Positions 1 through 64,000 of a DNA stretch of 64,000 nucleotides are shown piece after piece. Origin of the DNA: Antrihabitans stalagmiti (GTDB lineage Bacteria; Actinomycetota; Actinomycetes; Mycobacteriales; Mycobacteriaceae); assembly GCF_016482825.1 (NCBI RefSeq), contig NZ_JAEMNV010000005.1, positions 306,921-370,920 on the forward strand. Direction: 5' to 3'. How positions within the stretch are numbered: the stretch's first letter is position 1; each line of letters begins with the position of its first letter. The position numbers were made by a program, and so were the translations under genes. The notes below the pieces were generated by a model. That model had not been told where the DNA came from, searched no databases, and worked only from the letters and a program-made list of their open reading frames with translations.

Positions 1-890
1 GATGGAGTATTGGTCAGCAGCGCTTCGTCGGAGATGACGACGTTGACAGTGACCGGCACTGCGGACGCTGTCGCCAGCCCGGTCACCCGTTCGACCAGGA
101 TGTCGGCCATGATCTGACTTCTGGTCCGCTCATCGCCTGCCGCGACGACGGCTGCGGCGTCCTTCAGCAACGTCGCATGCACGGTCACGGCTTGCTTCAT
201 CGGCAGCAACGCCGTCAGATACGCCATGGTGTCCGGCGCCGGCCGTGAGGTGACGTCGGTTGGCTTCAGCTTTGCGGGCTCGTCGCACCATAGATTCGGC
301 GTCGAGTTCGGCACCCAACGCGATCGCGGCAGCTTTGAGCTGATTGTCGCCTTTGCCGGCGAGGGTGGCGGGGTCGCTGCACAGTTCTCGGTCGACGGTG
401 CCGCGGTCTTCCTTGCTCAGGCACGCGGTTTCGCGGACCAGGATGGTGGCTCGCCACTCGGTCAGCTCACCCGTCTCGAGCTGACGCAGGGTGTGCGGCA
501 TTTCCTCGACCAGCGCGCGGGCGAAGCCGAGATGTTGGCTGCCTTTGTTCGGTGAGCATTGTCGGGCCAATCCGATTTCGGACGGGATACCCATCTCCTG
601 TTGCGCTTTCGACAGTCCACGTGCGGCACGTTCGGCTCGTCGTTGCGTGGCGAATTGGTTGGTCACCCGTGCCTGCAGTGCCGCGCAGCCTGATTTCACT
701 TTTCCAATACCAGGATCACATCGGCCTGCTCGGCGTCGCTCAGTGTGCGATCGACATTCGCCATCTCGGCCCATAAAGCGGTATCCGGTCCGCCTCCGCT
801 TCGAGGCAAGATCCTGTGTGATTGCTCTCGGATTCCGAGTGGAATCACACATAGTCCGGCAACCAGCCATACTCCGACCGGCGCCCCCAC
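1..890 (-). pseudogene. DUF222/13E12-repeat family protein, frameshifted and cut by the window edge
   Basis: Three reading frames have to be joined to recover one DUF222 (13E12 repeat) protein. The first holds MANVDRTLSDAEQADVILVL (start near 764, upstream extension to 890 possible). The second holds the conserved core with GIPSEIGLARQ, EMPHTLRQLETGELTEWRAT and LVRETACLSKEDR. The third begins around 262 with VTSRPAPDTMAYLTALLPMK and runs off the left edge. The first break lies in an A-run near 700, where one A appears to be missing. The second lies near 251-262. DUF222 proteins usually carry a C-terminal HNH nuclease domain, which would be outside the window. The breaks could be real decay or sequencing errors in homopolymers. 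Confidence 0.75.
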
Positions 891-951
891 AGAGCGATGT
901 CAATGGCACCCTCACTCCGGGCCGAGGTCCGATGCCGCAGGATTTGGCTAC

Positions 952-1617
952 TCAGGCGATCGGCAGCGTTTCGCTGTACGGCACATTGAACGTGGCAACG
1001 AAATCTGCGAAGAGGGATTCGTCGCCGATCAGCTCGACCGCCCCGACCTGCAGAGCGGCGTCGGGCCCGAGGACTCCTGCGAGCACATCGCGAAAGCCCG
1101 GACCTCCGACTACTACGAGGTCGGGAGCCGGATGCGCACCCGGCTGCACCACGATCTCCCGCGTGGTGACCCTTGCGTGCGCAACGGCAGCGCCGACCCG
1201 GACCTCGTAGGTCACCGATCCGCGTCGACGGGGACGCGAACCGCCCTGTCCTGCAACGCGTAACGAGCCGACCAACGACGCGTCGGTGACGACCTCACCC
1301 TCGCGTGGCTCACGCATACCGGCCGCTCCCCACCGAGCCAAGGCGTCGAAAGCTGTCCTGAGCTCGTCGGCCCTCGGAGTTACCCGGTAGACCACCGACC
1401 GACCCGACACCTCACGGACCACGAGGCCGTCTTCTTCCAGCTCCTTGAGTCGACTGGCAAGCACATTGGTCGGCATGCCGGGTAGCCCGGCGATCAAGTC
1501 GGAGTAGCGCCGCGGACCGACGAACAGATCGCGAAGAACGAGGATCGTCCACCGCTGACCGACGACCTCCGCCGCGCGTGCAAGCCCGCAGAACTGGCCG
1601 TACTCACGTGTACGCAT
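952..1617 (-). CDS. HxlR-family winged-helix transcriptional regulator with SCP2-like C-terminal part
   Basis: 221 residues. The first 100 or so form an HxlR winged helix: YGQFCGLARAAEVVGQRWTI, LVLRDLFVGPRRYSDL and LASRLKELEEDGLVVRE. The remaining 110 residues look like the sterol-carrier-type ligand domain often fused to this subclass in actinomycetes. The start agrees with the family's usual N-terminus, although the GAGGGG stretch sits almost against the ATG. The gene is divergent from the monooxygenase/reductase pair at 1694-2653, and the shared intergenic region is full of CTTG/CAAG inverted repeats. It probably controls that pair and itself; the ligand is unknown. Confidence 0.88.
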   Translation of the reverse strand: MRTREYGQFCGLARAAEVVGQRWTILVLRDLFVGPRRYSDLIAGLPGMPTNVLASRLKELEEDGLVVREVSGRSVVYRVTPRADELRTAFDALARWGAAGMREPREGEVVTDASLVGSLRVAGQGGSRPRRRGSVTYEVRVGAAVAHARVTTREIVVQPGAHPAPDLVVVGGPGFRDVLAGVLGPDAALQVGAVELIGDESLFADFVATFNVPYSETLPIA

Positions 1618-1632
1618 CCCCTCACCCTACCC

Positions 1633-1671
1633 ACTTGCTGCACTCAAGCAAGTGTGCTTGTCTGAAACAAG
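1633..1671. promoter_or_regulatory. Overlapping inverted repeats, likely HxlR operator
   Basis: Three perfect inverted repeats overlap between the divergent HxlR and monooxygenase genes: ACTTGCT-N7-AGCAAGT at 1633-1653, CAAGCA-N4-TGCTTG at 1645-1660, and CTTGT-N5-ACAAG at 1657-1671. Dense symmetrical half-sites in a divergent promoter are what a dimeric winged-helix regulator would bind. Binding by the neighbouring HxlR protein is inferred. Confidence 0.6.
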
Positions 1672-1693
1672 TAGATCGAAAAGGAGCAAACGG

Positions 1694-1984
1694 ATGATCA
1701 TCGTTGCGGGACACATCACCGTCGAACCTGCGCAGCGTGCGTCGTACCTCACGGGGTGCGTGGTCATAGTCGAGCAGGCTCGCGAGGCGGACGGCTGCCT
1801 CGACGTAGCCATCAGCGCCGATCTGGTCGACCCGAGTCGCATCAATATTTTCGAGCGCTGGGACTCACAGGCGACGCTGGATACCTTCCGCAGAACCGGC
1901 CCAGGCAGTGATCAAGACGAGGCGATGCTCTCGGTGGCAGTGGAGGAGTACGACGTCACCAGCGTGCGGCCTCTGTTCGGGTGA
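1694..1984 (+). CDS. Antibiotic biosynthesis monooxygenase (ABM) domain protein
   Basis: 96 residues, a single ABM-type ferredoxin-like fold: starts MIIVAGHITVEPAQR and continues with INIFERWDSQATLDTF, the conserved strand-helix region. These small dimeric proteins act as cofactor-free oxygenases or heme/quinone-modifying enzymes; the substrate cannot be read from the sequence. The ATG at 1694 is preceded by AAGGAG at 1681-1686 with 7-nt spacing, which favours it over an upstream ATG at 1652. It is probably cotranscribed with the DHFR-like reductase 36 nt downstream and repressed by the divergent HxlR protein. Confidence 0.85.
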   Translation: MIIVAGHITVEPAQRASYLTGCVVIVEQAREADGCLDVAISADLVDPSRINIFERWDSQATLDTFRRTGPGSDQDEAMLSVAVEEYDVTSVRPLFG

Positions 1985-2020
1985 AACACACCCGGCAACA
2001 ACGAGAAGGGAACTGCAACA

Positions 2021-2653
2021 ATGAAACTCACGACCACCACGATGGTTACCGTAGACGGAGTCATGCAGGGACTCGGCGCGCCAGACGAGGACCGCAGGGG
2101 CGGCTTCGAACGCGGCGGCTGGGTGATGCCGATGTTCGACGACGAAGCCACGACGATCCTCAACGGGATCTATCGTCGCGCCGACGCATTCCTGTTCGGC
2201 AGAACGACGTTCGAACTGTTTGCCGGATCCTGGGGTCAGGTTCCGGACCCGGAGATGAATCCTGTTGCAAAAGCGCTGAATTCGCGACCCAAGTACGTCA
2301 CATCAACGACATTGACCGACCCGCAGTGGGCGAACTCGACCGTCCTCACCGGCGACACGAAAGCCGCGATAGACGCTCTGAAGGCAGAGCCCGGTGGCGA
2401 GCTACAGGTCCACGGTAGCGGCAAACTGGTCCGGTGGTTGCTCGACAACGACCTCGTCGACGAGCTCAACCTGATCGTCTGCCCGGTAATCGTCGGCCAA
2501 GGCACCCGACTGTTTCCCGAGCATGGCCTCGACACCGCACTCGAACTCGTCGAATCTCGGACGACTACGAACGGTGTTGCGCTGCAGACGTACCGACCAA
2601 TCGGGCGTCCTCGTTACGAAACGGCCACTGCCGCGTCGATGGACGAGAAATAG
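2021..2653 (+). CDS. Dihydrofolate reductase family protein (RibD C-terminal-like reductase)
   Basis: 210 residues. It begins MKLTTTTMVTVDGVMQGLG and shows the RibD_C/DHFR-like pattern: FLFGRTTFELFAGSW in the NADPH-binding half, LQVHGSGKLVRWLLDNDLVD, and LIVCPVIVGQGTRLF near the end. Relatives are NAD(P)H-dependent reductases of unknown substrate, common in actinomycetes; true DHFR function is unlikely. GAAGGG lies upstream of the ATG. It forms a unit with the upstream ABM monooxygenase under HxlR control. The last 15 or so residues are not conserved and could be trailing sequence. Confidence 0.88.
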   Translation: MKLTTTTMVTVDGVMQGLGAPDEDRRGGFERGGWVMPMFDDEATTILNGIYRRADAFLFGRTTFELFAGSWGQVPDPEMNPVAKALNSRPKYVTSTTLTDPQWANSTVLTGDTKAAIDALKAEPGGELQVHGSGKLVRWLLDNDLVDELNLIVCPVIVGQGTRLFPEHGLDTALELVESRTTTNGVALQTYRPIGRPRYETATAASMDEK

Positions 2654-2663
2654 GCTCGTCGAC

Positions 2664-3896
2664 TCAGCTGCCCGCCGACAGTTCGTCCAACCGACGCTGA
2701 AGGAATCTGCGCACCTGGTCGGTGCCCGCCGTCGCCAGCGCGTCGCGGTAGTACCCGAGCGCCTGCTCGAGGCGTCCGGCTCGGCGAAGAAGGTCCGCCC
2801 GAGTGGCGACGACGATGTGCGATCCGGCCAGCCGTGGATGTTCCGACACCTCGTCCAAAGCAGCAAGGCCCGCGTCGAACCCGTCCCGGAAGCCCACCGC
2901 AACCGCACGATTGACGAGAACCGCGGGCGACGACGAATAGCGCAACAACTCGTCGTAGCCGGAAACGACTGCATGCCAATTGGTCTCGGTCCAGGTCGGA
3001 GCGATTGCGTGCGCACCCGCGATTCTCGCCTGTGCAAGATACGGCCCAGCACCGTCGGCGGCGGCCGAGACAAGGCAACGCAGTCCGGCCCGGATAGCGG
3101 ACCGATCCCACTGCAAGCGATCCTGCTCTTCGAGCGGCACCAACTCACCGTCGACGCTTCGTTGCGCTCGACGACTGTTGTTGAGCAGCATCAAGGCAAG
3201 CAAGGCGCGCGCCTCCGACTCGTCCGGCAGCAAAGCGCAGAACAACCTACCGAGCCGAATCGCTTCGTCGCACAACTCTTCTCGCACTGCGGACGGTCCA
3301 GATGTCGCGAAGTAGCCTTCGGTGAACACCAGATAGATACAAGCGAGCACGCTGGAAGTACGTTCGGGCAGCAGGTGCGCAGGCGGAACACGCAGCGGGA
3401 TGTTCGCCTGCCGGATCTTCGACTTTGCCCGCGTGAGTCGTTGCGCAACAGTATGTTCCGGCTGCATGAACGCTCGAGCGATCTCCGAGGTCCGCAAGCC
3501 GCATACGAGCCGAAGCGTCAACGCAACCCGAGACTCCGGCGAAAGCGCCGGATGGCAGCACATGAAGATCATCCGCAACTGGTCGTCCGCGACAGTCACC
3601 ACCTCGACCTCCTCACTCGGCGGCGCAAGCAGAACTGCATCGGTTTCCTTTACAGCCCTTGTCGATTCACGCCGAAGCCGATCCAGAGCCCGGTTGCGGG
3701 CAGCTGTGGTTATCCACGCACCCGGGTTCGACGGCAAACCGAGATTAGGCCAGGTGCGCAACGCATCGGCGAACGCCTCGTGCACCGCGTCCTCGGCGAT
3801 GTCGACGTCACCGACAAACCGCGCGACGGTAGCCACGGCCCGACCGAACTCGGCGCGATAGACCGCATCGATGTCGGCCGGGCCCGGCGTCGTCAT
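2664..3896 (-). CDS. ECF42-type RNA polymerase sigma factor (sigma2/sigma4 plus C-terminal TPR-like extension)
   Basis: 410 residues. Region 2 is in the first 90 residues (AVYRAEFGRAVATVARFVGD, EDAVHEAFADALRTWP, NPGAWITTAARNRALDRLRR). Region 4 is near residues 110-180 (CHPALSPESRVALTLRLVCG, EIARAFMQPEHTVAQRLTRA). A helical extension of about 200 residues follows, with IYLVFTEGY and LLALMLLNNSRRAQR, as in the ECF42 group. This group lacks a dedicated anti-sigma factor and is paired with DGPF/YCII proteins. It overlaps the DGPF gene upstream by ATGA (3893-3896), so translation is probably coupled. The trigger is unknown. Confidence 0.92.
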   Translation of the reverse strand: MTTPGPADIDAVYRAEFGRAVATVARFVGDVDIAEDAVHEAFADALRTWPNLGLPSNPGAWITTAARNRALDRLRRESTRAVKETDAVLLAPPSEEVEVVTVADDQLRMIFMCCHPALSPESRVALTLRLVCGLRTSEIARAFMQPEHTVAQRLTRAKSKIRQANIPLRVPPAHLLPERTSSVLACIYLVFTEGYFATSGPSAVREELCDEAIRLGRLFCALLPDESEARALLALMLLNNSRRAQRSVDGELVPLEEQDRLQWDRSAIRAGLRCLVSAAADGAGPYLAQARIAGAHAIAPTWTETNWHAVVSGYDELLRYSSSPAVLVNRAVAVGFRDGFDAGLAALDEVSEHPRLAGSHIVVATRADLLRRAGRLEQALGYYRDALATAGTDQVRRFLQRRLDELSAGS

Positions 3897-4609
3897 ATTT
3901 GAATGTCTACGATCTGACGCAACTCCAGTCGACCCCTCTCCCCCAACGGAATCTGGACCGCAATCGCTACGGCGGCAGCACGATCCGGCGCCGCGAACAT
4001 GTACAGACCGTTCGCGACCTCCGCGGATTCCGCGAACGGCCCATCGGTGAACAGAGTTTCCCCATCCCGCACGCGGACCGTCGTCACGGATTCGGGTAGG
4101 TGTAGCGATCCACCGCCGCGGATGACGTCGCCGACCTGCTCGCCGAACCGAATGTGTTCGGCCGCTCCCGCATCCCATTCCGGAGTGCCGGGAGCAACGA
4201 CGTCACCGGGCGGCTCGAGAAGTAATGCGAGCCACCAGTCCGCCTGCGACCCAGCTACCTGCATGTACTCCGACATCGGCCACACCTCGACGAAACCGTC
4301 CGCCGCAGCGGGGATTTTGCGAACGAGCTCGAGGCAGTCGTCGAGGTTCTCGTTCTCGAACACCGTGAATCCACCGACAACCTCAGCCTGCTCGGTGAAC
4401 GGCCCGTCGGTGACCAGCGGTCCATCCGCTGTATGTCTCACGTTGACAACCGTTTCCGACGGATACAGCGCGGCACCGCCAACGATCGCGGCACCGGCGG
4501 CAGCCTCGAACGCTGCGTACCGCTCCAGTTCGGCGTCGAACTCAGGTGATCCCGGCTCGCCCTCTGGACCGCCGTCTTCCCGTCCGAACAGCAACGCTAG
4601 GTAGTGCAT
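3893..4609 (-). CDS. Tandem YCII/DGPF-domain protein, partner of the ECF42 sigma factor
   Basis: 238 residues made of two YCII-like (DGPF) repeats. The first carries LVTDGPFTEQAEVVGGF and the second TLFTDGPFAESAEVANG, so the DGPF signature is seen twice. Each repeat starts with a YLALL- or WLALLL-type strand. The ATG at 4609 has GGAAGGA 6-7 nt upstream, which rules out a longer form starting at 4657. DGPF proteins occur with ECF42 sigma factors and are thought to be targets or modulators of the response; a chemical activity is not established. The second locus at 20928-21275 has only one repeat. Confidence 0.9.
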   Translation of the reverse strand: MHYLALLFGREDGGPEGEPGSPEFDAELERYAAFEAAAGAAIVGGAALYPSETVVNVRHTADGPLVTDGPFTEQAEVVGGFTVFENENLDDCLELVRKIPAAADGFVEVWPMSEYMQVAGSQADWWLALLLEPPGDVVAPGTPEWDAGAAEHIRFGEQVGDVIRGGGSLHLPESVTTVRVRDGETLFTDGPFAESAEVANGLYMFAAPDRAAAVAIAVQIPLGERGRLELRQIVDIQI

Positions 4610-4672
4610 GACGTCATCCTTCCGCTCGTTGGAGAAGTTCGGAACCCCTCCTACCAAAGCGACGAACGGCGA

Positions 4673-5728
4673 TCAGCTTTCTCTACCTCGGGGCACGGCC
4701 AATGTGACGTCACAGCCGTCGCCGCTCGATCCTGGCGAGACAACGGTGAGGTGACCGCCGTGGGCGCGCGCGACGTGATCGGCGATCGGCAGTCCGAGTC
4801 CGGTTCCGGCCCCGTCGCTGCTGGTCCAGAAGCGTTCGAGAATGTGGGGTTGGTCGGCGGCGGGAATGCCGGGGCCATGGTCGGTGATCGTGACGGCCGC
4901 GTGGGTTTCGGTCGCCGCGACGGAAACAGTGACCGTGGAGTCATCGGGCGCGAACCGCACCGCGTTGTCGACAAGATTGGCCAACGCTCGGCGCATCGTC
5001 ACTTCGTCGACCGACCAGGCGAGCGTGGCAGGTCCGATCACCGACACGTCTACTGCCCTGACCTGCGCCAATTCCCGTGCCTGGTCGGCCACATCGCGGA
5101 CGATCGCGGCGAGATCGGCCGGTCGACGATCGAGGGTGCGGGCCCGGCTGCGGGCATCGGCGAGCAGTTCGTCGATGGTTGCGTGCATCCGCTCGGCGGC
5201 GACCTTGATACGTTCGGTGTTCTCGCGATACACGTCGACGGTGGGGTCGGGGTGGGCTAGCACGACGTCGGCAGTGGTGATCACCACGGCGAGCGGGGTG
5301 CGGAGTTCGTGGCTGGCTTCTTCGACAAGTCGACGCTGTGTGTCAGCGGACTGCTGCAGGCGGTCGAGCATGGCGTCGAAAGCGGCGGCCAGCGCGGCCA
5401 CCTCGGTCGGGCCGTGTCGGTGGCCGATCCGCCTGGCGAGGTCGGAGCCTTCGATGTCTTCGGCTACCCGGCGGATTCGGTCGATGGGCCGGACGGCTCG
5501 ACCCGCCAACCACCACGCCGACACGGCTGCGACCGGTCCCAACGCGATGACTGTGATCGTGAGCCATGGCGACCGTTGACTGACGGCCTCGTCGGCGACG
5601 GCGGAACCGACGACAACCTCCGCCTCGACGGCGACCGACACCGCCACGACGAGCAGAAGCGGCAGATAGATGGCCAGAAATCCGAACACGGCAAGCTGGA
5701 CTCGCAACGAACCCCACACCCGCTTCAT
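4673..5728 (-). CDS. Two-component sensor histidine kinase
   Basis: 351 residues. TM1 is at about 10-35 and TM2 at about 55-75, flanking a short extracytoplasmic loop. A HAMP linker follows (about 75-130), then the HisKA box VEEASHELRTPL with phospho-acceptor His140. The ATP-binding domain shows NLVDNAVRFAP (N box), DHGPGIP (G1) and GTGLGLPIA (G2). The ATG at 5728 overlaps the response regulator stop by ATGA, so the pair is translationally coupled. The signal cannot be inferred from the short sensor loop. The downstream protein pair (ECF42/DGPF) is a separate unit. Confidence 0.93.
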   Translation of the reverse strand: MKRVWGSLRVQLAVFGFLAIYLPLLLVVAVSVAVEAEVVVGSAVADEAVSQRSPWLTITVIALGPVAAVSAWWLAGRAVRPIDRIRRVAEDIEGSDLARRIGHRHGPTEVAALAAAFDAMLDRLQQSADTQRRLVEEASHELRTPLAVVITTADVVLAHPDPTVDVYRENTERIKVAAERMHATIDELLADARSRARTLDRRPADLAAIVRDVADQARELAQVRAVDVSVIGPATLAWSVDEVTMRRALANLVDNAVRFAPDDSTVTVSVAATETHAAVTITDHGPGIPAADQPHILERFWTSSDGAGTGLGLPIADHVARAHGGHLTVVSPGSSGDGCDVTLAVPRGRES

Positions 5729-6396
5729 GCCTGGCTCACTAACTGATACCCGACATTGGTGACCGTCACGATCGGTGCGGGCGTGCCGAGTTTGCGGCGA
5801 AGCCGACTCAGAATGACTCGGGGCGACGACGTGAACGGGTCGGCGTTGGCGTCCCACACGTGCTCGAGCAGGTCGCCGAGCGACAGCACCTCACCGGGGT
5901 GGTGCATGAAGTAGCGAAGCAGCGCGAATTCCCTTGCCGTCAGTGGCACTTCGGTGCCGGCCCGCCATACCTGATGGGTAGCGACGTCCATGGTTACGTC
6001 ACCTACTTCGAGCACGGCACCGTGCCCGTCGCGGCGCCGCCCGAGAGCGCGCAGCCGGGCCACCAGCTCCGGGAACGCGAACGGCTTTACTAGATAGTCG
6101 TCCGCACCGGCGTCGAGTCCGGCGACTCTGTCGGTCACCGCGTCGCGGGCGGTCAGCACGATGATCCGGCGGGGCCTGCACAGTTCGGGGTCGGTCGCGA
6201 GGCGGCGAATCAAGTCGAGACCGTCGCCGTCGGGTAGGCCGAGATCGATGCAGGCGACGTCGAAGTCGACGATCCGCAGCAGCTCGTCGGCAGCGGCGAG
6301 GGTGCCGACCACATCGACGGCGTAGGCCTCGTTGCGCAGACCGAGGGCAACCACCTCCGCCAGCGCGGTTTCGTCTTCGACGAGCAGTATCCGCAT
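5725..6396 (-). CDS. OmpR/PhoB-family response regulator
   Basis: 223 residues. The receiver domain (1-115) has the acidic pocket at VEDE, phospho-acceptor Asp51 in CIDLGLPDG, and Lys in YLVKPFAF. A Trans_reg_C winged helix (about 125-223) has LTAREFALLRYFMHHPGEVL and RVILSRLRRKLG. It is first in the operon with its cognate kinase and overlaps it by 4 nt. The serine hydrolase gene lies 6 nt upstream on the same strand, so the two-component genes may be transcribed from the hydrolase promoter. Confidence 0.95.
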   Translation of the reverse strand: MRILLVEDETALAEVVALGLRNEAYAVDVVGTLAAADELLRIVDFDVACIDLGLPDGDGLDLIRRLATDPELCRPRRIIVLTARDAVTDRVAGLDAGADDYLVKPFAFPELVARLRALGRRRDGHGAVLEVGDVTMDVATHQVWRAGTEVPLTAREFALLRYFMHHPGEVLSLGDLLEHVWDANADPFTSSPRVILSRLRRKLGTPAPIVTVTNVGYQLVSQA

Positions 6397-6402
6397 GATC
6401 GG

Positions 6403-7995
6403 TCAGCGCGCCGACCGGGCGGCCGTGGTTGTTGTCGCCCCATCCGGGCCCGACAGTGTCATGCGGTTGTCGTCGAAGGTGATCGTCGGCTCGGATGCGC
6501 TTGGATCGTCGGGGCGAAAGCCGCCCGTGGTCGAGACGAACGAGCGAGACGGCAGGCCGTCGGTGATCTCGACCGCAGCGACGCTGCCTTCCTCGTCGAG
6601 GGCGTACCAGACCACAGCGGTCTCGCTCCCCGATGTGACGGTCACGTACGTGCGGAGGTCGCCGTCGTCGAACAGCGTACCGGCGAGTTCGACGTCGTCG
6701 AGCGTTCCGATGTCTGTTTCCAATGCCTTTCGCTCGTCGCGACCTTCGTCGGTCGCACCGGCCAGCAGCGCCAGCACGTCCGCCTCGTGCTCGGCGATCC
6801 TCGACGCGCCGATGTCGTCGGGAATCGGGAACAATGCCGGCACTGCGTCGGGGCCGGCCGCCGTGACGACCAAGCGAGAGTCCCGCGAAGAGACCTCGAA
6901 CGAGCCGCCCGAGTCGAGCTCGTAGCGGCCGACGACGGCATCGAGCGCGCCGGGATCGAGGGCGACCTCGTCGTCACGGGGTGTGGGAAGTGGGTCGCCC
7001 GCGACCAAGGCAGGCCCGACCGCCCGAAGAAGCTCCTCTGCCGTCACCTTCGCGGTGTTCGACGCCATTGCGACGACCCGCTCACTGCTCGGCAGCCAGA
7101 CCACAACTGCATTGTGACCTGTGCTGTCGCCTCCCCCAGCGGCGGCCAGTCCGGGCTCACCGAACACCTTGTCGTCCAACGCAACCCAGCCGGGTGTCTC
7201 GGACGTTCCGTCACCCACGTCGAACACGGGAGTGCGGATGCGTTCCACAGCTTCCGGCGATACCACCTGACCGGTGAACAGTGCGTGAGTCCAGGACGCC
7301 AGATCGCGGGTGGTCATCGCCAACCCACCGTTGCCGTCCAGCGCCCAGTGTGGACCGGCCTCCCAGAACCCGCCCGCGACGTGGCCGTCCGGGAGACGAA
7401 GGACCCTCGTGACCATGAAGTCGCGGTAGGACATCCCGGATGTCTCCTCGATGATCAGCGCAAGCAATGTGTAGCCCGCGTTGGAGTAGAGCACGTCCGA
7501 GCCCGGCGCGAAAGCGACTCCGAGGTTGCTGATCGCGGCCAGTGCCTCGTCGCGTCCGAGGGGCTGTTCGTCGCTGCCATGGTTGCCGGTCAACCCGCTG
7601 GTGTGGGTCAACAGCTGGGCAACCGTGACGTCGGCGACGGGTCCACCGAGGTCGGGAACGAGGTCTCCAGCCCGATCGTCGATCGATAGCTTGCCGTCGT
7701 CGACGAGAGCGAAAATGGCAGCGGCAGTAAAGGATTTGGTGATCGACCCGACGCTGAACACCGTATCCGTCGTGATCGTCGTGTCGCCGTAGGCGAACGA
7801 ACAGTCCTCCCTGCCGCCGGTCGAGATGGCGATGGTACCGCTGAACCCGGCCACCGCCCATTCATCGAATCCCGCCGCAATTTCCGGACACTCGATCGAC
7901 CGATCCGACACCGACGCAGGGGAATCGGAGTCGGCCGTGCAGGCCCCCACAAGCATTGTCACGCCGATGATCAGCGCGGCTCCACGTCGATTCAT
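6403..7995 (-). CDS. Lipoprotein serine hydrolase, beta-lactamase/PBP4* (class C-like) family
   Basis: 530 residues. The N-terminus is a lipoprotein signal with lipobox LVGAC around Cys19, which fixes the start at 7995 rather than at upstream ATGs. The catalytic domain has the SxxK motif S84-I-T-K87, Y170-S-N172, and LLTHTSGL typical of the family. Members hydrolyse D-alanyl peptides, esters or beta-lactams; the substrate here is open. The C-terminal 180 residues, with LDPGALDAVVGRYELDSGG, look like the beta-rich domain that often follows such hydrolases. It is displayed on the outer face of the membrane and encoded directly upstream of the two-component pair. Confidence 0.9.
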   Translation of the reverse strand: MNRRGAALIIGVTMLVGACTADSDSPASVSDRSIECPEIAAGFDEWAVAGFSGTIAISTGGREDCSFAYGDTTITTDTVFSVGSITKSFTAAAIFALVDDGKLSIDDRAGDLVPDLGGPVADVTVAQLLTHTSGLTGNHGSDEQPLGRDEALAAISNLGVAFAPGSDVLYSNAGYTLLALIIEETSGMSYRDFMVTRVLRLPDGHVAGGFWEAGPHWALDGNGGLAMTTRDLASWTHALFTGQVVSPEAVERIRTPVFDVGDGTSETPGWVALDDKVFGEPGLAAAGGGDSTGHNAVVVWLPSSERVVAMASNTAKVTAEELLRAVGPALVAGDPLPTPRDDEVALDPGALDAVVGRYELDSGGSFEVSSRDSRLVVTAAGPDAVPALFPIPDDIGASRIAEHEADVLALLAGATDEGRDERKALETDIGTLDDVELAGTLFDDGDLRTYVTVTSGSETAVVWYALDEEGSVAAVEITDGLPSRSFVSTTGGFRPDDPSASEPTITFDDNRMTLSGPDGATTTTAARSAR

Positions 7996-8064
7996 GCCCC
8001 GAATGTACGGAGCACCCTGTGAACCCGACATAAACGAAACCGGGTGCACGCATGCCGTGCACGA

Positions 8065-9213
8065 TCAATCTCTGACTGCCGTGCAGTTGCGTCCCTTGGC
8101 TTTCGCCGCATACAACGCGCGGTCGGCCGCGTCCATCAAGGCGGGCAACGACATCAGCGGCTCGACGGTTGCGATACCGAAGCTCGCCGTGAGCGAAGTG
8201 GTCGCACCTCCGTACGAAATCGATGTCGCTGCAACACGTTCACGAATCGACTCAGCAAACTCCATGGCCGCGCGCGCTTCGCTGTCCGGCAAGAGCACGG
8301 CGAACTCCTCGCCACCGATTCGCCCCGATACCTGACCGACATCGGGGGCTGTCCGAAGTACGCCCGCGAAGGTCGCCAGCGCGTGGTCACCGCCAGCGTG
8401 GCCGAGGGCGTCGTTGACCTCCTTGAAGAAGTCGAGATCCGCCAGGATCAACGTGCAAACCGGCGCTCGCTTCAAGGTCAGGTGGGCTTGTTCGATGAAC
8501 CCACGCCGGTTCAGCAGTCCGGTGAGTTCGTCCCGATCGCGCTGATATCGCAGGTCGGCAACGAGGTCGACGATAGTGACCGCTAGCAGCGTCACGAGGA
8601 GCGCCGGAAGCAGGACTGCACTTGCAACGATCAAGCCTATCTCCAGCGGAGACGCGAGATAGGCGTCCAGTTCGGCGTCGGTCGTGATCTCACGCGGCAC
8701 CTCGGAGAACGGAGCAAGCGCCACGTTCACCAACAGCGAGACGCCCAATACCGTGGTAGCGGTGACGGTTACGCGATCAGCGAGTCGCGTCGCTGACGCA
8801 CGCAAGCTGAGCGCCGCATAGAGAAGCAGCAGGCCGCCACCAAGGTTCTGCGTGATGATCCGCCCGACCATCAGTGGCGTCACGTAGGCGAAGAACCAGA
8901 CGACGACGGCCAGGATGACCGCGAAGGCAATCGCGCTGGTGCGCCCCAACTGCTGACCCGACCGCCGCAGCAGACCGTCTACAAGTAACAAGAACGCGAT
9001 CGGAAAGAGGATGCCGTGGATCGACGCCAGCAGTGCGATGTCGGCGTGCACCGACAGCACCAGGTTTCCCGCGAAGTACAGCGCGATCATCCCCGCGAAC
9101 AGGAGTGCATGCACTCGACTTCGGTCGATCGCCCAGAGCACAACGAAGACCAGCGCGACGCCGATCATCGCGAACGATCCGAGATTGACCACTACCAGCC
9201 ATTCGCGGCTCAT
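8065..9213 (-). CDS. Membrane-bound diguanylate cyclase (GGDEF)
   Basis: 382 residues. About seven hydrophobic segments occupy residues 5-220, followed by a GGDEF domain with DELTGLLNRRGF, LADLDFFKEVND and the active-site signature GGEEF at 300-304. This would make cyclic di-GMP from two GTP. The four residues at the usual inhibitory I-site position read DVGQ instead of RxxD, so product inhibition is probably absent. No EAL domain is present. It is monocistronic, oriented like its neighbours. Confidence 0.92.
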   Translation of the reverse strand: MSREWLVVVNLGSFAMIGVALVFVVLWAIDRSRVHALLFAGMIALYFAGNLVLSVHADIALLASIHGILFPIAFLLLVDGLLRRSGQQLGRTSAIAFAVILAVVVWFFAYVTPLMVGRIITQNLGGGLLLLYAALSLRASATRLADRVTVTATTVLGVSLLVNVALAPFSEVPREITTDAELDAYLASPLEIGLIVASAVLLPALLVTLLAVTIVDLVADLRYQRDRDELTGLLNRRGFIEQAHLTLKRAPVCTLILADLDFFKEVNDALGHAGGDHALATFAGVLRTAPDVGQVSGRIGGEEFAVLLPDSEARAAMEFAESIRERVAATSISYGGATTSLTASFGIATVEPLMSLPALMDAADRALYAAKAKGRNCTAVRD

Positions 9214-9243
9214 AGCGCGCCCTCTCGTCTCGATGCCGCTACG

Positions 9244-9258
9244 GCGCCCAACGGGCGC
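9244..9258 (-). terminator. Short GC hairpin downstream of katG
   Basis: GCGCCC-AAC-GGGCGC is a perfect 6-bp stem with a 3-nt loop, 33 nt beyond the katG stop and just upstream of the cyclase start. No T-tract follows on the minus strand, so it is a possible factor-assisted terminator only. Confidence 0.4.
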
Positions 9259-9290
9259 TCAGCCCGCCGGACGCCGCAACAACGTGCCGA

Positions 9291-11988
<2,698 letters not shown>

Positions 11989-12002
11989 CCGACCAATCAA
12001 GC

Positions 12003-12024
12003 TCCCAATTCTGGGATAAGTCAA
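12003..12024 (-). promoter_or_regulatory. furA promoter/operator
   Basis: On the minus strand a TTGACT -35 element (12019-12024) is followed by TCCCAGAATTGGGA (12003-12016), a TCCCA-N4-TGGGA inverted repeat. It resembles the FurA operator inside mycobacterial pfurA. The distance to the furA ATG (11988) fits a transcript that is leaderless or has a very short leader. Confidence 0.7.
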
Positions 12025-12068
12025 GAGTCCAAGGTTTCCCGACACCTCGCGATGGGTACATCGGACCC

Positions 12069-14210
12069 GTGAGCGAAGTAGTGTGGCCCGGCCATGCCTA
12101 TCCACTGGGCGCGACGTACGACGGATCCGGCACCAATTTCGCCTTGTTCAGCGAGGTCGCCGAGCGTGTCGAGTTGTGTCTGTTCGACGAGGCCGGTGCC
12201 GAGACGAAGATTTCGTTGCCGGAGATGGACGGCTTCGTCTGGCATGCCTTTCTGCCCGACGTTCAGCCGGGGCAACGGTACGGGTACCGAGTGCACGGAC
12301 CCTACGATCCGGCGAACGGGCATCGCTGCAACCCGAACAAGTTGCTAGCAGATCCCTACTCGAAAGCTATCGACGGACAGTTCGAGTGGGACCAGTCCCT
12401 GTTCAGCTACAACTTCGGCGATCCCGACAGCCGCAACGACGAAGACTCCGCCGCTCGGATGCCGAAATCGGTTGTCATCAATCCCTTTTTCGACTGGGGC
12501 GTCGACCGACCACCACGCCGCACCTACGCCGAGACGGTCATCTACGAAGCCCACGTCAAAGGGATGACCCAGACCCATCCCGAGATCCCCGAGCGAATTC
12601 GTGGAACCTATGCGGGGATAGCACACCCTGCCGTACTCGAGCATCTGCGTCATCTCGGCATCACCGCTATCGAGTTGATGCCGGTACATCACTTCGCGAA
12701 CGACTCGACGCTCATCGACAAGGGTTTGTCGAACTACTGGGGCTACAACACGATCGGCTTCTTCGCACCCGACCCGAAGTACATGGCGAGCGACACCCCC
12801 GGCGGGCAGGTGCAAGAGTTCAAGACCATGGTGCGGGCCCTGCACGAAGCAGGCATCGAGGTCATTCTCGACGTCGTCTACAACCACACTGCCGAAGGCA
12901 ACCACCTCGGCCCCACCCTGTCGATGCGCGGTATCGACAACGCGGCCTACTACCGAACCGTCGACGATGATCACCGCTACTACATGGACTACACCGGCAC
13001 CGGCAACAGCCTCAATGTCGGCCACCCGCACACACTTCAGCTGATCATGGACTCGCTGCGGTACTGGGTCACCGAGATGCACGTCGACGGTTTCCGCTTC
13101 GACCTCGCCTCCACGTTGGCGCGCGAATTCTACGACGTCGACCGCCTGTCGACGTTCTTCGAATTGGTCCAGCAGGATCCCGTCGTCAGTCAGGTGAAAC
13201 TGATCGCCGAACCGTGGGATGTCGGCCCTGGCGGCTATCAGGTCGGCAACTTTCCACCCCAGTGGACCGAGTGGAACGGCAAGTACCGCGACACGGTGCG
13301 CGACTTCTGGCGCGGGGAACGCTCGAGTCTCGGCGAGTTCGCATCACGACTGACCGGGTCCGCCGATCTGTACGAGCGCACCGGTCGACGACCGTTCGCG
13401 TCGATCAACTTCGTCACAGCGCACGACGGATTTACGTTGCGCGACTTGGTTTCCTACAACGAGAAGCACAACGACGCGAACGGCGAGGACAACAACGACG
13501 GCGAGAGTCACAACCGCTCGTGGAACTGCGGCGTCGAGGGTCCGACCGACGACCCGGAGATCAATGCGCTGCGAGCGCGACAACAACGCAACTTCATCGC
13601 GACCACTCTCCTGTCGGAGGGTGTACCGATGCTCTGCCATGGCGACGAACTCGGCCGCACCCAGGGTGGCAACAACAACACATTCTGCCAGGACAACGAG
13701 ATTGCCTGGATCGACTGGGAGAACGCCGACAAGGGCCTCATCGAATTCACCAGCGTGGCATCGGAATTGCGAGCGAAGCATCCGGTGTTCCGGCGGCGAC
13801 GCTTTTTCGACGGCCTGCCTGTTCGCCACCGCGATGCCGAAAATCTGCCCGACATCGCGTGGTTCACGCCGAACGGTGAAGAAATGACGGAAGCGGACTG
13901 GGAATCGGGGTTCGGTCTCTCTGTCACTGCCTTTCTCAACGGGCAGGGCATACCGGACAGCGACGCCCGCGGCGAGCGGGTCGTCGACGACTCTTTTGTG
14001 TTGTGCTTCAACGCATCCGAGGAGCAGCTCGATTTCACGATGCCACCGGCCGAGTTCGCTGCGGAGTGGCAGCTCGTGTTGACGACCGACGTCGATCCGC
14101 TCGATTCGGACATCCGATACGTAGCACGCCAGGACGTAGCCGTCGGCCCACGCACCTTGGTCGTCCTACAGGAGTCGGCGCGGCCCGAGTCGGGCACGAC
14201 GATCAGCTAG
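12069..14210 (+). CDS. glgX: Glycogen debranching enzyme GlgX
   Basis: 713 residues. It has an N-terminal CBM48-like domain (YPLGATYDGSGTNFALFSE) followed by a GH13 barrel. The nucleophile Asp is in DGFRFDLAS, the acid/base Glu in LIAEPWDVGPGGY, and the third acid in TAHDGFTLRD. It cleaves alpha-1,6 branches of phosphorylase-limit glycogen. The GTG start at 12069 lies 80 nt from divergent furA. The stop codon shares the palindrome CTAG with the convergent gene at 14207. Confidence 0.96.
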   Translation: MSEVVWPGHAYPLGATYDGSGTNFALFSEVAERVELCLFDEAGAETKISLPEMDGFVWHAFLPDVQPGQRYGYRVHGPYDPANGHRCNPNKLLADPYSKAIDGQFEWDQSLFSYNFGDPDSRNDEDSAARMPKSVVINPFFDWGVDRPPRRTYAETVIYEAHVKGMTQTHPEIPERIRGTYAGIAHPAVLEHLRHLGITAIELMPVHHFANDSTLIDKGLSNYWGYNTIGFFAPDPKYMASDTPGGQVQEFKTMVRALHEAGIEVILDVVYNHTAEGNHLGPTLSMRGIDNAAYYRTVDDDHRYYMDYTGTGNSLNVGHPHTLQLIMDSLRYWVTEMHVDGFRFDLASTLAREFYDVDRLSTFFELVQQDPVVSQVKLIAEPWDVGPGGYQVGNFPPQWTEWNGKYRDTVRDFWRGERSSLGEFASRLTGSADLYERTGRRPFASINFVTAHDGFTLRDLVSYNEKHNDANGEDNNDGESHNRSWNCGVEGPTDDPEINALRARQQRNFIATTLLSEGVPMLCHGDELGRTQGGNNNTFCQDNEIAWIDWENADKGLIEFTSVASELRAKHPVFRRRRFFDGLPVRHRDAENLPDIAWFTPNGEEMTEADWESGFGLSVTAFLNGQGIPDSDARGERVVDDSFVLCFNASEEQLDFTMPPAEFAAEWQLVLTTDVDPLDSDIRYVARQDVAVGPRTLVVLQESARPESGTTIS

Positions 14211-15442
14211 CGATCCTGCAGCGTCCACGGACTGCCGTAACCCGACGGTGCGCCGGATCCAAGCAGCTCGAGAAAGGGCACGGCGTCGAAAGCTTCGGGG
14301 CCGAGCACACCGGTCCCCGACCATTGCCCGGTTGCCAGTAACTCCAGTGCGACAACGGGATTGATCGCGGTCTGCCACACGACACATTGAGCACCGTACG
14401 TGTCCATACTGTCTGCGTTGTCCACGACATGGGAGAGATACACCTCCCGCGGCTTCCCATCCCGACCTGTACCGGTAACCCACAGGCCCGCACAGGTGGC
14501 ACCCCGCATCCGATCACCGAGGGTGGCGGGATTCGGCAGACACGCGGCGACGACATCGCGCGGGGAGACTGCGCGACCATTGACGTTCACCGGTTGGGTG
14601 CTGTCGAGGCCGAGTTTGTGCAGCGTCTTCAACACGTCGATGAATTCGGTGCCCAGACCGTATTTGAACGTCACCCGTTTGGCATCGACCCAGCGCGGCA
14701 TAAGCAGCACTTCCTCGTGCTCGACGTTCACACATTCGACCGGCCCGATGCCACCGGGAAAGTCGAAAACCTCAGGTTCGCTGAACGGTTCGGTGACGAA
14801 CCAACCGCGGTCACGCTCCCAGATCACGGGCGGATTCAGGCACTCCTCGATCGTCGTCCAGATCGAGAAGGACGGTGCGAAGTCGTAGCCGTCGACGACC
14901 AGGTTTCCGCCGTCGCGAACTCCGAGTTCGTCGATCTCGCTGAAGAGGTGGTCGGCGGCATAGCGGGCGAAGACATCGGACAACCCGGGCTCGACGCCCA
15001 TGCCGACGAGCGCGAGCCTGCCGGCCTCTTCCCACTCCGACGAGCGCGCGAACTGCTCGTCGCCGAGCTTGACTCCCGTTTGTGCATAGGGCAATTCGGC
15101 ATTGGGCCGCGACATCGACATCGCCATGTCGAGGTAGTCGGCACCCGCATCGAACGCACCGGTGAAGATCGGCATGACGAACCGTGGGTCGACAGCGTTC
15201 ATCACGTGAGTGCTGTTGTGCTCCTTGATCAAAGCAGTGACGGCCGCACTGTCGGAGGCATCGACGCGGGCAGCCGTCATCCGCTGCTCGTCAGGGTGAC
15301 GTTCACGCACGGCTGCGACGGTTCGTTGTGCGCGTGCCAGGTCGAAGTCGGCGATTACCAAGGCGTCGAAGAAGTTGCGGCGCGCTGCTATTCGCGCGAA
15401 CGCATCACCGACACCGCCCGCACCGAGGAGCAGAATCCGCAT
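14207..15442 (-). CDS. Saccharopine dehydrogenase family protein
   Basis: 411 residues. An N-terminal Rossmann fold begins MRILLLGAGGVGDAFARIAA, with IADFDLARAQ after beta-2. NAVDPRFVMPIFTGAFDAGA and YLDMAMSMSRP are typical of the saccharopine dehydrogenase / carboxynorspermidine synthase superfamily. The substrate is undetermined. Its ATG overlaps the permease stop by one base (TGATG), so the two are one operon. With the nearby omega-aminotransferase it suggests amine or lysine-type amino-acid metabolism. Confidence 0.82.
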   Translation of the reverse strand: MRILLLGAGGVGDAFARIAARRNFFDALVIADFDLARAQRTVAAVRERHPDEQRMTAARVDASDSAAVTALIKEHNSTHVMNAVDPRFVMPIFTGAFDAGADYLDMAMSMSRPNAELPYAQTGVKLGDEQFARSSEWEEAGRLALVGMGVEPGLSDVFARYAADHLFSEIDELGVRDGGNLVVDGYDFAPSFSIWTTIEECLNPPVIWERDRGWFVTEPFSEPEVFDFPGGIGPVECVNVEHEEVLLMPRWVDAKRVTFKYGLGTEFIDVLKTLHKLGLDSTQPVNVNGRAVSPRDVVAACLPNPATLGDRMRGATCAGLWVTGTGRDGKPREVYLSHVVDNADSMDTYGAQCVVWQTAINPVVALELLATGQWSGTGVLGPEAFDAVPFLELLGSGAPSGYGSPWTLQDR

Positions 15443-17070
15443 CACTTGTCCTCGGGTGGGGGCACTACGAGGCCGGGTGTGCCTGAATCCGGCAACGTCA
15501 AGCGCGCAGTAATGGGCGCGTCCTCGGCGAGGAAGATCGGCGTGTCTCGATTCAACGTTTCGCCACGGAAGAACGGCTTGTACACCCGTGACGCCCAAAT
15601 CATCAGTGCGACACCGAGAACAGCCGAACCTGCGCCGAGCAGGAATGCCCAGCCGATCGTCCAATTCCACGGTGTCGTCCAGACCACGGCACTGTTTTCA
15701 GGCTTCCAATCCTGCACCGCAGTAAGGATGAGCCCGCCGAACAGCAACACTCCGCCGAGCGCTGGAAACACGCCGCGTAGGAGGAAGTCTCGAACGCTTC
15801 CGGTCAGTTCGCGGCGGTAGTACCAGGCGCAGGCGAAGCCGGTCAGGCCGTAGTAGAAGGCGATCATCATGCCGATCGCCGTCACGGCATCTTCGACAAG
15901 GCCGCCGCCCGAGTAGAAGTTCATCGCCAGGTAGATCAACGCGGAGATGACGCCCATCCAAATCGTCGAACTGGTTGGCGTCAGATACTTCGGGTGAATG
16001 TCGGCGAATCGGCGCGGGATGGCCTTGAACGCTGCCATCGACAGTGTCGTGCGAGAAGTCGGCAAAATCGTCGTCTGTGTGCAAGCGGCGGCCGAGCAGA
16101 GCACGAGCAAGATCAGCAGTTTGCCCATCACCGAGCCGAACGTCGAATCGCCGAAGGCCGCGTCGCCGACCACGCTCAAGATGTCGGACGAGTTCTCCTC
16201 GTTCGCCAACCCGACGCCTGAATCGCCAACGCCCGCATAGGATTGCGCCGCCAATGCGACGATCACGTACGTCACCAGCAGCAGGATCGTCGACGTTACC
16301 GCCGCGCGGCCCGGCGTCTTGTCCCGATCCTTGGTCTCCTCGTTGATCGCAACAGCCGAGTCCCAGCCCCAGTAGATGAACAACATCAGGATGATGCCCT
16401 GGGCGAAGGTGTTGATGCTGCCTATTTCGAACGGGTTGAACCACGACAGCTCCGGCCGAATCGCCGTATCGGGAGGATCGCTGCCGTAGACCCTGACCAA
16501 TGCGGTACCGGCGAAGACCACAAGCACCAACACTTCGAGGGCGAGCAGCGCCTGCTGGAAACGGGCCGAGATCTCGATGCCGCGGAAACAGATATAGGTC
16601 ATCAGACCCATCCAGATCAGCCCGGCAAGCAGCACCCATCCGCTCGACGGGTCCGATCCGATGCCGTCCGCACCGACGAGCAGGAACATGTATTGGCCCG
16701 CGACCTGGGCAAGCGACGCCATCACGAGCACGTCGGCCGCGATGATGCCCCAACCGCCCATCCACCCGGTCTTGGGTCCGAACGCTTTGGTTGCCCAGGT
16801 AAACGTTGTGCCGCAATCGGGCTCACGTTTGTTGAGCTGTTGATAGCCGATCGACACGAAAAGTATCGGCACGAAAGCAAGGACGATGATCGCCGGAGAC
16901 TGGAGGCCGACGAGAATGACGATCGGACCTAGAGTCGCCGCGAGGCTGTACGCCGGCGCAGTCGACGCAACGCCGATGACGACGCTCGAGAAGAATCCGA
17001 TCGCGCCCGTTTTCAGGCCCTTTCCGCCGTCGTCGGAGGTACGGATTTCGGTTGCAGCATTGGTTGCCAT
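15442..17070 (-). CDS. APC-superfamily amino acid/polyamine permease
   Basis: 542 residues with about 12-14 hydrophobic segments. The first membrane helix contains GAIGFFSSVVIGVASTAPAY, the APC substrate-binding unwound region. Others include FGPKTGWMGGWGIIAADVLV and FIYWGWDSAVAINEETKD. It imports amino acids or polyamines by cation symport or exchange. It is followed immediately by the saccharopine dehydrogenase-like gene and is divergent from the Lrp/aminotransferase operon, whose regulator probably also acts on this promoter. Confidence 0.9.
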   Translation of the reverse strand: MATNAATEIRTSDDGGKGLKTGAIGFFSSVVIGVASTAPAYSLAATLGPIVILVGLQSPAIIVLAFVPILFVSIGYQQLNKREPDCGTTFTWATKAFGPKTGWMGGWGIIAADVLVMASLAQVAGQYMFLLVGADGIGSDPSSGWVLLAGLIWMGLMTYICFRGIEISARFQQALLALEVLVLVVFAGTALVRVYGSDPPDTAIRPELSWFNPFEIGSINTFAQGIILMLFIYWGWDSAVAINEETKDRDKTPGRAAVTSTILLLVTYVIVALAAQSYAGVGDSGVGLANEENSSDILSVVGDAAFGDSTFGSVMGKLLILLVLCSAAACTQTTILPTSRTTLSMAAFKAIPRRFADIHPKYLTPTSSTIWMGVISALIYLAMNFYSGGGLVEDAVTAIGMMIAFYYGLTGFACAWYYRRELTGSVRDFLLRGVFPALGGVLLFGGLILTAVQDWKPENSAVVWTTPWNWTIGWAFLLGAGSAVLGVALMIWASRVYKPFFRGETLNRDTPIFLAEDAPITARLTLPDSGTPGLVVPPPEDK

Positions 17071-17227
17071 GGCTCACTCCGGCTACTCGAGCAGACGTGC
17101 AGGGCAGGTCGGGAGGAGCGCTGCCCTACATGCGTTTATCTCAGTTAGGTAACCACAATGCAAGGGTATTAGTGCTTCATCTGTGTAAATTCGACGATTT
17201 TCGTGGCCATATGTCGATAGAAGACCG

Positions 17228-17710
17228 ATGATCGTAGGTATGGCGAATCGCGACGGTCCCGGGGCGACTCTCGACGAAGTGTCCAAATCGATCATCGAGG
17301 CACTGCAGCAGGATGGCCGACGGTCCTACACCTCCATCGGCGAGGCCGTCGGGTTGTCCGAGGCTGCCGTGCGGCAGCGGGTGCAACGGCTGTTGGAGTC
17401 GGGGGTGATGCAGATCGTCGCCGTGACCGACCCGATGCAGGTCGGCTTCAACCGCCAGGCGATGGTCGGCGTCAGAGTGGTCGGCGACCCAGCGGTGGTC
17501 GCCGCCGAGATCGAGTCGCTCATCGAGGTCGTCTACGTCGTCGTCACAGCCGGGTCGTTCGACCTGTTGGTCGAGATCGTCTGCGAGGACGACGAACATC
17601 TCCTGGAAGTCGTCAGCGGCAAAATCCGAGCCTGCGCGGGCGTGACAAGTACCGAAACATTCGTCTATCTGAAGCTGCAACGGCAGCGCTACGACTGGGG
17701 TACCAGATGA
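17228..17710 (+). CDS. Lrp/AsnC-family transcriptional regulator
   Basis: 160 residues. The HTH (about 18-70) has LDEVSKSIIEALQQDGRRSY and LSEAAVRQRVQRLLESGVM, and an AsnC-type ligand domain follows with AMVGVRVVGDP and VYVVVTAGSFDLLVEIVCED. An alternative start at 17240 (MANRDG) is possible. It overlaps the aminotransferase by ATGA and faces the permease, so it is likely the local regulator, responding to an amino acid or amine. Confidence 0.92.
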   Translation: MIVGMANRDGPGATLDEVSKSIIEALQQDGRRSYTSIGEAVGLSEAAVRQRVQRLLESGVMQIVAVTDPMQVGFNRQAMVGVRVVGDPAVVAAEIESLIEVVYVVVTAGSFDLLVEIVCEDDEHLLEVVSGKIRACAGVTSTETFVYLKLQRQRYDWGTR

Positions 17711-19086
17711 GCACAACACCACGTGGAACAGCACGAACAGACGCGGCCCGCGACCACGTGTGGATGCACTTCACACGTCAATCCAGCTATGCGGAGACCC
17801 CGCTGCCGATCATCACTCGCGGCGAGGGCGCTTACATCTGGGACGACAACGGCAAGCGCTACCTGGACGGGTTGTCCGGACTCTTCGTCGTCCAAGTCGG
17901 CCATGGCAGAAGGGAACTCGCCGAAGCTGCCGCAACGCAGGCCAGCGAACTCGCGTTCTTTCCGCTCTGGTCGTACACACATCCTGCCGCGATCGATCTC
18001 GCCGAACGGCTCGCGCACTACGCGCCGGGCGACCTCAACAGGGTCTTCTTCACCACAGGCGGCGGTGAAGCCGTCGAGAGCGCATGGAAGCTGGCGAAGC
18101 AGTACTTCAAACTGACCGGCAAGCCGAGCAAGCACAAGGTGATCTCCCGCGCCGTCGCCTACCACGGTGCACCGCACGGCGCCCTGTCGATCACAGGCAT
18201 CCCGGCAGCGAAACAAGCCTTCGAGCCGCTGGTGCCCGGCGCGCTGAAAGTGCCGAACACCAACATCTATCGAGCCGCCGACGGGCTCCGCGACGACCCG
18301 AAAGCGTTCGGCCGGTGGGCAGCCGACCGCATCGAGGAAGCGATCATCTTCGAAGGTCCGGACACGGTCGCCGCAGTATTTCTCGAGCCCGTGCAGAACT
18401 CCGGCGGCTGCTTTCCGCCCCCTCCCGGCTACTTCGACCGGGTGCGCGAGATCTGTGATCGGCACGATGTCCTGCTTGTGTCCGACGAGGTCATCTGTGC
18501 GTTCGGGCGAATCGGCTCGATGTTCGCCTGCGACGACTTCGGGTATGTACCCGACATCATCACGTGCGCAAAAGGTTTGACGTCGGGCTACTCGCCGCTC
18601 GGCGCAATGATCGTCTCGGACAGGCTGTTCGAGCCGTTCAAGGTCGGCAGCAACACCTTTGCGCACGGCTTCACGTTCGGCGGGCACCCGGTCTCGGCCG
18701 CCGTTGGTATGGCCAACCTCGACATCTTCGAACGTGAAGGACTCAACGACCACGTCAAGAAACACGGCGAAGCGTTCCGCCACTCGCTGGAAACCCTGCT
18801 GGACCTACCGATAGTCGGCGACGTCCGAGGCGCGGGCTTCTTCTACGGAATCGAATTGGTCAAGGACAAGGCAACCCGTACGACGTTCAACGCCGACGAG
18901 TCCGAGCGGCTGCTGCGTGGCTTCCTCTCGAAAGCACTCTTCGAAGCCGGCCTCTACTGTCGGGCCGACGATCGCGGCGATCCCGTCGTCCAGCTCGCTC
19001 CGCCGTTGATCTGCGGGCAAGCCGAGTTCGACGAGATGACCGAGATCCTCCGCGATGTACTTACTCGGGCGTGGTCTGTCTTGTGA
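17707..19086 (+). CDS. Class III PLP-dependent omega-aminotransferase
   Basis: 459 residues. The PLP lysine is K289 in TCAKGLTSGYSPLG, with the upstream Asp in LLVSDEVICAFGR and the glycine-rich FFTTGGGEAVESAWKLAKQY. The sequence AYHGAPHGALS and substrate-pocket positions resemble beta-alanine/putrescine:pyruvate transaminases. It probably moves the amino group from a terminal amine or omega-amino acid to pyruvate. It is translationally coupled to the Lrp regulator and lies opposite a matching permease. Exact substrate unknown. Confidence 0.92.
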   Translation: MSTTPRGTARTDAARDHVWMHFTRQSSYAETPLPIITRGEGAYIWDDNGKRYLDGLSGLFVVQVGHGRRELAEAAATQASELAFFPLWSYTHPAAIDLAERLAHYAPGDLNRVFFTTGGGEAVESAWKLAKQYFKLTGKPSKHKVISRAVAYHGAPHGALSITGIPAAKQAFEPLVPGALKVPNTNIYRAADGLRDDPKAFGRWAADRIEEAIIFEGPDTVAAVFLEPVQNSGGCFPPPPGYFDRVREICDRHDVLLVSDEVICAFGRIGSMFACDDFGYVPDIITCAKGLTSGYSPLGAMIVSDRLFEPFKVGSNTFAHGFTFGGHPVSAAVGMANLDIFEREGLNDHVKKHGEAFRHSLETLLDLPIVGDVRGAGFFYGIELVKDKATRTTFNADESERLLRGFLSKALFEAGLYCRADDRGDPVVQLAPPLICGQAEFDEMTEILRDVLTRAWSVL

Positions 19087-19095
19087 GGTGCTGGG

Positions 19096-19518
19096 TCAGC
19101 TGCGACGCAGGCGCGCTGCAACCACCGGGATGACGATCGCGGCGGCCACGAGGTGCGTCAGCATCAGCGTGAGCTTGGTGTCGATCGACGCGTTCACAAT
19201 CGCATCAGGAACGAGGGACAATGCGGTGAGCACGGTCGTCGTGCGAATGAACACAACGCGGGGTTGCGTTGCCCACCTGCGTAATCCGGCGGCAAAGACA
19301 ACGCCTAGCGCGGCGAACATGACGGTCAGCTGTGCGAACGCAAAGAGGGGAATCTGCTGGCCGTCGATGGCCAGTGAGACGCCTGCGGCCTGTGCAGCGG
19401 CAGCGACGGCGGTTGTTGCCAGCGCGGCCCCGACTGTTGCCACGGCAGCGGGGCGCCAGAATGCGGGAGCTGCCGCGGTGGCGGGGACGACGAACGTGGC
19501 GTGAGCGGTGGTGGTCAT
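19096..19518 (-). CDS. Small four-helix membrane protein (DUF6069-like)
   Basis: 140 residues, four hydrophobic stretches (about 22-45, 57-80, 90-108, 115-135) separated by short polar turns, ending in ARLRRS. It looks like the DUF6069 family of actinomycete membrane proteins with no known function. Its upstream region carries a 32-bp element nearly identical to the one upstream of the DGPF gene at 21275, so it is probably a target of the adjacent ECF42 sigma factor. Confidence 0.75.
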   Translation of the reverse strand: MTTTAHATFVVPATAAAPAFWRPAAVATVGAALATTAVAAAAQAAGVSLAIDGQQIPLFAFAQLTVMFAALGVVFAAGLRRWATQPRVVFIRTTTVLTALSLVPDAIVNASIDTKLTLMLTHLVAAAIVIPVVAARLRRS

Positions 19519-19568
19519 TTCGATCTCCTAGGTGTGAAGTCGGCGGCGGGTTGCTGCCTCTCACCACT

Positions 19569-19600
19569 TCCACGAATGGGACCGACCGAATACGACAACC
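19569..19600 (-). promoter_or_regulatory. Predicted ECF42-type promoter for the DUF6069-like gene
   Basis: Read on the minus strand, GGTTGTCGTA (19591-19600) and TTCGTGGA (19569-19576) are separated by 14 nt. The same two blocks with the same spacing occur at 21323-21354, and 27 of 32 positions match. The element ends 51 nt before the ATG at 19518. A further shared block, AGAGGCAGC, follows in both. I read these as -35 and -10 elements of the local ECF sigma factor. Confidence 0.65.
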
Positions 19601-19689
19601 TGCTGACGAATCCCCGCGAACGGGCTCTCAGTGCTCAGTTTCGGCCCGAAATGCGGCACTGGTTGCCCGTTCGCGGACTATCCGCGGGG

Positions 19690-20931
19690 CTAGCTCCCCG
19701 GCGTCACCAGGTGATCACGCCGCCTGGTCAGGTACGCCCGCTCCGCGGAATTCTGCGTTGCGGCGATCGCGGCGTCGTAGGCGGACCTCGCTTCCGCGCT
19801 ACGGCCGAGCCTGCGCAGGAGATCTGCACGGGCCGCATGCCAGGCGTGATAGCGGTCTAGCGCCAAGCCGTCGATGATCGACAGCGCGACGTCCGGACCG
19901 TCCAGTTCGGCAAGTGCGACAGCACGATTGAGCGCAACGATCGGAGTCGGCGCGACGGCATAAAGCTGGTCGTAGAGCGCGACCACCTGACTCCACTCCG
20001 TGTCGCGTGCGTCCCGGGCATCTGTGTGGACAGCGTTGATCGCCGCCAGCAACTGATACTGCCCCGGCCTCGTGTGTTCGGCAGCTACTCGAGCCAGGCA
20101 TTCGCGCACGAGTGCGTGGCCCTCGGTTATCAGGGCGCGGTCCCAGCCGCCGCGGTCCTGCTGGTCGAGCGTCACCAACTCGCCACCCCTGACCCGAGCG
20201 GCGCTGCGCGCTTCGGTCAGCAACATCAGCGCGAGCAAACCAGCGACCTCGCCGTCGTCGGGTAGTAGTTGCCGCATGATGCGTCCGAGCCGGATGGCCT
20301 CCGACGTCAGATCGGATCGAATCGGGTCGTCGCCTGCACCGGCAAGGTAGCCCTCGTTGAAGACGAGGTAGATGACGGTGAGCACACCACCGAGTCGATC
20401 GGTTACATCGTCGTGGTCGGGCACCCGGAAAGGGATGCGCGCTGCCTTGATCTTGGCCTTGGCGCGCGTAATACGTTGTCCCATAGTCGTTTCTGCGACG
20501 AGGAAGGCACGAGCGATCTCCTCGACCGTCAACCCGCCGAGCAGCCGCAACGTAAGAGCGACACGAGCCTCAGGGCTGAGTGCCGGATGACAGCAGGTGA
20601 ACACGAGCCGGAGACGGTCGTCTTCGACCAATCCGGTGGGTTCGTGCGGGGTTGGGTCGTCGATCATCATGGCTGCCTGATGCTTCGTGTCGCGCAGGGA
20701 TTCGCGGCGAATCCGGTCGATGGCGCGGTTGCTTGCGGTAGTCGTCAGCCAGCCACCTGGGTTGGGTGGAATCCCATCGACCGGCCAACGCTCGACGGCG
20801 ATGAGCAGAGCCTCGCCCGCCGCATCTTCGGCGATGTCGAGATCGCCGAAGCGTCGGGCGAGCGAGGCGACCACCCGGCCGTACTCCTCGCGATAGATCC
20901 GATCGATCTGCACGCGAGCGTCTTTGGTCAT
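19690..20931 (-). CDS. ECF42-type RNA polymerase sigma factor (second copy)
   Basis: 413 residues with the same layout as the protein at 2664-3896. Region 2 has IYREEYGRVVASLARRFGDL and NPGGWLTTTASNRAIDRIRR; region 4 has HPALSPEARVALTLRLLGGL and ETTMGQRITRAKAKIK. A long TPR-like helical C-terminus follows, with YLVFNEGYLAGAG and LLALMLLTEARSAARV. The ATGA overlap with the DGPF gene (20928-20931) indicates coupled translation. Predicted cognate promoters are at 19569-19600 and 21323-21354, suggesting positive autoregulation. Confidence 0.93.
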   Translation of the reverse strand: MTKDARVQIDRIYREEYGRVVASLARRFGDLDIAEDAAGEALLIAVERWPVDGIPPNPGGWLTTTASNRAIDRIRRESLRDTKHQAAMMIDDPTPHEPTGLVEDDRLRLVFTCCHPALSPEARVALTLRLLGGLTVEEIARAFLVAETTMGQRITRAKAKIKAARIPFRVPDHDDVTDRLGGVLTVIYLVFNEGYLAGAGDDPIRSDLTSEAIRLGRIMRQLLPDDGEVAGLLALMLLTEARSAARVRGGELVTLDQQDRGGWDRALITEGHALVRECLARVAAEHTRPGQYQLLAAINAVHTDARDARDTEWSQVVALYDQLYAVAPTPIVALNRAVALAELDGPDVALSIIDGLALDRYHAWHAARADLLRRLGRSAEARSAYDAAIAATQNSAERAYLTRRRDHLVTPGS

Positions 20932-21275
20932 GCGCCGTCGAACGTCCGGATCTCGATCCTCTGCTCGCAGACCTTCGACGCTCTGGCGGCGATCTTCAGT
21001 GCGGCATCGAGATCAGGTGCTTCGACGACCCAGAATCCACCGAGAAACTCTTTGGTTTCGGCGAAGGGTCCGTCGGTGACGACCACATCGGCGCCGGTGT
21101 TGTCGACCGTGGTTGCTTCGTCCAGGCGCCCGAGCCCACCGGCGAACACCCACGAGCCCTCGGCCTTCAGCTCATCGTTGAACCTTTCTGTGGCGTCGAA
21201 TTGCGGCTGCGCATCTTCGAGCGGGATGTCGTAAACGCTTGCGTCGACGACTACGGAAAGCAGGTACTTACTCAT
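20928..21275 (-). CDS. Single-domain YCII/DGPF protein, ECF42 partner
   Basis: 115 residues, starting MSKYLLSVVVDASVYD with the central signature VVVTDGPFAETKEFLGGFWV. This is one DGPF domain, half the size of the tandem protein at 3893-4609. A GGGAAACC purine stretch precedes the ATG. It is the first gene of an operon with the second ECF42 sigma factor and has a predicted ECF promoter 48 nt upstream. Biochemical role unknown. Confidence 0.9.
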   Translation of the reverse strand: MSKYLLSVVVDASVYDIPLEDAQPQFDATERFNDELKAEGSWVFAGGLGRLDEATTVDNTGADVVVTDGPFAETKEFLGGFWVVEAPDLDAALKIAARASKVCEQRIEIRTFDGA

Positions 21276-21322
21276 CGCGGTTTCCCTTCTCCGGTGGCTG
21301 CCGATCGGCTGCCTCTACACAG

Positions 21323-21354
21323 TCCACGAATGGGCACCACGGGATACGACAACC
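21323..21354 (-). promoter_or_regulatory. Predicted ECF42-type promoter for the DGPF-sigma operon
   Basis: GGTTGTCGTA (21345-21354, minus strand) and TTCGTGGA (21323-21330) are separated by 14 nt, exactly as at 19569-19600. The position 48 nt upstream of the DGPF ATG suits an autoregulated ECF promoter. Confidence 0.65.
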
Positions 21355-21429
21355 CTCGACGAACATTCTCGGTCGATCCACGTATCGCTGCGGGTGGTCC
21401 ACGCCGGTGAAGTCTAAAAGCACCCGTCG

Positions 21430-21642
21430 TCAGGCGATGGCACGCGCGCTGAGCAGACGCAGAGAATGCTCGTGTGCCTGAGCGGCGAGGAAAGTCTCGC
21501 GCGCACGATCGGCGGCACTTTCAGCGGCCAGGTATTCGTGTAAACGAGCTTTAGCTTCGTACCAAGCAGCGCGGTCAGCTGGATTTGCGTCGCTCGCAGG
21601 CCGACTGATCGAGAGGGCGGTCATTTCGATCAAGACGTTCAT
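21430..21642 (-). CDS. Small hypothetical protein
   Basis: About 70 residues beginning MNVLIEMTALSISRPASDAN; a start at 21681 would add 13 residues. The rest is Ala/Glu/Arg-rich and predicted helical (DRAAWYEAKARLHEYLAAES). No domain is recognised and neither start has a clear ribosome-binding site. Codon-position GC is consistent with a real gene, but this is not proven. Confidence 0.45.
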   Translation of the reverse strand: MNVLIEMTALSISRPASDANPADRAAWYEAKARLHEYLAAESAADRARETFLAAQAHEHSLRLLSARAIA

Positions 21643-21783
21643 GTCGGGTCCAGTCTCACGTGGTGGTTGCCAATCAACCATCGCAATGTCGGGGCCCTCG
21701 CCGCATCCGTACTTACACGTATCCGCCTACCTAACTATCCACCTGGACGAAGGCTCGACGGGCCCTGAAGGGGCTGACACGTG

Positions 21784-22122
21784 TCAGCGCGCGAAGTCCG
21801 GGCACAGATTCGTGGTCGAAGCGCTGAGGAACAGCACGCCCTGCTCGAACTGGTAGGTCTGCTCGAGTGCGCTGATCTCGTCGAGAATGGAGCCACCTGC
21901 GGTCAGGTCGGCGCAGACCGCATAGCCGGCAGCGATGTTCTCTTCCGCCGAGAGGCCCGGCAAGGTCGCACCGTTGATGCTGATCTCCTCGAGGAACGAG
22001 GCCTCCGAGGCGTAGTCGGCAGCCGAGGCCGTACCCGCGCCGAGTGCTCCGGCGCCGAGGCCTGCGATCGTGACGCTGAAGACGGCTGCGATTGCGCGGT
22101 TGCGGATTCGGTTGGTGATCAT
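21784..22122 (-). CDS. DUF732-type secreted protein
   Basis: 112 residues. A Sec signal peptide (about 1-34, ending GAGTASA|ADY) is followed by a small domain with LPGLSAEENIAAGYAVCADL and a second Cys in TTNLCPDF. That is the DUF732 pattern, common in mycolic actinomycetes, with one likely disulfide. The ATG at 22122 follows a purine-rich AAGAGAAG. Function unknown; exported and probably cell-wall associated. Confidence 0.8.
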   Translation of the reverse strand: MITNRIRNRAIAAVFSVTIAGLGAGALGAGTASAADYASEASFLEEISINGATLPGLSAEENIAAGYAVCADLTAGGSILDEISALEQTYQFEQGVLFLSASTTNLCPDFAR

Positions 22123-22331
22123 CTCTGACTTCTCTTTTCGTTCGATTGCGAGTGGTTGTGGTCTGTCCACCGTTTCCGGCGTGACACCAACGATCCGGGA
22201 TTTGCAGTGCTCGAAATACCCACAGAGGGTTGCCGCCCGGCCTCCCCCGGGGGTGACGGTTCTACACCCTGTAGCGACAGTCGGCGATTAATCCAGTGGC
22301 CTGCCTAGCCATGGCTGGCTAGCATCGCGCG

Positions 22332-23714
22332 ATGGTCGAAGTAGGCACAGCAGCGGGAACGGTGCGCGGAGTCGTCGAAGCCGGCGTGGCGGTTTTCCGT
22401 GGGATTCCGTTCGCCGAACCGCCGGTCGACGCACTACGCTTCGCTGCTCCGACACCGCGGGTTTCTTGGGACGGTGTGCGAGATGCGTTGGCGTTCGGCC
22501 CTTCTCCACCGCAAACAGGCGAGCCGGCAGGCGGTGACGATTGGCTCACGCTCAACGTATGGTCTCCCGATCCGGGCCAAGACGCAGGGCTGCCGGTGCT
22601 GGTGTGGATCTATGGCGGGGCCTACACGATCGGCGCATCGAGCCTGCCCGAGTACGACGGCACTCGTCTCGCGCGCGACGGCGTCGTACTCGTCACGTTC
22701 AACTACCGCGTCGGCATCGAAGGTTTCGCGCACATCGACGGTGCGGTGGCCAACCGAGGACTGCTCGATCAGATCGCCGCGCTGGAATGGGTGCACGACA
22801 ACATCCGTGCGTTCGGCGGCGACCCTGCCAAGGTCACCGTGTTCGGTGAATCAGCCGGTGGAGGTTCGGTCGCTGCGCTGCTTGCTATGCCGCGCGCGGT
22901 CGGGCTGTTCCGCCGAGCCATCGCACAAAGCGTCCAGGGCACGTTCTTCACAACCGAACTGGCGCGCGACATCGCCGGAGCCTGCGCCGCAGAACTCGGA
23001 CTGGCCGCCACGGTCTCCGATCTATCCGACGTAGATCCCGAGCTGCTGACCGCTGCGGCCGACGAGGTCGTGGCGGATATGCCTGCGCACGTTGACAGAT
23101 GGGGTCGGGCCGCGCATCGGTCGATACTGTTCGCACCGGTCGTCGACGGTGACACGTTGCCCTGCACGCCATGGGAAGCGCGACACAATGTGGATCTCCT
23201 TGTCGGTCACACCCGTGACGAACACAAGCTCTTCACTGCCATCGACCCACCGACCGACGAGCAGATCGCCACCGCAGCAGCAGTTTTCGCACCCGGACCC
23301 TATCCCCCGGCCGAACCCACCCAGCTGTACGAGCGGATTCTCGGGGACTATCTGTTCCGCATGCCGTCGCTGCATCTCGCCGAACGAGCAGCAAAGGCGC
23401 ACTTCTACGAGCTGACCTGGTCGGGCGTCATGGGTGCCTGTCACGGTCTCGATGTGCCGCTTGTCTTCGGCAACCTGACGAGCGGGGAGCCAGCGACGCT
23501 GATCGACGACCTCGTCGCAGCCGAAGCCGTATCCGCACAGATGCGCAAGGCCTGGATCGCGTTCGCTACCACCGGTGATCCCGGCTGGCCGACCTTCGAC
23601 ACCGGCCTGGTCCAGCTGTTCGACACCGAGCCTGCCGTCGCGCCGTACCCCGAGGTGGAATCGCGAAAGATCTGGCAGGACTACAGTTTTGCGCCGCTCG
23701 GTTTGAGGGTGTGA
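22332..23714 (+). CDS. Type B carboxylesterase
   Basis: 460 residues, alpha/beta hydrolase of the carboxylesterase B family. Nucleophile Ser in VFGESAGGGSV, oxyanion loop VWIYGGAYTIG, acid in HTRDEHKLF, and catalytic His in GACHGLDVPLVFG. The N-terminal GTVRGVVEAGVAVFRGIPFA is characteristic. It lacks a signal peptide, so it is cytoplasmic. It hydrolyses carboxylic esters of unknown identity. It is monocistronic; the start is supported by homology of the first residues. Confidence 0.92.
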   Translation: MVEVGTAAGTVRGVVEAGVAVFRGIPFAEPPVDALRFAAPTPRVSWDGVRDALAFGPSPPQTGEPAGGDDWLTLNVWSPDPGQDAGLPVLVWIYGGAYTIGASSLPEYDGTRLARDGVVLVTFNYRVGIEGFAHIDGAVANRGLLDQIAALEWVHDNIRAFGGDPAKVTVFGESAGGGSVAALLAMPRAVGLFRRAIAQSVQGTFFTTELARDIAGACAAELGLAATVSDLSDVDPELLTAAADEVVADMPAHVDRWGRAAHRSILFAPVVDGDTLPCTPWEARHNVDLLVGHTRDEHKLFTAIDPPTDEQIATAAAVFAPGPYPPAEPTQLYERILGDYLFRMPSLHLAERAAKAHFYELTWSGVMGACHGLDVPLVFGNLTSGEPATLIDDLVAAEAVSAQMRKAWIAFATTGDPGWPTFDTGLVQLFDTEPAVAPYPEVESRKIWQDYSFAPLGLRV

Positions 23715-23765
23715 CGAACCTCGAAAGCGGGTACCCCACCCTGACCGAACGAGGAAGGGTGCCGA

Positions 23766-24089
23766 ATGGCTACCAAGGGAATGGTTCTGCGGCCGATGAT
23801 GATCGGCTTTTTCGCACTGTCAGCGGTCTTCGCCGGCGGCTGCAGCGATGTCGAAGAGGCGGTCAACAAAGGTGGTGACACTCCTTGCAGCGACTACCTC
23901 GAGGACGACGCCGACGATCGACGAGTCACCGTCACAAAATTTTTGAAAGAGGACGGGAACGGCAATGAGCCGGCCGGCACCGCCGTGGATGCCGCCATCA
24001 TCGCCATCGATCTCCTCTGCTCGGCGCAGCAAAACGCGGACACCCCCATAAAGGATGCCGATCTCACCGGAATTCTCACACCGAAGTAG
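23766..24089 (+). CDS. Small lipoprotein, possibly HdeA-like fold
   Basis: 107 residues. The signal ends in lipobox FAGGC (Cys26). The mature part has CSDYLEDDADDRRVTVTKFL and a second Cys in AIDLLCSAQQ about 45 residues later. This two-Cys helical layout resembles small HdeA-like proteins seen in actinomycetes, but the resemblance is weak. Its stop lies 5 nt from the convergent Ser/Thr kinase stop. Confidence 0.7.
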   Translation: MATKGMVLRPMMIGFFALSAVFAGGCSDVEEAVNKGGDTPCSDYLEDDADDRRVTVTKFLKEDGNGNEPAGTAVDAAIIAIDLLCSAQQNADTPIKDADLTGILTPK

Positions 24090-24094
24090 CTCGA

Positions 24095-25351
24095 TCAGTT
24101 GTCGCCTTTCTTCTCCTTTGGCTCCTTTTCCTTGTCCTGGCCATTGCCGTTGCCCTCTTTGTCGTCATCGTCATTTTTGCCGCTGTTGCCGTTTCCCGGG
24201 GTTTGCCCGTCCGTCGGCGGTGCAGGCTGTCGCTCGGGTACCGAGACGGTCGATCCCACAGTGCTCGGCGGCACAAGGGGTGTCGACTGTTGAGTCGACG
24301 GCAGAATCTGCGGCGACGGTTCCTCCGTGGAGTTGCCGGCAAGCGCGACAGCCAGCACGATCGCAGCGAGCAGCACGCCACCGCCCGCTGCGATCCACAC
24401 AGGACGAGGGATCGAACGACCCACCGGCGCGACCCCTGCGGTCGTGGTGGGCGGAACGATCTGTCGCACGGGCAGCATCGCGGTCGGACGTGGATTCGGG
24501 TGTGGCAAGAACGCAAGTCTTTGTGCGACTTCCGCGGCACTTGGGCGGCTCGCTGGGTTGTCGGATGTCATGGCCGTCAGCAATGCAGCCCACTCCGGAC
24601 CGAGGTGCGGCGGTATCGGCGGCCGACGATCGAGCCGCGCGAGTGCAGCTTCGATGCCCACACCCGGATACACACATTGTCCGGTCGTGCATTCGATCAG
24701 CACCAATGCGAGCGAATAGACGTCCGACGGCGTGCCGACACGACGGCCCAAAGCCTGTTCAGGACTTACGTAGTTCGCAGTCCCGACGGTGAGACCCTGC
24801 GTCGTCAGTCGTGCACTGTCGACGAGACGCGCAATGCCGAAATCGGTCAACTTGGGCGACCACGGCGCCCCGGCGGCCGCCGGTTCGTCGAGAAGAATAT
24901 TTCCTGGCTTGATATCGCGGTGCACCACGCCGCGTGAGTGGACGTAGGCCAGCGTGTCGGCAATCGACGCCCCGAGTCGAGCGGTCTCGACTGTCGGCAG
25001 CGGCCCCTCGGCGACACGCGCCGAAAGGGTCGGACCGGTGATCAGCTCCATCACCAGGAACGGCACGTGATCGTGGGTCGACCGGTCGATGGTGTCTGCG
25101 TCGAACAGAGTGACCAAGCCTGCGTGCCGCAGACTGGCCAACGTTTTGGCTTCGGCCTCGATCCGTTGCCTGTCTGCTGCGTCGGCCGCGTCGAACCGAA
25201 ATATCTTGATCGCCACCGGTCGCGACAGCAGTTTGTCCTCGCCCCGGTAGACGTCAGCCCTGCCGCCGCGGCCGATCAGCTCACCGAGTTGGTAACGGCC
25301 GACCAGTATCGACCCCGGGGACACATTGCTCACATCTCGATACTCCAGCAC
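24095..25351 (-). CDS. Transmembrane Ser/Thr protein kinase (PknB-type)
   Basis: 418 residues. The kinase domain (about 18-285) has the glycine loop IGRGGRADVY, Lys49 in VAIKIF, HRDIKPGN with catalytic Asp146, DFG with Asp170, and YVSPEQALGRRVGTPSDVYS. One TM helix lies near 318-338. The extracellular part is only about 80 residues: a Pro/Ser/Thr linker, then a Gly/Asn/Lys/Asp-rich highly charged tail. There are no PASTA repeats, so it is not PknB itself. Ligand unknown. Confidence 0.93.
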   Translation of the reverse strand: MLEYRDVSNVSPGSILVGRYQLGELIGRGGRADVYRGEDKLLSRPVAIKIFRFDAADAADRQRIEAEAKTLASLRHAGLVTLFDADTIDRSTHDHVPFLVMELITGPTLSARVAEGPLPTVETARLGASIADTLAYVHSRGVVHRDIKPGNILLDEPAAAGAPWSPKLTDFGIARLVDSARLTTQGLTVGTANYVSPEQALGRRVGTPSDVYSLALVLIECTTGQCVYPGVGIEAALARLDRRPPIPPHLGPEWAALLTAMTSDNPASRPSAAEVAQRLAFLPHPNPRPTAMLPVRQIVPPTTTAGVAPVGRSIPRPVWIAAGGGVLLAAIVLAVALAGNSTEEPSPQILPSTQQSTPLVPPSTVGSTVSVPERQPAPPTDGQTPGNGNSGKNDDDDKEGNGNGQDKEKEPKEKKGDN

Positions 25352-25409
25352 CCGGCGCTCACTGTCCGCGACGGGTGCCGCCAGAGCCCGGCCGACTGTG
25401 CCGCGCTCG

Positions 25410-26837
25410 TTACCGGTCGTTTTCTCCGAGCCGGTGAATATGAACTAGATTCGTCGACCCGACCGTGTTGGGCGGCGAACCGGCGACGATGACGACGGTG
25501 TCGCCACGCTCGAAACGGCCGAGTTCCAGCAGTGCTCGGTCGACCTGTTCGACCATGTCGTCTGTCGACTCGACTGGATCGACGAGGAACGTCTCTGTCC
25601 CCCAGGTCAGCGACAGTTGTCGCTGCACGTCGGCGCGCGGAGTGAACGCGAGCAACGGTAGATCGGTATGCAACCGCGCCAACCGCCGGACCGTATCTCC
25701 CGACTGCGTGAACGCGACGATCGCTGCCGCGTCCAAACGCTCGGCTACGTCCAATGCCGCTGAGACGATAACGCCCGGCCTCGTACGCGGTGCCAGCGTG
25801 AGCGGTGGCGCAGACGTCGAACGGCCTTCGACGGCCGTGATGATCCGATCCATCGTCGACACGGTGTCGAAAACGTACTTACCGACCGACGTCTCGCCGG
25901 ACAACATCACCGCGTCGGCACCGTCGAGGACCGCGTTGGCGACGTCGGAAGCCTCGGCGCGCGTCGGACGAGCGTTTTCGATCATCGAGTCGAGCATCTG
26001 GGTTGCGACGATGACCGGCTTCGCACTTTCGCGGGCCAGCTGAATCGCATCCTTCTGCACAAGCGGGACCTGTTCGAGTGGCAGTTCCACACCGAGATCG
26101 CCACGCGCCACCATGACCGCATCGAACGCCGCGACGATCTCCTTCAGATGATCGACCGCCTCCGGCTTCTCCAGCTTTGCGATCACAGGCACGCGTCGAC
26201 CGAGTCTGTCCATCACGCGATGCACCGGCTCGATGTCGTGCGGCGACCGGACGAACGAGAGTGCGACGAAGTCGACTCCGAGCTCGAGGGCGAACTCCAG
26301 ATCGGCGATGTCCTTGGCGGACAACGCGGGAACCGAGACGTTCACACCGGGCAGCGACAGCCCCTTGTTGTCGGAAACCGGACCGCCGACGACAACGCGG
26401 CACACCACATCGGGACCTTCGATTGCGATGACGTCCAACGCAATTCGTCCGTCGTCGATAAGGAATCGATCGCCGGCCTTGGCGTCGTCCGCAAGCTGGT
26501 CGTACGTCGTCGACACCCGATCGTGGGTGCCGATACATGGTTCGACGGTGATTCGGACTTCTTCGCCGACGTTCCAGATCGTCGAGCCCTCGGCGAACCG
26601 GCCGAGCCTGATCTTCGGACCCTGCAGGTCCGCCATGATCCCGATCGTGCGACCGGTGTCGTCGGCAGCCTTCCGCACGCGATCGAAATTCGCTGCGTGG
26701 TCGGCATGTTCACCGTGGCTGAAGTTGAGGCGCGCCACGTCCATGCCGCAGTTGGCCAGTTCCTTGATTCGCTCTTCGCTCGCCGTTGCCGGGCCGAGTG
26801 TGCAGACGATTCGCGTTCTACGCAACGTTCGAGTCAT
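25410..26837 (-). CDS. pyk: Pyruvate kinase
   Basis: 475 residues, full length. Signatures: RRTRIVCTLGPATASEERIK at the N-terminus, MADLQGPKIRLG, VPVIAKLEKPEAVDHL containing the active-site Lys, MVARGDLGVELP, and MLSGETSVGKYV. It converts PEP and ADP to pyruvate and ATP. The ATG and the aceE stop meet at 26837, so it is read from the aceE side as an operon. This pairs the last glycolytic step with pyruvate oxidation. Confidence 0.97.
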   Translation of the reverse strand: MTRTLRRTRIVCTLGPATASEERIKELANCGMDVARLNFSHGEHADHAANFDRVRKAADDTGRTIGIMADLQGPKIRLGRFAEGSTIWNVGEEVRITVEPCIGTHDRVSTTYDQLADDAKAGDRFLIDDGRIALDVIAIEGPDVVCRVVVGGPVSDNKGLSLPGVNVSVPALSAKDIADLEFALELGVDFVALSFVRSPHDIEPVHRVMDRLGRRVPVIAKLEKPEAVDHLKEIVAAFDAVMVARGDLGVELPLEQVPLVQKDAIQLARESAKPVIVATQMLDSMIENARPTRAEASDVANAVLDGADAVMLSGETSVGKYVFDTVSTMDRIITAVEGRSTSAPPLTLAPRTRPGVIVSAALDVAERLDAAAIVAFTQSGDTVRRLARLHTDLPLLAFTPRADVQRQLSLTWGTETFLVDPVESTDDMVEQVDRALLELGRFERGDTVVIVAGSPPNTVGSTNLVHIHRLGENDR

Positions 26838-29581
26838 CAGGCAACCCCGCCATCGGAAGTCTGGGCCGGCGCCGCGTGCACGTCGTCGATTCGGTACTTA
26901 CTCGCTGCCGCAACGGCTTTGTCGGTGTCGAGGGCTGCCAGCACGGCAACGGTGATCGACTGGGCATCGATGTTGAAGACGCGACGAGCGGCATTTCTGG
27001 TGTCGGAGAAGCCGAAACCGTCTGCGCCGAGCGTTGTGTACTCGCCTGGCACCCACTGCCGGATCTGGTCGGGCACAGCGCGTTCCCAATCCGAGGCGGC
27101 GACGAACGGTCCCTGCGCTTCCGACAGCACCTTGGTGAGGTACGGCGCCTCGTAGCCTGCGCCCGGATCCCGCAGCTTGTTCTTCTCGGCACGAACTCCG
27201 TCGCGACGCAGTTCGTTCCATGACGTCACGGACCAGACGTCCGCGCTGACTCCCCACTCGTCGGCGAGCAGTTCCTGCGCACGAAGGCCGTCCGGCACGG
27301 TGACCCCCGAAACCAGGATCTGCGCCTTGGGTCCGTCGGTCGTCGACTTCTTGTAGAGGTAGATACCTTTCAACAGTCCTTCGACGTCGAGGTCGTCCGG
27401 CTCGGCAGGCTGTCGGTAGGGCTCGTTGTAGACGGTGATGTAGTAGAAGATGTTCTCGCCGCCGAAGCCGTCCACACCGGGTGTGCCGCCGTACATACGA
27501 CGCAGACCGTCCTTGACGATATGCGCGATCTCGAAGGAGAACGCCGGATCGTAAGCTACGACAGCAGGATTCGTCGACGCCAGGAGCATCGAGTGCCCGT
27601 CTGCATGCTGCAGACCCTCACCGGTGAGCGTGGTTCGTCCCGCGGTGGCGCCGAGGACGAATCCGCGCGCCATCTGATCCGCGGCTGCCCACAGTCCGTC
27701 ACCGGTGCGCTGGAAGCCGAACATCGAATAGAAGATGTAGAGCGGAATCATCGGCTCGCCCTGCGTGGCGTAGCTGGTGCCGACGGCGGTGAACGACGCG
27801 GTCGAGCCGGCCTCGTTGATGCCCTCGTGCAGGATCTGTCCGATCGCGGATTCCTTGTAGGACAACATTTGTTCTGCGTCGACAGAGGTGTAGAGCTGGC
27901 CGTTGCGGTTGTAGATCTTGAGCGTCGGGAACCACGAGTCCATGCCGAACGTGCGCGCCTCGTCGGGGATGATCGGCACGATTCGCTTGCCGATCTCCTT
28001 GTCCCGCAACAGCTCTTTGAGGATTCGGACGACGGCCATCGTCGTCGCGACTTCCTGTTTGCCGGATCCCTTGCGGACCGACTTGTAGACCTCGTCGCCC
28101 GGAAGAGTCAAAGGCTTTGCAGCCGTGCGCCGTTCGGGAAGGAAGCCACCGAGCTCGCGACGTCGGTCGAGCATGTACTTGATCTCGGGCGCATCGTTGC
28201 CTGGGTGGAAGTACGGCGGTAGATACGGATCGCGTTCGAGATCGGCGTCTGAGATCGGAATCCGTTGCAGGTCACGGAAATCTTTCAGATCCTGCAGCGT
28301 CAGCTTTTTCATCTGGTGGGTCGCGTTACGGCCCTCGAAGCTCTTGCCGAGTGTGTAGCCCTTGATCGTCTTGGCGAGGATGACCGTCGGCTGACCCTTG
28401 TGGGCCGCGGCGGACGCGTAGGCGGCATACAGCTTGCGGTAGTCGTGCCCACCACGCTTCAGATTCCAGATGCCTTGATCGCTCAAATCGGCGACGAGTT
28501 CCTTGGTTCGCGGATCGCGACCGAAGAAGTTGTCGCGCACGTAACTGCCATCGTTGGCCTTGTAGGTCTGGAAGTCGCCGTCCGGTGTCGTGTTCATCAG
28601 ATTGACGAGGGCGCCGTCCGGATCCGCACGCAGCAGCGCGTCCCACTCACGACCCCACACGACCTTGATGACATTCCAGCCGGCGCCACGGAAGAACGAC
28701 TCGAGTTCCTGGATGATCTTGCCGTTGCCGCGGACGGGTCCGTCGAGCCGCTGCAGGTTGCAGTTGACGACGAAGGTGAGGTTGTCGAGGCCTTCGGTCG
28801 CAGCGACGTGGGCCAACCCGCGAGACTCCGGCTCGTCCATCTCGCCGTCGCCGAGGAACGCCCAGACGTGCTGGTCGGTCGTGTCCTTGATACCGCGGTC
28901 GTTCAAGTAGTGATTGAAGCGGGCCTGGTAGATGGCGTTCATCGGACCGAGGCCCATGGACACCGTCGGGAATTCCCAGAATTCGGGCATCAGCCGTGGG
29001 TGCGGGTAGGACGGCATGCCGCCGCCCGAGGTTGCGTGCGAGTGCTCCTGGCGAAACCCGTCCATACGTTCCGCGGGAATGCGGCCTTCGAGGAACGCGC
29101 GCGCGTAGATGCCGGGCGATGCGTGGCCCTGGATGAAGATCTGGTCGCCGCCGCCGGGGTGATCCTTGCCTCGGAAGAAGTGGTTGAAACCGACCTCGTA
29201 CAGCGACGACGAGGACGCGTAGGTCGAAATATGTCCACCGACGCCGACGCCGGGGCGCTGTGCGCGGTGCACCATCACGGCTGCATTCCAGCGGATCCAG
29301 GCGCGGAACCTACGCTCGACATCCTCGTCGCCGGGGAAGGCGGGCTCGCTCTCGGTGGGGATGGTGTTGACGTAGTCGGTCGATGTCAGCGCAGGAATCG
29401 AGACGCGATTCTCCCCTGCCCGCTCCAGCAGACGGAGCATCAGGTAGCGCGCGCGCTCGGAGCCGGATTGTCGAAGGAGGTTGTCGAGCGACTCCAGCCA
29501 CTCGTCGGTTTCCTCCGGGTCGAGGTCGGTCAGGTAGGACGCGACTCCTTCTCGGCTCAGCTGGGTGACATCGATCGACAT
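26837..29581 (-). CDS. aceE: Pyruvate dehydrogenase E1 component, homodimeric type
   Basis: 914 residues, the usual size for homodimeric AceE. It shows the ThDP/Mg motif [12 protein letters not shown]...[31 protein letters not shown], and the C-terminal transketolase parts [15 protein letters not shown] and PDQIRQWVP. The ATG at 29581 is preceded by GAGGAG. It decarboxylates pyruvate for acetyl-CoA synthesis; E2 and E3 are not in the window. It forms an operon with pyk. Confidence 0.97.
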
Positions 29582-29678
29582 GGTGCTCCTCATCCGCGCG
29601 GTGGTGGGCGCGTTTCGATGCTCGTCCGCCCGATCGTGGGTAAACAAGCTTGGGATATTGCTTTTCGAGAAATACTGC

Positions 29679-30419
29679 TTACGGCTGCATCGATCGAACT
29701 GCGCTGATCGGCCAACCGGTGATCTTCTTCGGACGCGGCGTTGCGTACGTGCGGACCTTGGAGGTCGAAAGATGCATCGAGACAAGGGATTCGGCCAATG
29801 TGACCGCGGCACTGATACCGTCGATAACAGGTACTCCGCACCGCTGCTGAATCCGCTCGTCGAGGCCGGCCATTCCGCCGCACCCGAGACAGATCACTTC
29901 GGCGCGATCGTCGCGTACTGCCTTCTCGGCCTCGACGACGATTGCTTCGACCGCTTGTTCGGGATCTTCCTCCAACGCCAATACCGAGACATCACTGGCA
30001 CGTACCGACGCACACCTAGTGTACAGGCCTGCGAGGGTGAGCCTATCTTCGATCATGGGGACCGTGCGATCCAAAGTTGTTACTACTGAGTAGCTTCGGC
30101 CGATCAGCATCGCGATCATCGCCGCCGCTTCGGTGATATCGACGACCGGGACGTCGACGAGTTCCTGCAGCCCTTCCCGCCCGTGCTCGCCGAATCCGGC
30201 CTGGATGACTGCGTCGAACGGCTCGGTGTAGGTGCTGACAACTTCCATCACGGCGACCGCGGCAAGATGGCTCTCGAAGTTGCCTTCCACCGACTCGGCG
30301 CCGAATCGTGGTGTCAGCGCTACGATTTCGGTTCCAGGCGCAGCAGCCAACTGGGCCTGCCTGCCGATCGATGCAGTCATGGATTCGGTCGTATTGACGT
30401 TCACGACAAGGATTTTCAT
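29679..30419 (-). CDS. Asp/Glu/hydantoin racemase family protein, likely allantoin racemase
   Basis: 246 residues. The start [20 protein letters not shown] is typical of hydantoin/allantoin racemases. The two catalytic cysteine regions are less canonical: QAGFGEHG takes the first position, where Cys is often found, and [11 protein letters not shown] the second. It lies 53 nt behind an NCS1 permease and beside an allantoin operon, so interconversion of allantoin enantiomers is the best guess. It is probably under the operator at 32061. Confidence 0.8.
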
Positions 30420-30472
30420 GGATTCTCTCCGAATGTTTCAGGATTGACTGTTGCAGCCGTTGCTATTTCGGC

Positions 30473-32014
30473 TCAGTGAACGCTTTCGACGGCGATCGAT
30501 TCACCGGAGACGTCGTCGAACGTCACCGTACGGTCGGCGAGGGCGAAGTAGATCACCGCGCCGAGACCCGCACCGATGAACCAGGCGAAGGCCGCCAGCG
30601 AGGAGAGCACGGGCGCGAACGCGATAGCCAGCGAAGACAGTGCAGCGGGAAGGAACGCCGCAAGCGCGCGTGGGTTGATGCCGTGGCGGTAGTAGTACGC
30701 GCCCGAGGGTGCATCCGTGTACAACTCGGGAACGTTGATCTTGGCCTTCCTGATGAGCCAGTAGTCGGCGATGATGATGCCGAACAGCGGACCGAGCAGC
30801 GCGCCGAGGCCACCGAGGAAGTAGTTGATCACGGCCGGGCTGTTGTACAGGTTCCACGGCAGGATGACGAGGCCGATGACAGCGCTGACCAGCCCAGCGC
30901 GAGCAAAGTTGAGCTTCTGCGGGAAGAGATTGGTGAGTGCGTAGATCGGCGCGACGAAGTTTGCCATGAGATTGACCGCGACGGTCAGGATAATCAGCGC
31001 CAGGGAGGCGATGACCAACAGAGGCGTGTTGGGAATTGCGTTGACGACGTCGGCAGGGCTGGCGACGATCTCGCCGTTGATCTTGTACTGCCCACCGGCC
31101 ATCACGACGACGATGGCACCGAAGAACAGCACGTTGATCGGGATGCCCCAGAAGTTTCCGTGGAAGATCGATTTACGGGTCTTGCAGGCACGGGTGAAGT
31201 CGCAGAAGTTGAGGACGAACGTCGCGTAGATGGAAACCCACAGTGCCGCGCCGGCAAAGATTTCCCGCCACATGACGCCACCGGTGAGATGGTCGGCTGT
31301 GGACCAGGCGATCGTGCCGCCGGCCTCGACAAGGACCCAGATGGCCAGCGCAGCCAAGGTCACCAGGATGATCGGCCCGGCGAAGGCCTCGTACTTGCGA
31401 ATCATGTCCATGCCGTGCTGGACCACGTAGGTCTGGAGAAGCCACAGGGCGCCGAAGGTGATCCACCCGAGTGTCGACAGCCCGAGGATCGAATTCTGAT
31501 CCATGCTCTCGAGCCCTGGAAAGATTGCGATCAGCAAGACGCGCAGCACCAGCGAGGCGAGGAACGTTTGGATTCCGAACCAGACGATGGCAACACCGCC
31601 ACGGATGAGAGACGCCAACTGCGCGCCTCGAACCCCGAATGCGATACGGGCCATCACCGGGAACGGAATTCCGGTCTTGTGGCCCATGTACCCGGAGATG
31701 GTCAGCAGGACGAACAGGAGCGCGGATCCGATGCCGAGCGCGAGCAGGATCTGCCAGCCACCGAGACCGAGGGCGAAGAGGCCTAGCGCGAACCCGTAGT
31801 TGCCGAGGCTGTGCACATCGTTCGCCCAGAGCGTGAAGATGTTGTAGCCACTCCACCGCCTGCCCTCGACCTTGGTCGGTGCCAGATCGGCGTTGTAGAG
31901 CCGGGTGCTGAGCGTGAGCGGTTCGGGAGACACAGCTGACTTCTGGAGTACCGGGATCACGGGTTGGTTGGCGATCTCGGGCTGCTTCGGTGCGCGGGGT
32001 CGGTCGATGAGCAT
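30473..32014 (-). CDS. NCS1-family nucleobase/allantoin:cation symporter
   Basis: 513 residues, about 12 TM helices. NCS1 signatures: GRRWSGYNIFTLWANDVHSL near the N-terminus, then NYGFALGLFALGLGGWQ, FPVMARIAFGVRGAQ, and IIIADYWLIRK near the end. Relatives carry allantoin, hydantoins, uracil or cytosine. Its position between allantoinase and a racemase favours allantoin. The ATG has no strong Shine-Dalgarno sequence. A TTCC-N7-GGAA operator lies 47 nt upstream. Confidence 0.9.
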   Translation of the reverse strand: MLIDRPRAPKQPEIANQPVIPVLQKSAVSPEPLTLSTRLYNADLAPTKVEGRRWSGYNIFTLWANDVHSLGNYGFALGLFALGLGGWQILLALGIGSALLFVLLTISGYMGHKTGIPFPVMARIAFGVRGAQLASLIRGGVAIVWFGIQTFLASLVLRVLLIAIFPGLESMDQNSILGLSTLGWITFGALWLLQTYVVQHGMDMIRKYEAFAGPIILVTLAALAIWVLVEAGGTIAWSTADHLTGGVMWREIFAGAALWVSIYATFVLNFCDFTRACKTRKSIFHGNFWGIPINVLFFGAIVVVMAGGQYKINGEIVASPADVVNAIPNTPLLVIASLALIILTVAVNLMANFVAPIYALTNLFPQKLNFARAGLVSAVIGLVILPWNLYNSPAVINYFLGGLGALLGPLFGIIIADYWLIRKAKINVPELYTDAPSGAYYYRHGINPRALAAFLPAALSSLAIAFAPVLSSLAAFAWFIGAGLGAVIYFALADRTVTFDDVSGESIAVESVH

Positions 32015-32060
32015 CGGATATTGAGTCCTTGCGTGATGCGGCGATGCGTCGCGTTTGATA

Positions 32061-32075
32061 TTCCGTATTGTGGAA
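32061..32075. promoter_or_regulatory. IclR-type operator in front of the permease-racemase unit
   Basis: TTCCGTATTGTGGAA, an inverted repeat of the form TTCC-N7-GGAA, in the 138-nt gap between the allantoinase stop and the permease start. A partial copy (TTCCGTTTG) follows at 32082. The same motif occurs at 39735, 42093 and 42217. Confidence 0.7.
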
Positions 32076-32152
32076 CTTTAATTCCGTTTGTTAAGACTTA
32101 GTGTGACCCAGCTAACAAGGAGGGGTCAAGGGTTCGGAGAGGTATATACGAT

Positions 32153-33496
32153 TTACGCCGTACCGCGGGTCAACAAACGTCCGCGAGGCGCCTCGTCGAT
32201 GTCGATCCGAGTGCCTGCGAGCCACGTGCTGCGGACCACACCAGCCAGGGGCAGTCCGTCGTACGCGCTGATGGGATTCTTGTGCTGCAGTCGACTCGCG
32301 TCGACCACAAAGGCCTCGTCGGGTGCGAATACTGCGAAATCGGCGGCGTATCCGAGGGCGATATGACCTTTGGTGGTGAAACCGACCTGCTTGGCGGGGT
32401 TCTCGGCCATCCACGCGACGACCTCGAGGAGGCTGTGCCCGCGGCGCCGTGCCTCGGTCCAGATGGCAGGCAGACCGAGCTGCAGCGACGCGATACCGCC
32501 CCACGCGACACCGAAGTCGCCGATGTCGAAGCGTTTCAACTCCTCCGTGCACGGCGAATGGTCGGACACGATGCAGTCGATAACGCCGTCGGCAAGCCCC
32601 TGCCAGAGCAGCTCGCGATTCGACGCTTCCCTGATCGGCGGACAACACTTGAATTGTGTTGCCCCCGCGCGTATTCCCTCGGCGACGAACGACAGGTAGT
32701 GCGGACAGGTTTCGACTGTGAGCCGAACTCCGTCGTTGCGTGCGGACGCGATCATCGGCAGCGCATCCGAACTCGACAGATGCAGAATGTGGACCCTGCA
32801 ATTGGTCCAGCGAGCGAGCTCGATCACCTCTGCGATCGCGAGGTTCTCGGCACCACGCGGGCGCGAGGCGAGGAAGTCGGAATAGCGCTCACCGTTCGGT
32901 GACGGCGCGCGGTCGATACTGTGCGCATCTTCGGCGTGCACGATCATCAGCGCACCGAAGGACGCGACCTCGCGCAGCGCGATCTCCAATTCCTGCGCGT
33001 CGAGCGGCGGAAACTCGTCGACGCCGGAATGCAGCAGGAAGCACTTGAATCCGAATACACCCGCGTCGTGCAGTGCCCGCAACTCGGGCACGTTGCCAGG
33101 TATCGCGCCACCCCAGAACCCGACGTCGACGTAGGCCTGATCCGCAGCGACCTTCTGTTTGATCTCCAAAGCGGAGACGTCGACGGTGGCGGGAATGCTG
33201 TTGAGGGGCATGTCGACGATGGTCGTGACGCCACCAGCAGCCGCGGCGCGCGTCGCGCTCGCGAAACCCTCCCACTCGGTGCGGCCAGGCTCGTTGACGT
33301 GCACGTGCGTGTCGACGAGGCCGGGCATCAGCACTTCGTCGTCGCCGAGCTGAATCGTCTCCTTGGCTTCGAGTACCGAATCGAGTGGCTCGATCGCGAC
33401 GATCCGGCCGTCCCGAATGCCTATGCAACGAGCGACTTCTCCGGCTCCGGTGATGACGCGCGGCGCACGGAAGATGAGGTCGAGCGGCTCACTCAT
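32153..33496 (-). CDS. allB: Allantoinase
   Basis: 447 residues, cyclic amidohydrolase. Metal and active-site motifs in order: [30 protein letters not shown] with the Lys expected to be carbamylated, [25 protein letters not shown], and VSDHSPCT. It opens the hydantoin ring of allantoin to give allantoate. The ATG overlaps the allantoicase stop by ATGA. It is the last gene of the seven-gene unit that starts at 39711. Confidence 0.95.
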
Positions 33497-34533
33497 CGCC
33501 CGACCGCCTCGGCGTCGCCCGGCTGCGCATCGAGCCACCGCTGGTAGGCCTGGGTAGCGGATTCGGCATCGAGTTCACCGAAGAGACGAAGCCTGGACAG
33601 GCCGCCGTCCGGGTAGACGTCGAGTCGCAGATGTGTTGCGGCGGTGTCACCTTCGAGCAGGAACCGATGCCGGGTGTCGGGTTGAACCGCGGTGCGGGGC
33701 AGGAGGTCGAACCAGGCGGCAGCGTCGGCGAGGTCGGACTTGCGAGTATCGATCGCGCTCAACGACACCCAGCCCGGCGCATTGCCGACGTAGTAGCTTG
33801 TGTCGATCTCGACGTAACGTGCCGAGCCTGCCGCGGCGAGTGCGAAGACGGCGAAATCGTTGCCGCCGTTACGCCGGCGCGAGTTCTCCCAGCCTTCCCC
33901 CATGTTGCGTGCGCGCCCGGGCATGATGATGTTCGCGGGCGATGCGTAGAAAGCATCCGAACAATCGGTGAGGTGACCACCGTTCTCGGCGGCAAGCAGA
34001 TCGATTGTGCCGCTGAGGAATCGGGGATCTGCCACGACCTCGCCATGCACACGCAGGCGGGCAACGCCACCGTCGGGGTAGATGGAGAGGCGGACGTGCG
34101 TCCAGCAGTGGCGGTCGGTGACGGCGTACTCGTTGGCGGTGTGGCCTTCGGCGGGCGACTTCTCGACGATCGTGTGCCACTGCACATTCTCGAGTTCGTC
34201 GATAGACGGATACCCGTCGATCGAGGCGGCCTCTACCGACACGAAGGGCGGGTAGTTTCCTTTGAAGTATGCGGTGTCGACGACGACGCCATGGACGATG
34301 CCTGCGGCACCGAGACGAACGATCGCCCAATCGTGCCCTTCTTCGCGGCGGCGCCGCGTCTCCCATCCGTCGTACACCTTGCCTTTGTGGCCGAACTCGT
34401 TCGGATCGAAGAAGGGCGCCTCGGGCCGAATCAGGTTCTCCCGCTGGGCGAACAGTTCGTCGTTGGCGGCCGACACGCTACCGCCGAGGGCGCGCGAGGC
34501 AAGGTCGGGTAGACCTGTGAATTGGTTGGTCAT
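33493..34533 (-). CDS. alc: Allantoicase
   Basis: 346 residues with two allantoicase repeats: [20 protein letters not shown] in the first and [20 protein letters not shown] in the second, each followed by an IDT/VDT-x-YFKGN-type strand ([20 protein letters not shown]). It splits allantoate into urea and ureidoglycolate. It overlaps glycerate kinase (34530-34533) and allantoinase (33493-33496) by ATGA, so the three are translationally coupled. Confidence 0.95.
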
Positions 34534-35681
34534 GATGCGGCTCCTTGTCGCGTGGTGATGCTCGGTTCGGTGTGTTCTTCGACGATGCGGGGACCCAGTT
34601 TGCGAAGCAGCGCTGCCGCATTCGCGATCGAGGTCTCCGGGTCCGGCTCCAGCTCGGAAAGCGGGTAAGCGCGGGTGATTCCGGCGGCGAGTAGCGCCTC
34701 TGCGGTCAGCAGGCTGCGACCTGCGACGGCAAGTACGGGTACGCCGCGCCTGCGTGCGGCCGCGGCGACTCCGGCCGGCGCTTTGCCGTGCAGAGTCTGG
34801 TTGTCCAAGCAGCCTTCACCGGTGATCACGAGGTCGGCGTCGGCGAGGTAGGACTCGAAGTCGACGAGTTCGAGGACGAGCTCGATACCTGGATGGGCAA
34901 CGGCGTCGAGCACGGCGAAGAGTGCAAAGCCGGTGCCACCGGCGGCGCCGGAACCGGGAGTGCCTGCAACGTCGGTGCCTACGGCGGCGGTGACGACCTG
35001 TGCCCACTGGGACATGGCGGCCTCGAGTACGAGCAGATCGCTGCTGGTAGCGCCCTTCTGCGGGCCGTATACGGCAGTCGCGCCGTGCGATCCGAGCAGT
35101 GGGTTGTCGACATCACACGCGACACGAAACCGCGTCTCGCGTACCGCTGGGTGCAGGTCAGCGAGGTCGAGGCGAACCGCTCGCAGCAATTGGCCACCGC
35201 CCGGACCGACATCTCCCCCATCGGCGTCGACGACTCTTGCACCGAGAGCCTGCAACAAGCCCGCGCCGCCGTCCGTCGACGCGCTCCCCCCGATCCCGAC
35301 GACAATGTCTTTCGCACCGTGGTCGAGCGCGTGCGCGATCACCGTGCCGAGGCCGAAGGTACTGGCGCCCAATGGATCCGGAACTCTGCCCGGCAGCTTG
35401 TCCAGTCCGACAGCGGAAGCTAGTTCCACGACCGCACGGTCGCCACGTACCGCGTAGTTCGCAACGAGCGGCCGACCGGTCGGCCCGGTGGTCGATACAC
35501 CCACCGGAGTCCACCCGTTGGCGACGGCGGCGGCCACCGTTCCGTCACCGCCGTCGGCAATCGGGAGTTGCACTGTGGTCCAACCGCATCCGGCATCGGC
35601 GATACCCGCGGCGAGCGCGTCGGCGACCTCCGCTGCGGTCAGCGACCCTTTGAACTTGTCCGGCGCGATCAGCACATGCAT
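34530..35681 (-). CDS. glxK: Glycerate kinase
   Basis: 383 residues, GarK/GlxK family: MHVLIAPDKFKGSLTAAEVA at the start, LPIADGGDGT, VVGIGGSASTDGGAGLLQAL, and LVITGEGCLDNQTLHGKAP. It phosphorylates glycerate made by the glyoxylate branch. The start at 35681 lies 2 nt after the glyoxylate carboligase stop. A longer form from 35723 would overlap the carboligase and is unlikely. Confidence 0.94.
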   Translation of the reverse strand: MHVLIAPDKFKGSLTAAEVADALAAGIADAGCGWTTVQLPIADGGDGTVAAAVANGWTPVGVSTTGPTGRPLVANYAVRGDRAVVELASAVGLDKLPGRVPDPLGASTFGLGTVIAHALDHGAKDIVVGIGGSASTDGGAGLLQALGARVVDADGGDVGPGGGQLLRAVRLDLADLHPAVRETRFRVACDVDNPLLGSHGATAVYGPQKGATSSDLLVLEAAMSQWAQVVTAAVGTDVAGTPGSGAAGGTGFALFAVLDAVAHPGIELVLELVDFESYLADADLVITGEGCLDNQTLHGKAPAGVAAAARRRGVPVLAVAGRSLLTAEALLAAGITRAYPLSELEPDPETSIANAAALLRKLGPRIVEEHTEPSITTRQGAAS

Positions 35682-35683
35682 GG

Positions 35684-37471
35684 CTAGTCCAGCATCATCA
35701 GTGCGGTCGGCGCATCGGACCAACTGGCCGCGATGTCCTCGAACTCGGAGACGTTGTCCAACTCGGTGCCCATCGCGATGTTGGTGACCTTTTCGAGGAT
35801 GACCTCGACAACGACAGGGACCCTGTGCTCGTTCGCGAGTTCCCTTGCCCGATGTAGGGCACCGGCGATTTCGGCAGGGTCACTGACGCGGATTGCCTTG
35901 CAGCCCATGCCTTCCGCGACTCGGACGTGGTCGACGCCGTAGCCCTTGGCCTGGGTCATCGAATCGTCGGCGTTGATGTTGTCGAAGCCGAGCTGCACGC
36001 AGAAGTCCATGTCGAAGGCTCGCTGGGCTTGGCGAATCAAGCCTAGATAGGAGTTGTTCACGACGACGTGGATGTACGGCAGGTTGAACTGCGCGCCGAC
36101 GGCAAGCTCCTCGATCATAAATTGGAAGTCGTAATCGCCCGACAGACCAACGACATTGGCCGTCGGATCGGCGGTCAGCACGCCGAGTGCCGCTGGAATC
36201 GTCCAGCCGAGTGGCCCGGCCTGGCCTGGATTGATCCAGTTGCGGGCCTTGTAGACGTGCAGGAACTGGCCGCCGGCGATCTGTGAAAGACCGATTGTGC
36301 TGACGTAGCGGGTGTCCCGACCGAAGGCGCGGTTCATCTCCTCGTACACACGCTGCGGCTTCACGGGGATGTTGTCGTAGTGCGTCTTGCGCTGCATCGT
36401 TCGCTTGCGCTCGGCACATTCGGCAACCCAGTCGGTGTAATCGGGCAGAGTGCCCGCAGCCTTACGTTCCTTCGCGACCTCGATCATCTGCAGCATCGCG
36501 AGTTTGGCGTCGGACACGATGCCGTAGTCGGGCGCGAAAATGCGGCCGATCTGCGTCGGTTCGATGTCGACATGAACAAATTTGCGGCCCTTGCAGTAGG
36601 TGTCCAGGCCACCGGTATGCCGGTTGGCCCAACGGTTTCCGATGCCGATCACGAAATCGGACGCGAGTATGGACGCGTTGCCGTAACGGGTCGAGGTCTG
36701 CAGACCGACCATGCCTGCGGCAAGGCGATGGTCGTCGGGAATGATGCCCCACCCCATCAGCGTGGGAACAACCGGAACATCGAGCAGTTCGGCCAACTCG
36801 ACGAGCTCATCCTCACCGCCCGCATTGTTGATGCCACCACCGGCGACGATCAGCGGCCGCGCCGACGCGGTCAGCATGTCGAGCGCCTTGGCTGCCTGCC
36901 TGCGCGACGCGGCAGGCTTGTACACCGGCAGCGGTTCGTAGGTGTCCGGGTCGAAGTCGATCTCGGCCAACTGGACGTCGATCGGCAGGTCGATCAGCAC
37001 CGGACCCGGCCGACCCGAACGCATGAGATGAAATGCCTGTTGAAAGGCTCCCGGCACCTGAGCGGGCTCCAACACGGTCATCGCCATCTTGGTCACGGGC
37101 TTGGCGATCGACGAGATGTCGACGGCTTGGAAGTCTTCCTTGTGCAGCCTGGCGACGGGCGCCTGGCCGGTGATCGCGAGGATCGGAATCGAGTCGGCCA
37201 TAGCGGAATACAGGCCGGTGATCATGTCGGTGCCAGCAGGCCCCGAGGTGCCTATACAGATTCCGATGTTGCCCGACTTGGCGCGCGTGTAGCCCTCGGC
37301 CATGTGTGACGCGCCCTCGACGTGGCGGGCGAGCACGTGCTTGATGCCGCCGTGCGAGCGCATCGCCGAGTAGAAGGGGTTGATGGCCGCGCCGGGCAAA
37401 CCGAACGCTTGCATTGCTCCTTCGAGCTCCAGAATCTTCACGGCCGCGTCCGCGGCCCGCATTCGAGGCAT
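35684..37471 (-). CDS. gcl: Glyoxylate carboligase (tartronate-semialdehyde synthase)
   Basis: 595 residues, ThDP-dependent, near collinear with Escherichia coli Gcl. Val51 in [14 protein letters not shown] replaces the catalytic Glu of most ThDP enzymes, the hallmark of this enzyme. The ThDP site has [20 protein letters not shown]. It condenses two glyoxylates to tartronate semialdehyde plus CO2. It lies between the tartronate semialdehyde reductase and glycerate kinase in pathway order. Confidence 0.97.
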
Positions 37472-37531
37472 GACAAATCTCCGTCTATCGGTGTGTGTGG
37501 ATCTATCGGAAGGTAGGTAAGGGACAGGAAT

Positions 37532-38413
37532 TCAGCTGGTGCGACCGGAAAGTCGCTCGACTCCGCGGAACAGACCGGAATGGTCGAGTCCGCCGTCGCC
37601 GTTCGCACGGGCAGACGCCATAAGCTGAGCGAGGACGGCACCGAGTGGTACGACGACACCGGCTTCGCGGGCCGCTGCGGTCACGATGCCGAGGTCCTTG
37701 TGGTGCAGGTCGATTCGGAACCCGGGGTCGAAGTTGCGGTCGAGCATCTTCTGCGCCTTCTGATTCAGCACGGCTGAGCCGGCAAGGCCGCCGCCAAGTA
37801 CCTCGACAGCGGCAGCGGTGTCGACGCCGTACGCCTCGAGGAACACGATCGCCTCGGCAAGCACTTGGATGTTGGCCGCAACGATCAGCTGGTTGGCCGC
37901 TTTGACGGTCTGGCCGGACCCGCTCGGGCCGACATGGACGATCGTCTTGCCGACAGCGTCGAGCACGGGCTTGGCCCGCTCGAAATCTTCTGCTGCGCCA
38001 CCGACCATGATCGAGAGCGCCGCGTTGATGGCGCCGGGCTCGCCGCCCGATACAGGGGCGTCGATGAGCGCGAACCCGCGTTCGGTCGCTTGCGTGGCAA
38101 GGCGCGCGGTGACATCGGGTCGAATGCTCGAGAAGTCGATGATCAAGGTGCCGGGCTTCGCGTTGTCGAACACGCCGTCTTCGCCGACGAGTACCTCTTC
38201 GACATCGGGAGAGTCGGGCACCATGATCGCGACGACGTCTGCCTCTGCAACGGCGTCCGCGATCGAATCCGCTGCGCTACCGCCGGCTTTCACCAGTGGC
38301 TCGGTGCGGTCCGGCGTGCGGTTGTAGCCCGACACGCTGTGGCCGGCATTTGCGAGGTTGACGGCCATGGGGCTGCCCATGATGCCGAGACCGATGAATG
38401 CGATTGTGCTCAT
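37532..38413 (-). CDS. glxR: 2-hydroxy-3-oxopropionate (tartronate semialdehyde) reductase
   Basis: 293 residues, beta-hydroxyacid dehydrogenase family. The NAD(P) fold begins MSTIAFIGLGIMGSPMAVNL, the substrate motif is DAPVSGGEPGA, and the catalytic Lys is in GSGQTVKAANQLIV. It reduces tartronate semialdehyde to glycerate. Gaps of 60 nt to gcl and 43 nt to hyi fit one operon. Confidence 0.94.
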   Translation of the reverse strand: MSTIAFIGLGIMGSPMAVNLANAGHSVSGYNRTPDRTEPLVKAGGSAADSIADAVAEADVVAIMVPDSPDVEEVLVGEDGVFDNAKPGTLIIDFSSIRPDVTARLATQATERGFALIDAPVSGGEPGAINAALSIMVGGAAEDFERAKPVLDAVGKTIVHVGPSGSGQTVKAANQLIVAANIQVLAEAIVFLEAYGVDTAAAVEVLGGGLAGSAVLNQKAQKMLDRNFDPGFRIDLHHKDLGIVTAAAREAGVVVPLGAVLAQLMASARANGDGGLDHSGLFRGVERLSGRTS

Positions 38414-38456
38414 AGCGAATTGCTCCTAACTGGAAAAATCTGGGGAACCGACTGCT

Positions 38457-39260
38457 TCAGGCCGTGAAGGCCGGCAGCCAGTCGAAGGTGTCGGGACGGG
38501 TGGCTTTGTATTCGAGGCTGATTGCGCCGGCATATCCGTTGGCTGCCAACTGCTTCAGGTAGCGCCGCAGATCCAGGTCACCGGTGCCGGGCTCGCCGCG
38601 ACCAGGTGCGTCGGCGATCTGGACGTGGCCGATGCGGGCTGCGTAGGTGTCGAGTGCCGCACCGACATCGTCTCCGTTGACCTGCAGGTGGTACAGGTCG
38701 GCGAGCAGGCGAAGATTCGTTACGCCGGAACGGCTTTCGACCGATTCGATGACCGCTACGACGTCGCTCGCGAGTTTGAGCGGGTACGCCGGTGCGCCGC
38801 TCACAGGTTCGACGAGGACGACGCCGCCGATACGCTCGGCTGCCCGGGCCGCTTCCGCGAGGTTCTCGGCAGCGATCTCGTCCTGCTCGGCCGGGTCGAT
38901 CCCTTCGATGCGGTTACCGTAGAGCGCGTTGAAACCCTTTGTGCCCAGCCGCTTTCCGATGCCGATCGTGACGTCGATGTTGTCGCGAAATTCGCTGACC
39001 GCCGCGGGATTCGAGAGCAGTCCACGGTCGCCGGCCGGCATGTCTCCTGCAGCGAAGTTCAGGCCGGTCAACGCGACACCAGCAGCTTCGATCGAGCGAA
39101 CGAAGGCGTCGACGTCGCGATCGGCGGGTACAGCGGTGTCGAACGGCCACCAGAACTCGACCGAATCGAATCCAGCGTCGCGCGCCGCCTGGGGGCGCTC
39201 CAGCAGCGGGAGGTCCGTCAGCAGGATCGAGCAGTTGACGGTGTATGCGAAAGGGTCCAT
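38457..39260 (-). CDS. hyi: Hydroxypyruvate isomerase
   Basis: 267 residues, TIM-barrel AP-endonuclease-2-like fold. Seen: GFDSVEFWWPFD, VLVEPVSGAPAYPL, LLADLYHLQVNGDDV, IGHVQIADAPGRGEPGTGDL and GAISLEYK, with metal ligands Glu, Asp, His and Glu. It interconverts hydroxypyruvate and tartronate semialdehyde. It is in operon order with the reductase and carboligase. Confidence 0.93.
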   Translation of the reverse strand: MDPFAYTVNCSILLTDLPLLERPQAARDAGFDSVEFWWPFDTAVPADRDVDAFVRSIEAAGVALTGLNFAAGDMPAGDRGLLSNPAAVSEFRDNIDVTIGIGKRLGTKGFNALYGNRIEGIDPAEQDEIAAENLAEAARAAERIGGVVLVEPVSGAPAYPLKLASDVVAVIESVESRSGVTNLRLLADLYHLQVNGDDVGAALDTYAARIGHVQIADAPGRGEPGTGDLDLRRYLKQLAANGYAGAISLEYKATRPDTFDWLPAFTA

Positions 39261-39318
39261 GTCGTTGCGCGTCCTTCGTGGTCTGTTTGCGGATTCTGTG
39301 GTCGGATTGCGTTGCAGT

Positions 39319-39711
39319 TCAGTCTTGTTCGGGAAGCCCGCGGTACTTGCGCCACCCGCCGTGCTCGGTGATCTCGGTGAGTTGCTCCGGGATCGATTCG
39401 AGATAGCCGGGCCGTAGACCGACTGCCAGGACAGACCTGCCGTCGTCCAAGGCGATGACGGTGAGTTCGAGCTCGGCCGGCTCGTCGGGCAGGAAGTCGG
39501 TTCGGATGTTGTCCATGGGCACGTCGTACAGCTCGCCCTCGATGGCTGCGCCGCCGTCCTCGCTCAGCAGGAGGGCCGGAAACTCGTCGCGGACGGAGAA
39601 GAACCGGTAGATCGGAGCCGTTCGTGCCGCACCGACGAATTTGTGCTGCGCCACGTTGTGGTGCAGGTTCCCGCCTCGCATTGCGCCGCCGTTGCAGAAC
39701 AACTCAGCCAT
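39319..39711 (-). CDS. Allophanate-hydrolase C-domain-like protein (gamma-glutamylcyclotransferase-type fold)
   Basis: 130 residues. FCNGGAMRGGNLHHNVAQHK, YRFFSVRDEFPALL and IEGELYDVP resemble the stand-alone AH_C/BtrG-like fold seen at the end of allophanate hydrolases. It is the first gene of the allantoin/glyoxylate operon, with GGGAG 7 nt before the ATG and an operator 22 nt upstream. No amidase domain is attached. Its position makes it a candidate for a step between ureidoglycolate or urea derivatives and glyoxylate, but that is inference. Confidence 0.75.
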   Translation of the reverse strand: MAELFCNGGAMRGGNLHHNVAQHKFVGAARTAPIYRFFSVRDEFPALLLSEDGGAAIEGELYDVPMDNIRTDFLPDEPAELELTVIALDDGRSVLAVGLRPGYLESIPEQLTEITEHGGWRKYRGLPEQD

Positions 39712-39732
39712 GTCAGGCACTCCCTTGGTTTG

Positions 39733-39751
39733 ACTTCCATATTGTGGAAGT
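39733..39751. promoter_or_regulatory. IclR-type operator of the main allantoin-glyoxylate operon
   Basis: ACTTCCATATTGTGGAAGT has six-base arms ACTTCC and GGAAGT around a 7-nt centre. It is the most symmetrical of the four TTCC-N7-GGAA sites, 22 nt before the first gene of the operon. A degenerate second copy (TTTCGTTTTGTGG) follows at about 39755. Confidence 0.72.
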
Positions 39752-39832
39752 AATATTTCGTTTTGTGGTATTAGTGAACCGCTTCGGCTCGTGTTTGTCA
39801 AGGGTGGTATACCGCTAGCGCGGAGCATGGAA

Positions 39833-39862
39833 ACGGGCGCCGACCCTGTGGTCGGCGCCCGT
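39833..39862 (-). terminator. Strong hairpin terminator between the two regulon operons
   Basis: A perfect 13-bp stem (ACGGGCGCCGACC pairing with GGTCGGCGCCCGT) with a 4-nt loop, 20 nt beyond the phosphorylase stop. On the minus strand it is followed by TTTCC. It would end the dctA-phosphorylase transcript before the next promoter at about 39735. Confidence 0.75.
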
Positions 39863-39881
39863 GGTTCATCGAGAGATGCTG

Positions 39882-40655
39882 CTAGACAGTCACATTTGAG
39901 TTTCGGACAGTGACGTCGAGTTCGACGGCAACCTTCAGCAGCGTTTGCCGGAGCCGCTTGGTCTTACTGTCGAGAACTTCACCGACCATCTCCTGCGTCA
40001 CGGGCCATGGAGTGTCGGGGATCACGTCGTGGTCGGTCACCAGAGCTACACAGGTGTAACTGATACCGAGTTCGGCGGCGAGCGCTGCTTCCGGATACGG
40101 CGTCTGGCTCACCAGATCCCAGCCCTGGGCCGCGTACCACCTCGACTCTGCGCGGGTCGAATACCGCGGCCCGCGTATCGCAACCAGCGTCCCGCCGTCG
40201 TTGACGATCCAGTTGTTCCGCCTGAGAATCTCGACTACCGCCCTGCGACCTGCCGCCGGGAACGGGTCGCCGAAGCTGAGGTGCACGTCGCTGTCGTCGA
40301 AGAACGTGTCGTCGGTGCGTCCGGTCCGGTCGACCAGCTGATCCGGCACGACGATCGAGCCGACGCCGACCGCCGACCGAAGCGAGCCCGAGGGTGTCGG
40401 TGCGAGAATCGTCCGAACGCCGAGACTGTGCAGAGCCCAGATGTTGGCCCGCGCATTGATACGGTGCGGCGGGATGTTGCGGTGCCTACCTGTTCGGGTC
40501 AGGTATGCGATGCGATGGCCGTTCGAATTGCCGACGACGATCGTGTCGGAGCACGGTCCGTACGGAGTATCGACCGCGATTTCTTCGACGTCGTCGAGCA
40601 ATCCGTAGTAGCCCCAGGTGCCGAGAACGGCGACGCGTACAAGTGTCTCAGGCAT
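39882..40655 (-). CDS. Purine-nucleoside/5'-methylthioadenosine phosphorylase family protein
   Basis: 257 residues. IAYLTRTGRHRNIPPHRINA, RANIWALHSLGVRTILAPTP, IRGPRYSTRAESRWY and SQTPYPEAALAAELGISYTC are typical of the MTAP/PNP trimeric phosphorylases, where Met-Thr-Pro substitutions decide substrate. It likely splits a purine nucleoside with phosphate to release the base. It overlaps the carrier gene by 8 nt and shares the operator at 42093, which links nucleoside salvage to allantoin use. Confidence 0.88.
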   Translation of the reverse strand: MPETLVRVAVLGTWGYYGLLDDVEEIAVDTPYGPCSDTIVVGNSNGHRIAYLTRTGRHRNIPPHRINARANIWALHSLGVRTILAPTPSGSLRSAVGVGSIVVPDQLVDRTGRTDDTFFDDSDVHLSFGDPFPAAGRRAVVEILRRNNWIVNDGGTLVAIRGPRYSTRAESRWYAAQGWDLVSQTPYPEAALAAELGISYTCVALVTDHDVIPDTPWPVTQEMVGEVLDSKTKRLRQTLLKVAVELDVTVRNSNVTV

Positions 40656-42069
40656 TGCGGACCGCCATCTCTGCGTCTACGGGTGCGCTCTTCTTCGTCA
40701 ATTCGACGGGTGCCAAGACGATCTCGTGACTCGGATGTGGATGCGCTGCGACGTCGTCCGGGTCGTCGGGAACGAATCCACGATCGAGTACGGCGTGCAT
40801 TTTCTCGGTATCGAGCATGCCGGACCATTTCGCGACGACGAAGGTCGCGAGGCAGTTGCCGAGCAGGTTGGTGAAGACTCGCATGGAGTCCATCAACCGG
40901 TCTGCGCCGAGCAGCAGCGCTACCGCGGCGACCGGGAAAGCTCCGATCGCGGCTGCCGTTGCCGACAGTGCGACGAACGCCGACCCGGGCACGCCGGCCA
41001 TGCCTTTGGAGCTCAGGATCAGAATGCCCATGATCGTAAGTTGTTCTCCGATACCGAGTTCGACGCCGACAGCTTGGGCGAGGAACATCATCGCAAGCGA
41101 GAGGTAAATGGCAGCGCCGTCGAGGTTGAACGAATATCCGGTTGGTACGACGAGTCCGACGACCGCTCGATCACAGCCTGCGTTGTCGAGCTTCTTGATG
41201 ATTCGAGGCATAACCGCCTCGGACGATCCGGTGCCGAGCGCAAGCATAAATTCTTCGCGGCAGTACTTGACGAACTTCCACGCGTTCACGCCGGTAAGCA
41301 GTTTGACCACGATGGAGAGCACGACGATGAAGACCAGCGCGGCTCCGTAACAGGCCAGGATGAGAATTCCGAACGACTTGAGGGAGTCGGCACCGTAGTT
41401 GCCGACGGTAAACGCCATCGCACCGAATGCGCCCAGTGGCGCGAGGTACATGATGTAGCCGACAATCCGGAAGATCACGTGCAGCGCCTGGTCGATCACA
41501 TCCATCAAGATGGGCGGCGCGGATTCGCCGAAGGACGCAAGCGCGACGCCGAACAGCACGGCGAACAACAGCACCTGGAGCAGGCTGTTCTGGGCGAACG
41601 CATCGAACACGCTGGTCGGGATGATATTCATGACGAACTCGACACCCCCGGGCAGGTGACCGCCCTGCGTCTTGGCGTCGAGTTCGCTCGTGTCGAGCGT
41701 CGAGGGATCGATGTTCAAGCCACGTCCGGGATGGACGAGGTTGCCGACCAGCAGCCCGAGCCCTAGAGCGCACGTCGTGGCGGTCATGAACCACAGCATG
41801 GCCTTTCCGCCGATTTGGCCGAGCGCCTTCATGCTGCCCACCTTGGCGATCCCGGTGACGATCACCAGGAAGATCAGCGGCGCGACGAGCATCTTGATCA
41901 ATTTGATGAAGCCCTCGCCGAGGGGTTTGAAGTGATCCGCGAGGCCCGGCGCGAGGATGCCGGTGGCGATACCGGCCGCTATGCCTATCAGGACTTGTAC
42001 GAACAGACTTTTGTACCAGCGCTTCGGACGCGCTGCGGCTTCGACTTTGCTCACGGAGTACCTCTCCAT
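40648..42069 (-). CDS. Dicarboxylate/amino acid:cation symporter (DctA/GltP family)
   Basis: 473 residues with the family's eight helices and two hairpins. HP1 serine-rich motif: LALGTGSSEAVMPRIIKKLD. TM7: PTGYSFNLDGAAIYLSLAMM. HP2: SSKGMAGVPGSAFVALSATA. A GTG start at 42054 has a better Shine-Dalgarno sequence (GGAGAGG) and is possible. It imports a small anionic carboxylate with protons or sodium. Being in the allantoin regulon it may carry a pathway intermediate rather than succinate. Confidence 0.93.
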   Translation of the reverse strand: MERYSVSKVEAAARPKRWYKSLFVQVLIGIAAGIATGILAPGLADHFKPLGEGFIKLIKMLVAPLIFLVIVTGIAKVGSMKALGQIGGKAMLWFMTATTCALGLGLLVGNLVHPGRGLNIDPSTLDTSELDAKTQGGHLPGGVEFVMNIIPTSVFDAFAQNSLLQVLLFAVLFGVALASFGESAPPILMDVIDQALHVIFRIVGYIMYLAPLGAFGAMAFTVGNYGADSLKSFGILILACYGAALVFIVVLSIVVKLLTGVNAWKFVKYCREEFMLALGTGSSEAVMPRIIKKLDNAGCDRAVVGLVVPTGYSFNLDGAAIYLSLAMMFLAQAVGVELGIGEQLTIMGILILSSKGMAGVPGSAFVALSATAAAIGAFPVAAVALLLGADRLMDSMRVFTNLLGNCLATFVVAKWSGMLDTEKMHAVLDRGFVPDDPDDVAAHPHPSHEIVLAPVELTKKSAPVDAEMAVRNA

Positions 42070-42092
42070 CGACGAACTTCCACTTTGTTAAC

Positions 42093-42107
42093 TTCCATAT
42101 TGTGGAA
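42093..42107. promoter_or_regulatory. IclR-type operator of the carrier-phosphorylase unit
   Basis: TTCCATATTGTGGAA, identical in its 15-bp core to the site at 39735. It lies 24 nt upstream of the carrier ATG in AT-rich sequence. A partial copy, TTCCACTTTGTTAA, adjoins it at 42078. Confidence 0.72.
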
Positions 42108-42216
42108 TATTAATTCCATTATTTATATAGTGGTCTGCATCACACGGGGGTGTCAACCCCTAGGCGGTGTTGTGCCAGCGATTGCGGATTCTGGATATCG
42201 TCATACGATTGAGTAA

Positions 42217-42231
42217 TTCCGCTAGCCGGAA
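42217..42231. promoter_or_regulatory. TTCC-N7-GGAA site upstream of the IclR gene
   Basis: TTCCGCTAGCCGGAA has five-base arms TTCCG and CGGAA, 37 nt upstream of the IclR start. It has the same outer TTCC-N7-GGAA form as the other three sites but a different centre. It is a likely autoregulatory operator. Confidence 0.6.
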
Positions 42232-42267
42232 GTTAGAAGGCCACTATTGGTTGGAAAGGACTATCCG

Positions 42268-43038
42268 ATGGCAGCCATACCCAGCCAGGGCGGCAGCGTC
42301 CAATCTGTCGACCGCGCGTTCGACATTCTGGAAATCATGGCGGCAGCGGGCGGATCGATCGCGCTGAGCGAACTTGCCGAAACCGCGGGTCTACCGCTAC
42401 CGACGATCCACCGGCTGACCCGATCGCTCGTCGCACGCGGCTACGTTCGGCAGCTACCGTCGCGCAAGTACGCGCTCGGTCCCAAGCTGATCCGTCTCGG
42501 CGAGAGCGCAACACAGCTGATCGGAGCCTGGTCGCGCCCACATCTTGCCGACCTCGTCCGAGCGACAGGGGAAACAGCGAACATGGCCGTCATCGACGGC
42601 ACCGCTGCCGTCTACGTGGCGCAGGTGCCATCGGAGCACTCGATGCGGATGTTCACCGAGGTCGGTAGACGGGTGTACACACACTGCACCGGCGTCGGAA
42701 AAGCACTGCTCGCGCAACTACCCGACGATGCAGTGCGAAGCATCGTCGCGCGGGCGGGGATGCCCCGACAGACCCCCAATACCCTGACCGACCCCGACGC
42801 CCTGATCACCGACCTCAACGTCATCCGGCAGCGCGGTTATGCGATCGACGAAGGCGAACAGGAGGTCGGCGTCCGATGCTTCTCCGTTCCGGTTCCCAAC
42901 TCACCGTCGCCGACGGCGATCTCCGTCTCGGGACCGGCGGCTCGTGTGACGCTGGAATCGGCGGACCACATCGTCCCTCTGCTCAAGCGTGTCGCGAAGG
43001 AACTCTCCACCGAGTTCGACAACAACGCCGCCCTCTGA
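42268..43038 (+). CDS. IclR-family transcriptional regulator of the allantoin regulon
   Basis: 256 residues. The winged helix (about 10-75) has VQSVDRAFDILEIMAAAGGS and LPLPTIHRLTRSLVARGYVR; the IclR effector domain has THCTGVGKALLAQLPDD and YAIDEGEQEVGVRCFSVPV. GGAAAGGA lies 7 nt before the ATG at 42268. It is divergent from the carrier and is the only regulator inside the purine-waste region. The bacterial allantoin repressor AllR is also an IclR protein that senses glyoxylate and allantoin; the same role here is inferred. Confidence 0.9.
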   Translation: MAAIPSQGGSVQSVDRAFDILEIMAAAGGSIALSELAETAGLPLPTIHRLTRSLVARGYVRQLPSRKYALGPKLIRLGESATQLIGAWSRPHLADLVRATGETANMAVIDGTAAVYVAQVPSEHSMRMFTEVGRRVYTHCTGVGKALLAQLPDDAVRSIVARAGMPRQTPNTLTDPDALITDLNVIRQRGYAIDEGEQEVGVRCFSVPVPNSPSPTAISVSGPAARVTLESADHIVPLLKRVAKELSTEFDNNAAL

Positions 43039-43045
43039 TCAGGGG

Positions 43046-44791
43046 CTAGGAGTTGTTGGCCTGCAAGAACTTTCCGGCGTGGATGGTGGTGCCGAAGCCT
43101 TCGGCGAAGGTGCCGTTCTCGTAGAGGACGTGGCCGGCGACGATGGTGGCCGCGACAGCCTTGTCGTTGCGATTGACCATTCGATCGACTCCTGCGACAC
43201 CGGGCATCGGCGCTTCGGCGTATTCGCCGCTGGAGCCGTCGAATCCGGACGGGTCGATGATCGCGATGTCGGCGCGGCTGCCTATCCTCAGGCGTCCGGC
43301 GTCGAGGCCGTACCAGTCCGCGAGCTCACTCGTCAGTCGGCGGACCGCTGCCTCCACCGGCATGAACGTGCGGGCATGGACACGTTCGAGCATTCGGACA
43401 CCGAAGTTGTAGAACGCCATATTCCGTAGATGCGCACCGGAATCGGCGAACCCGACCTGCACGACATCGGATTGTTGCAGCTGGTCGAGAACGTCGTCGC
43501 GGTCGTTGGCGATCGTGGTGCGCCAACGCAGTGCCTTGCCGTGCTCGACGGCCAAGTCCAGCAGGGCGTCAGCGGGTTCGATGCCACGTTCGTCGGCGAT
43601 CGCACCGAAAGACCGCCCGACGACAGTCGCGTCGGGGCAGGCGACGATCTCGGCGTCGTAGAGATCGCGGTGCCAGACCTTGAACCCGAACTTCGCCGTC
43701 ATCTCCTTGCGGAAGGTGCGCCGGTAGGACTCGTCGGCAAGAAGTTTTCCGCGTTTCAGCACGTCTCGAATGTTCAAAGCGGCTGCACCCGAACCGAATT
43801 CCTCGAACACCACCACGTCGATGCCATCCGCGTACACCTCGAACGGGACCGGAAGATGCTGCCAGCGGAAGCCGTCACCACCGATCTTGTTGACGACCTT
43901 TGCTGCTGCGATCGCAGCGCGGACGACGGTGCGGTCGGCTTTGACATCGGCGGCGCTGATGATCGTCGTCTTCAACGGTCGACGCTTGCGCCCCATGCTC
44001 TGCGCGAAGTAGCGCGCCATCTCCGACCGCTTGGCCAGGTTCGGGGTGCTCTGGTGGATTCGACCGCGCGCCCGCAGCACGTCGTTGAGCGCGCCGAATT
44101 CCTTCCAACTCGCAAACGTGGACGGCAACAGCCTTGCGGGCCAACGAGTTCCCTCCAGCTTGGAGAACGAACTGCGGATGGTCGACAAGCCGACGAATCC
44201 AGCGTCCAGCGCCTCGGTCAGCATGGCTTTCATCCTTGCCAGTTCGGCGTCGCTCGGCGTCACCGTCGGATCCGTTGCGCGATCGAGGCCGAGCACAGTG
44301 GCACGGATGTCGGAGTGTCCGATGAAGCCCGCGACGTTGAGGCCGAGCGGGCGCTGATTGATCGCGTCGACATAGGACGCGGGACCCGACCACGTCTTGT
44401 GCTCCTTGACCGCGGAATGCACTGCGTCCCAGGGCAATGCCTCGACGCGAGCGAACATGTCCGCACAGTCGTCGGCGTCCGCGTAGACGGTCGACAGCGA
44501 GCAGTTGCCAAGCACGATCGAGGTGACGCCGTGGCGCACGCTCTCCCCCAGCCCAGGTGAACCGAGGACTTCTGCGTCGTAATGGGTGTGCACGTCGAGC
44601 ATCCCCGGGATGACCCATTTGCCGGTCGCATCGATCTCACGGTCGGCGACGGGGTTGTCGGCACTACCCGGCTCGATGTCGCCGATGGTCGTGACCTTTC
44701 CGTCTCGAACGCCGACGTCGGCCAGGATGGGCGCCGAACCGGAGCCGTCGTAGACCGAGCCATTGCGAATCACGAGCGAGTAGTGGGACAT
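43046..44791 (-). CDS. N-acyl-D-amino-acid deacylase family amidohydrolase
   Basis: 581 residues, amidohydrolase fold. The metal motif is PGMLDVHTHYDAEVLGSPGL, with GVTSIVLGNCSLS, FIGHSDIRATVLG, and a C-terminal DSGAHLRNMAFYNFG. D-aminoacylases remove acyl groups from N-acyl-D-amino acids; relatives also act on other amides. The ATG at 44791 is preceded by GAAGG. It is divergent from a TetR gene with two operators between them. It ends 7 nt from the convergent IclR gene. Confidence 0.88.
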   Translation of the reverse strand: MSHYSLVIRNGSVYDGSGSAPILADVGVRDGKVTTIGDIEPGSADNPVADREIDATGKWVIPGMLDVHTHYDAEVLGSPGLGESVRHGVTSIVLGNCSLSTVYADADDCADMFARVEALPWDAVHSAVKEHKTWSGPASYVDAINQRPLGLNVAGFIGHSDIRATVLGLDRATDPTVTPSDAELARMKAMLTEALDAGFVGLSTIRSSFSKLEGTRWPARLLPSTFASWKEFGALNDVLRARGRIHQSTPNLAKRSEMARYFAQSMGRKRRPLKTTIISAADVKADRTVVRAAIAAAKVVNKIGGDGFRWQHLPVPFEVYADGIDVVVFEEFGSGAAALNIRDVLKRGKLLADESYRRTFRKEMTAKFGFKVWHRDLYDAEIVACPDATVVGRSFGAIADERGIEPADALLDLAVEHGKALRWRTTIANDRDDVLDQLQQSDVVQVGFADSGAHLRNMAFYNFGVRMLERVHARTFMPVEAAVRRLTSELADWYGLDAGRLRIGSRADIAIIDPSGFDGSSGEYAEAPMPGVAGVDRMVNRNDKAVAATIVAGHVLYENGTFAEGFGTTIHAGKFLQANNS

Positions 44792-44809
44792 CAGCAACCT
44801 TCGATCTTC

Positions 44810-44850
44810 GATACTGGAGAGTATTGAGATTTGGATACTACCGAGTATCC
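44810..44850. promoter_or_regulatory. Twin TetR operators between D-aminoacylase and TetR genes
   Basis: Two related inverted repeats with centres 24 bp apart: GATACT-GGAG-AGTATT (44810-44825) and GGATACT-ACCG-AGTATCC (44833-44850). The consensus is GATACT-N4-AGTATY. The placement covers both divergent promoters, as expected for the adjacent TetR repressor. Confidence 0.75.
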
Positions 44851-44858
44851 TGATTCCC

Positions 44859-45455
44859 GTGACGACCGTCAACCCCCGAATCCGTACCCCTCGCCTGGAA
44901 GTGCGCGAGCGAATCCTGGCCGCAGCGACGTCGGAATTCGCTCGAAAAGGGTTTGCAGGCACCACGATCGATGCCATCGCAGACACAGCTGGATTCACCA
45001 AGGGCGCCGTCTACTCGAACTTCGGGTCCAAGGACGACCTTTTCTTCGCGCTCTTGGACGAGCAGATCGCGCACCGACTCGAGGTCGTCGCCGCACTTGC
45101 CGGCGATACAGTCGCCCGCCCTTCGATGCGCGAGGCAGGCAATCTGCTGATGCAGGAAGTACTCGCCAACCGCGATTGGCAACTGCTGTTCACCGAATAC
45201 TGGCTTCGCGCCATGCGCGACTCGCAGGTGTGCGAGAAGTTCGTCGAACATCGCCGAGCGATCCGTGCGCTGATCGAGCGCACGGTCGACCAACTCGACC
45301 TTCATCCAGAACTCGACTCGGAAGCAGCCGCAGTCTTGGTGCTCGCCCTCAACAACGGTCTGGCGATCGAAGAATTCACCGACCCGGGAACGGTTCCACA
45401 CGACTTGTTCGGCACCGTTCTGCAGGCGCTCGCGGCACCTGACAGTCAGGTCTGA
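44859..45455 (+). CDS. TetR-family transcriptional repressor
   Basis: 198 residues, GTG start 8 nt after the second operator, so the message may be leaderless or have a very short leader. The HTH shows RERILAAATSEFARKGFAGT and IADTAGFTKGAVYSNFGSKD. The helical ligand domain is unassigned. It is presumably the repressor of the divergent deacylase and of itself. Confidence 0.92.
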   Translation: MTTVNPRIRTPRLEVRERILAAATSEFARKGFAGTTIDAIADTAGFTKGAVYSNFGSKDDLFFALLDEQIAHRLEVVAALAGDTVARPSMREAGNLLMQEVLANRDWQLLFTEYWLRAMRDSQVCEKFVEHRRAIRALIERTVDQLDLHPELDSEAAAVLVLALNNGLAIEEFTDPGTVPHDLFGTVLQALAAPDSQV

Positions 45456-45540
45456 TCAGGACCCCCGCCGAAGTTGCCTGCGACAGCCACTGCGATCTCG
45501 ATCCCGCGCCGCGAGCGCGTCATGGATCTAGGTTGAATTC

Positions 45541-46440
45541 ATGACCAATCCCGTTCCGCCTGGCGAGAACCAGACCCAGCCCACAGTGAGTAGTTTGCAG
45601 TCCGCACTGTGGCTGCCGATCTTCGACGAACTCGCCGACCCGAGGGTCGTCGCACGCCTGGCAGCCGATGCGGAAGAGGCCGGCTGGGACGGCGTGTTCG
45701 TGTGGGACCATGTGCGCTGGAGGGCGCCGGTCCAACAGGTCGCCGATCCATGGATCACGTTGACCGCGATCGCAACTGCGACGGAACGTATTCGATTCGG
45801 TCCGATGGTCACACCCCTCGCCCGCCGCAGGCCCACCAAGGTCGCGAGGGAAACCGCGACGCTCGACCTACTCAGCGGCGGACGCCTCACGCTCGGTGTC
45901 GGTCTCGGCAGCGACCGCTTCGGCGAGGAGTGGTCCGCGACCGGTGAGGAACTCGACGATCGGCGAAGAGGCCAGATGCTAGACGAGTCACTGGAGATCC
46001 TTGGCGGCGCGTGGTCCGGTGAGCCTGTGCACCATCGCGGACAGCACTACACCGTAGACGGAATCACGTTCCTGCCCAGACCAGTTCAGCGTCCCGGCGT
46101 CCCGGTATGGGCCGCAGGATTTCCAGGCAACGCCAAACCGATGCGCCGCGCCGCCCGACACGACGGCTTCTTTCCGGTCAACCTCGAACACCAAGACCAG
46201 CTCGCCGAGATCGTCGCGACCATCACCGATCTCAGGCAGGGCCAAACGACCGACTTCGACATCGTGATCGGTCTCGGAGCCGACATCGACCCCGCGCCGT
46301 ACGTCGAGGCGGGCGCCACGTGGTGGCTGACGGACTTCGACCCGGAATCGGTGTCGCTGGATCGGGTTCGGGGTGTACTCCGCGACGGGCCGGTCGACAT
46401 GCTGATCGACGTCGGCGCGGACCCGCAGGCAGCTAGGTGA
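45541..46440 (+). CDS. LLM-class flavin-dependent oxidoreductase
   Basis: 299 residues, luciferase-like barrel: LAADAEEAGWDGVFVWDHV, TERIRFGPMVTPLARRRPTK, ATLDLLSGGRLTLGVGLGSD and RPGVPVWAAGFPGNAKPMRR. Either FMN or F420 could be the cofactor; the substrate is unknown. It is monocistronic. Its last 8 nt overlap the convergent SDR gene. Confidence 0.88.
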   Translation: MTNPVPPGENQTQPTVSSLQSALWLPIFDELADPRVVARLAADAEEAGWDGVFVWDHVRWRAPVQQVADPWITLTAIATATERIRFGPMVTPLARRRPTKVARETATLDLLSGGRLTLGVGLGSDRFGEEWSATGEELDDRRRGQMLDESLEILGGAWSGEPVHHRGQHYTVDGITFLPRPVQRPGVPVWAAGFPGNAKPMRRAARHDGFFPVNLEHQDQLAEIVATITDLRQGQTTDFDIVIGLGADIDPAPYVEAGATWWLTDFDPESVSLDRVRGVLRDGPVDMLIDVGADPQAAR

Positions 46441-47194
46441 TGGTGACGCCGCCGTCGACTGCGATGGTCTGGCCCGTCACGTAGCCACCTGCGTCGGACG
46501 CCAACCAGACGAGCGTCGCGGCGAGCTCCTCCGGATCACCCTTGCGGCCAAGGATCATTCGCGGTGCGAGCGCATCGAGGTAGCCGGGCGCATATGCCGC
46601 CGTCATCTCCGACGCAAAGAATCCCGGCGCAATCGCGTTGACTCGGATACCTTTTCGAGTCCCCCACTGCTGCGCGAGGTCACGGGTCAGTCCGACGATC
46701 GCAGCCTTGCTCGCGCTGTAGGCCGCCTGCGGTAGACCAGCGGTCGTCAATCCGAGAATGCTCGAGATGTTCACGATCGAACTCCCGGGCGCCATGACGC
46801 GACCGCACGCCTGCGCAGCCCAGTACGAGCCGTTCAGGTTGATGTCGATGACCGACCGAAACTCTTCCGGGGTCTCGCGGGTCGACGGAACGGCGGTCCC
46901 CACTCCCGCATTGTTGACGAGAACGTCGACCTTGCCGAACTCCGCGATCGCGGCATCGACGAGTGCCGTGCACTGGTCCGGATCGACGACATCGGTTCCT
47001 ACCGACAACACCCGCCCGCCGACGCTCTTGACCAATTCCGCTGTGTCAGCAAGCTTGTCGACCCGACGAGCAGCAAGAACCACATCGGCGCCAGCTTCGG
47101 CGACAGCTTTGGCGAATGCGACGCCGAGCCCCGAGGATGCTCCCGTCACGATTACGACGCGACCATCGAGTCGGAATTTGTCCAGTACTGACAT
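46433..47194 (-). CDS. SDR-family oxidoreductase
   Basis: 253 residues, classical short-chain dehydrogenase. Cofactor motif TGASSGLG, NNAG in VLVNNAGVGTAV, catalytic Ser in NISSILGL, YxxxK in YSASKAA, and VDGGVTIT at the C-terminus. The ATG at 47194 is followed by the usual LDGRVVIVTG. It lies 61 nt downstream of a second SDR on the same strand, so the two may be an operon. Confidence 0.9.
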   Translation of the reverse strand: MSVLDKFRLDGRVVIVTGASSGLGVAFAKAVAEAGADVVLAARRVDKLADTAELVKSVGGRVLSVGTDVVDPDQCTALVDAAIAEFGKVDVLVNNAGVGTAVPSTRETPEEFRSVIDINLNGSYWAAQACGRVMAPGSSIVNISSILGLTTAGLPQAAYSASKAAIVGLTRDLAQQWGTRKGIRVNAIAPGFFASEMTAAYAPGYLDALAPRMILGRKGDPEELAATLVWLASDAGGYVTGQTIAVDGGVTIT

Positions 47195-47255
47195 CGTTGT
47201 CTCCATTCGGTACCTAACGGCGTTTCCGATGCAACGGTAGTCACCGCTGCTTCGG

Positions 47256-48026
47256 TCAGACCATGGTGGCTGGAACTGCCGCGATGAGACCGCCGTCGAC
47301 GAGGATGTCTTGCCCGTTGATGTAGGCCGCGTCGTCGGATGCCAGGAAGGCGACCACCGCAGCGACATCTTCGGATGTGCCTAGGCGGCCGGCCGTCACA
47401 GTTGCGACCGCCGCTGCTTTGGCTGCGTCGGAGACGTTGGCCTTGTAGGACGGCGTCTCGATGTAGCCGGGGCTGATCGAGTTGACGCGGATTCTGCGTG
47501 GAGCCAGTTCTGCCGCAAGGGATTGCGCGAGGTTGAGGACCGCAGCCTTCGTTGCCGAGTAGAGCGAGGCGGCCGGGACGCCACGGTGGACCGCCCAGGA
47601 CGAGGTGACGACGATGGCACCGTGGTCCGCGAGCAAGGGAAGCGTCTTCTGGACGGTGAAGAAGACACCTTTGAAGTTGGTCGCGACCACCCGATCGAAT
47701 TCCTCGTCGGTGATGTCCGCATTCGGCAGGAAGGCGGCGATGCCCGCGTTGGCGAACACCACGTCAAGGTGTCCGTGCCTGGTGCTGATCGCGTCGACGA
47801 GGGCATCCAGGTCGGAGGGATCGGCAACATCGGCAGCAACGGCGGTGAGCCGATCGCCAGCGTTCAACAGCTCCACCGCAGCATCGAGACCTGGCTTGCC
47901 ACGCGCAGCGATCACCACCTGAGCACCCGCGTCGAGCAGTCGGCGAGCCGTAGCCAAGCCGATGCCGCTGCTACCGCCGGTGACCAGAGCGATCTTGCCG
48001 TCGAACCGGGCTGAGGCATTGGGCAT
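47256..48026 (-). CDS. SDR-family oxidoreductase
   Basis: 256 residues. TGGSSGIG cofactor motif, NAG in VFANAGIAAFLP, catalytic Ser in VTSSWAVHRG, and YSATKAA as YxxxK. It starts MPNASARFDGKIALVTGG. It is closely similar in layout to the SDR downstream but not identical. It is divergent from the AraC regulator gene. Substrate unknown. Confidence 0.9.
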   Translation of the reverse strand: MPNASARFDGKIALVTGGSSGIGLATARRLLDAGAQVVIAARGKPGLDAAVELLNAGDRLTAVAADVADPSDLDALVDAISTRHGHLDVVFANAGIAAFLPNADITDEEFDRVVATNFKGVFFTVQKTLPLLADHGAIVVTSSWAVHRGVPAASLYSATKAAVLNLAQSLAAELAPRRIRVNSISPGYIETPSYKANVSDAAKAAAVATVTAGRLGTSEDVAAVVAFLASDDAAYINGQDILVDGGLIAAVPATMV

Positions 48027-48221
48027 TCGGTGGTTCCTCTCGAAGGTGTTGTCATCGAAAGCGAACTCCGAATGGGAAGCCACTATTCCGCGATGGAGCG
48101 AATGTGCCAGCGGTATCGCCGAGGGGTACGAATGTCACATTGGCTCCGGCGTCTAGGCATTTTTCAACCACCGCAGGTGTTGCAGCTGTCACAGAAGCGG
48201 TGTAGGCCAGAGGAGGTGACC

Positions 48222-49151
48222 GTGGACCCGAAACCCGTGATCGCCGACTTCTCGACGCGCGGCCTCCCGCAGGAGGAGCGGGTGCGGTTATGGGAGGAGC
48301 ACAATGCCGAGGCGTTGATCGGCCTCGGATGCAGAACCCTGACGGGCGAAGCGCTGGAGGCAGCGGAACGCACCGTCCAACTTCCGCAGTTGCGATTTGG
48401 GCGCGTCACAGGCACGCCGCACGTTGTCGACCGCACGCAAGTCCACATCAGGTCACACCCGACCGACTCGATCGTCGCGTACTTCGCGTTGCAGGGCGAC
48501 GCGTTTTTCTATCACGAGCACGGCTGCGAAATGGTCCGGCCGGGTCAAGCGATCGTCGGAGACGGCGACAAACCGTTCATGCGCGGGTTCTCACACGGCC
48601 TGAAAGAAGTCGTCCTCGAAATTCCCCGGAGCACGTTCGACGATATGCAGTGGCACAACACTTTTCGATCGCCCCTGACTATCGACTTCACGACCGACCC
48701 GCACACCAGAGCCCTGCTTCGATTGATCGGCACGACGTTGCAGAACGGGACGGACAGATCCGACGCCGTGGAGGCGGCTGCGATAGATCTGTTTCGGATG
48801 TCGCTCGGCGGTCCTCCTGCAAGCGCTTCCGCCGCGCACACCGCTGCGGCAACGGTATTCATAGCCGAGCACTTGCACGAACCAGACCTCACCGTCCCCA
48901 CAATCGCTGCGGCAGTGGGGATCAGCGAACGTCAGTTGTCGCGGCTGTTCTCCGCCGACGGGGTGGGTGTAGTGCGCTTCATCTTGGATCAACGGCTCGA
49001 TCGCGCGCGCAGCGCAGTGTTGTCGAACCCGACCGCAGCTCTGTCCGACATAGCCGCCAAATGCGGTTTCACCTCACAGTCCTACTTCTCGAAGGCTTTC
49101 AAGGCCAGGTACGGACTCTCACCGACCGCACTTCGTTCGTCTCGCGTCTAG
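48222..49151 (+). CDS. AraC-family transcriptional regulator
   Basis: 309 residues. The N-terminal part ([27 protein letters not shown]) is an AraC-binding-like domain as in AraC/XylS/FeaR-type catabolic regulators. The C-terminal HTH pair has [20 protein letters not shown] and [26 protein letters not shown] at 48211-48216 places the GTG start at 48222. It is convergent with the hydroxyquinol dioxygenase, its stop sharing a CTAG with that gene, and is the likely activator of the resorcinol cluster. Confidence 0.88.
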
Positions 49152-50050
49152 ACGCCCGCCGGCGCGAGGACTATGTCGAATCGGGTCTGCGACCAGGGCC
49201 GACCCACCTCACGACCATCGGGGGTCGGAGTACTCGCAGAATGCTGCACGAAGTCCTTGACCAACGAGTCCTTCACACCGAAAACACTGTCCTTGCTCAG
49301 CAACTCGTCGCCGCGCACGAAGATGTGCGTGACCAACGTCCGCAGACCTTCCGCGGTGACCATGAAGTGCAGGTGTGAGGCACGGAAGGGTGAGCGGCCA
49401 ACTGCTTCGAGCAGTTTGCCGACGGGGCCGTCATGCGGAATGGGATAGGGCGTCGGCGTCAGTCCCCAGAATGCGAAGCCGCCGTCCTCGTCGGAGAACA
49501 GGTGGGCACGACCGGCCACTCGGTCGTCGTCGTACTGAACGTCGTAGAAGCCGTCGTCGTCGGCTTCCCACACTTCGATCCGCGCTCCCGCCACCGGCCG
49601 GCCGTCGGTGTCGGTGACAGTTCCTTCGACCCAGCACGGCTCACCGGGAGCGCCACCGGCGATGTCGCCTCCCGAGTCGATTCGTGGCGAGTTCTCGGTG
49701 AAGAACGGACCGAATACGGTTGCCTCCGTAGCGCCCTGGTAAGCCGTGTTGTTGACTGAGATGCACTGCGCCGACGCTCCGAACACATCGGAAAGGAGTA
49801 CGAACTCCTGACGCTTGTCGTCGGTGATATGGCCTGTAGCGGTAAGGAATTCGATCGCTGCCTGCCATTCCGTCTCCGTCAGCCGGACGTCGCGAATGAA
49901 CGCGTGCAAATGTGTCGTCAGAGACTGCATGACCTGTTTGAGTCGAGGGTCCGGAGCGTGGTCGAACGAAGCGAGAACAGTCTCGACGAGGGTGTCCTCG
50001 ATTGCCCGTTGTTCCTCGGAGATTGTTGCGGCAGTCGATGTGTCGGTCAT
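49148..50050 (-). CDS. Hydroxyquinol 1,2-dioxygenase (intradiol)
   Basis: 300 residues. An N-terminal helical dimerisation domain with [14 protein letters not shown] is followed by the intradiol beta-sandwich. The Fe ligands are expected at Tyr in DGFYDVQYD, Tyr in [11 protein letters not shown], and His in [10 protein letters not shown]. The GPFFTENSP and [20 protein letters not shown] segments are typical. It opens 1,2,4-trihydroxybenzene to maleylacetate. It is last of three genes with a hydroxylase and maleylacetate reductase, which supports the hydroxyquinol rather than catechol assignment. Confidence 0.9.
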
Positions 50051-50061
50051 GATCGTCCCTT

Positions 50062-51120
50062 CTACTGTCCCGGTACGGCGCCGACGAGCGCGGCGCGGAG
50101 AAGTGCATCGAGGTTCTCGGGTGTCACGGTCCGGGGGTTGCCCGCGGGGATGTTCGGCATGATGAGGCGCACGGCTTCGGGGATATCACGCTCGGTCAGT
50201 CCGTAGTCGCGAAGTGCCCTCGGCGCGTCCAGGTCGGTACGAAGGGTATCGAGTCCATCTGTAGCGCTGACACTTCCGAACGCTGAGGCGAGCCGCTGTT
50301 CGGCCTCTGCAGCACACGGCGCGTTGAAGGCGAGCACGTGTGGGAGCACAGTCGCGTGCGTCTGCGCATGTGGCAGGTCGAACGCTCCCCCGAGTACATG
50401 ACAGATCTTGTGGTGCAACCCCGAACCGGCCGACGCGAACGCCACAGCCGCGAGATACGCACCGTAGAGGACTTGTTCGCGACCGGCACGTCCGTCGGGA
50501 TTGGAGGCGACAAGCCGGAGACCTGACGAGAGAGCACGAACTCCCTCGGCTGCAAGAGCCTGGTTGATCGGATCCGTCCTCGGTGCCCACATCGAATCCA
50601 CGCAGTGTGCAAGGGCATTGAGGCCGGACGCCACCGAAAGGGCAACTGGTAGAGACAGCGTCAATTCCACGTCGTAGATCACCGAGCTCGGCAGTACCGC
50701 ATTGTCGACGCCGGTAGTCTTGCGCGACTGCTCGGTGAGGCCCCACACGTTGGTCGCCTCGGATCCGGCGTAGGTGGTTGGTATCGCGACGATGGGCAGG
50801 TTCGTTGTCAGCCCAATGGCTTTGGCCAAGCCGGTGGTGGAACCGCCGCCGACGCAGACGATCAGGTCGACGTCGGCCTCCGCCGCCGCCTTCCGCGCGG
50901 CATCGGCCTTCTCGATCGGCACGTGCGGCGCGACGTCGGTGTAGAGGAGCACGACGTCGATGTTGTCGATCAGGGTCGCAGCGACATCCACCGCTGACCC
51001 GGACGCGATAACCATCACCCGTCGAGACCCAAGGCGCGCGACCTCCGCAGCAAGGTGTTTCGCAGCGGTGCCGGTTCCGAAAAGTACTCGCTGGCCGAGG
51101 GTTTCGTGTTCGAAGTGCAC
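50062..51120 (-). CDS. Maleylacetate reductase
   Basis: 352 residues, iron-alcohol-dehydrogenase superfamily. [16 protein letters not shown] for NAD binding, [18 protein letters not shown], and the metal region [20 protein letters not shown]. It reduces maleylacetate to 3-oxoadipate with NADH. It is tightly packed, 11 nt upstream of the dioxygenase and 2 nt after the hydroxylase. Confidence 0.93.
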
Positions 51121-51122
51121 GC

Positions 51123-52919
51123 TTATGCCTGCCTACTCATGATGGCGGACAACACGTCGAGCAGCACCGTTACCGGATCTGCCGGAAGCGAGGCCGACCG
51201 CCAGCCGACATGTTTGTCGGGTCGAACCAGAACTGCCCCGTCTTCGTCGACGCCGCGAATCTCGGCCCAGGCGAAATAGAGATCTGTGTACTCGTGTCCA
51301 GGGCCGATGACGACGGTCTCGATGTCGATCCCTAGCTGGCTGCCGACTTTTGCTGCGGCGGTGAGCCATTCGTCTCCGGTGGTTCCGGTGAAGAGGGTGA
51401 ATCGTCCGTACGGTGCCAAATCGTGGGTCGAGTACTTGTGACTGCTGTCGCCGACCCACACATGCGGCAATCGGCTGCCGGGCGCGGTCGACTGCTCGTA
51501 GTACAACTCGGCGTCGCGGGCGGGGTGGGCTCGCGCACTGCCGTCGTCGACTATGGCAGTGGAGGCGTACGACTGACCCAATTCGACTCCGTGGGCGTTG
51601 AATTCGTAGTTCTTGAGGTCCATCGCATCCTGGATCGCGCGACGTTTTGCAGCGCCCTCCGCGGTGTTGTCCTTGCGAGATTCGATCAAAGCGGCCATCT
51701 CTTCGGGAGTTTCGGCCTTGTCGATACCGAGGGCCTCGAAGAGTTGACCGAATTCCCGACTCGACTTGTTGGCGCGAGTCACGATCTGCTCGGCGACGGG
51801 AGCCCGTTCGACCGTGTACGTCTCGAGCAGGTCGTCACCGGCGGTCCCTGCCAGCACGGCCGCGATCTTCCACGCCAGGTTGTAGGAGTCCTGTATCGAC
51901 GTGTTCGAACCGAGGCCATTGCTCGGTGGATGTTTGTGTATCGCATCGCCGGCACAGAACACCCGACCGGACTGCAACCGCGTCGCAAACTGTTCGTTGT
52001 TGCCCCACAACGACTTACCGGTGATCTCGACCTCCAGATCTGGGACGCCGATCAAGTTGCGGACGATCTGCGTCGCCGATTCGTCGGTCACCTCGGGCGC
52101 TGGTCCGTTGATGTCGTAGCCCCAGACGATCAACCATTCGTCCCAAGGGTGCACCATCCGAATCAGGCCCGCGCCGATCCCGCCGATATTGGACCCAGGC
52201 TGCACGACCCAATACAACACCGAGGGCCGATGGCCGACCAACTGGGCGATATCTGCCTTGAACGTGATGTTCATCGAACCGGCGATGTCCATCCGGCCCC
52301 TCAAGGGAAGGTCGATGTCGGCGGCAACCTTCGACCGCGCGCCGTCAGCGCCGATCAGGTACTTCGCGCGGATCGTGTAGCTCGCACCGGTCAGGCGGTC
52401 GAGCACCCGTACGTCGACATGATCGGCAGTCTGCGTGTGCGAGAGGTACTCCGTCGAGAAGCGCGAGTGTGTGCCGCGGACGGTCGCGTTCTTGACCAGG
52501 ATCGGTTCCAACAACGTTTGTGGGATATCGCAATTCATCGACGGCGAGGCGAGTTCGTAGTCCGCGTGCCTACTCGGATGTGTGCCCCACGCGAGGATGC
52601 GACCGAGTTCCTCGCCGGCCAGTGACGTGCAGAAGACCGTGTCGCCGATCAGCTCGTGCGGCGTCGCCTCAGCCGTGACCTGGTCTTCGATTCCGAGGTC
52701 ACGGAAGATCTCCATCGTGCGTTGATTGGTGATGTGGGCCCGCGGCGTATTGGCGGTCCACCGGTACTTCGTGATCATGATGTTCGGCACGCCGAGTGTC
52801 GACAGAAACAACGCTGCCGACGAGCCCGCGGGTCCGGAGCCGACGATCAGAACGTCGGTCTCGACCACGGTTCCGGTCGGAAGTTCGGTGGCTGCGACAC
52901 CATCGTCGAAGTTGACCAT
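51123..52919 (-). CDS. FAD-dependent aromatic hydroxylase (resorcinol/phenol hydroxylase type)
   Basis: 598 residues. FAD motif DVLIVGSGPAGSSAALFLST, the middle IGADGARSKVA (DG motif), and RVFCAGDAIHKHPPSNGLGS for the ribityl site. A thioredoxin-like C-terminus follows, as in phenol and 2,4-dichlorophenol hydroxylases. With the two downstream genes it probably converts resorcinol or a similar phenol to hydroxyquinol. It is the first gene of the operon; ATG at 52919 after GAGAGG. Confidence 0.9.
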   Translation of the reverse strand: MVNFDDGVAATELPTGTVVETDVLIVGSGPAGSSAALFLSTLGVPNIMITKYRWTANTPRAHITNQRTMEIFRDLGIEDQVTAEATPHELIGDTVFCTSLAGEELGRILAWGTHPSRHADYELASPSMNCDIPQTLLEPILVKNATVRGTHSRFSTEYLSHTQTADHVDVRVLDRLTGASYTIRAKYLIGADGARSKVAADIDLPLRGRMDIAGSMNITFKADIAQLVGHRPSVLYWVVQPGSNIGGIGAGLIRMVHPWDEWLIVWGYDINGPAPEVTDESATQIVRNLIGVPDLEVEITGKSLWGNNEQFATRLQSGRVFCAGDAIHKHPPSNGLGSNTSIQDSYNLAWKIAAVLAGTAGDDLLETYTVERAPVAEQIVTRANKSSREFGQLFEALGIDKAETPEEMAALIESRKDNTAEGAAKRRAIQDAMDLKNYEFNAHGVELGQSYASTAIVDDGSARAHPARDAELYYEQSTAPGSRLPHVWVGDSSHKYSTHDLAPYGRFTLFTGTTGDEWLTAAAKVGSQLGIDIETVVIGPGHEYTDLYFAWAEIRGVDEDGAVLVRPDKHVGWRSASLPADPVTVLLDVLSAIMSRQA

Positions 52920-53108
52920 CTCTGCCTCTCGATCACGATGCCCGCTCGAATGCGGGGTATGTATCGAGTGTGCTGACGGGAAGGCTGCGCGAGAAGGAAA
53001 TTCGGGGAGACGTCCGAAACGAGGCAATGGATGGCCGATTTGGGCAACGCAACCACGATTCGCGCCCGTGGCCAGACAGCGCCCAGACTCGCATGCCATC
53101 CTCGACGA

Positions 53109-53660
53109 ATGGCACGTACCTGGTTGTCGGTGACGGTGGAACTACTCGGTGGGCGCGGTGAGGAATTGTGGCCTTGGCCCGGAAGGGTTTTCGCGGTCGG
53201 ACCGTCGCACACGTTCATGGACCTCGCGAATGCCATCAACGACGCGTTCGCCCGGTGGGACAGGTCGCACCTGTCGATGTTCACCCTCGCCGATGGACGA
53301 GTGGTCACCGACGAGGAGACAGGCGACGAATTGGCGGGATCGCCCGACGGGCCGATCACGGAAGCGGTGGACATCGAGACGGCCAAGGTTGCTCGGCTCG
53401 TCGAGCCGGGAGCGGAGTTCCAGTTCACCTTCGACCTCGGCGACGACTGGACCCACCGCTGCTCGGTAGGCCAAGACAAGATCGACCCACTGCAAACGTT
53501 GGGGATCGCGCCGCGGAGCCCGCTCCCCTACCGAGGATGGGGCACCATCCCGGACCAGTACGGGCGCCGGTGGGCAGACGACGACGGGCAGAGCGCTGTG
53601 CCGAGCAGACCCACGGATCCGCATCCGATGCTGCGTAACGCCTGGCCCGGCGTTTCCTAG
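53109..53660 (+). CDS. Plasmid pRiA4b ORF-3-like protein
   Basis: 183 residues. FMDLANAINDAFARWDRSHL, HLSMFTLADGRVVTDE, FTFDLGDDWTHRCSVG and PYRGWGTIPDQYGRRWADDD are the conserved parts of the PRiA4_ORF3 family, whose function is unknown. These genes are often on plasmids or islands. The ATG at 53109 is preferred over 53031, because the extra residues look non-coding. Confidence 0.82.
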   Translation: MARTWLSVTVELLGGRGEELWPWPGRVFAVGPSHTFMDLANAINDAFARWDRSHLSMFTLADGRVVTDEETGDELAGSPDGPITEAVDIETAKVARLVEPGAEFQFTFDLGDDWTHRCSVGQDKIDPLQTLGIAPRSPLPYRGWGTIPDQYGRRWADDDGQSAVPSRPTDPHPMLRNAWPGVS

Positions 53661-53700
53661 GCGCTGCAAATCGTTGGCGCCGGCATACCGATGGCACTGA

Positions 53701-53901
53701 AACAACTCACGTAAGCAGGCAGAGCCGGTCGCGTTGTCGGTCGTCAATCGGCTGACGGACCGCGCGGCCACGGGTGACGACGTGTTGAAGAAGGACCTCA
53801 TCGCCTCTGTACGCCGCGATCAGTGGTTCCTGTTCTCAACCGACCGCAAAATCGGTCGTGCCCGAGAGTTCCTCGCAGGTAAGGGAGTTCGGGTTGGCTG
53901 A
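53701..53901 (+). pseudogene. Fragment of an unidentified protein, start missing
   Basis: A 66-codon open stretch without ATG or a good GTG start follows a TGA at 53698. It ends RDQWFLFSTDRKIGRAREFL...VRVG. The composition and motif-like segments (SVVNRLTDRAATGDDVLKKD, LIASVRRDQW) look coding, while the upstream part is missing. I do not recognise the family. It is likely the 3' end of a truncated gene. Confidence 0.4.
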
Positions 53902-53924
53902 GAATCAGCCCACCTTCGAGGTGA

Positions 53925-54308
53925 CTAGTCCAGTTCGCAAGTGACGCTGTAGAAGTCGGCGGGCTCCTCGTCGGTCAACCCGAAGGTGGTCTCGCTGAGA
54001 ACCGCACCGTTCCAGACGACCCACGGGCCCGAGATGAACTCGACCTCCCCGCTGCCATCAACCGAGTACTCGCCACTGCCTGAACTCGTGGAGTACTCGC
54101 CGCCATCGATGGTCACGGAAAGGTTGCCGCCGGCACCGCCGTAGGTGCGGCAGGTGTAGTCCCCGTCTGGCAGTCCCCCGTCAGCGGTCGCGGCAAGCGC
54201 TGAGTCCTCGCCGTCGCCGGACCCAGATTCCGATCCGCCGTTGTCGCTACAGCCGGTGCTGGTCAGCGCGATGAACAAAGCCGCAGCTAGCGCGAGAATG
54301 GTACGCAC
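53925..54308 (-). CDS. Small lipoprotein
   Basis: 127 residues, GTG start at 54308 with GGAG just upstream. The signal ends in lipobox LTSTGC (Cys20). A Ser/Gly/Asp-rich linker follows, then a small beta-rich domain with DYTCRTYGGAGGNLSVTIDG and YSVTCELD, so probably one disulfide. Function unknown; exported and membrane-anchored. Confidence 0.75.
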   Translation of the reverse strand: MRTILALAAALFIALTSTGCSDNGGSESGSGDGEDSALAATADGGLPDGDYTCRTYGGAGGNLSVTIDGGEYSTSSGSGEYSVDGSGEVEFISGPWVVWNGAVLSETTFGLTDEEPADFYSVTCELD

Positions 54309-54590
54309 GAGGGTCTCCGATCTGCCGCAGGCGGAGAGCAATTACAGACGCTTCCCGGGCTGGCAGGCAAGCCGGCCGCAGCTGTCAGCTGTGATTGTGG
54401 CACCGCCCCAATACGGCGGGGATGGAATCGGGCAAACAAGGCGTCTGCCCGTCGCGTGCCCTGCGGCCACCCGCGATCTGACCGCAGCGGCAGAGACCAC
54501 TCCTGACCGCTTCGACGCTCATATCCGCGACGTCGCCCTATCGACGCTGTTCCCCTGACGACGCTGTTCCCTGACGATGCAGTTCATTGC

Positions 54591-55004
54591 TCACAGCGCC
54601 GCCGCTGCCGCCTCGGCGACGGCCTTGTCCTGCTCACCGGTGCCGCCACTGGCGCCGACCGCCCCGATGACCTGGCCGTTGTGCCGCAGCGGCACACCGC
54701 CGGTGAAGCTCATGATGCGCCCGCCGTTGGAGGCGTGTATTCCGAAGAACTGGTCGCCCGGACCCGCGTTGGCCGCGAGGTCCTCGGTCGAGATGTCCAG
54801 CGCCCGCGCGGTGAACGCCTTGTTGATCGAGATGTCGATGCTGGCGATCCAGGCACCGTCCATCCGCACGTGGGCCACGAGGTTGCCGCCGGCATCGACC
54901 ACCGCAATGTTCGACGGCGACTCGATCTCGGCGGCTTTGGCTTGCCCGGCGGCGATGACCCGCTGCGCATCGTCGAGGGACACCGAGGTCTGGTTCAGTG
55001 TCAT
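54591..55004 (-). CDS. GlcG/HbpS (DUF336) family protein
   Basis: 137 residues: SLDDAQRVIAAGQAKAAEIE, NIAVVDAGGNLVAHVRMDGA, FTGGVPLRHNGQVIGAVGAS. The GlcG/HbpS fold can bind heme or corrinoids and often accompanies catabolic genes; some copies bind tetrapyrrole through Thr/His residues. No signal peptide is present. Its start overlaps the chimeric mini-ORF upstream by ATGA, so it may be translated by coupling. Confidence 0.88.
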   Translation of the reverse strand: MTLNQTSVSLDDAQRVIAAGQAKAAEIESPSNIAVVDAGGNLVAHVRMDGAWIASIDISINKAFTARALDISTEDLAANAGPGDQFFGIHASNGGRIMSFTGGVPLRHNGQVIGAVGASGGTGEQDKAVAEAAAAAL

Positions 55005-55117
55005 GACGCACCTGCCCCGAGCTTCGCGAACTGCTCGACGATGGCGTGACCGAACGCGGGCAGGTCGTCGGGCGAGCGGCTCGAGATCAGATTCCCGTAG
55101 TACACAAGAGCTTTCAT
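55001..55117 (-). pseudogene. Chimeric mini-ORF: dehydrogenase-like start joined to DJ-1/PfpI-like tail
   Basis: 38 codons. MKALVYYG is the usual first strand of a zinc alcohol dehydrogenase, with GGGAGAA upstream as a good ribosome-binding site. GNLISSRSPDDLPAFGHAIV is the usual C-terminus of a DJ-1/PfpI glutamine-amidotransferase-like protein. The simplest explanation is a deletion that fused two gene ends. It probably is still translated and coupled to the HbpS gene by ATGA. Confidence 0.55.
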
Positions 55118-55354
55118 CTCAATTCTCCCTATCCAAACAATATTTCGGATGGTCTCCGGCCACGCAGTAGCGGCGAAAGCGAGGCATGAGCCGAACCATC
55201 GTTCAGGCGAGAGGCGTCTACACGAACGAGACACGGCGAGCGAACGACGCTAAACCACCCACGCGCCAACGTATTTCGCTGACTATGAATGACGGTTGCC
55301 AATCGAGGCATGGAACTCCGTCCCACGTCACACTGTGCTCCTTCGACCTCGTGA

Positions 55355-55540
55355 TTGGAAGGGCTGGAGGAATTCAGTGTCGGTTCACAGGCCGGAACAC
55401 GGCCCGAGGACGAGCGGTCCCGCACGGTGACGATCACCACCCGGGACGGCGCCGACGTTGCAACCTTGTGCCCACGCTGCAATCCGCAATCCATGCGGCT
55501 CGCGAATCGTCAACTCCCACAGAGAAATGACGGCATCTGA
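55355..55540 (+). other. Possible small CxxC-containing ORF
   Basis: 61 codons with RTVTITTRDGADVATLCPRC and NPQSMRLANRQ, which could be a zinc-ribbon-like remnant. It has only two Cys residues, no clear ribosome-binding site and no recognised family. It lies in a stretch rich in broken genes. Confidence 0.25.
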
Positions 55541-55555
55541 TGTCTATCAACCGAC

Positions 55556-55804
55556 GTGCTACCCAAGAGCGGTGTCCGATTCGATGTCGAATGGCGATTG
55601 CCTGTTCGGTCGAAGCGCAAGAAGATGTTTCGCACGGAACGCGAGGCTCGCCAGTTCGAGACGAAGGTGGTTGTCGGTCACGCCGTTGGCAACATCAACG
55701 ACCCACGCGCCCAGAACAATTCTGCGAAGCGATCCATCCGCGTCGGTGCGGGCGACAAGACATCGATCCGGGGTACCCGGTACGCCCTTCAGCGGTCCAA
55801 CTGA
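55556..55804 (+). pseudogene. Remnant of a tyrosine-integrase N-terminal domain
   Basis: 82 codons. VRFDVEWRLPVRSKRKKMFR and TEREARQFETKVVVGHAVG followed by NDPRAQ match the usual arm-binding N-terminus of actinobacterial phage integrases (VRWR-P-G-R-SKTFRTKREA-form). The core-binding and catalytic domains are missing. It is probably the scar of an old prophage or island. Confidence 0.5.
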
Positions 55805-55949
55805 GCCAGGTACACCGGCCGGATCCAGCCAGGCCGCTGCCGCGATCGGCGAGTGTTCCCCGCCGCCCTGAATCCTCGTGTCCGAAGTGGCCCCCACTGC
55901 CCTGTGCGTGTGATCGAATTGGCGACAGGTTCAGCCCAGGAGGTTCGCC

Positions 55950-56840
55950 ATGTCCGTGAAGTCTCGTCACATCGGTCGCAATGCCCGACGGTTCTACATC
56001 GGAATGTGCGGTATCGGCCTCGTCGGCGCGTTCACCGTGGCGGTGCCGGGAATCGGTTCTGCCGCACCGGCATTGCCGGCCAATTGCACGGCGGCGGGGA
56101 GCACCGTCACGTGCACCTATGAATACACGGGCGGCGAACAGAGCTTCGAAGTTCCGGCCGATGTCACGTCGGTCCGCGTCGTGGCCACCGGGCAGCAGGG
56201 GGCATCCGAGAACTTGCTTCCCGGTGGGCTCGGCGCGATCGCATCGGGCACCGTGCCCGTGGCCGCTGGTTCGACGCTGTTCGTCGTAGTTGGGGGCTTT
56301 CTCGGCTTCAACGGTGGCGGCAACGCCAATCAGAATCGAAGCTTCGGCGGCGGCGCCTCCGACGTTCGGACGGTTTCCAGCGCCGACGCGGTTGGCACGC
56401 TAGCCAGTCGACTGCTGGTCGCCGGCGGGGGAGGCGGCGCTTCCGGCCTCGGCTTCACCAGTCGAGGCAACCCTGGCGGCAACGCCGGCACCGCCGCACC
56501 CGGTGAGCGCGCGGGCCAGCCGGGCACGGCCACCGGCGGCGGCGCCCCCGGAGAGGGACAAGGTGGCCAGCCAGGTGTACTCGGTGCCGGTGGCGGCTCC
56601 GACGCGGGAGGCGGCGGTGGTGGTTTCTACGGAGGCGGCGGCGGCGGATACGACGCCGAGGGCCCCAGCGGCGAAATGGGCGGCGGTGGCGGTGGATCGT
56701 CGCTGGTCCCGCCCGGCGGATCAGTCACGCTTGCCGCGGCCGGTGCTGCTCCACAAGTCGTCATCAGTTACCAGATCGGCGGCCAACCGTCCTGCCTCGG
56801 TTTGCCTAGCGTGCTGAGCTTCTTCTGCTCACTGAGCTGA
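55950..56840 (+). CDS. Secreted glycine-rich protein
   Basis: 296 residues with AGGAGG close before the ATG. The signal peptide (about 1-40) ends PGIGSAAPA. A beta-strand region follows, with CTYEYTGGEQSFEVPADVTS and VRVVATGQQG. Then comes a long glycine-rich part with GGGGGASG, AGGGSDAGGGGGG and FYGGGGGGYD blocks, and last SLVPPGGSVTLAAAG. The pattern resembles the Gly-rich adhesin-like family (Gly_rich_2). No enzyme motif is seen; it is probably a cell-surface structural protein. Confidence 0.82.
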   Translation: MSVKSRHIGRNARRFYIGMCGIGLVGAFTVAVPGIGSAAPALPANCTAAGSTVTCTYEYTGGEQSFEVPADVTSVRVVATGQQGASENLLPGGLGAIASGTVPVAAGSTLFVVVGGFLGFNGGGNANQNRSFGGGASDVRTVSSADAVGTLASRLLVAGGGGGASGLGFTSRGNPGGNAGTAAPGERAGQPGTATGGGAPGEGQGGQPGVLGAGGGSDAGGGGGGFYGGGGGGYDAEGPSGEMGGGGGGSSLVPPGGSVTLAAAGAAPQVVISYQIGGQPSCLGLPSVLSFFCSLS

Positions 56841-57148
56841 GCCGGATCGGCACATTTGCGCGCTTCGGCGAACCCACCGGACTCACGTCGAAGACGCCGA
56901 CCTGAAGCTCCTTCAGGTGACGATGTCCTTCAGGTGACTATGGGGCACGCGTCGATTCACATGTACCGCGCACACCCACGATTCAGATTTGGATCGCGTG
57001 GTCGATGCGCTAGACAGGCTCAGATTCGACTCATGAAGTGGCGGACGGTCACGCATGGCGGACATTCGGCTGATTTTCGAGACCGGATCGACTGCCAGTC
57101 CATCGCAGCGAGCTGACCAAGAGCGCCCTGACTTGCGAGAAGAGATTG
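56841..57148. other. Non-coding stretch with a short hairpin and a direct repeat
   Basis: 308 nt without a convincing gene. Seen: the hairpin at 56901-56917 and a direct repeat of TCCTTCAGGTGAC at 56909-56921 and 56926-56938. The remainder shows nothing recognised. Confidence 0.5.
56901..56917 (+). terminator. Short hairpin after the glycine-rich gene
   Basis: CCTGAAG-CTC-CTTCAGG, a perfect 7-bp stem, 61 nt after the stop at 56840. No T-tract follows, so terminator function is tentative. Confidence 0.4.
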
Positions 57149-57222
57149 TGGCCAGGGCCGGGATCGAACCGGCGACCTTCCGCTTTTCAGGCGGACGCTC
57201 GTACCAACTGAGCTACCTGGCC
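57149..57222 (-). tRNA. tRNA-Phe (GAA)
   Basis: 74 nt. Acceptor GGCCAGG pairs with CCTGGCC plus discriminator A. The D arm has AGCTCAGTTGGT, the anticodon stem is CCGC/GCGG with loop CTGAAAA and anticodon GAA, and the T arm has GGTTCGATCCC. Last of the Glu-Asp-Phe cluster. Confidence 0.97.
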
Positions 57223-57276
57223 GGACGGCACCGGAACTTCAATGCCAATCGCGTTGCGATGTGACTCGCAATATTG

Positions 57277-57350
57277 CGACCCTGACGGGACTCGAACCCG
57301 CGACCTCCGCCGTGACAGGGCGGCGCGCTAACCAACTGCGCCACAGGGCC
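57277..57350 (-). tRNA. tRNA-Asp (GTC)
   Basis: 74 nt. Acceptor GGCCCTG pairs with CAGGGTC plus discriminator G. Anticodon stem CCGCC/GGCGG, loop CTGTCAC, anticodon GTC; T arm GGTTCGAGTCC. Confidence 0.97.
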
Positions 57351-57433
57351 TTGCATGTACTGCATTTACTTCGGAACTTCTCCGAGTCAACTGTCACCGT
57401 AAACTCGGGCACAACGTGAAAACCGGTCGAACG

Positions 57434-57506
57434 TACCCCCTACGGGATTCGAACCCGCGCTACCGCCTTGAAAGGGCGGCGTCCTAGGCCGCTAGACGAA
57501 GGGGGC
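57434..57506 (-). tRNA. tRNA-Glu (TTC)
   Basis: 73 nt. Acceptor GCCCCCT pairs with AGGGGGT plus discriminator A. Anticodon stem CCGCC/GGCGG, loop CTTTCAA, anticodon TTC; T arm GGTTCGAATCC. First gene of the cluster in transcription order. Confidence 0.97.
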
Positions 57507-57600
57507 CCGCCGGATTTCTCCGGTTCAGTACCTCCAACGGCGTTCCGTTGGGAGCTGGGATAGCTTAGGACAGAACTTGCCGAAATCCCAAACCCGCTGG

Positions 57601-58266
57601 CTAGGCCTCTAATTTGAGGTCCTCGGGGGATGCCGAGGTCTGCCATCCGACGGCCCGCCACTTGGCGAGCCACTCGGGCGTCGCCATCGCCTCGAGCACA
57701 ACCTCGAGTGCCTCTTCGAACCGCGGACGGATTTGTGCTTGCTCGGCAAGCAGATCTGCCAGATACCGCTGTCCAGCCAATGCCGCGGACAGCACGCGCG
57801 TGAACTTTGCGGGGTCGGCGTCGGCGCGCAGCTGGCCGGCCTTCTCGGCTCGCGTCGCAAGCTCGTTCGCCGCTTTGCCGAGTACCGTTCCACCGCTCGC
57901 TTCGATTTCGCCGTAGAACTCGGGTTCGATAATCAGCCGAAATTCGGCTTGGACGATTACGTCCGCTTCGAAGCGCATCGCGATTTCGTCGTTCATGCCG
58001 TGCAGAATTTCGTATGGGTCGAGCTCAGCTCGAAGCATCCACCGACTGGTCGTTGCCCTGTACCGCTCGAGCGCGGACTCCATCACGGCTCGGGCGAGAT
58101 CTTCTTTGGAGTCGAAGTGGAAATACATCGCACCTTTTGTGGCATGCGAGCCCTCTAAAATCCGGTTGAGGGAGGCGGCCGCATACCCGCTTTTGCCGAA
58201 CTCGACAGCGGCCGACCCTATTATCGCCGCGCGGGTACGGCGCGCCCGTTCTTGCTGCCGTGCCAT
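57601..58266 (-). CDS. TetR-family regulator of the gamma-butyrolactone-receptor (ScbR/ArpA) type
   Basis: 221 residues. RARRTRAAIIGSAAVEFGKS, GYAAASLNRILEGSHATKGA and MYFHFDSKEDLARAVMESAL are the DNA-binding domain, very like ScbR/ArpA-type autoregulator receptors. The C-terminal part fits a Trp-containing ligand pocket (SRWMLRAELDPYEILHGMND, PEWLAKWRAVGWQ). No butyrolactone synthase gene lies in the window. The upstream gap of 399 nt holds inverted repeats that may be its operator. Confidence 0.88.
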   Translation of the reverse strand: MARQQERARRTRAAIIGSAAVEFGKSGYAAASLNRILEGSHATKGAMYFHFDSKEDLARAVMESALERYRATTSRWMLRAELDPYEILHGMNDEIAMRFEADVIVQAEFRLIIEPEFYGEIEASGGTVLGKAANELATRAEKAGQLRADADPAKFTRVLSAALAGQRYLADLLAEQAQIRPRFEEALEVVLEAMATPEWLAKWRAVGWQTSASPEDLKLEA

Positions 58267-58364
58267 GCGCCCATCGCCTCCGAAGCAGGCGCGACTCCGA
58301 TTTTCCATCGGCCACAAAACCGAACGGAAGTCGCGTTGTTAGTGTGCTTACAAGCTCAAAGTCG

Positions 58365-58393
58365 GTTTTACCCATAAAACAATTACATTCGGT
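58365..58393. promoter_or_regulatory. AT-rich inverted repeat upstream of the ScbR-like gene
   Basis: GTTTTA-CCCA-TAAAAC (58365-58380) lies about 100 nt upstream of the TetR start. CATTCGGT at 58386-58393 has an inverted partner ACCGAATG at 58422-58429. The region drops sharply in GC compared with its surroundings. It is a candidate promoter/operator of the receptor-like regulator. Confidence 0.45.
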
Positions 58394-58443
58394 CTGAATT
58401 TACAACATTAACCCGAAACACACCGAATGGTATAGTTTTGCTG

Positions 58444-58477
58444 GCTCGGGTGCGCTGCAGGGGGTGCGCACCCGAGC
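58444..58477. repeat. Perfect 12-bp inverted repeat
   Basis: GCTCGGGTGCGC and GCGCACCCGAGC flank a 10-nt loop with a G-run. The location, between the regulator and the SDR in a gap with no gene, could mean a terminator, a structured leader or a protein site. No T-tract follows on either strand. Confidence 0.6.
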
Positions 58478-58614
58478 GTTCCCGTTGCACAGACCCGCAC
58501 GGATGCAGGCCTGCTCGAGTTACGCAGCGACAATAACGCTCGGATGCGCGCCGGGAAACTCGACACTTCAACCAAATCGCAGCCGGATTGGGTGTCGATT
58601 CCCAAACAGAAAGC

Positions 58615-58646
58615 GGCGCCGCCTCGAAAATCTCCGAGACGGCGCC
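58615..58646 (-). terminator. Terminator of the SDR gene
   Basis: GGCGCC-G-CCTCG pairs with CGAG-A-CGGCGCC around an 8-nt loop, 20 nt beyond the SDR stop. On the minus strand the hairpin is followed by GCTTTCTGTTT, a fair T-rich tail. Confidence 0.65.
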
Positions 58647-58665
58647 GCCAGCAATTTTCCAGCTT

Positions 58666-59676
58666 CTACCAGTGAGTTCCCGGAGTTATGTCGACGAACA
58701 GCCGCTGACCGACCGATTCCTCCGCCGGCGCCTCTGGTGCCGAACCAGGCGTTTGCGCCGCCTGCGAGTCCGCAAACATCTTGAAGCCACGGTTTCGGAC
58801 CATGTCCATGATCTCCGGCGTAATCGAATCTGCGAGGGACGCCACTCGCCCGAAGGCAGGACTGTAGCGACGCGGCCGTTCGACGATGGCGTCACAGATC
58901 ACGTGACCTGCCTCTTCCGGGCTCAGCGTCGGGAAGTTGTCGTACAGCGTGGTCGGCGCGATCATCGGGGTGCGAACCAACGGCATGTGCACAGTCGTGA
59001 ACCGAACGCCCTCGTCCTGCGTCTCCGCCTGGAACGCGTCGGACGCAGTATCCAATGCAGCCTTCGACGCGATGTAGGCCGCGAAGCGCGGCACCTTGGT
59101 CTGCACACCGATCGACGAAATGTTGATGACCTGCCCGAACTGTCGCTCCCGCATACCGGGTAGCAAACCGAGCATCAACCGCAGCGGCGCGAAGTAGTTC
59201 AACTGCATCGTGCGCTCGAAATCGTGGAATCGGTCGTAGGAGAGCGTCAGCGAACGACGTATCGAGCGACCCGCGTTGTTCACCAGAATGTCGACCTTGC
59301 CGTAGCGAGCCAGCACGTTGGACACAAGCGCATCGATCGCAAGGAGGTCGGTCAGGTCACAAGGATGCACGTGCGCAGTGCCACCGAGCGCGGTTACCTC
59401 GTCTGCTGTTTCCCTCAACTTCTCCTCGCCGCGTGCGACCAATACGACTGTGCCGCCGGCTGCACCGATCTCCAACGCTGCAGCCTTGCCGATGCCGGAC
59501 GATGCTCCGGTGATCAGCACGATCCGGCCGCTGAGCATCTTTTCCAGACTGGGCTTGGGGCTGAAGAAGCGGGCGACGCCACCGGGGGTCGTACGCGAAG
59601 TCGGCTTGGTCAGCGCCTTGTTGACGGCTCCGATCGGCTTTCCGACCACCGAGCCAACAGTTTTAAGCGGATTCAT
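58666..59676 (-). CDS. SDR-family oxidoreductase with N-terminal extension
   Basis: 336 residues. About 45 residues, basic and amphipathic, precede the Rossmann start (MLSGRIVLITGASSGIG). NNAG in ILVNNAGRSIR, catalytic Ser in ISSIGVQT, and YxxxK in YIASKAA. The C-terminal region with VICDAIVERPRRYSPAFGR is typical of mycobacterial SDRs acting on lipids. It probably reduces or oxidises a hydrophobic substrate at the membrane. Start at 59676 (MNPLKTVG). Confidence 0.88.
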   Translation of the reverse strand: MNPLKTVGSVVGKPIGAVNKALTKPTSRTTPGGVARFFSPKPSLEKMLSGRIVLITGASSGIGKAAALEIGAAGGTVVLVARGEEKLRETADEVTALGGTAHVHPCDLTDLLAIDALVSNVLARYGKVDILVNNAGRSIRRSLTLSYDRFHDFERTMQLNYFAPLRLMLGLLPGMRERQFGQVINISSIGVQTKVPRFAAYIASKAALDTASDAFQAETQDEGVRFTTVHMPLVRTPMIAPTTLYDNFPTLSPEEAGHVICDAIVERPRRYSPAFGRVASLADSITPEIMDMVRNRGFKMFADSQAAQTPGSAPEAPAEESVGQRLFVDITPGTHW

Positions 59677-59810
59677 ATTCGTTTTTCCCGTCCGAGGTAC
59701 CCCCGCTGGAGTGTTCCCCGTCACACTAGCCGCGTGGTCACGGGCGCGAAACCAAATGAGTCCGGGTCCTGTTCGGTCCCGCCGTGGACTCCGTTAAACT
59801 GACCGACCGC

Positions 59811-59853
59811 GCCCCTTTAGCTCAGTTGGTAGAGCTACGGACTTTTAATCCGA
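59811..59853 (+). tRNA. Truncated tRNA-Lys (TTT), 5' part only
   Basis: GCCCCTTTAGCTCAGTTGGT, the D arm, and an anticodon arm with stem CGGA/TCCG around CTTTTAA (anticodon TTT) are intact. After that the sequence reads AGGGTTCTGGCTCATTGACC, with no T arm (no TTCRANY) and no pairing 3' acceptor. It is a 5' tRNA fragment, probably the remains of a native lysine tRNA gene broken at or near an integration site. Confidence 0.7.
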
Positions 59854-59926
59854 GGGTTCTGGCTCATTGACCAGCGCCAACGCTAGAATCGTGGGGCAAC
59901 CGTGTGGCACGCTGCCCAACTGTGAG

Positions 59927-59999
59927 TGCCCCCAGCAGGACTCGAACCTGCGACCTGCTGATTAAAAGTCAGTAGCTCTACCAACTGAGCTATAGGGGC
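59927..59999 (-). tRNA. tRNA-Lys (TTT)
   Basis: 73 nt. Acceptor GCCCCTA pairs with TGGGGGC plus discriminator A. D arm AGCTCAGTTGGTAGAGCTA, anticodon stem CTGA/TCAG, loop CTTTTAA, T arm AGGTTCGAGTCCT. Complete and probably functional. It differs from the truncated copy at 59811 in the acceptor (TA for TT) and anticodon stem (CTGA for CGGA), so it is a different gene, not a duplicate. Confidence 0.96.
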
Positions 60000-60050
60000 T
60001 CGGCTGGCTAGCTTACCCGACGCCCCTTGGGGCAAACGGAAGGGGAAGCG

Positions 60051-61160
60051 ATGGCGTGGGCCGAGAAGCTCCCGTCCGGCAAGTACCGCGGGATGTACCG
60101 CGACGCCGAAGGCGCAAAGCGCAGTGTCGGCACTTTCGCCCGCAAAGACGAAGCTGTGCGCCAAGCTGGCGCGAAGGAAGTCAACGAGCGAGAGTCGCCC
60201 ACTCCGCGCGAGGCCAGGACCGTGACGTGGGGCGAGTGGGAACCACGATGGGAGGCGATGCGCCTCGTGGTCTCAAGCACCGAGCGCTCCGACAAAGGAC
60301 GGCTACGTGACCATGTGCGGCCCCGATGGAAGAACGAGCCTCTGCGGTCGATCACCGGCGACGATATCCAGCGGTGGGTCACTTCCCTCGCGGATGGCGG
60401 GATGGCAGCGTCGACGGTTGCCAAGTGCTACTACCTCCTGAGCTCGTCGATGAAGGCCGCGCTCCAAGCGAAGCTGATCCCAACGAACCCGTGCAGCGGG
60501 ATCAAGCTACCGAAGGTCGGTCCGATGCCCGAGCGGTTCCTCGACGCAGACGAAGTGTCCGCGATCGAGGCGTCCCTGGACGAGTTCGACGCATTCGTCG
60601 TCAAGGTGTTGCTCGGCAGCGGCATCCGACTCGGCGAGGCGATGGGCCTGCACTGGGAAAGCGTCGACCTCAAGCGCAAAGAACTCACAGTCGAATGGGC
60701 TTACGACCCCGTGGCTCAGTTGATGAAGACGCCCAAGGACCACGAGCGCCGAACGATCCCCCTAGGCGAGACCTTGACAGGCTTACTGAACGTCAGGCTC
60801 GACAAAGGTGGCGTTGGCCGAGCGGCGCCGCCGCCTGTCGAATACCCGAGGAACGCCCGACTCCATTCAGGTCTTGTTCTGGCGCACACGCACGGCCGTC
60901 CGTTCGATCCAAGTAACCTCAGACATCGATTCGAGGCATCCGTGCGTATCGCCTACGTCGGCACCGGCAAGAAGCGGCACCAGATCGGGCATGTCCGGTT
61001 GCATGACTTGCGGCACACGTACGCGAGCCGACTTCTGGAAGCTGGTGTGCCGATTGAAGAAGTCTCGCGGCTGCTCGGGCACGCATCAATCACAACGACC
61101 ATGCGATACGCACATCGCGCTCGGTCACAATGGGACAATGTACGGTCGGCGTTGGGTTGA
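60051..61160 (+). CDS. Tyrosine-recombinase phage integrase
   Basis: 369 residues. An arm-binding domain (WAEKLPSGKYRGMYRDAEGA) and SAM-like core-binding domain (about 55-140) precede the catalytic domain. Catalytic residues are Arg193 in IRLGEAMG, His318 and Arg321 in LHDLRHTYAS, His344 in LLGHASITTT, and the nucleophile Tyr353 in MRYAH. AAGGGG precedes the ATG at 60051. Its location 51 nt from an intact tRNA-Lys fits an integrase using a tRNA-Lys attachment site. Confidence 0.95.
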   Translation: MAWAEKLPSGKYRGMYRDAEGAKRSVGTFARKDEAVRQAGAKEVNERESPTPREARTVTWGEWEPRWEAMRLVVSSTERSDKGRLRDHVRPRWKNEPLRSITGDDIQRWVTSLADGGMAASTVAKCYYLLSSSMKAALQAKLIPTNPCSGIKLPKVGPMPERFLDADEVSAIEASLDEFDAFVVKVLLGSGIRLGEAMGLHWESVDLKRKELTVEWAYDPVAQLMKTPKDHERRTIPLGETLTGLLNVRLDKGGVGRAAPPPVEYPRNARLHSGLVLAHTHGRPFDPSNLRHRFEASVRIAYVGTGKKRHQIGHVRLHDLRHTYASRLLEAGVPIEEVSRLLGHASITTTMRYAHRARSQWDNVRSALG

Positions 61161-61366
61161 TCCCTCCGCTTAATCGATCCTTGTCGACATTGGCCGGATT
61201 CGAGCTTGCGCCGTACCCGGACAATCCGCTTTCAGCGAAAACCTCAGCTGGAGGACTGCTGGCTGGGTGCGCCAAAACCACACTAGGTTGATCCCGGCGT
61301 GGGGTCACTGCCCACCCTGTCAGAGTCTGCAACGATGATGACGCAAGAAACCGACGAGGAGGATAG

Positions 61367-62338
61367 ATGGCACGCGCCGACCTACTCCTTGCTCTCGTGA
61401 AGTCTGGAGCGGGTGGTGACGAACTGGCATTTCGTCGCGCCGCAGAAGCTCTGATCGCCGAGGAGGAGGGCAAGAAGCACGGTGTTTTGGCCTCCCAGCT
61501 CGCCGACGCCCTCACCCGACGCTCCCGCTCAGGATCAAACGTCGCCCCGCTAGCCCGCAACGAGGCCGCCTCCGCGCTGTTCTACGAGCTGGAGCCCGCG
61601 CGGCGCACCACCGACCTCGTCCTACCGTCGCCCGTACGAGCGGCGATCAGTGAACTCGTCGAGGAACACCATCGTCGCGACCTTCTATGCAGTCACGGCG
61701 TAGAGCCTCGCCACCGGGTTCTACTCAGCGGTCCGCCCGGCGGCGGTAAGACGTCACTGGCCGAGGCCGTTGCATCCGAACTAGCCGTTCCTCTCCTCAC
61801 CGTCCGCTACGAAGGCTTGATCGGCAGCTTCCTTGGCGAGACGGCCTCGCGCCTCGACACGCTATTCGCCGCGGTCCGTATCCGTCCCTGCTTGCTCTTC
61901 TTCGATGAATTCGACACCATCGCCAAAGAGCGAGGCGACATCCACGAAACCGGCGAGATCAAACGGGTCGTGAGTTCTCTACTTCTCCAGGCAGACCGAC
62001 TCCCATCGCACGTCGTCGTCGTCGCCGCCACCAATCACGCTGAGTTGCTAGACCGCGCGGTTTGGCGTCGGATGCAGATACGACTAGAGCTACCCCACCC
62101 GACCCGGGCCGCCAAGATCGAGTTCTTAAGCGCTTGGGCTAGCCGCAACAACGTTGATCTCGGACTCAGTCCTCGCAGCATCGCTGACCGTCTTGGTATC
62201 GTCAGCTTCGCCGAGCTGGAGGACTTCGTTCTCGACATTCAACGACGCTCCATCCTGTCGGGACCCGAACCTCATCCCACCGAAGTGACACAACTGGTAC
62301 TGAAGCACTGGTCGACGCGCGCCAACCCCGACGGTTAG
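61367..62338 (+). CDS. AAA+ ATPase, partner of the subtilase
   Basis: 323 residues, single AAA domain. About 110 N-terminal helical residues (substrate or partner binding) precede Walker A GPPGGGKTS (122-130), pore-loop-like YEGLIGSFLGE, Walker B LLFFDEFD (176-183), sensor 1 Asn223 in AATNHAELLDRA, and an Arg finger at 234-235. It is closest in style to proteasomal/FtsH-type unfoldases. The stop codon TAG is followed directly by the ATG of the subtilase. It probably unfolds or gates substrates for that protease, or controls its activation. Confidence 0.9.
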   Translation: MARADLLLALVKSGAGGDELAFRRAAEALIAEEEGKKHGVLASQLADALTRRSRSGSNVAPLARNEAASALFYELEPARRTTDLVLPSPVRAAISELVEEHHRRDLLCSHGVEPRHRVLLSGPPGGGKTSLAEAVASELAVPLLTVRYEGLIGSFLGETASRLDTLFAAVRIRPCLLFFDEFDTIAKERGDIHETGEIKRVVSSLLLQADRLPSHVVVVAATNHAELLDRAVWRRMQIRLELPHPTRAAKIEFLSAWASRNNVDLGLSPRSIADRLGIVSFAELEDFVLDIQRRSILSGPEPHPTEVTQLVLKHWSTRANPDG

Positions 62339-64000
62339 ATGGCAAGCCGTGATGGTGCCGCCTCGACAGCACGACCGGTAATTCTTGGTGCCGTCAGCAC
62401 AGCGCAGGCCACCACGTTGCCGCAAGGGCGCAACGGCGGCAAAGTCCGCTTTCCGTCCCTAGACGCGAGGCGCCAGCGCCTCGAAGATCGCTTCGTCGCG
62501 GCGTCAGACGCCTTCCAGACCCAGATCCAGCTTGGCGAATCACTCCCGGCCGCAGACCCTCAGCTCGTGCTCGTTCTCGAGGCCAGAGACGAGCGCCTCG
62601 ACCTGACCAGCGTGGCCAAGAAACTCAACATCGAGTTACTAACCGAGACAGAGTCCAGCGCCGCGGCCGACGACGAGTTCGAGATGATCAACACCAAAGC
62701 AGCGCCCATCGTATCCAGCACCCTCCATGCCGTTTGCCTCAATCAGAAGGCAATGAGCGAGCTGCTCAGCCTTTGGCGAGCGTGGAAGGCCGACCAGAAA
62801 CTCGGCCACGGCTACGCCAAGATGCGCGACCTGTTTCTGCATCTCAAAGACGTACGACCATGGGGACCACAAGACCGACTCAAGCTGATCAACTGGGACG
62901 ACCACTTCGCCGGACAACTTCCCGGCAGCAAACGGTCCGTCGACATCGAGTTGTGGTTCCGTGGCTCGACAGCGACCCGTACTACGGCGGAGGCCCAAGT
63001 TACGGCTCTCGTCGGCCAGGCCGGGGGCGCCGTTATCAACCGTGTCATCAACGAAGACATCGGATATCACGGACTGAAGTGCGACCTTCCCATCGAGATT
63101 GTCGAGGTTCTGGCTCGGGGCAACCTCGACACCATTCAGCTAGTGAAATCCGCCAACGTCATGTACCTCCGCGTCACCGGCCAGGTGATAGCTCAGCCGG
63201 GCCCCGACACCGCCGAGGAAGTTAGCTCCACCGCAGCCATGCCGACCGGCGCGCCGGTTGTATGCCTTTTCGACGGACTCCCGGCCACTAATCATCCGCT
63301 CTTGCAAGACCGCGTCAATGTCTACGACCCCGACGACCTCACCGCCGGCTACAACGTCGACGAGCGCCGACACGGAACCTGGATGACGTCAGCAGTGGTT
63401 TGGGGCGACCGAAGCGAATCACCCGACATCGCCGCCGCCCGGCCGGTCATGGTTCGCCCCGTACTGGTGCCCTCGCCGGAGACCCTCCAGCGCATCGAAG
63501 AGCTGCCGATGCAGGACCTTGCCCCGGACTTGATGCGCAGGGCATTTCGCGACCTGTTCGAATCAGGGCCGACCGGCACCGCTCCCGCTGGTGCGGACAT
63601 TGCCATCATCAATCTCTCCGTCGGCGACCCCGCCACGCCCTTTGACAGCATCGTCTCTTCGTGGGCACGGATGATTGACTGGCTGAGTTACCAGTACGGG
63701 GTCCTGGTCGTCGTCTCGGCCGGGAACCACCTGAGCCTAAACCTCAGCCCGATGAACAGCACTGACTTCGTTGCCCTCCAGGGCGTAGACCGCCGAAACG
63801 CTATGCTCGATGCGCTCGATCGGCACCAAAACGATCGCCGCCTCATTGCACCGGCCGAGTCGATCAACGCCATCACCGTCGGCGCTACGCACGCTGACTC
63901 CTCCAGCATCGAACCCCTGGCCTATCAAGAAGACCCTGCCGATGGCCTATCGAGCGTCAGCCCCGTGACATCAATCGGCTCCGGCTACCGTCGCAGCATA
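62339..64000 (+). CDS. S8-family subtilisin-like protease, 3' end outside the window
   Basis: 554 codons to the window edge with no stop. The ATG directly follows the ATPase stop. The first 300 or so residues have no recognised domain and no signal peptide, so the enzyme is cytoplasmic. The protease domain starts near 300: Asp312 in VVCLFDGLP, His345 in RRHGTWMTS, SAGN with oxyanion Asn463, and SINAITVGATHAD. The catalytic Ser (GTS-type motif) would lie past position 64000. No propeptide-like or secretion features are seen. Intracellular subtilases beside an AAA ATPase are seen on mobile islands. Confidence 0.9.
   Translation, partial: MASRDGAASTARPVILGAVSTAQATTLPQGRNGGKVRFPSLDARRQRLEDRFVAASDAFQTQIQLGESLPAADPQLVLVLEARDERLDLTSVAKKLNIELLTETESSAAADDEFEMINTKAAPIVSSTLHAVCLNQKAMSELLSLWRAWKADQKLGHGYAKMRDLFLHLKDVRPWGPQDRLKLINWDDHFAGQLPGSKRSVDIELWFRGSTATRTTAEAQVTALVGQAGGAVINRVINEDIGYHGLKCDLPIEIVEVLARGNLDTIQLVKSANVMYLRVTGQVIAQPGPDTAEEVSSTAAMPTGAPVVCLFDGLPATNHPLLQDRVNVYDPDDLTAGYNVDERRHGTWMTSAVVWGDRSESPDIAAARPVMVRPVLVPSPETLQRIEELPMQDLAPDLMRRAFRDLFESGPTGTAPAGADIAIINLSVGDPATPFDSIVSSWARMIDWLSYQYGVLVVVSAGNHLSLNLSPMNSTDFVALQGVDRRNAMLDALDRHQNDRRLIAPAESINAITVGATHADSSSIEPLAYQEDPADGLSSVSPVTSIGSGYRRSI

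Follow-up and report, generated by a model that had tools for sequence, protein, structure and literature searches.

The two adjacent genes at the end of the window, a stretch of 64,000 nucleotides at positions 306921-370920 of contig C40 in the 6.39 Mb genome of the soil actinobacterium Antrihabitans stalagmiti (closest named relative Antrihabitans sp. YC2-6, Nocardiaceae), are by sequence comparison an IetAS locus of a known anti-phage or toxin-antitoxin kind and no new system. By analogy to tested homologues, it seems fairly likely that the locus encodes a toxic protease, IetS, that would be held by the ATPase IetA and released by infection or element loss to cause growth arrest. The pair had originally been put forward as the best candidate for an undescribed system, but this is ruled out by end-to-end matches to the PADLOC models of IetA (PDLC04232, 1.4e-139 across residues 1–320 of 323) and IetS (PDLC04233, 6.1e-247, residues 12–839 of 842), which represent a pair already described in the literature. 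Both proteins match at full length with the same gene order and catalytic motifs and no defining difference, which places them in the same catalogued subfamily. They are also homologous in the AAA core and S8 core to NCBIfam IteA and IteS but fall outside these equivalogs, with 212.4 bits versus a cut-off of 510 for IteA (NF042959) and 58.2 versus 900 for the highly divergent IetS sequence (IteS, NF042956), and the further relatives that were tested, from actinobacteria and rhizobia, stay below these cut-offs as well. The combination of PADLOC matches and NCBIfam scores far under the cut-offs places the pair in a divergent, already catalogued IetAS branch, and such scores mean that anti-phage activity is not simply transferable to it. 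The features of the two genes are the following:

61356..61362, plus strand: Shine-Dalgarno-like GAGGAGG ahead of ietA (sequence read directly)
61367..62338, plus strand: ietA, 323-aa AAA+ ATPase (PADLOC PDLC04232, Pfam AAA, 18-sequence alignment)
61730..61753, plus strand: IetA Walker A GPPGGGKT, residues 122–129 (G122, G125, G127, and K128 invariant)
61826..61843, plus strand: IetA pore-loop-1-like SFLGET, residues 154–159 (S154, L156, G157, and T159 invariant in 18 sequences)
61898..61915, plus strand: IetA Walker B FFDEFD, residues 178–183 (D180 and E181 invariant)
62339..64000, plus strand: ietS, 842-aa cytoplasmic S8 subtilase, gene cut by the window edge (PADLOC PDLC04233, Pfam Peptidase_S8)
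62924..63208, plus strand: IetS ferredoxin-like (beta-alpha-beta-beta-alpha-beta) segment, residues 196–290, at the I9 propeptide position, tentative (hhalign, AF2)
63272..63274, plus strand: IetS catalytic Asp312 (invariant, 19 sequences)
63371..63373, plus strand: IetS catalytic His345 (invariant, 19 sequences)
63725..63727, plus strand: IetS oxyanion-hole Asn463 in SAGN (invariant, 19 sequences)

IetA shows a Pfam AAA match of 2.4e-29 and resembles Cdc48/PAN-type unfoldases. The Walker A, Walker B, and pore-loop-like residues that had been pointed out before are indeed present and are joined by an ATN sensor at residue 221 and a WRR motif with the Arg fingers R234/R235; in an alignment of 18 IetA homologues, the Walker motifs, SFLGET, and R234/R235 vary little or not at all. 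With these motifs, IetA would be a classical AAA+ ring ATPase and, by analogy to tested homologues, the antitoxin. IetS matches Pfam Peptidase_S8 (3.8e-22), and the full gene lies on the same contig (L002:4260-6788, equal to 62339-64867 in extended window numbering). The original prediction had listed a missing catalytic Ser as grounds for doubt, but extending the contig past 64000 revealed the nucleophile S606 in GTSVATAL, so the one element of the active site that the window lacked does exist. S606, like D312 and H345, which had been assigned correctly, and N463, is invariant across 19 IetS homologues. Also as predicted, the protease is cytoplasmic, with no signal peptide or transmembrane stretch over the entire protein (Kyte-Doolittle maximum 1.23). 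A phmmer search found no PDB relative of IetS, and no solved structure of a close relative of either protein was found. By analogy to homologues, IetS would be the toxin.

The stop codon of ietA (TAG at 62336-62338 by ORF reading) is followed at the very next base by the ATG of ietS at 62339 on the same strand, confirming the abutting arrangement proposed earlier, with ietA upstream. In relatives, this junction is likewise abutting or overlapping in most cases, including a TAATG overlap in several, and the two genes are probably translationally coupled. Conserved pairing elsewhere, on which the original prediction depended, is evident: a search of 396 actinobacterial genomes with an IetA profile gave 20 matches of at least about 180 bits (the next being FtsH/Cdc48-like ATPases at no more than 124 bits), and IetS is encoded directly downstream on the same strand of 19 of these, while the remaining one sits at a contig tip. 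Over 18 pairs, the distances among IetA and those among IetS show a correlation of r = 0.96, as expected for co-inherited genes, and conservation is higher in IetA (about 76%) than in IetS (about 55%) within the closest set. Comparison to the sister copy gives a dN/dS of 0.09 for ietA and 0.09–0.21 for ietS, i.e., both genes are under purifying selection. Together with the Pfam AAA and Peptidase_S8 matches, these low values indicate that the pair is more than a product of chance. They also bear on the idea that IetAS is a relic or non-functional cargo, for which one could cite the one-base frameshift in ietS of the sister strain Antrihabitans sp. YC2-6 (L041:7579-7580) and the split of ietS into two ORFs in Rhodococcus sp. 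G-MC3 (L045:7296-7377). These split genes reflect either toxin-gene inactivation, in which case some lineages may have lost the toxin, or assembly errors. The window's copies of ietA and ietS, however, are both intact with all motifs present and a dN/dS well below 1, which makes a relic very improbable.

The pair had been proposed to form a two-protein ATP-dependent protease, that is, a machine in which the IetA ring would unfold targets chosen by the N-terminal part of IetS and thread them into the IetS active site to destroy a phage or host protein. The sequence of IetA fits this idea insofar as ClpXP and HslUV contain a ring ATPase with a pore loop and IetA carries the corresponding motifs, i.e., the aromatic-hydrophobic-Gly pore-loop-1-like motif, the Walker B Glu, and the Arg fingers of an ATPase that is unfoldase-like overall; the tight pairing and coupling with IetS and the long N-terminal part of IetS would fit as well. 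Yet we identified no docking element, and the genetics of homologues point in the opposite direction from a ClpXP-type dependence of the protease on its ATPase. The SGI1 subtilase SgiT is toxic within 30 min and is neutralized by the ATPase SgiA (PMC5006074). In mycoplasma, an AAA/subtilisin pair works as a toxin-antitoxin module, and deleting the antitoxin alone is lethal (PMC8562856). A homologous subtilase that is toxic without its ATPase argues against an ATPase that feeds the protease, so we do not favor this explanation and regard it as unlikely, albeit with a residual probability that comes from the unfoldase-like motifs kept by IetA. Compared to a ClpXP-like machine, the restrained toxin thus appears to be the better analogy. 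It should be kept in mind that these systems are likened by architecture: the mycoplasma TA132/133 module shares the two-protein architecture, with toxin-antitoxin function shown, but is chromosomal and comes from a very distant host, while SgiAT of SGI1 and IetAS of pTiC58 share with our pair an AAA ATPase and a subtilase in one operon, ATPase first, on an integrative island or plasmid.

In front of its catalytic domain IetS has the long N-terminal region of about 300 residues that had been noted as unassigned. The region is there, but it may not be without recognizable folds, since with low confidence it looks like a tandem of two ferredoxin-like domains, with the second one at the position of a subtilisin propeptide. 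Residues 196–290 directly precede the catalytic domain, and nowhere else in IetS is a collinear alignment with subtilisin I9 propeptides obtained (hhalign gives 20.6 here versus 13.1 or less for outside windows and 13.8 for the best of 40 column shuffles; one I9 sequence in this comparison was a textbook propeptide). With an hhalign probability of just 13%, this likeness is a hint. An AlphaFold2 model of a homologue with 57% identity to IetS shows a beta-alpha-beta-beta-alpha-beta arrangement at the propeptide position; the pLDDT is 48 for the full homologue, which makes the model usable for secondary structure alone, and 60 for the N-terminal part. Foldseek matched the N-terminal model to tandem ferredoxin-like proteins (best E 0.003), and the best structural match of the full, poor model is Pro-Tk-subtilisin. 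Pro-Tk-subtilisin (3AFG) and Kex2/furin-type subtilases might share with IetS the order of a propeptide-like domain, S8 domain, and beta-rich C-terminal domain, as judged from this low-confidence model, but these enzymes are secreted or exported whereas IetS is cytoplasmic with an extra N-terminal domain. An order of two ferredoxin-like domains, S8 domain, and beta-rich C-terminal domain is therefore a reasonable but unproven prediction for IetS, and the placement of one ferredoxin-like domain at the propeptide position is a specific, testable idea.

That the pair lies next to an integrase on a mobile island had been recognized correctly and is supported by the integrase itself and by a tRNA-Lys junction:

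59811..59852, plus strand: 5' half of the chromosomal tRNA-Lys(UUU), forming the left attachment junction (compared with the empty site of genome G001 and the 3' half on contig C34)
59926..59999, minus strand: complete island-borne tRNA-Lys(UUU) (ARAGORN; common to the sister island in genome G003)
60027..61160, plus strand: phage-type tyrosine integrase of the island (Pfam Phage_integrase 2.3e-28; 58% identical to Gordonia phage integrases)

The tRNA-Lys site is uninterrupted in genome G001. In the host of our island, the tRNA-Lys(UUU) is split inside the anticodon stem-loop and not rebuilt; its 3' half is found with matching chromosomal neighborhood on contig C34 (L068 about 9890-9945), and a 16-bp core, ACGGACTTTTAATCCG at 59837-59852, is common to both halves. 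By pattern search, the copy carried by the island is the sole complete tRNA-Lys(UUU) in the genome. We had also considered a small element bounded by a nearby attachment direct repeat, but there is no such repeat within 18 kb and the partner half-tRNA lies on the other contig. Assuming one continuous element, the island comprises at least 79.5 kb on contig C40 plus 5.9 kb on C34, i.e., at least 85 kb, with IetAS at one end beside the integrase. This integration mode resembles the tRNA-dependent lysogeny of mycobacteriophages (PMC10865867) in its tyrosine integrase, its short core inside tRNA-Lys(UUU), and its element-borne replacement tRNA of the same isotype. Unlike in those phages, the integrated element is here an island that spans at least 85 kb and carries metal-handling genes along with IetAS, and among its listed families we noticed none for phage structure. 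Near the insertion site, a cluster of tRNA-Phe, tRNA-Asp, and tRNA-Glu at 57148-57506 is kept in all 4 same-genus genomes that were compared. At the same tRNA-Lys site, genome G002 of the Antrihabitans genus carries a different element (L059, equal to G002:C18:8000-23000, about 7050-7600; L124), which brings along a tRNA-Lys of its own plus an integrase at 63% identity, adjoining the other chromosomal flank.

The cargo of the island includes three P-type ATPases, CopC, a multicopper oxidase, and a cation efflux protein. An ArsR-like regulator, CtaG, a BlaI-type repressor, and an MMPL protein were also seen (L002:6789-20000, L003, L061, L062). No second complete defense system was detected among the 48 island proteins scanned (single PADLOC matches were DrmD, mad2, and PDC-M72A), and with its metal-handling cargo the island is thus not a classic defense island. 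The idea of an integrase-adjacent "defense slot" was also rejected, as genomes G002, G012, G010, and G009 are without IetAS after a related integrase and show no consistent defense gene there by eye. A sigma-70 promoter scan found none upstream, but such scans are uninformative for actinobacteria.

Phage defense or element maintenance had been suggested as likely roles of the pair, and both match the published roles of homologues. Papers on the family describe it both as a toxin-antitoxin module of plasmids or islands and as a defense against phages (PMC5006074, PMC8562856, PMC11878078, PMC9958689, PMC10732053), and ietAS is listed among the systems that phage replication proteins activate (PMC10732053).

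According to the title of Yamamoto 2009, IetAS reportedly stabilizes pTiC58. This would suit a pure maintenance role, with IetAS acting as an addiction pair that serves to retain the island or to shut out rival elements and is not really directed at phages, and several observations fit such a role: IetAS sits directly at the integrase end, and the segment from tRNA-Lys over integrase and ietA to ietS (59794-65164 in extended numbering) shares 93% identity with YC2-6 compared to only 75% for the chromosomal flank, with the two islands that share integrase and ietAS at 93% diverging past that point. Relatives were found in 95 plasmid records, and no IetS relatives were found in the phage collection or viral contigs with the probes used (the profile was too divergent to serve for pattern scanning). 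Moreover, sgiAT stabilizes SGI1 when the helper plasmid is present, but SgiAT expressed from its own promoter showed no post-segregational killing (PMC5006074). Our island is set apart from SGI1 and pTiC58 by its phage-type integrase that acts at tRNA-Lys and by its metal-handling cargo. Same-family integrases also occur without IetAS. Furthermore, the family is listed as anti-phage, and its members keep company with defense-like genes: a complete Gabija pair (GajA/GajB) directly adjoins IetAS on an R. rhizogenes pTi plasmid (L072:2575-5698), and other relatives adjoin a ShosA/DprA-like gene, an OLD/AAA_21-like ATPase, or another tyrosine recombinase. We therefore consider maintenance without any role against phages improbable, though slightly less so than an ATP-fed protease.

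We thus favor the restrained protease. For this model, the present analysis shows that the two genes are paired in a fixed order, inherited together, and under purifying selection on the island, and that they encode a cytoplasmic protease and an ATPase with intact motifs. The remainder is modeled on homologues, and we infer that this divergent pair would behave like the tested ones, and likewise the nature of its trigger and substrates. IetA and IetS would be made together from their abutting, probably coupled genes, with IetS as an active and potentially lethal cytosolic serine protease that, in uninfected cells, would be bound and restrained by IetA, presumably through direct contact. Phage replication, or an end of IetA synthesis upon element loss, would cause this restraint to fail, and released IetS would then cleave what are presumably essential cytosolic proteins. 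The resulting growth stop would both block the phage (abortive infection) and penalize loss of the island. Against this model speak the scores far under the NCBIfam cut-offs, an island that otherwise looks like metal-handling cargo, and the missing post-segregational killing by SgiAT from its own promoter. A more elaborate scenario, which we deem rather unlikely, is that the island is doubly locked at one end, with the host's only tRNA-Lys(UUU) destroyed and replaced and with IetAS arresting cells that lose the element or are infected by competitors; IetS may then be a zymogen with a propeptide-like ferredoxin domain under IetA control.

In line with the original prediction, which knew of no established mechanism, the mechanism of IetAS is stated as unknown in the literature (PMC11878078, PMC9958689). 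What makes the locus interesting is this unsolved question and the unusual nature of its island. IetAS is widespread, and this actinobacterial member, which is intact and divergent and has a sister copy, provides a second model for how an AAA+ ATPase would restrain and release a cytosolic subtilase.
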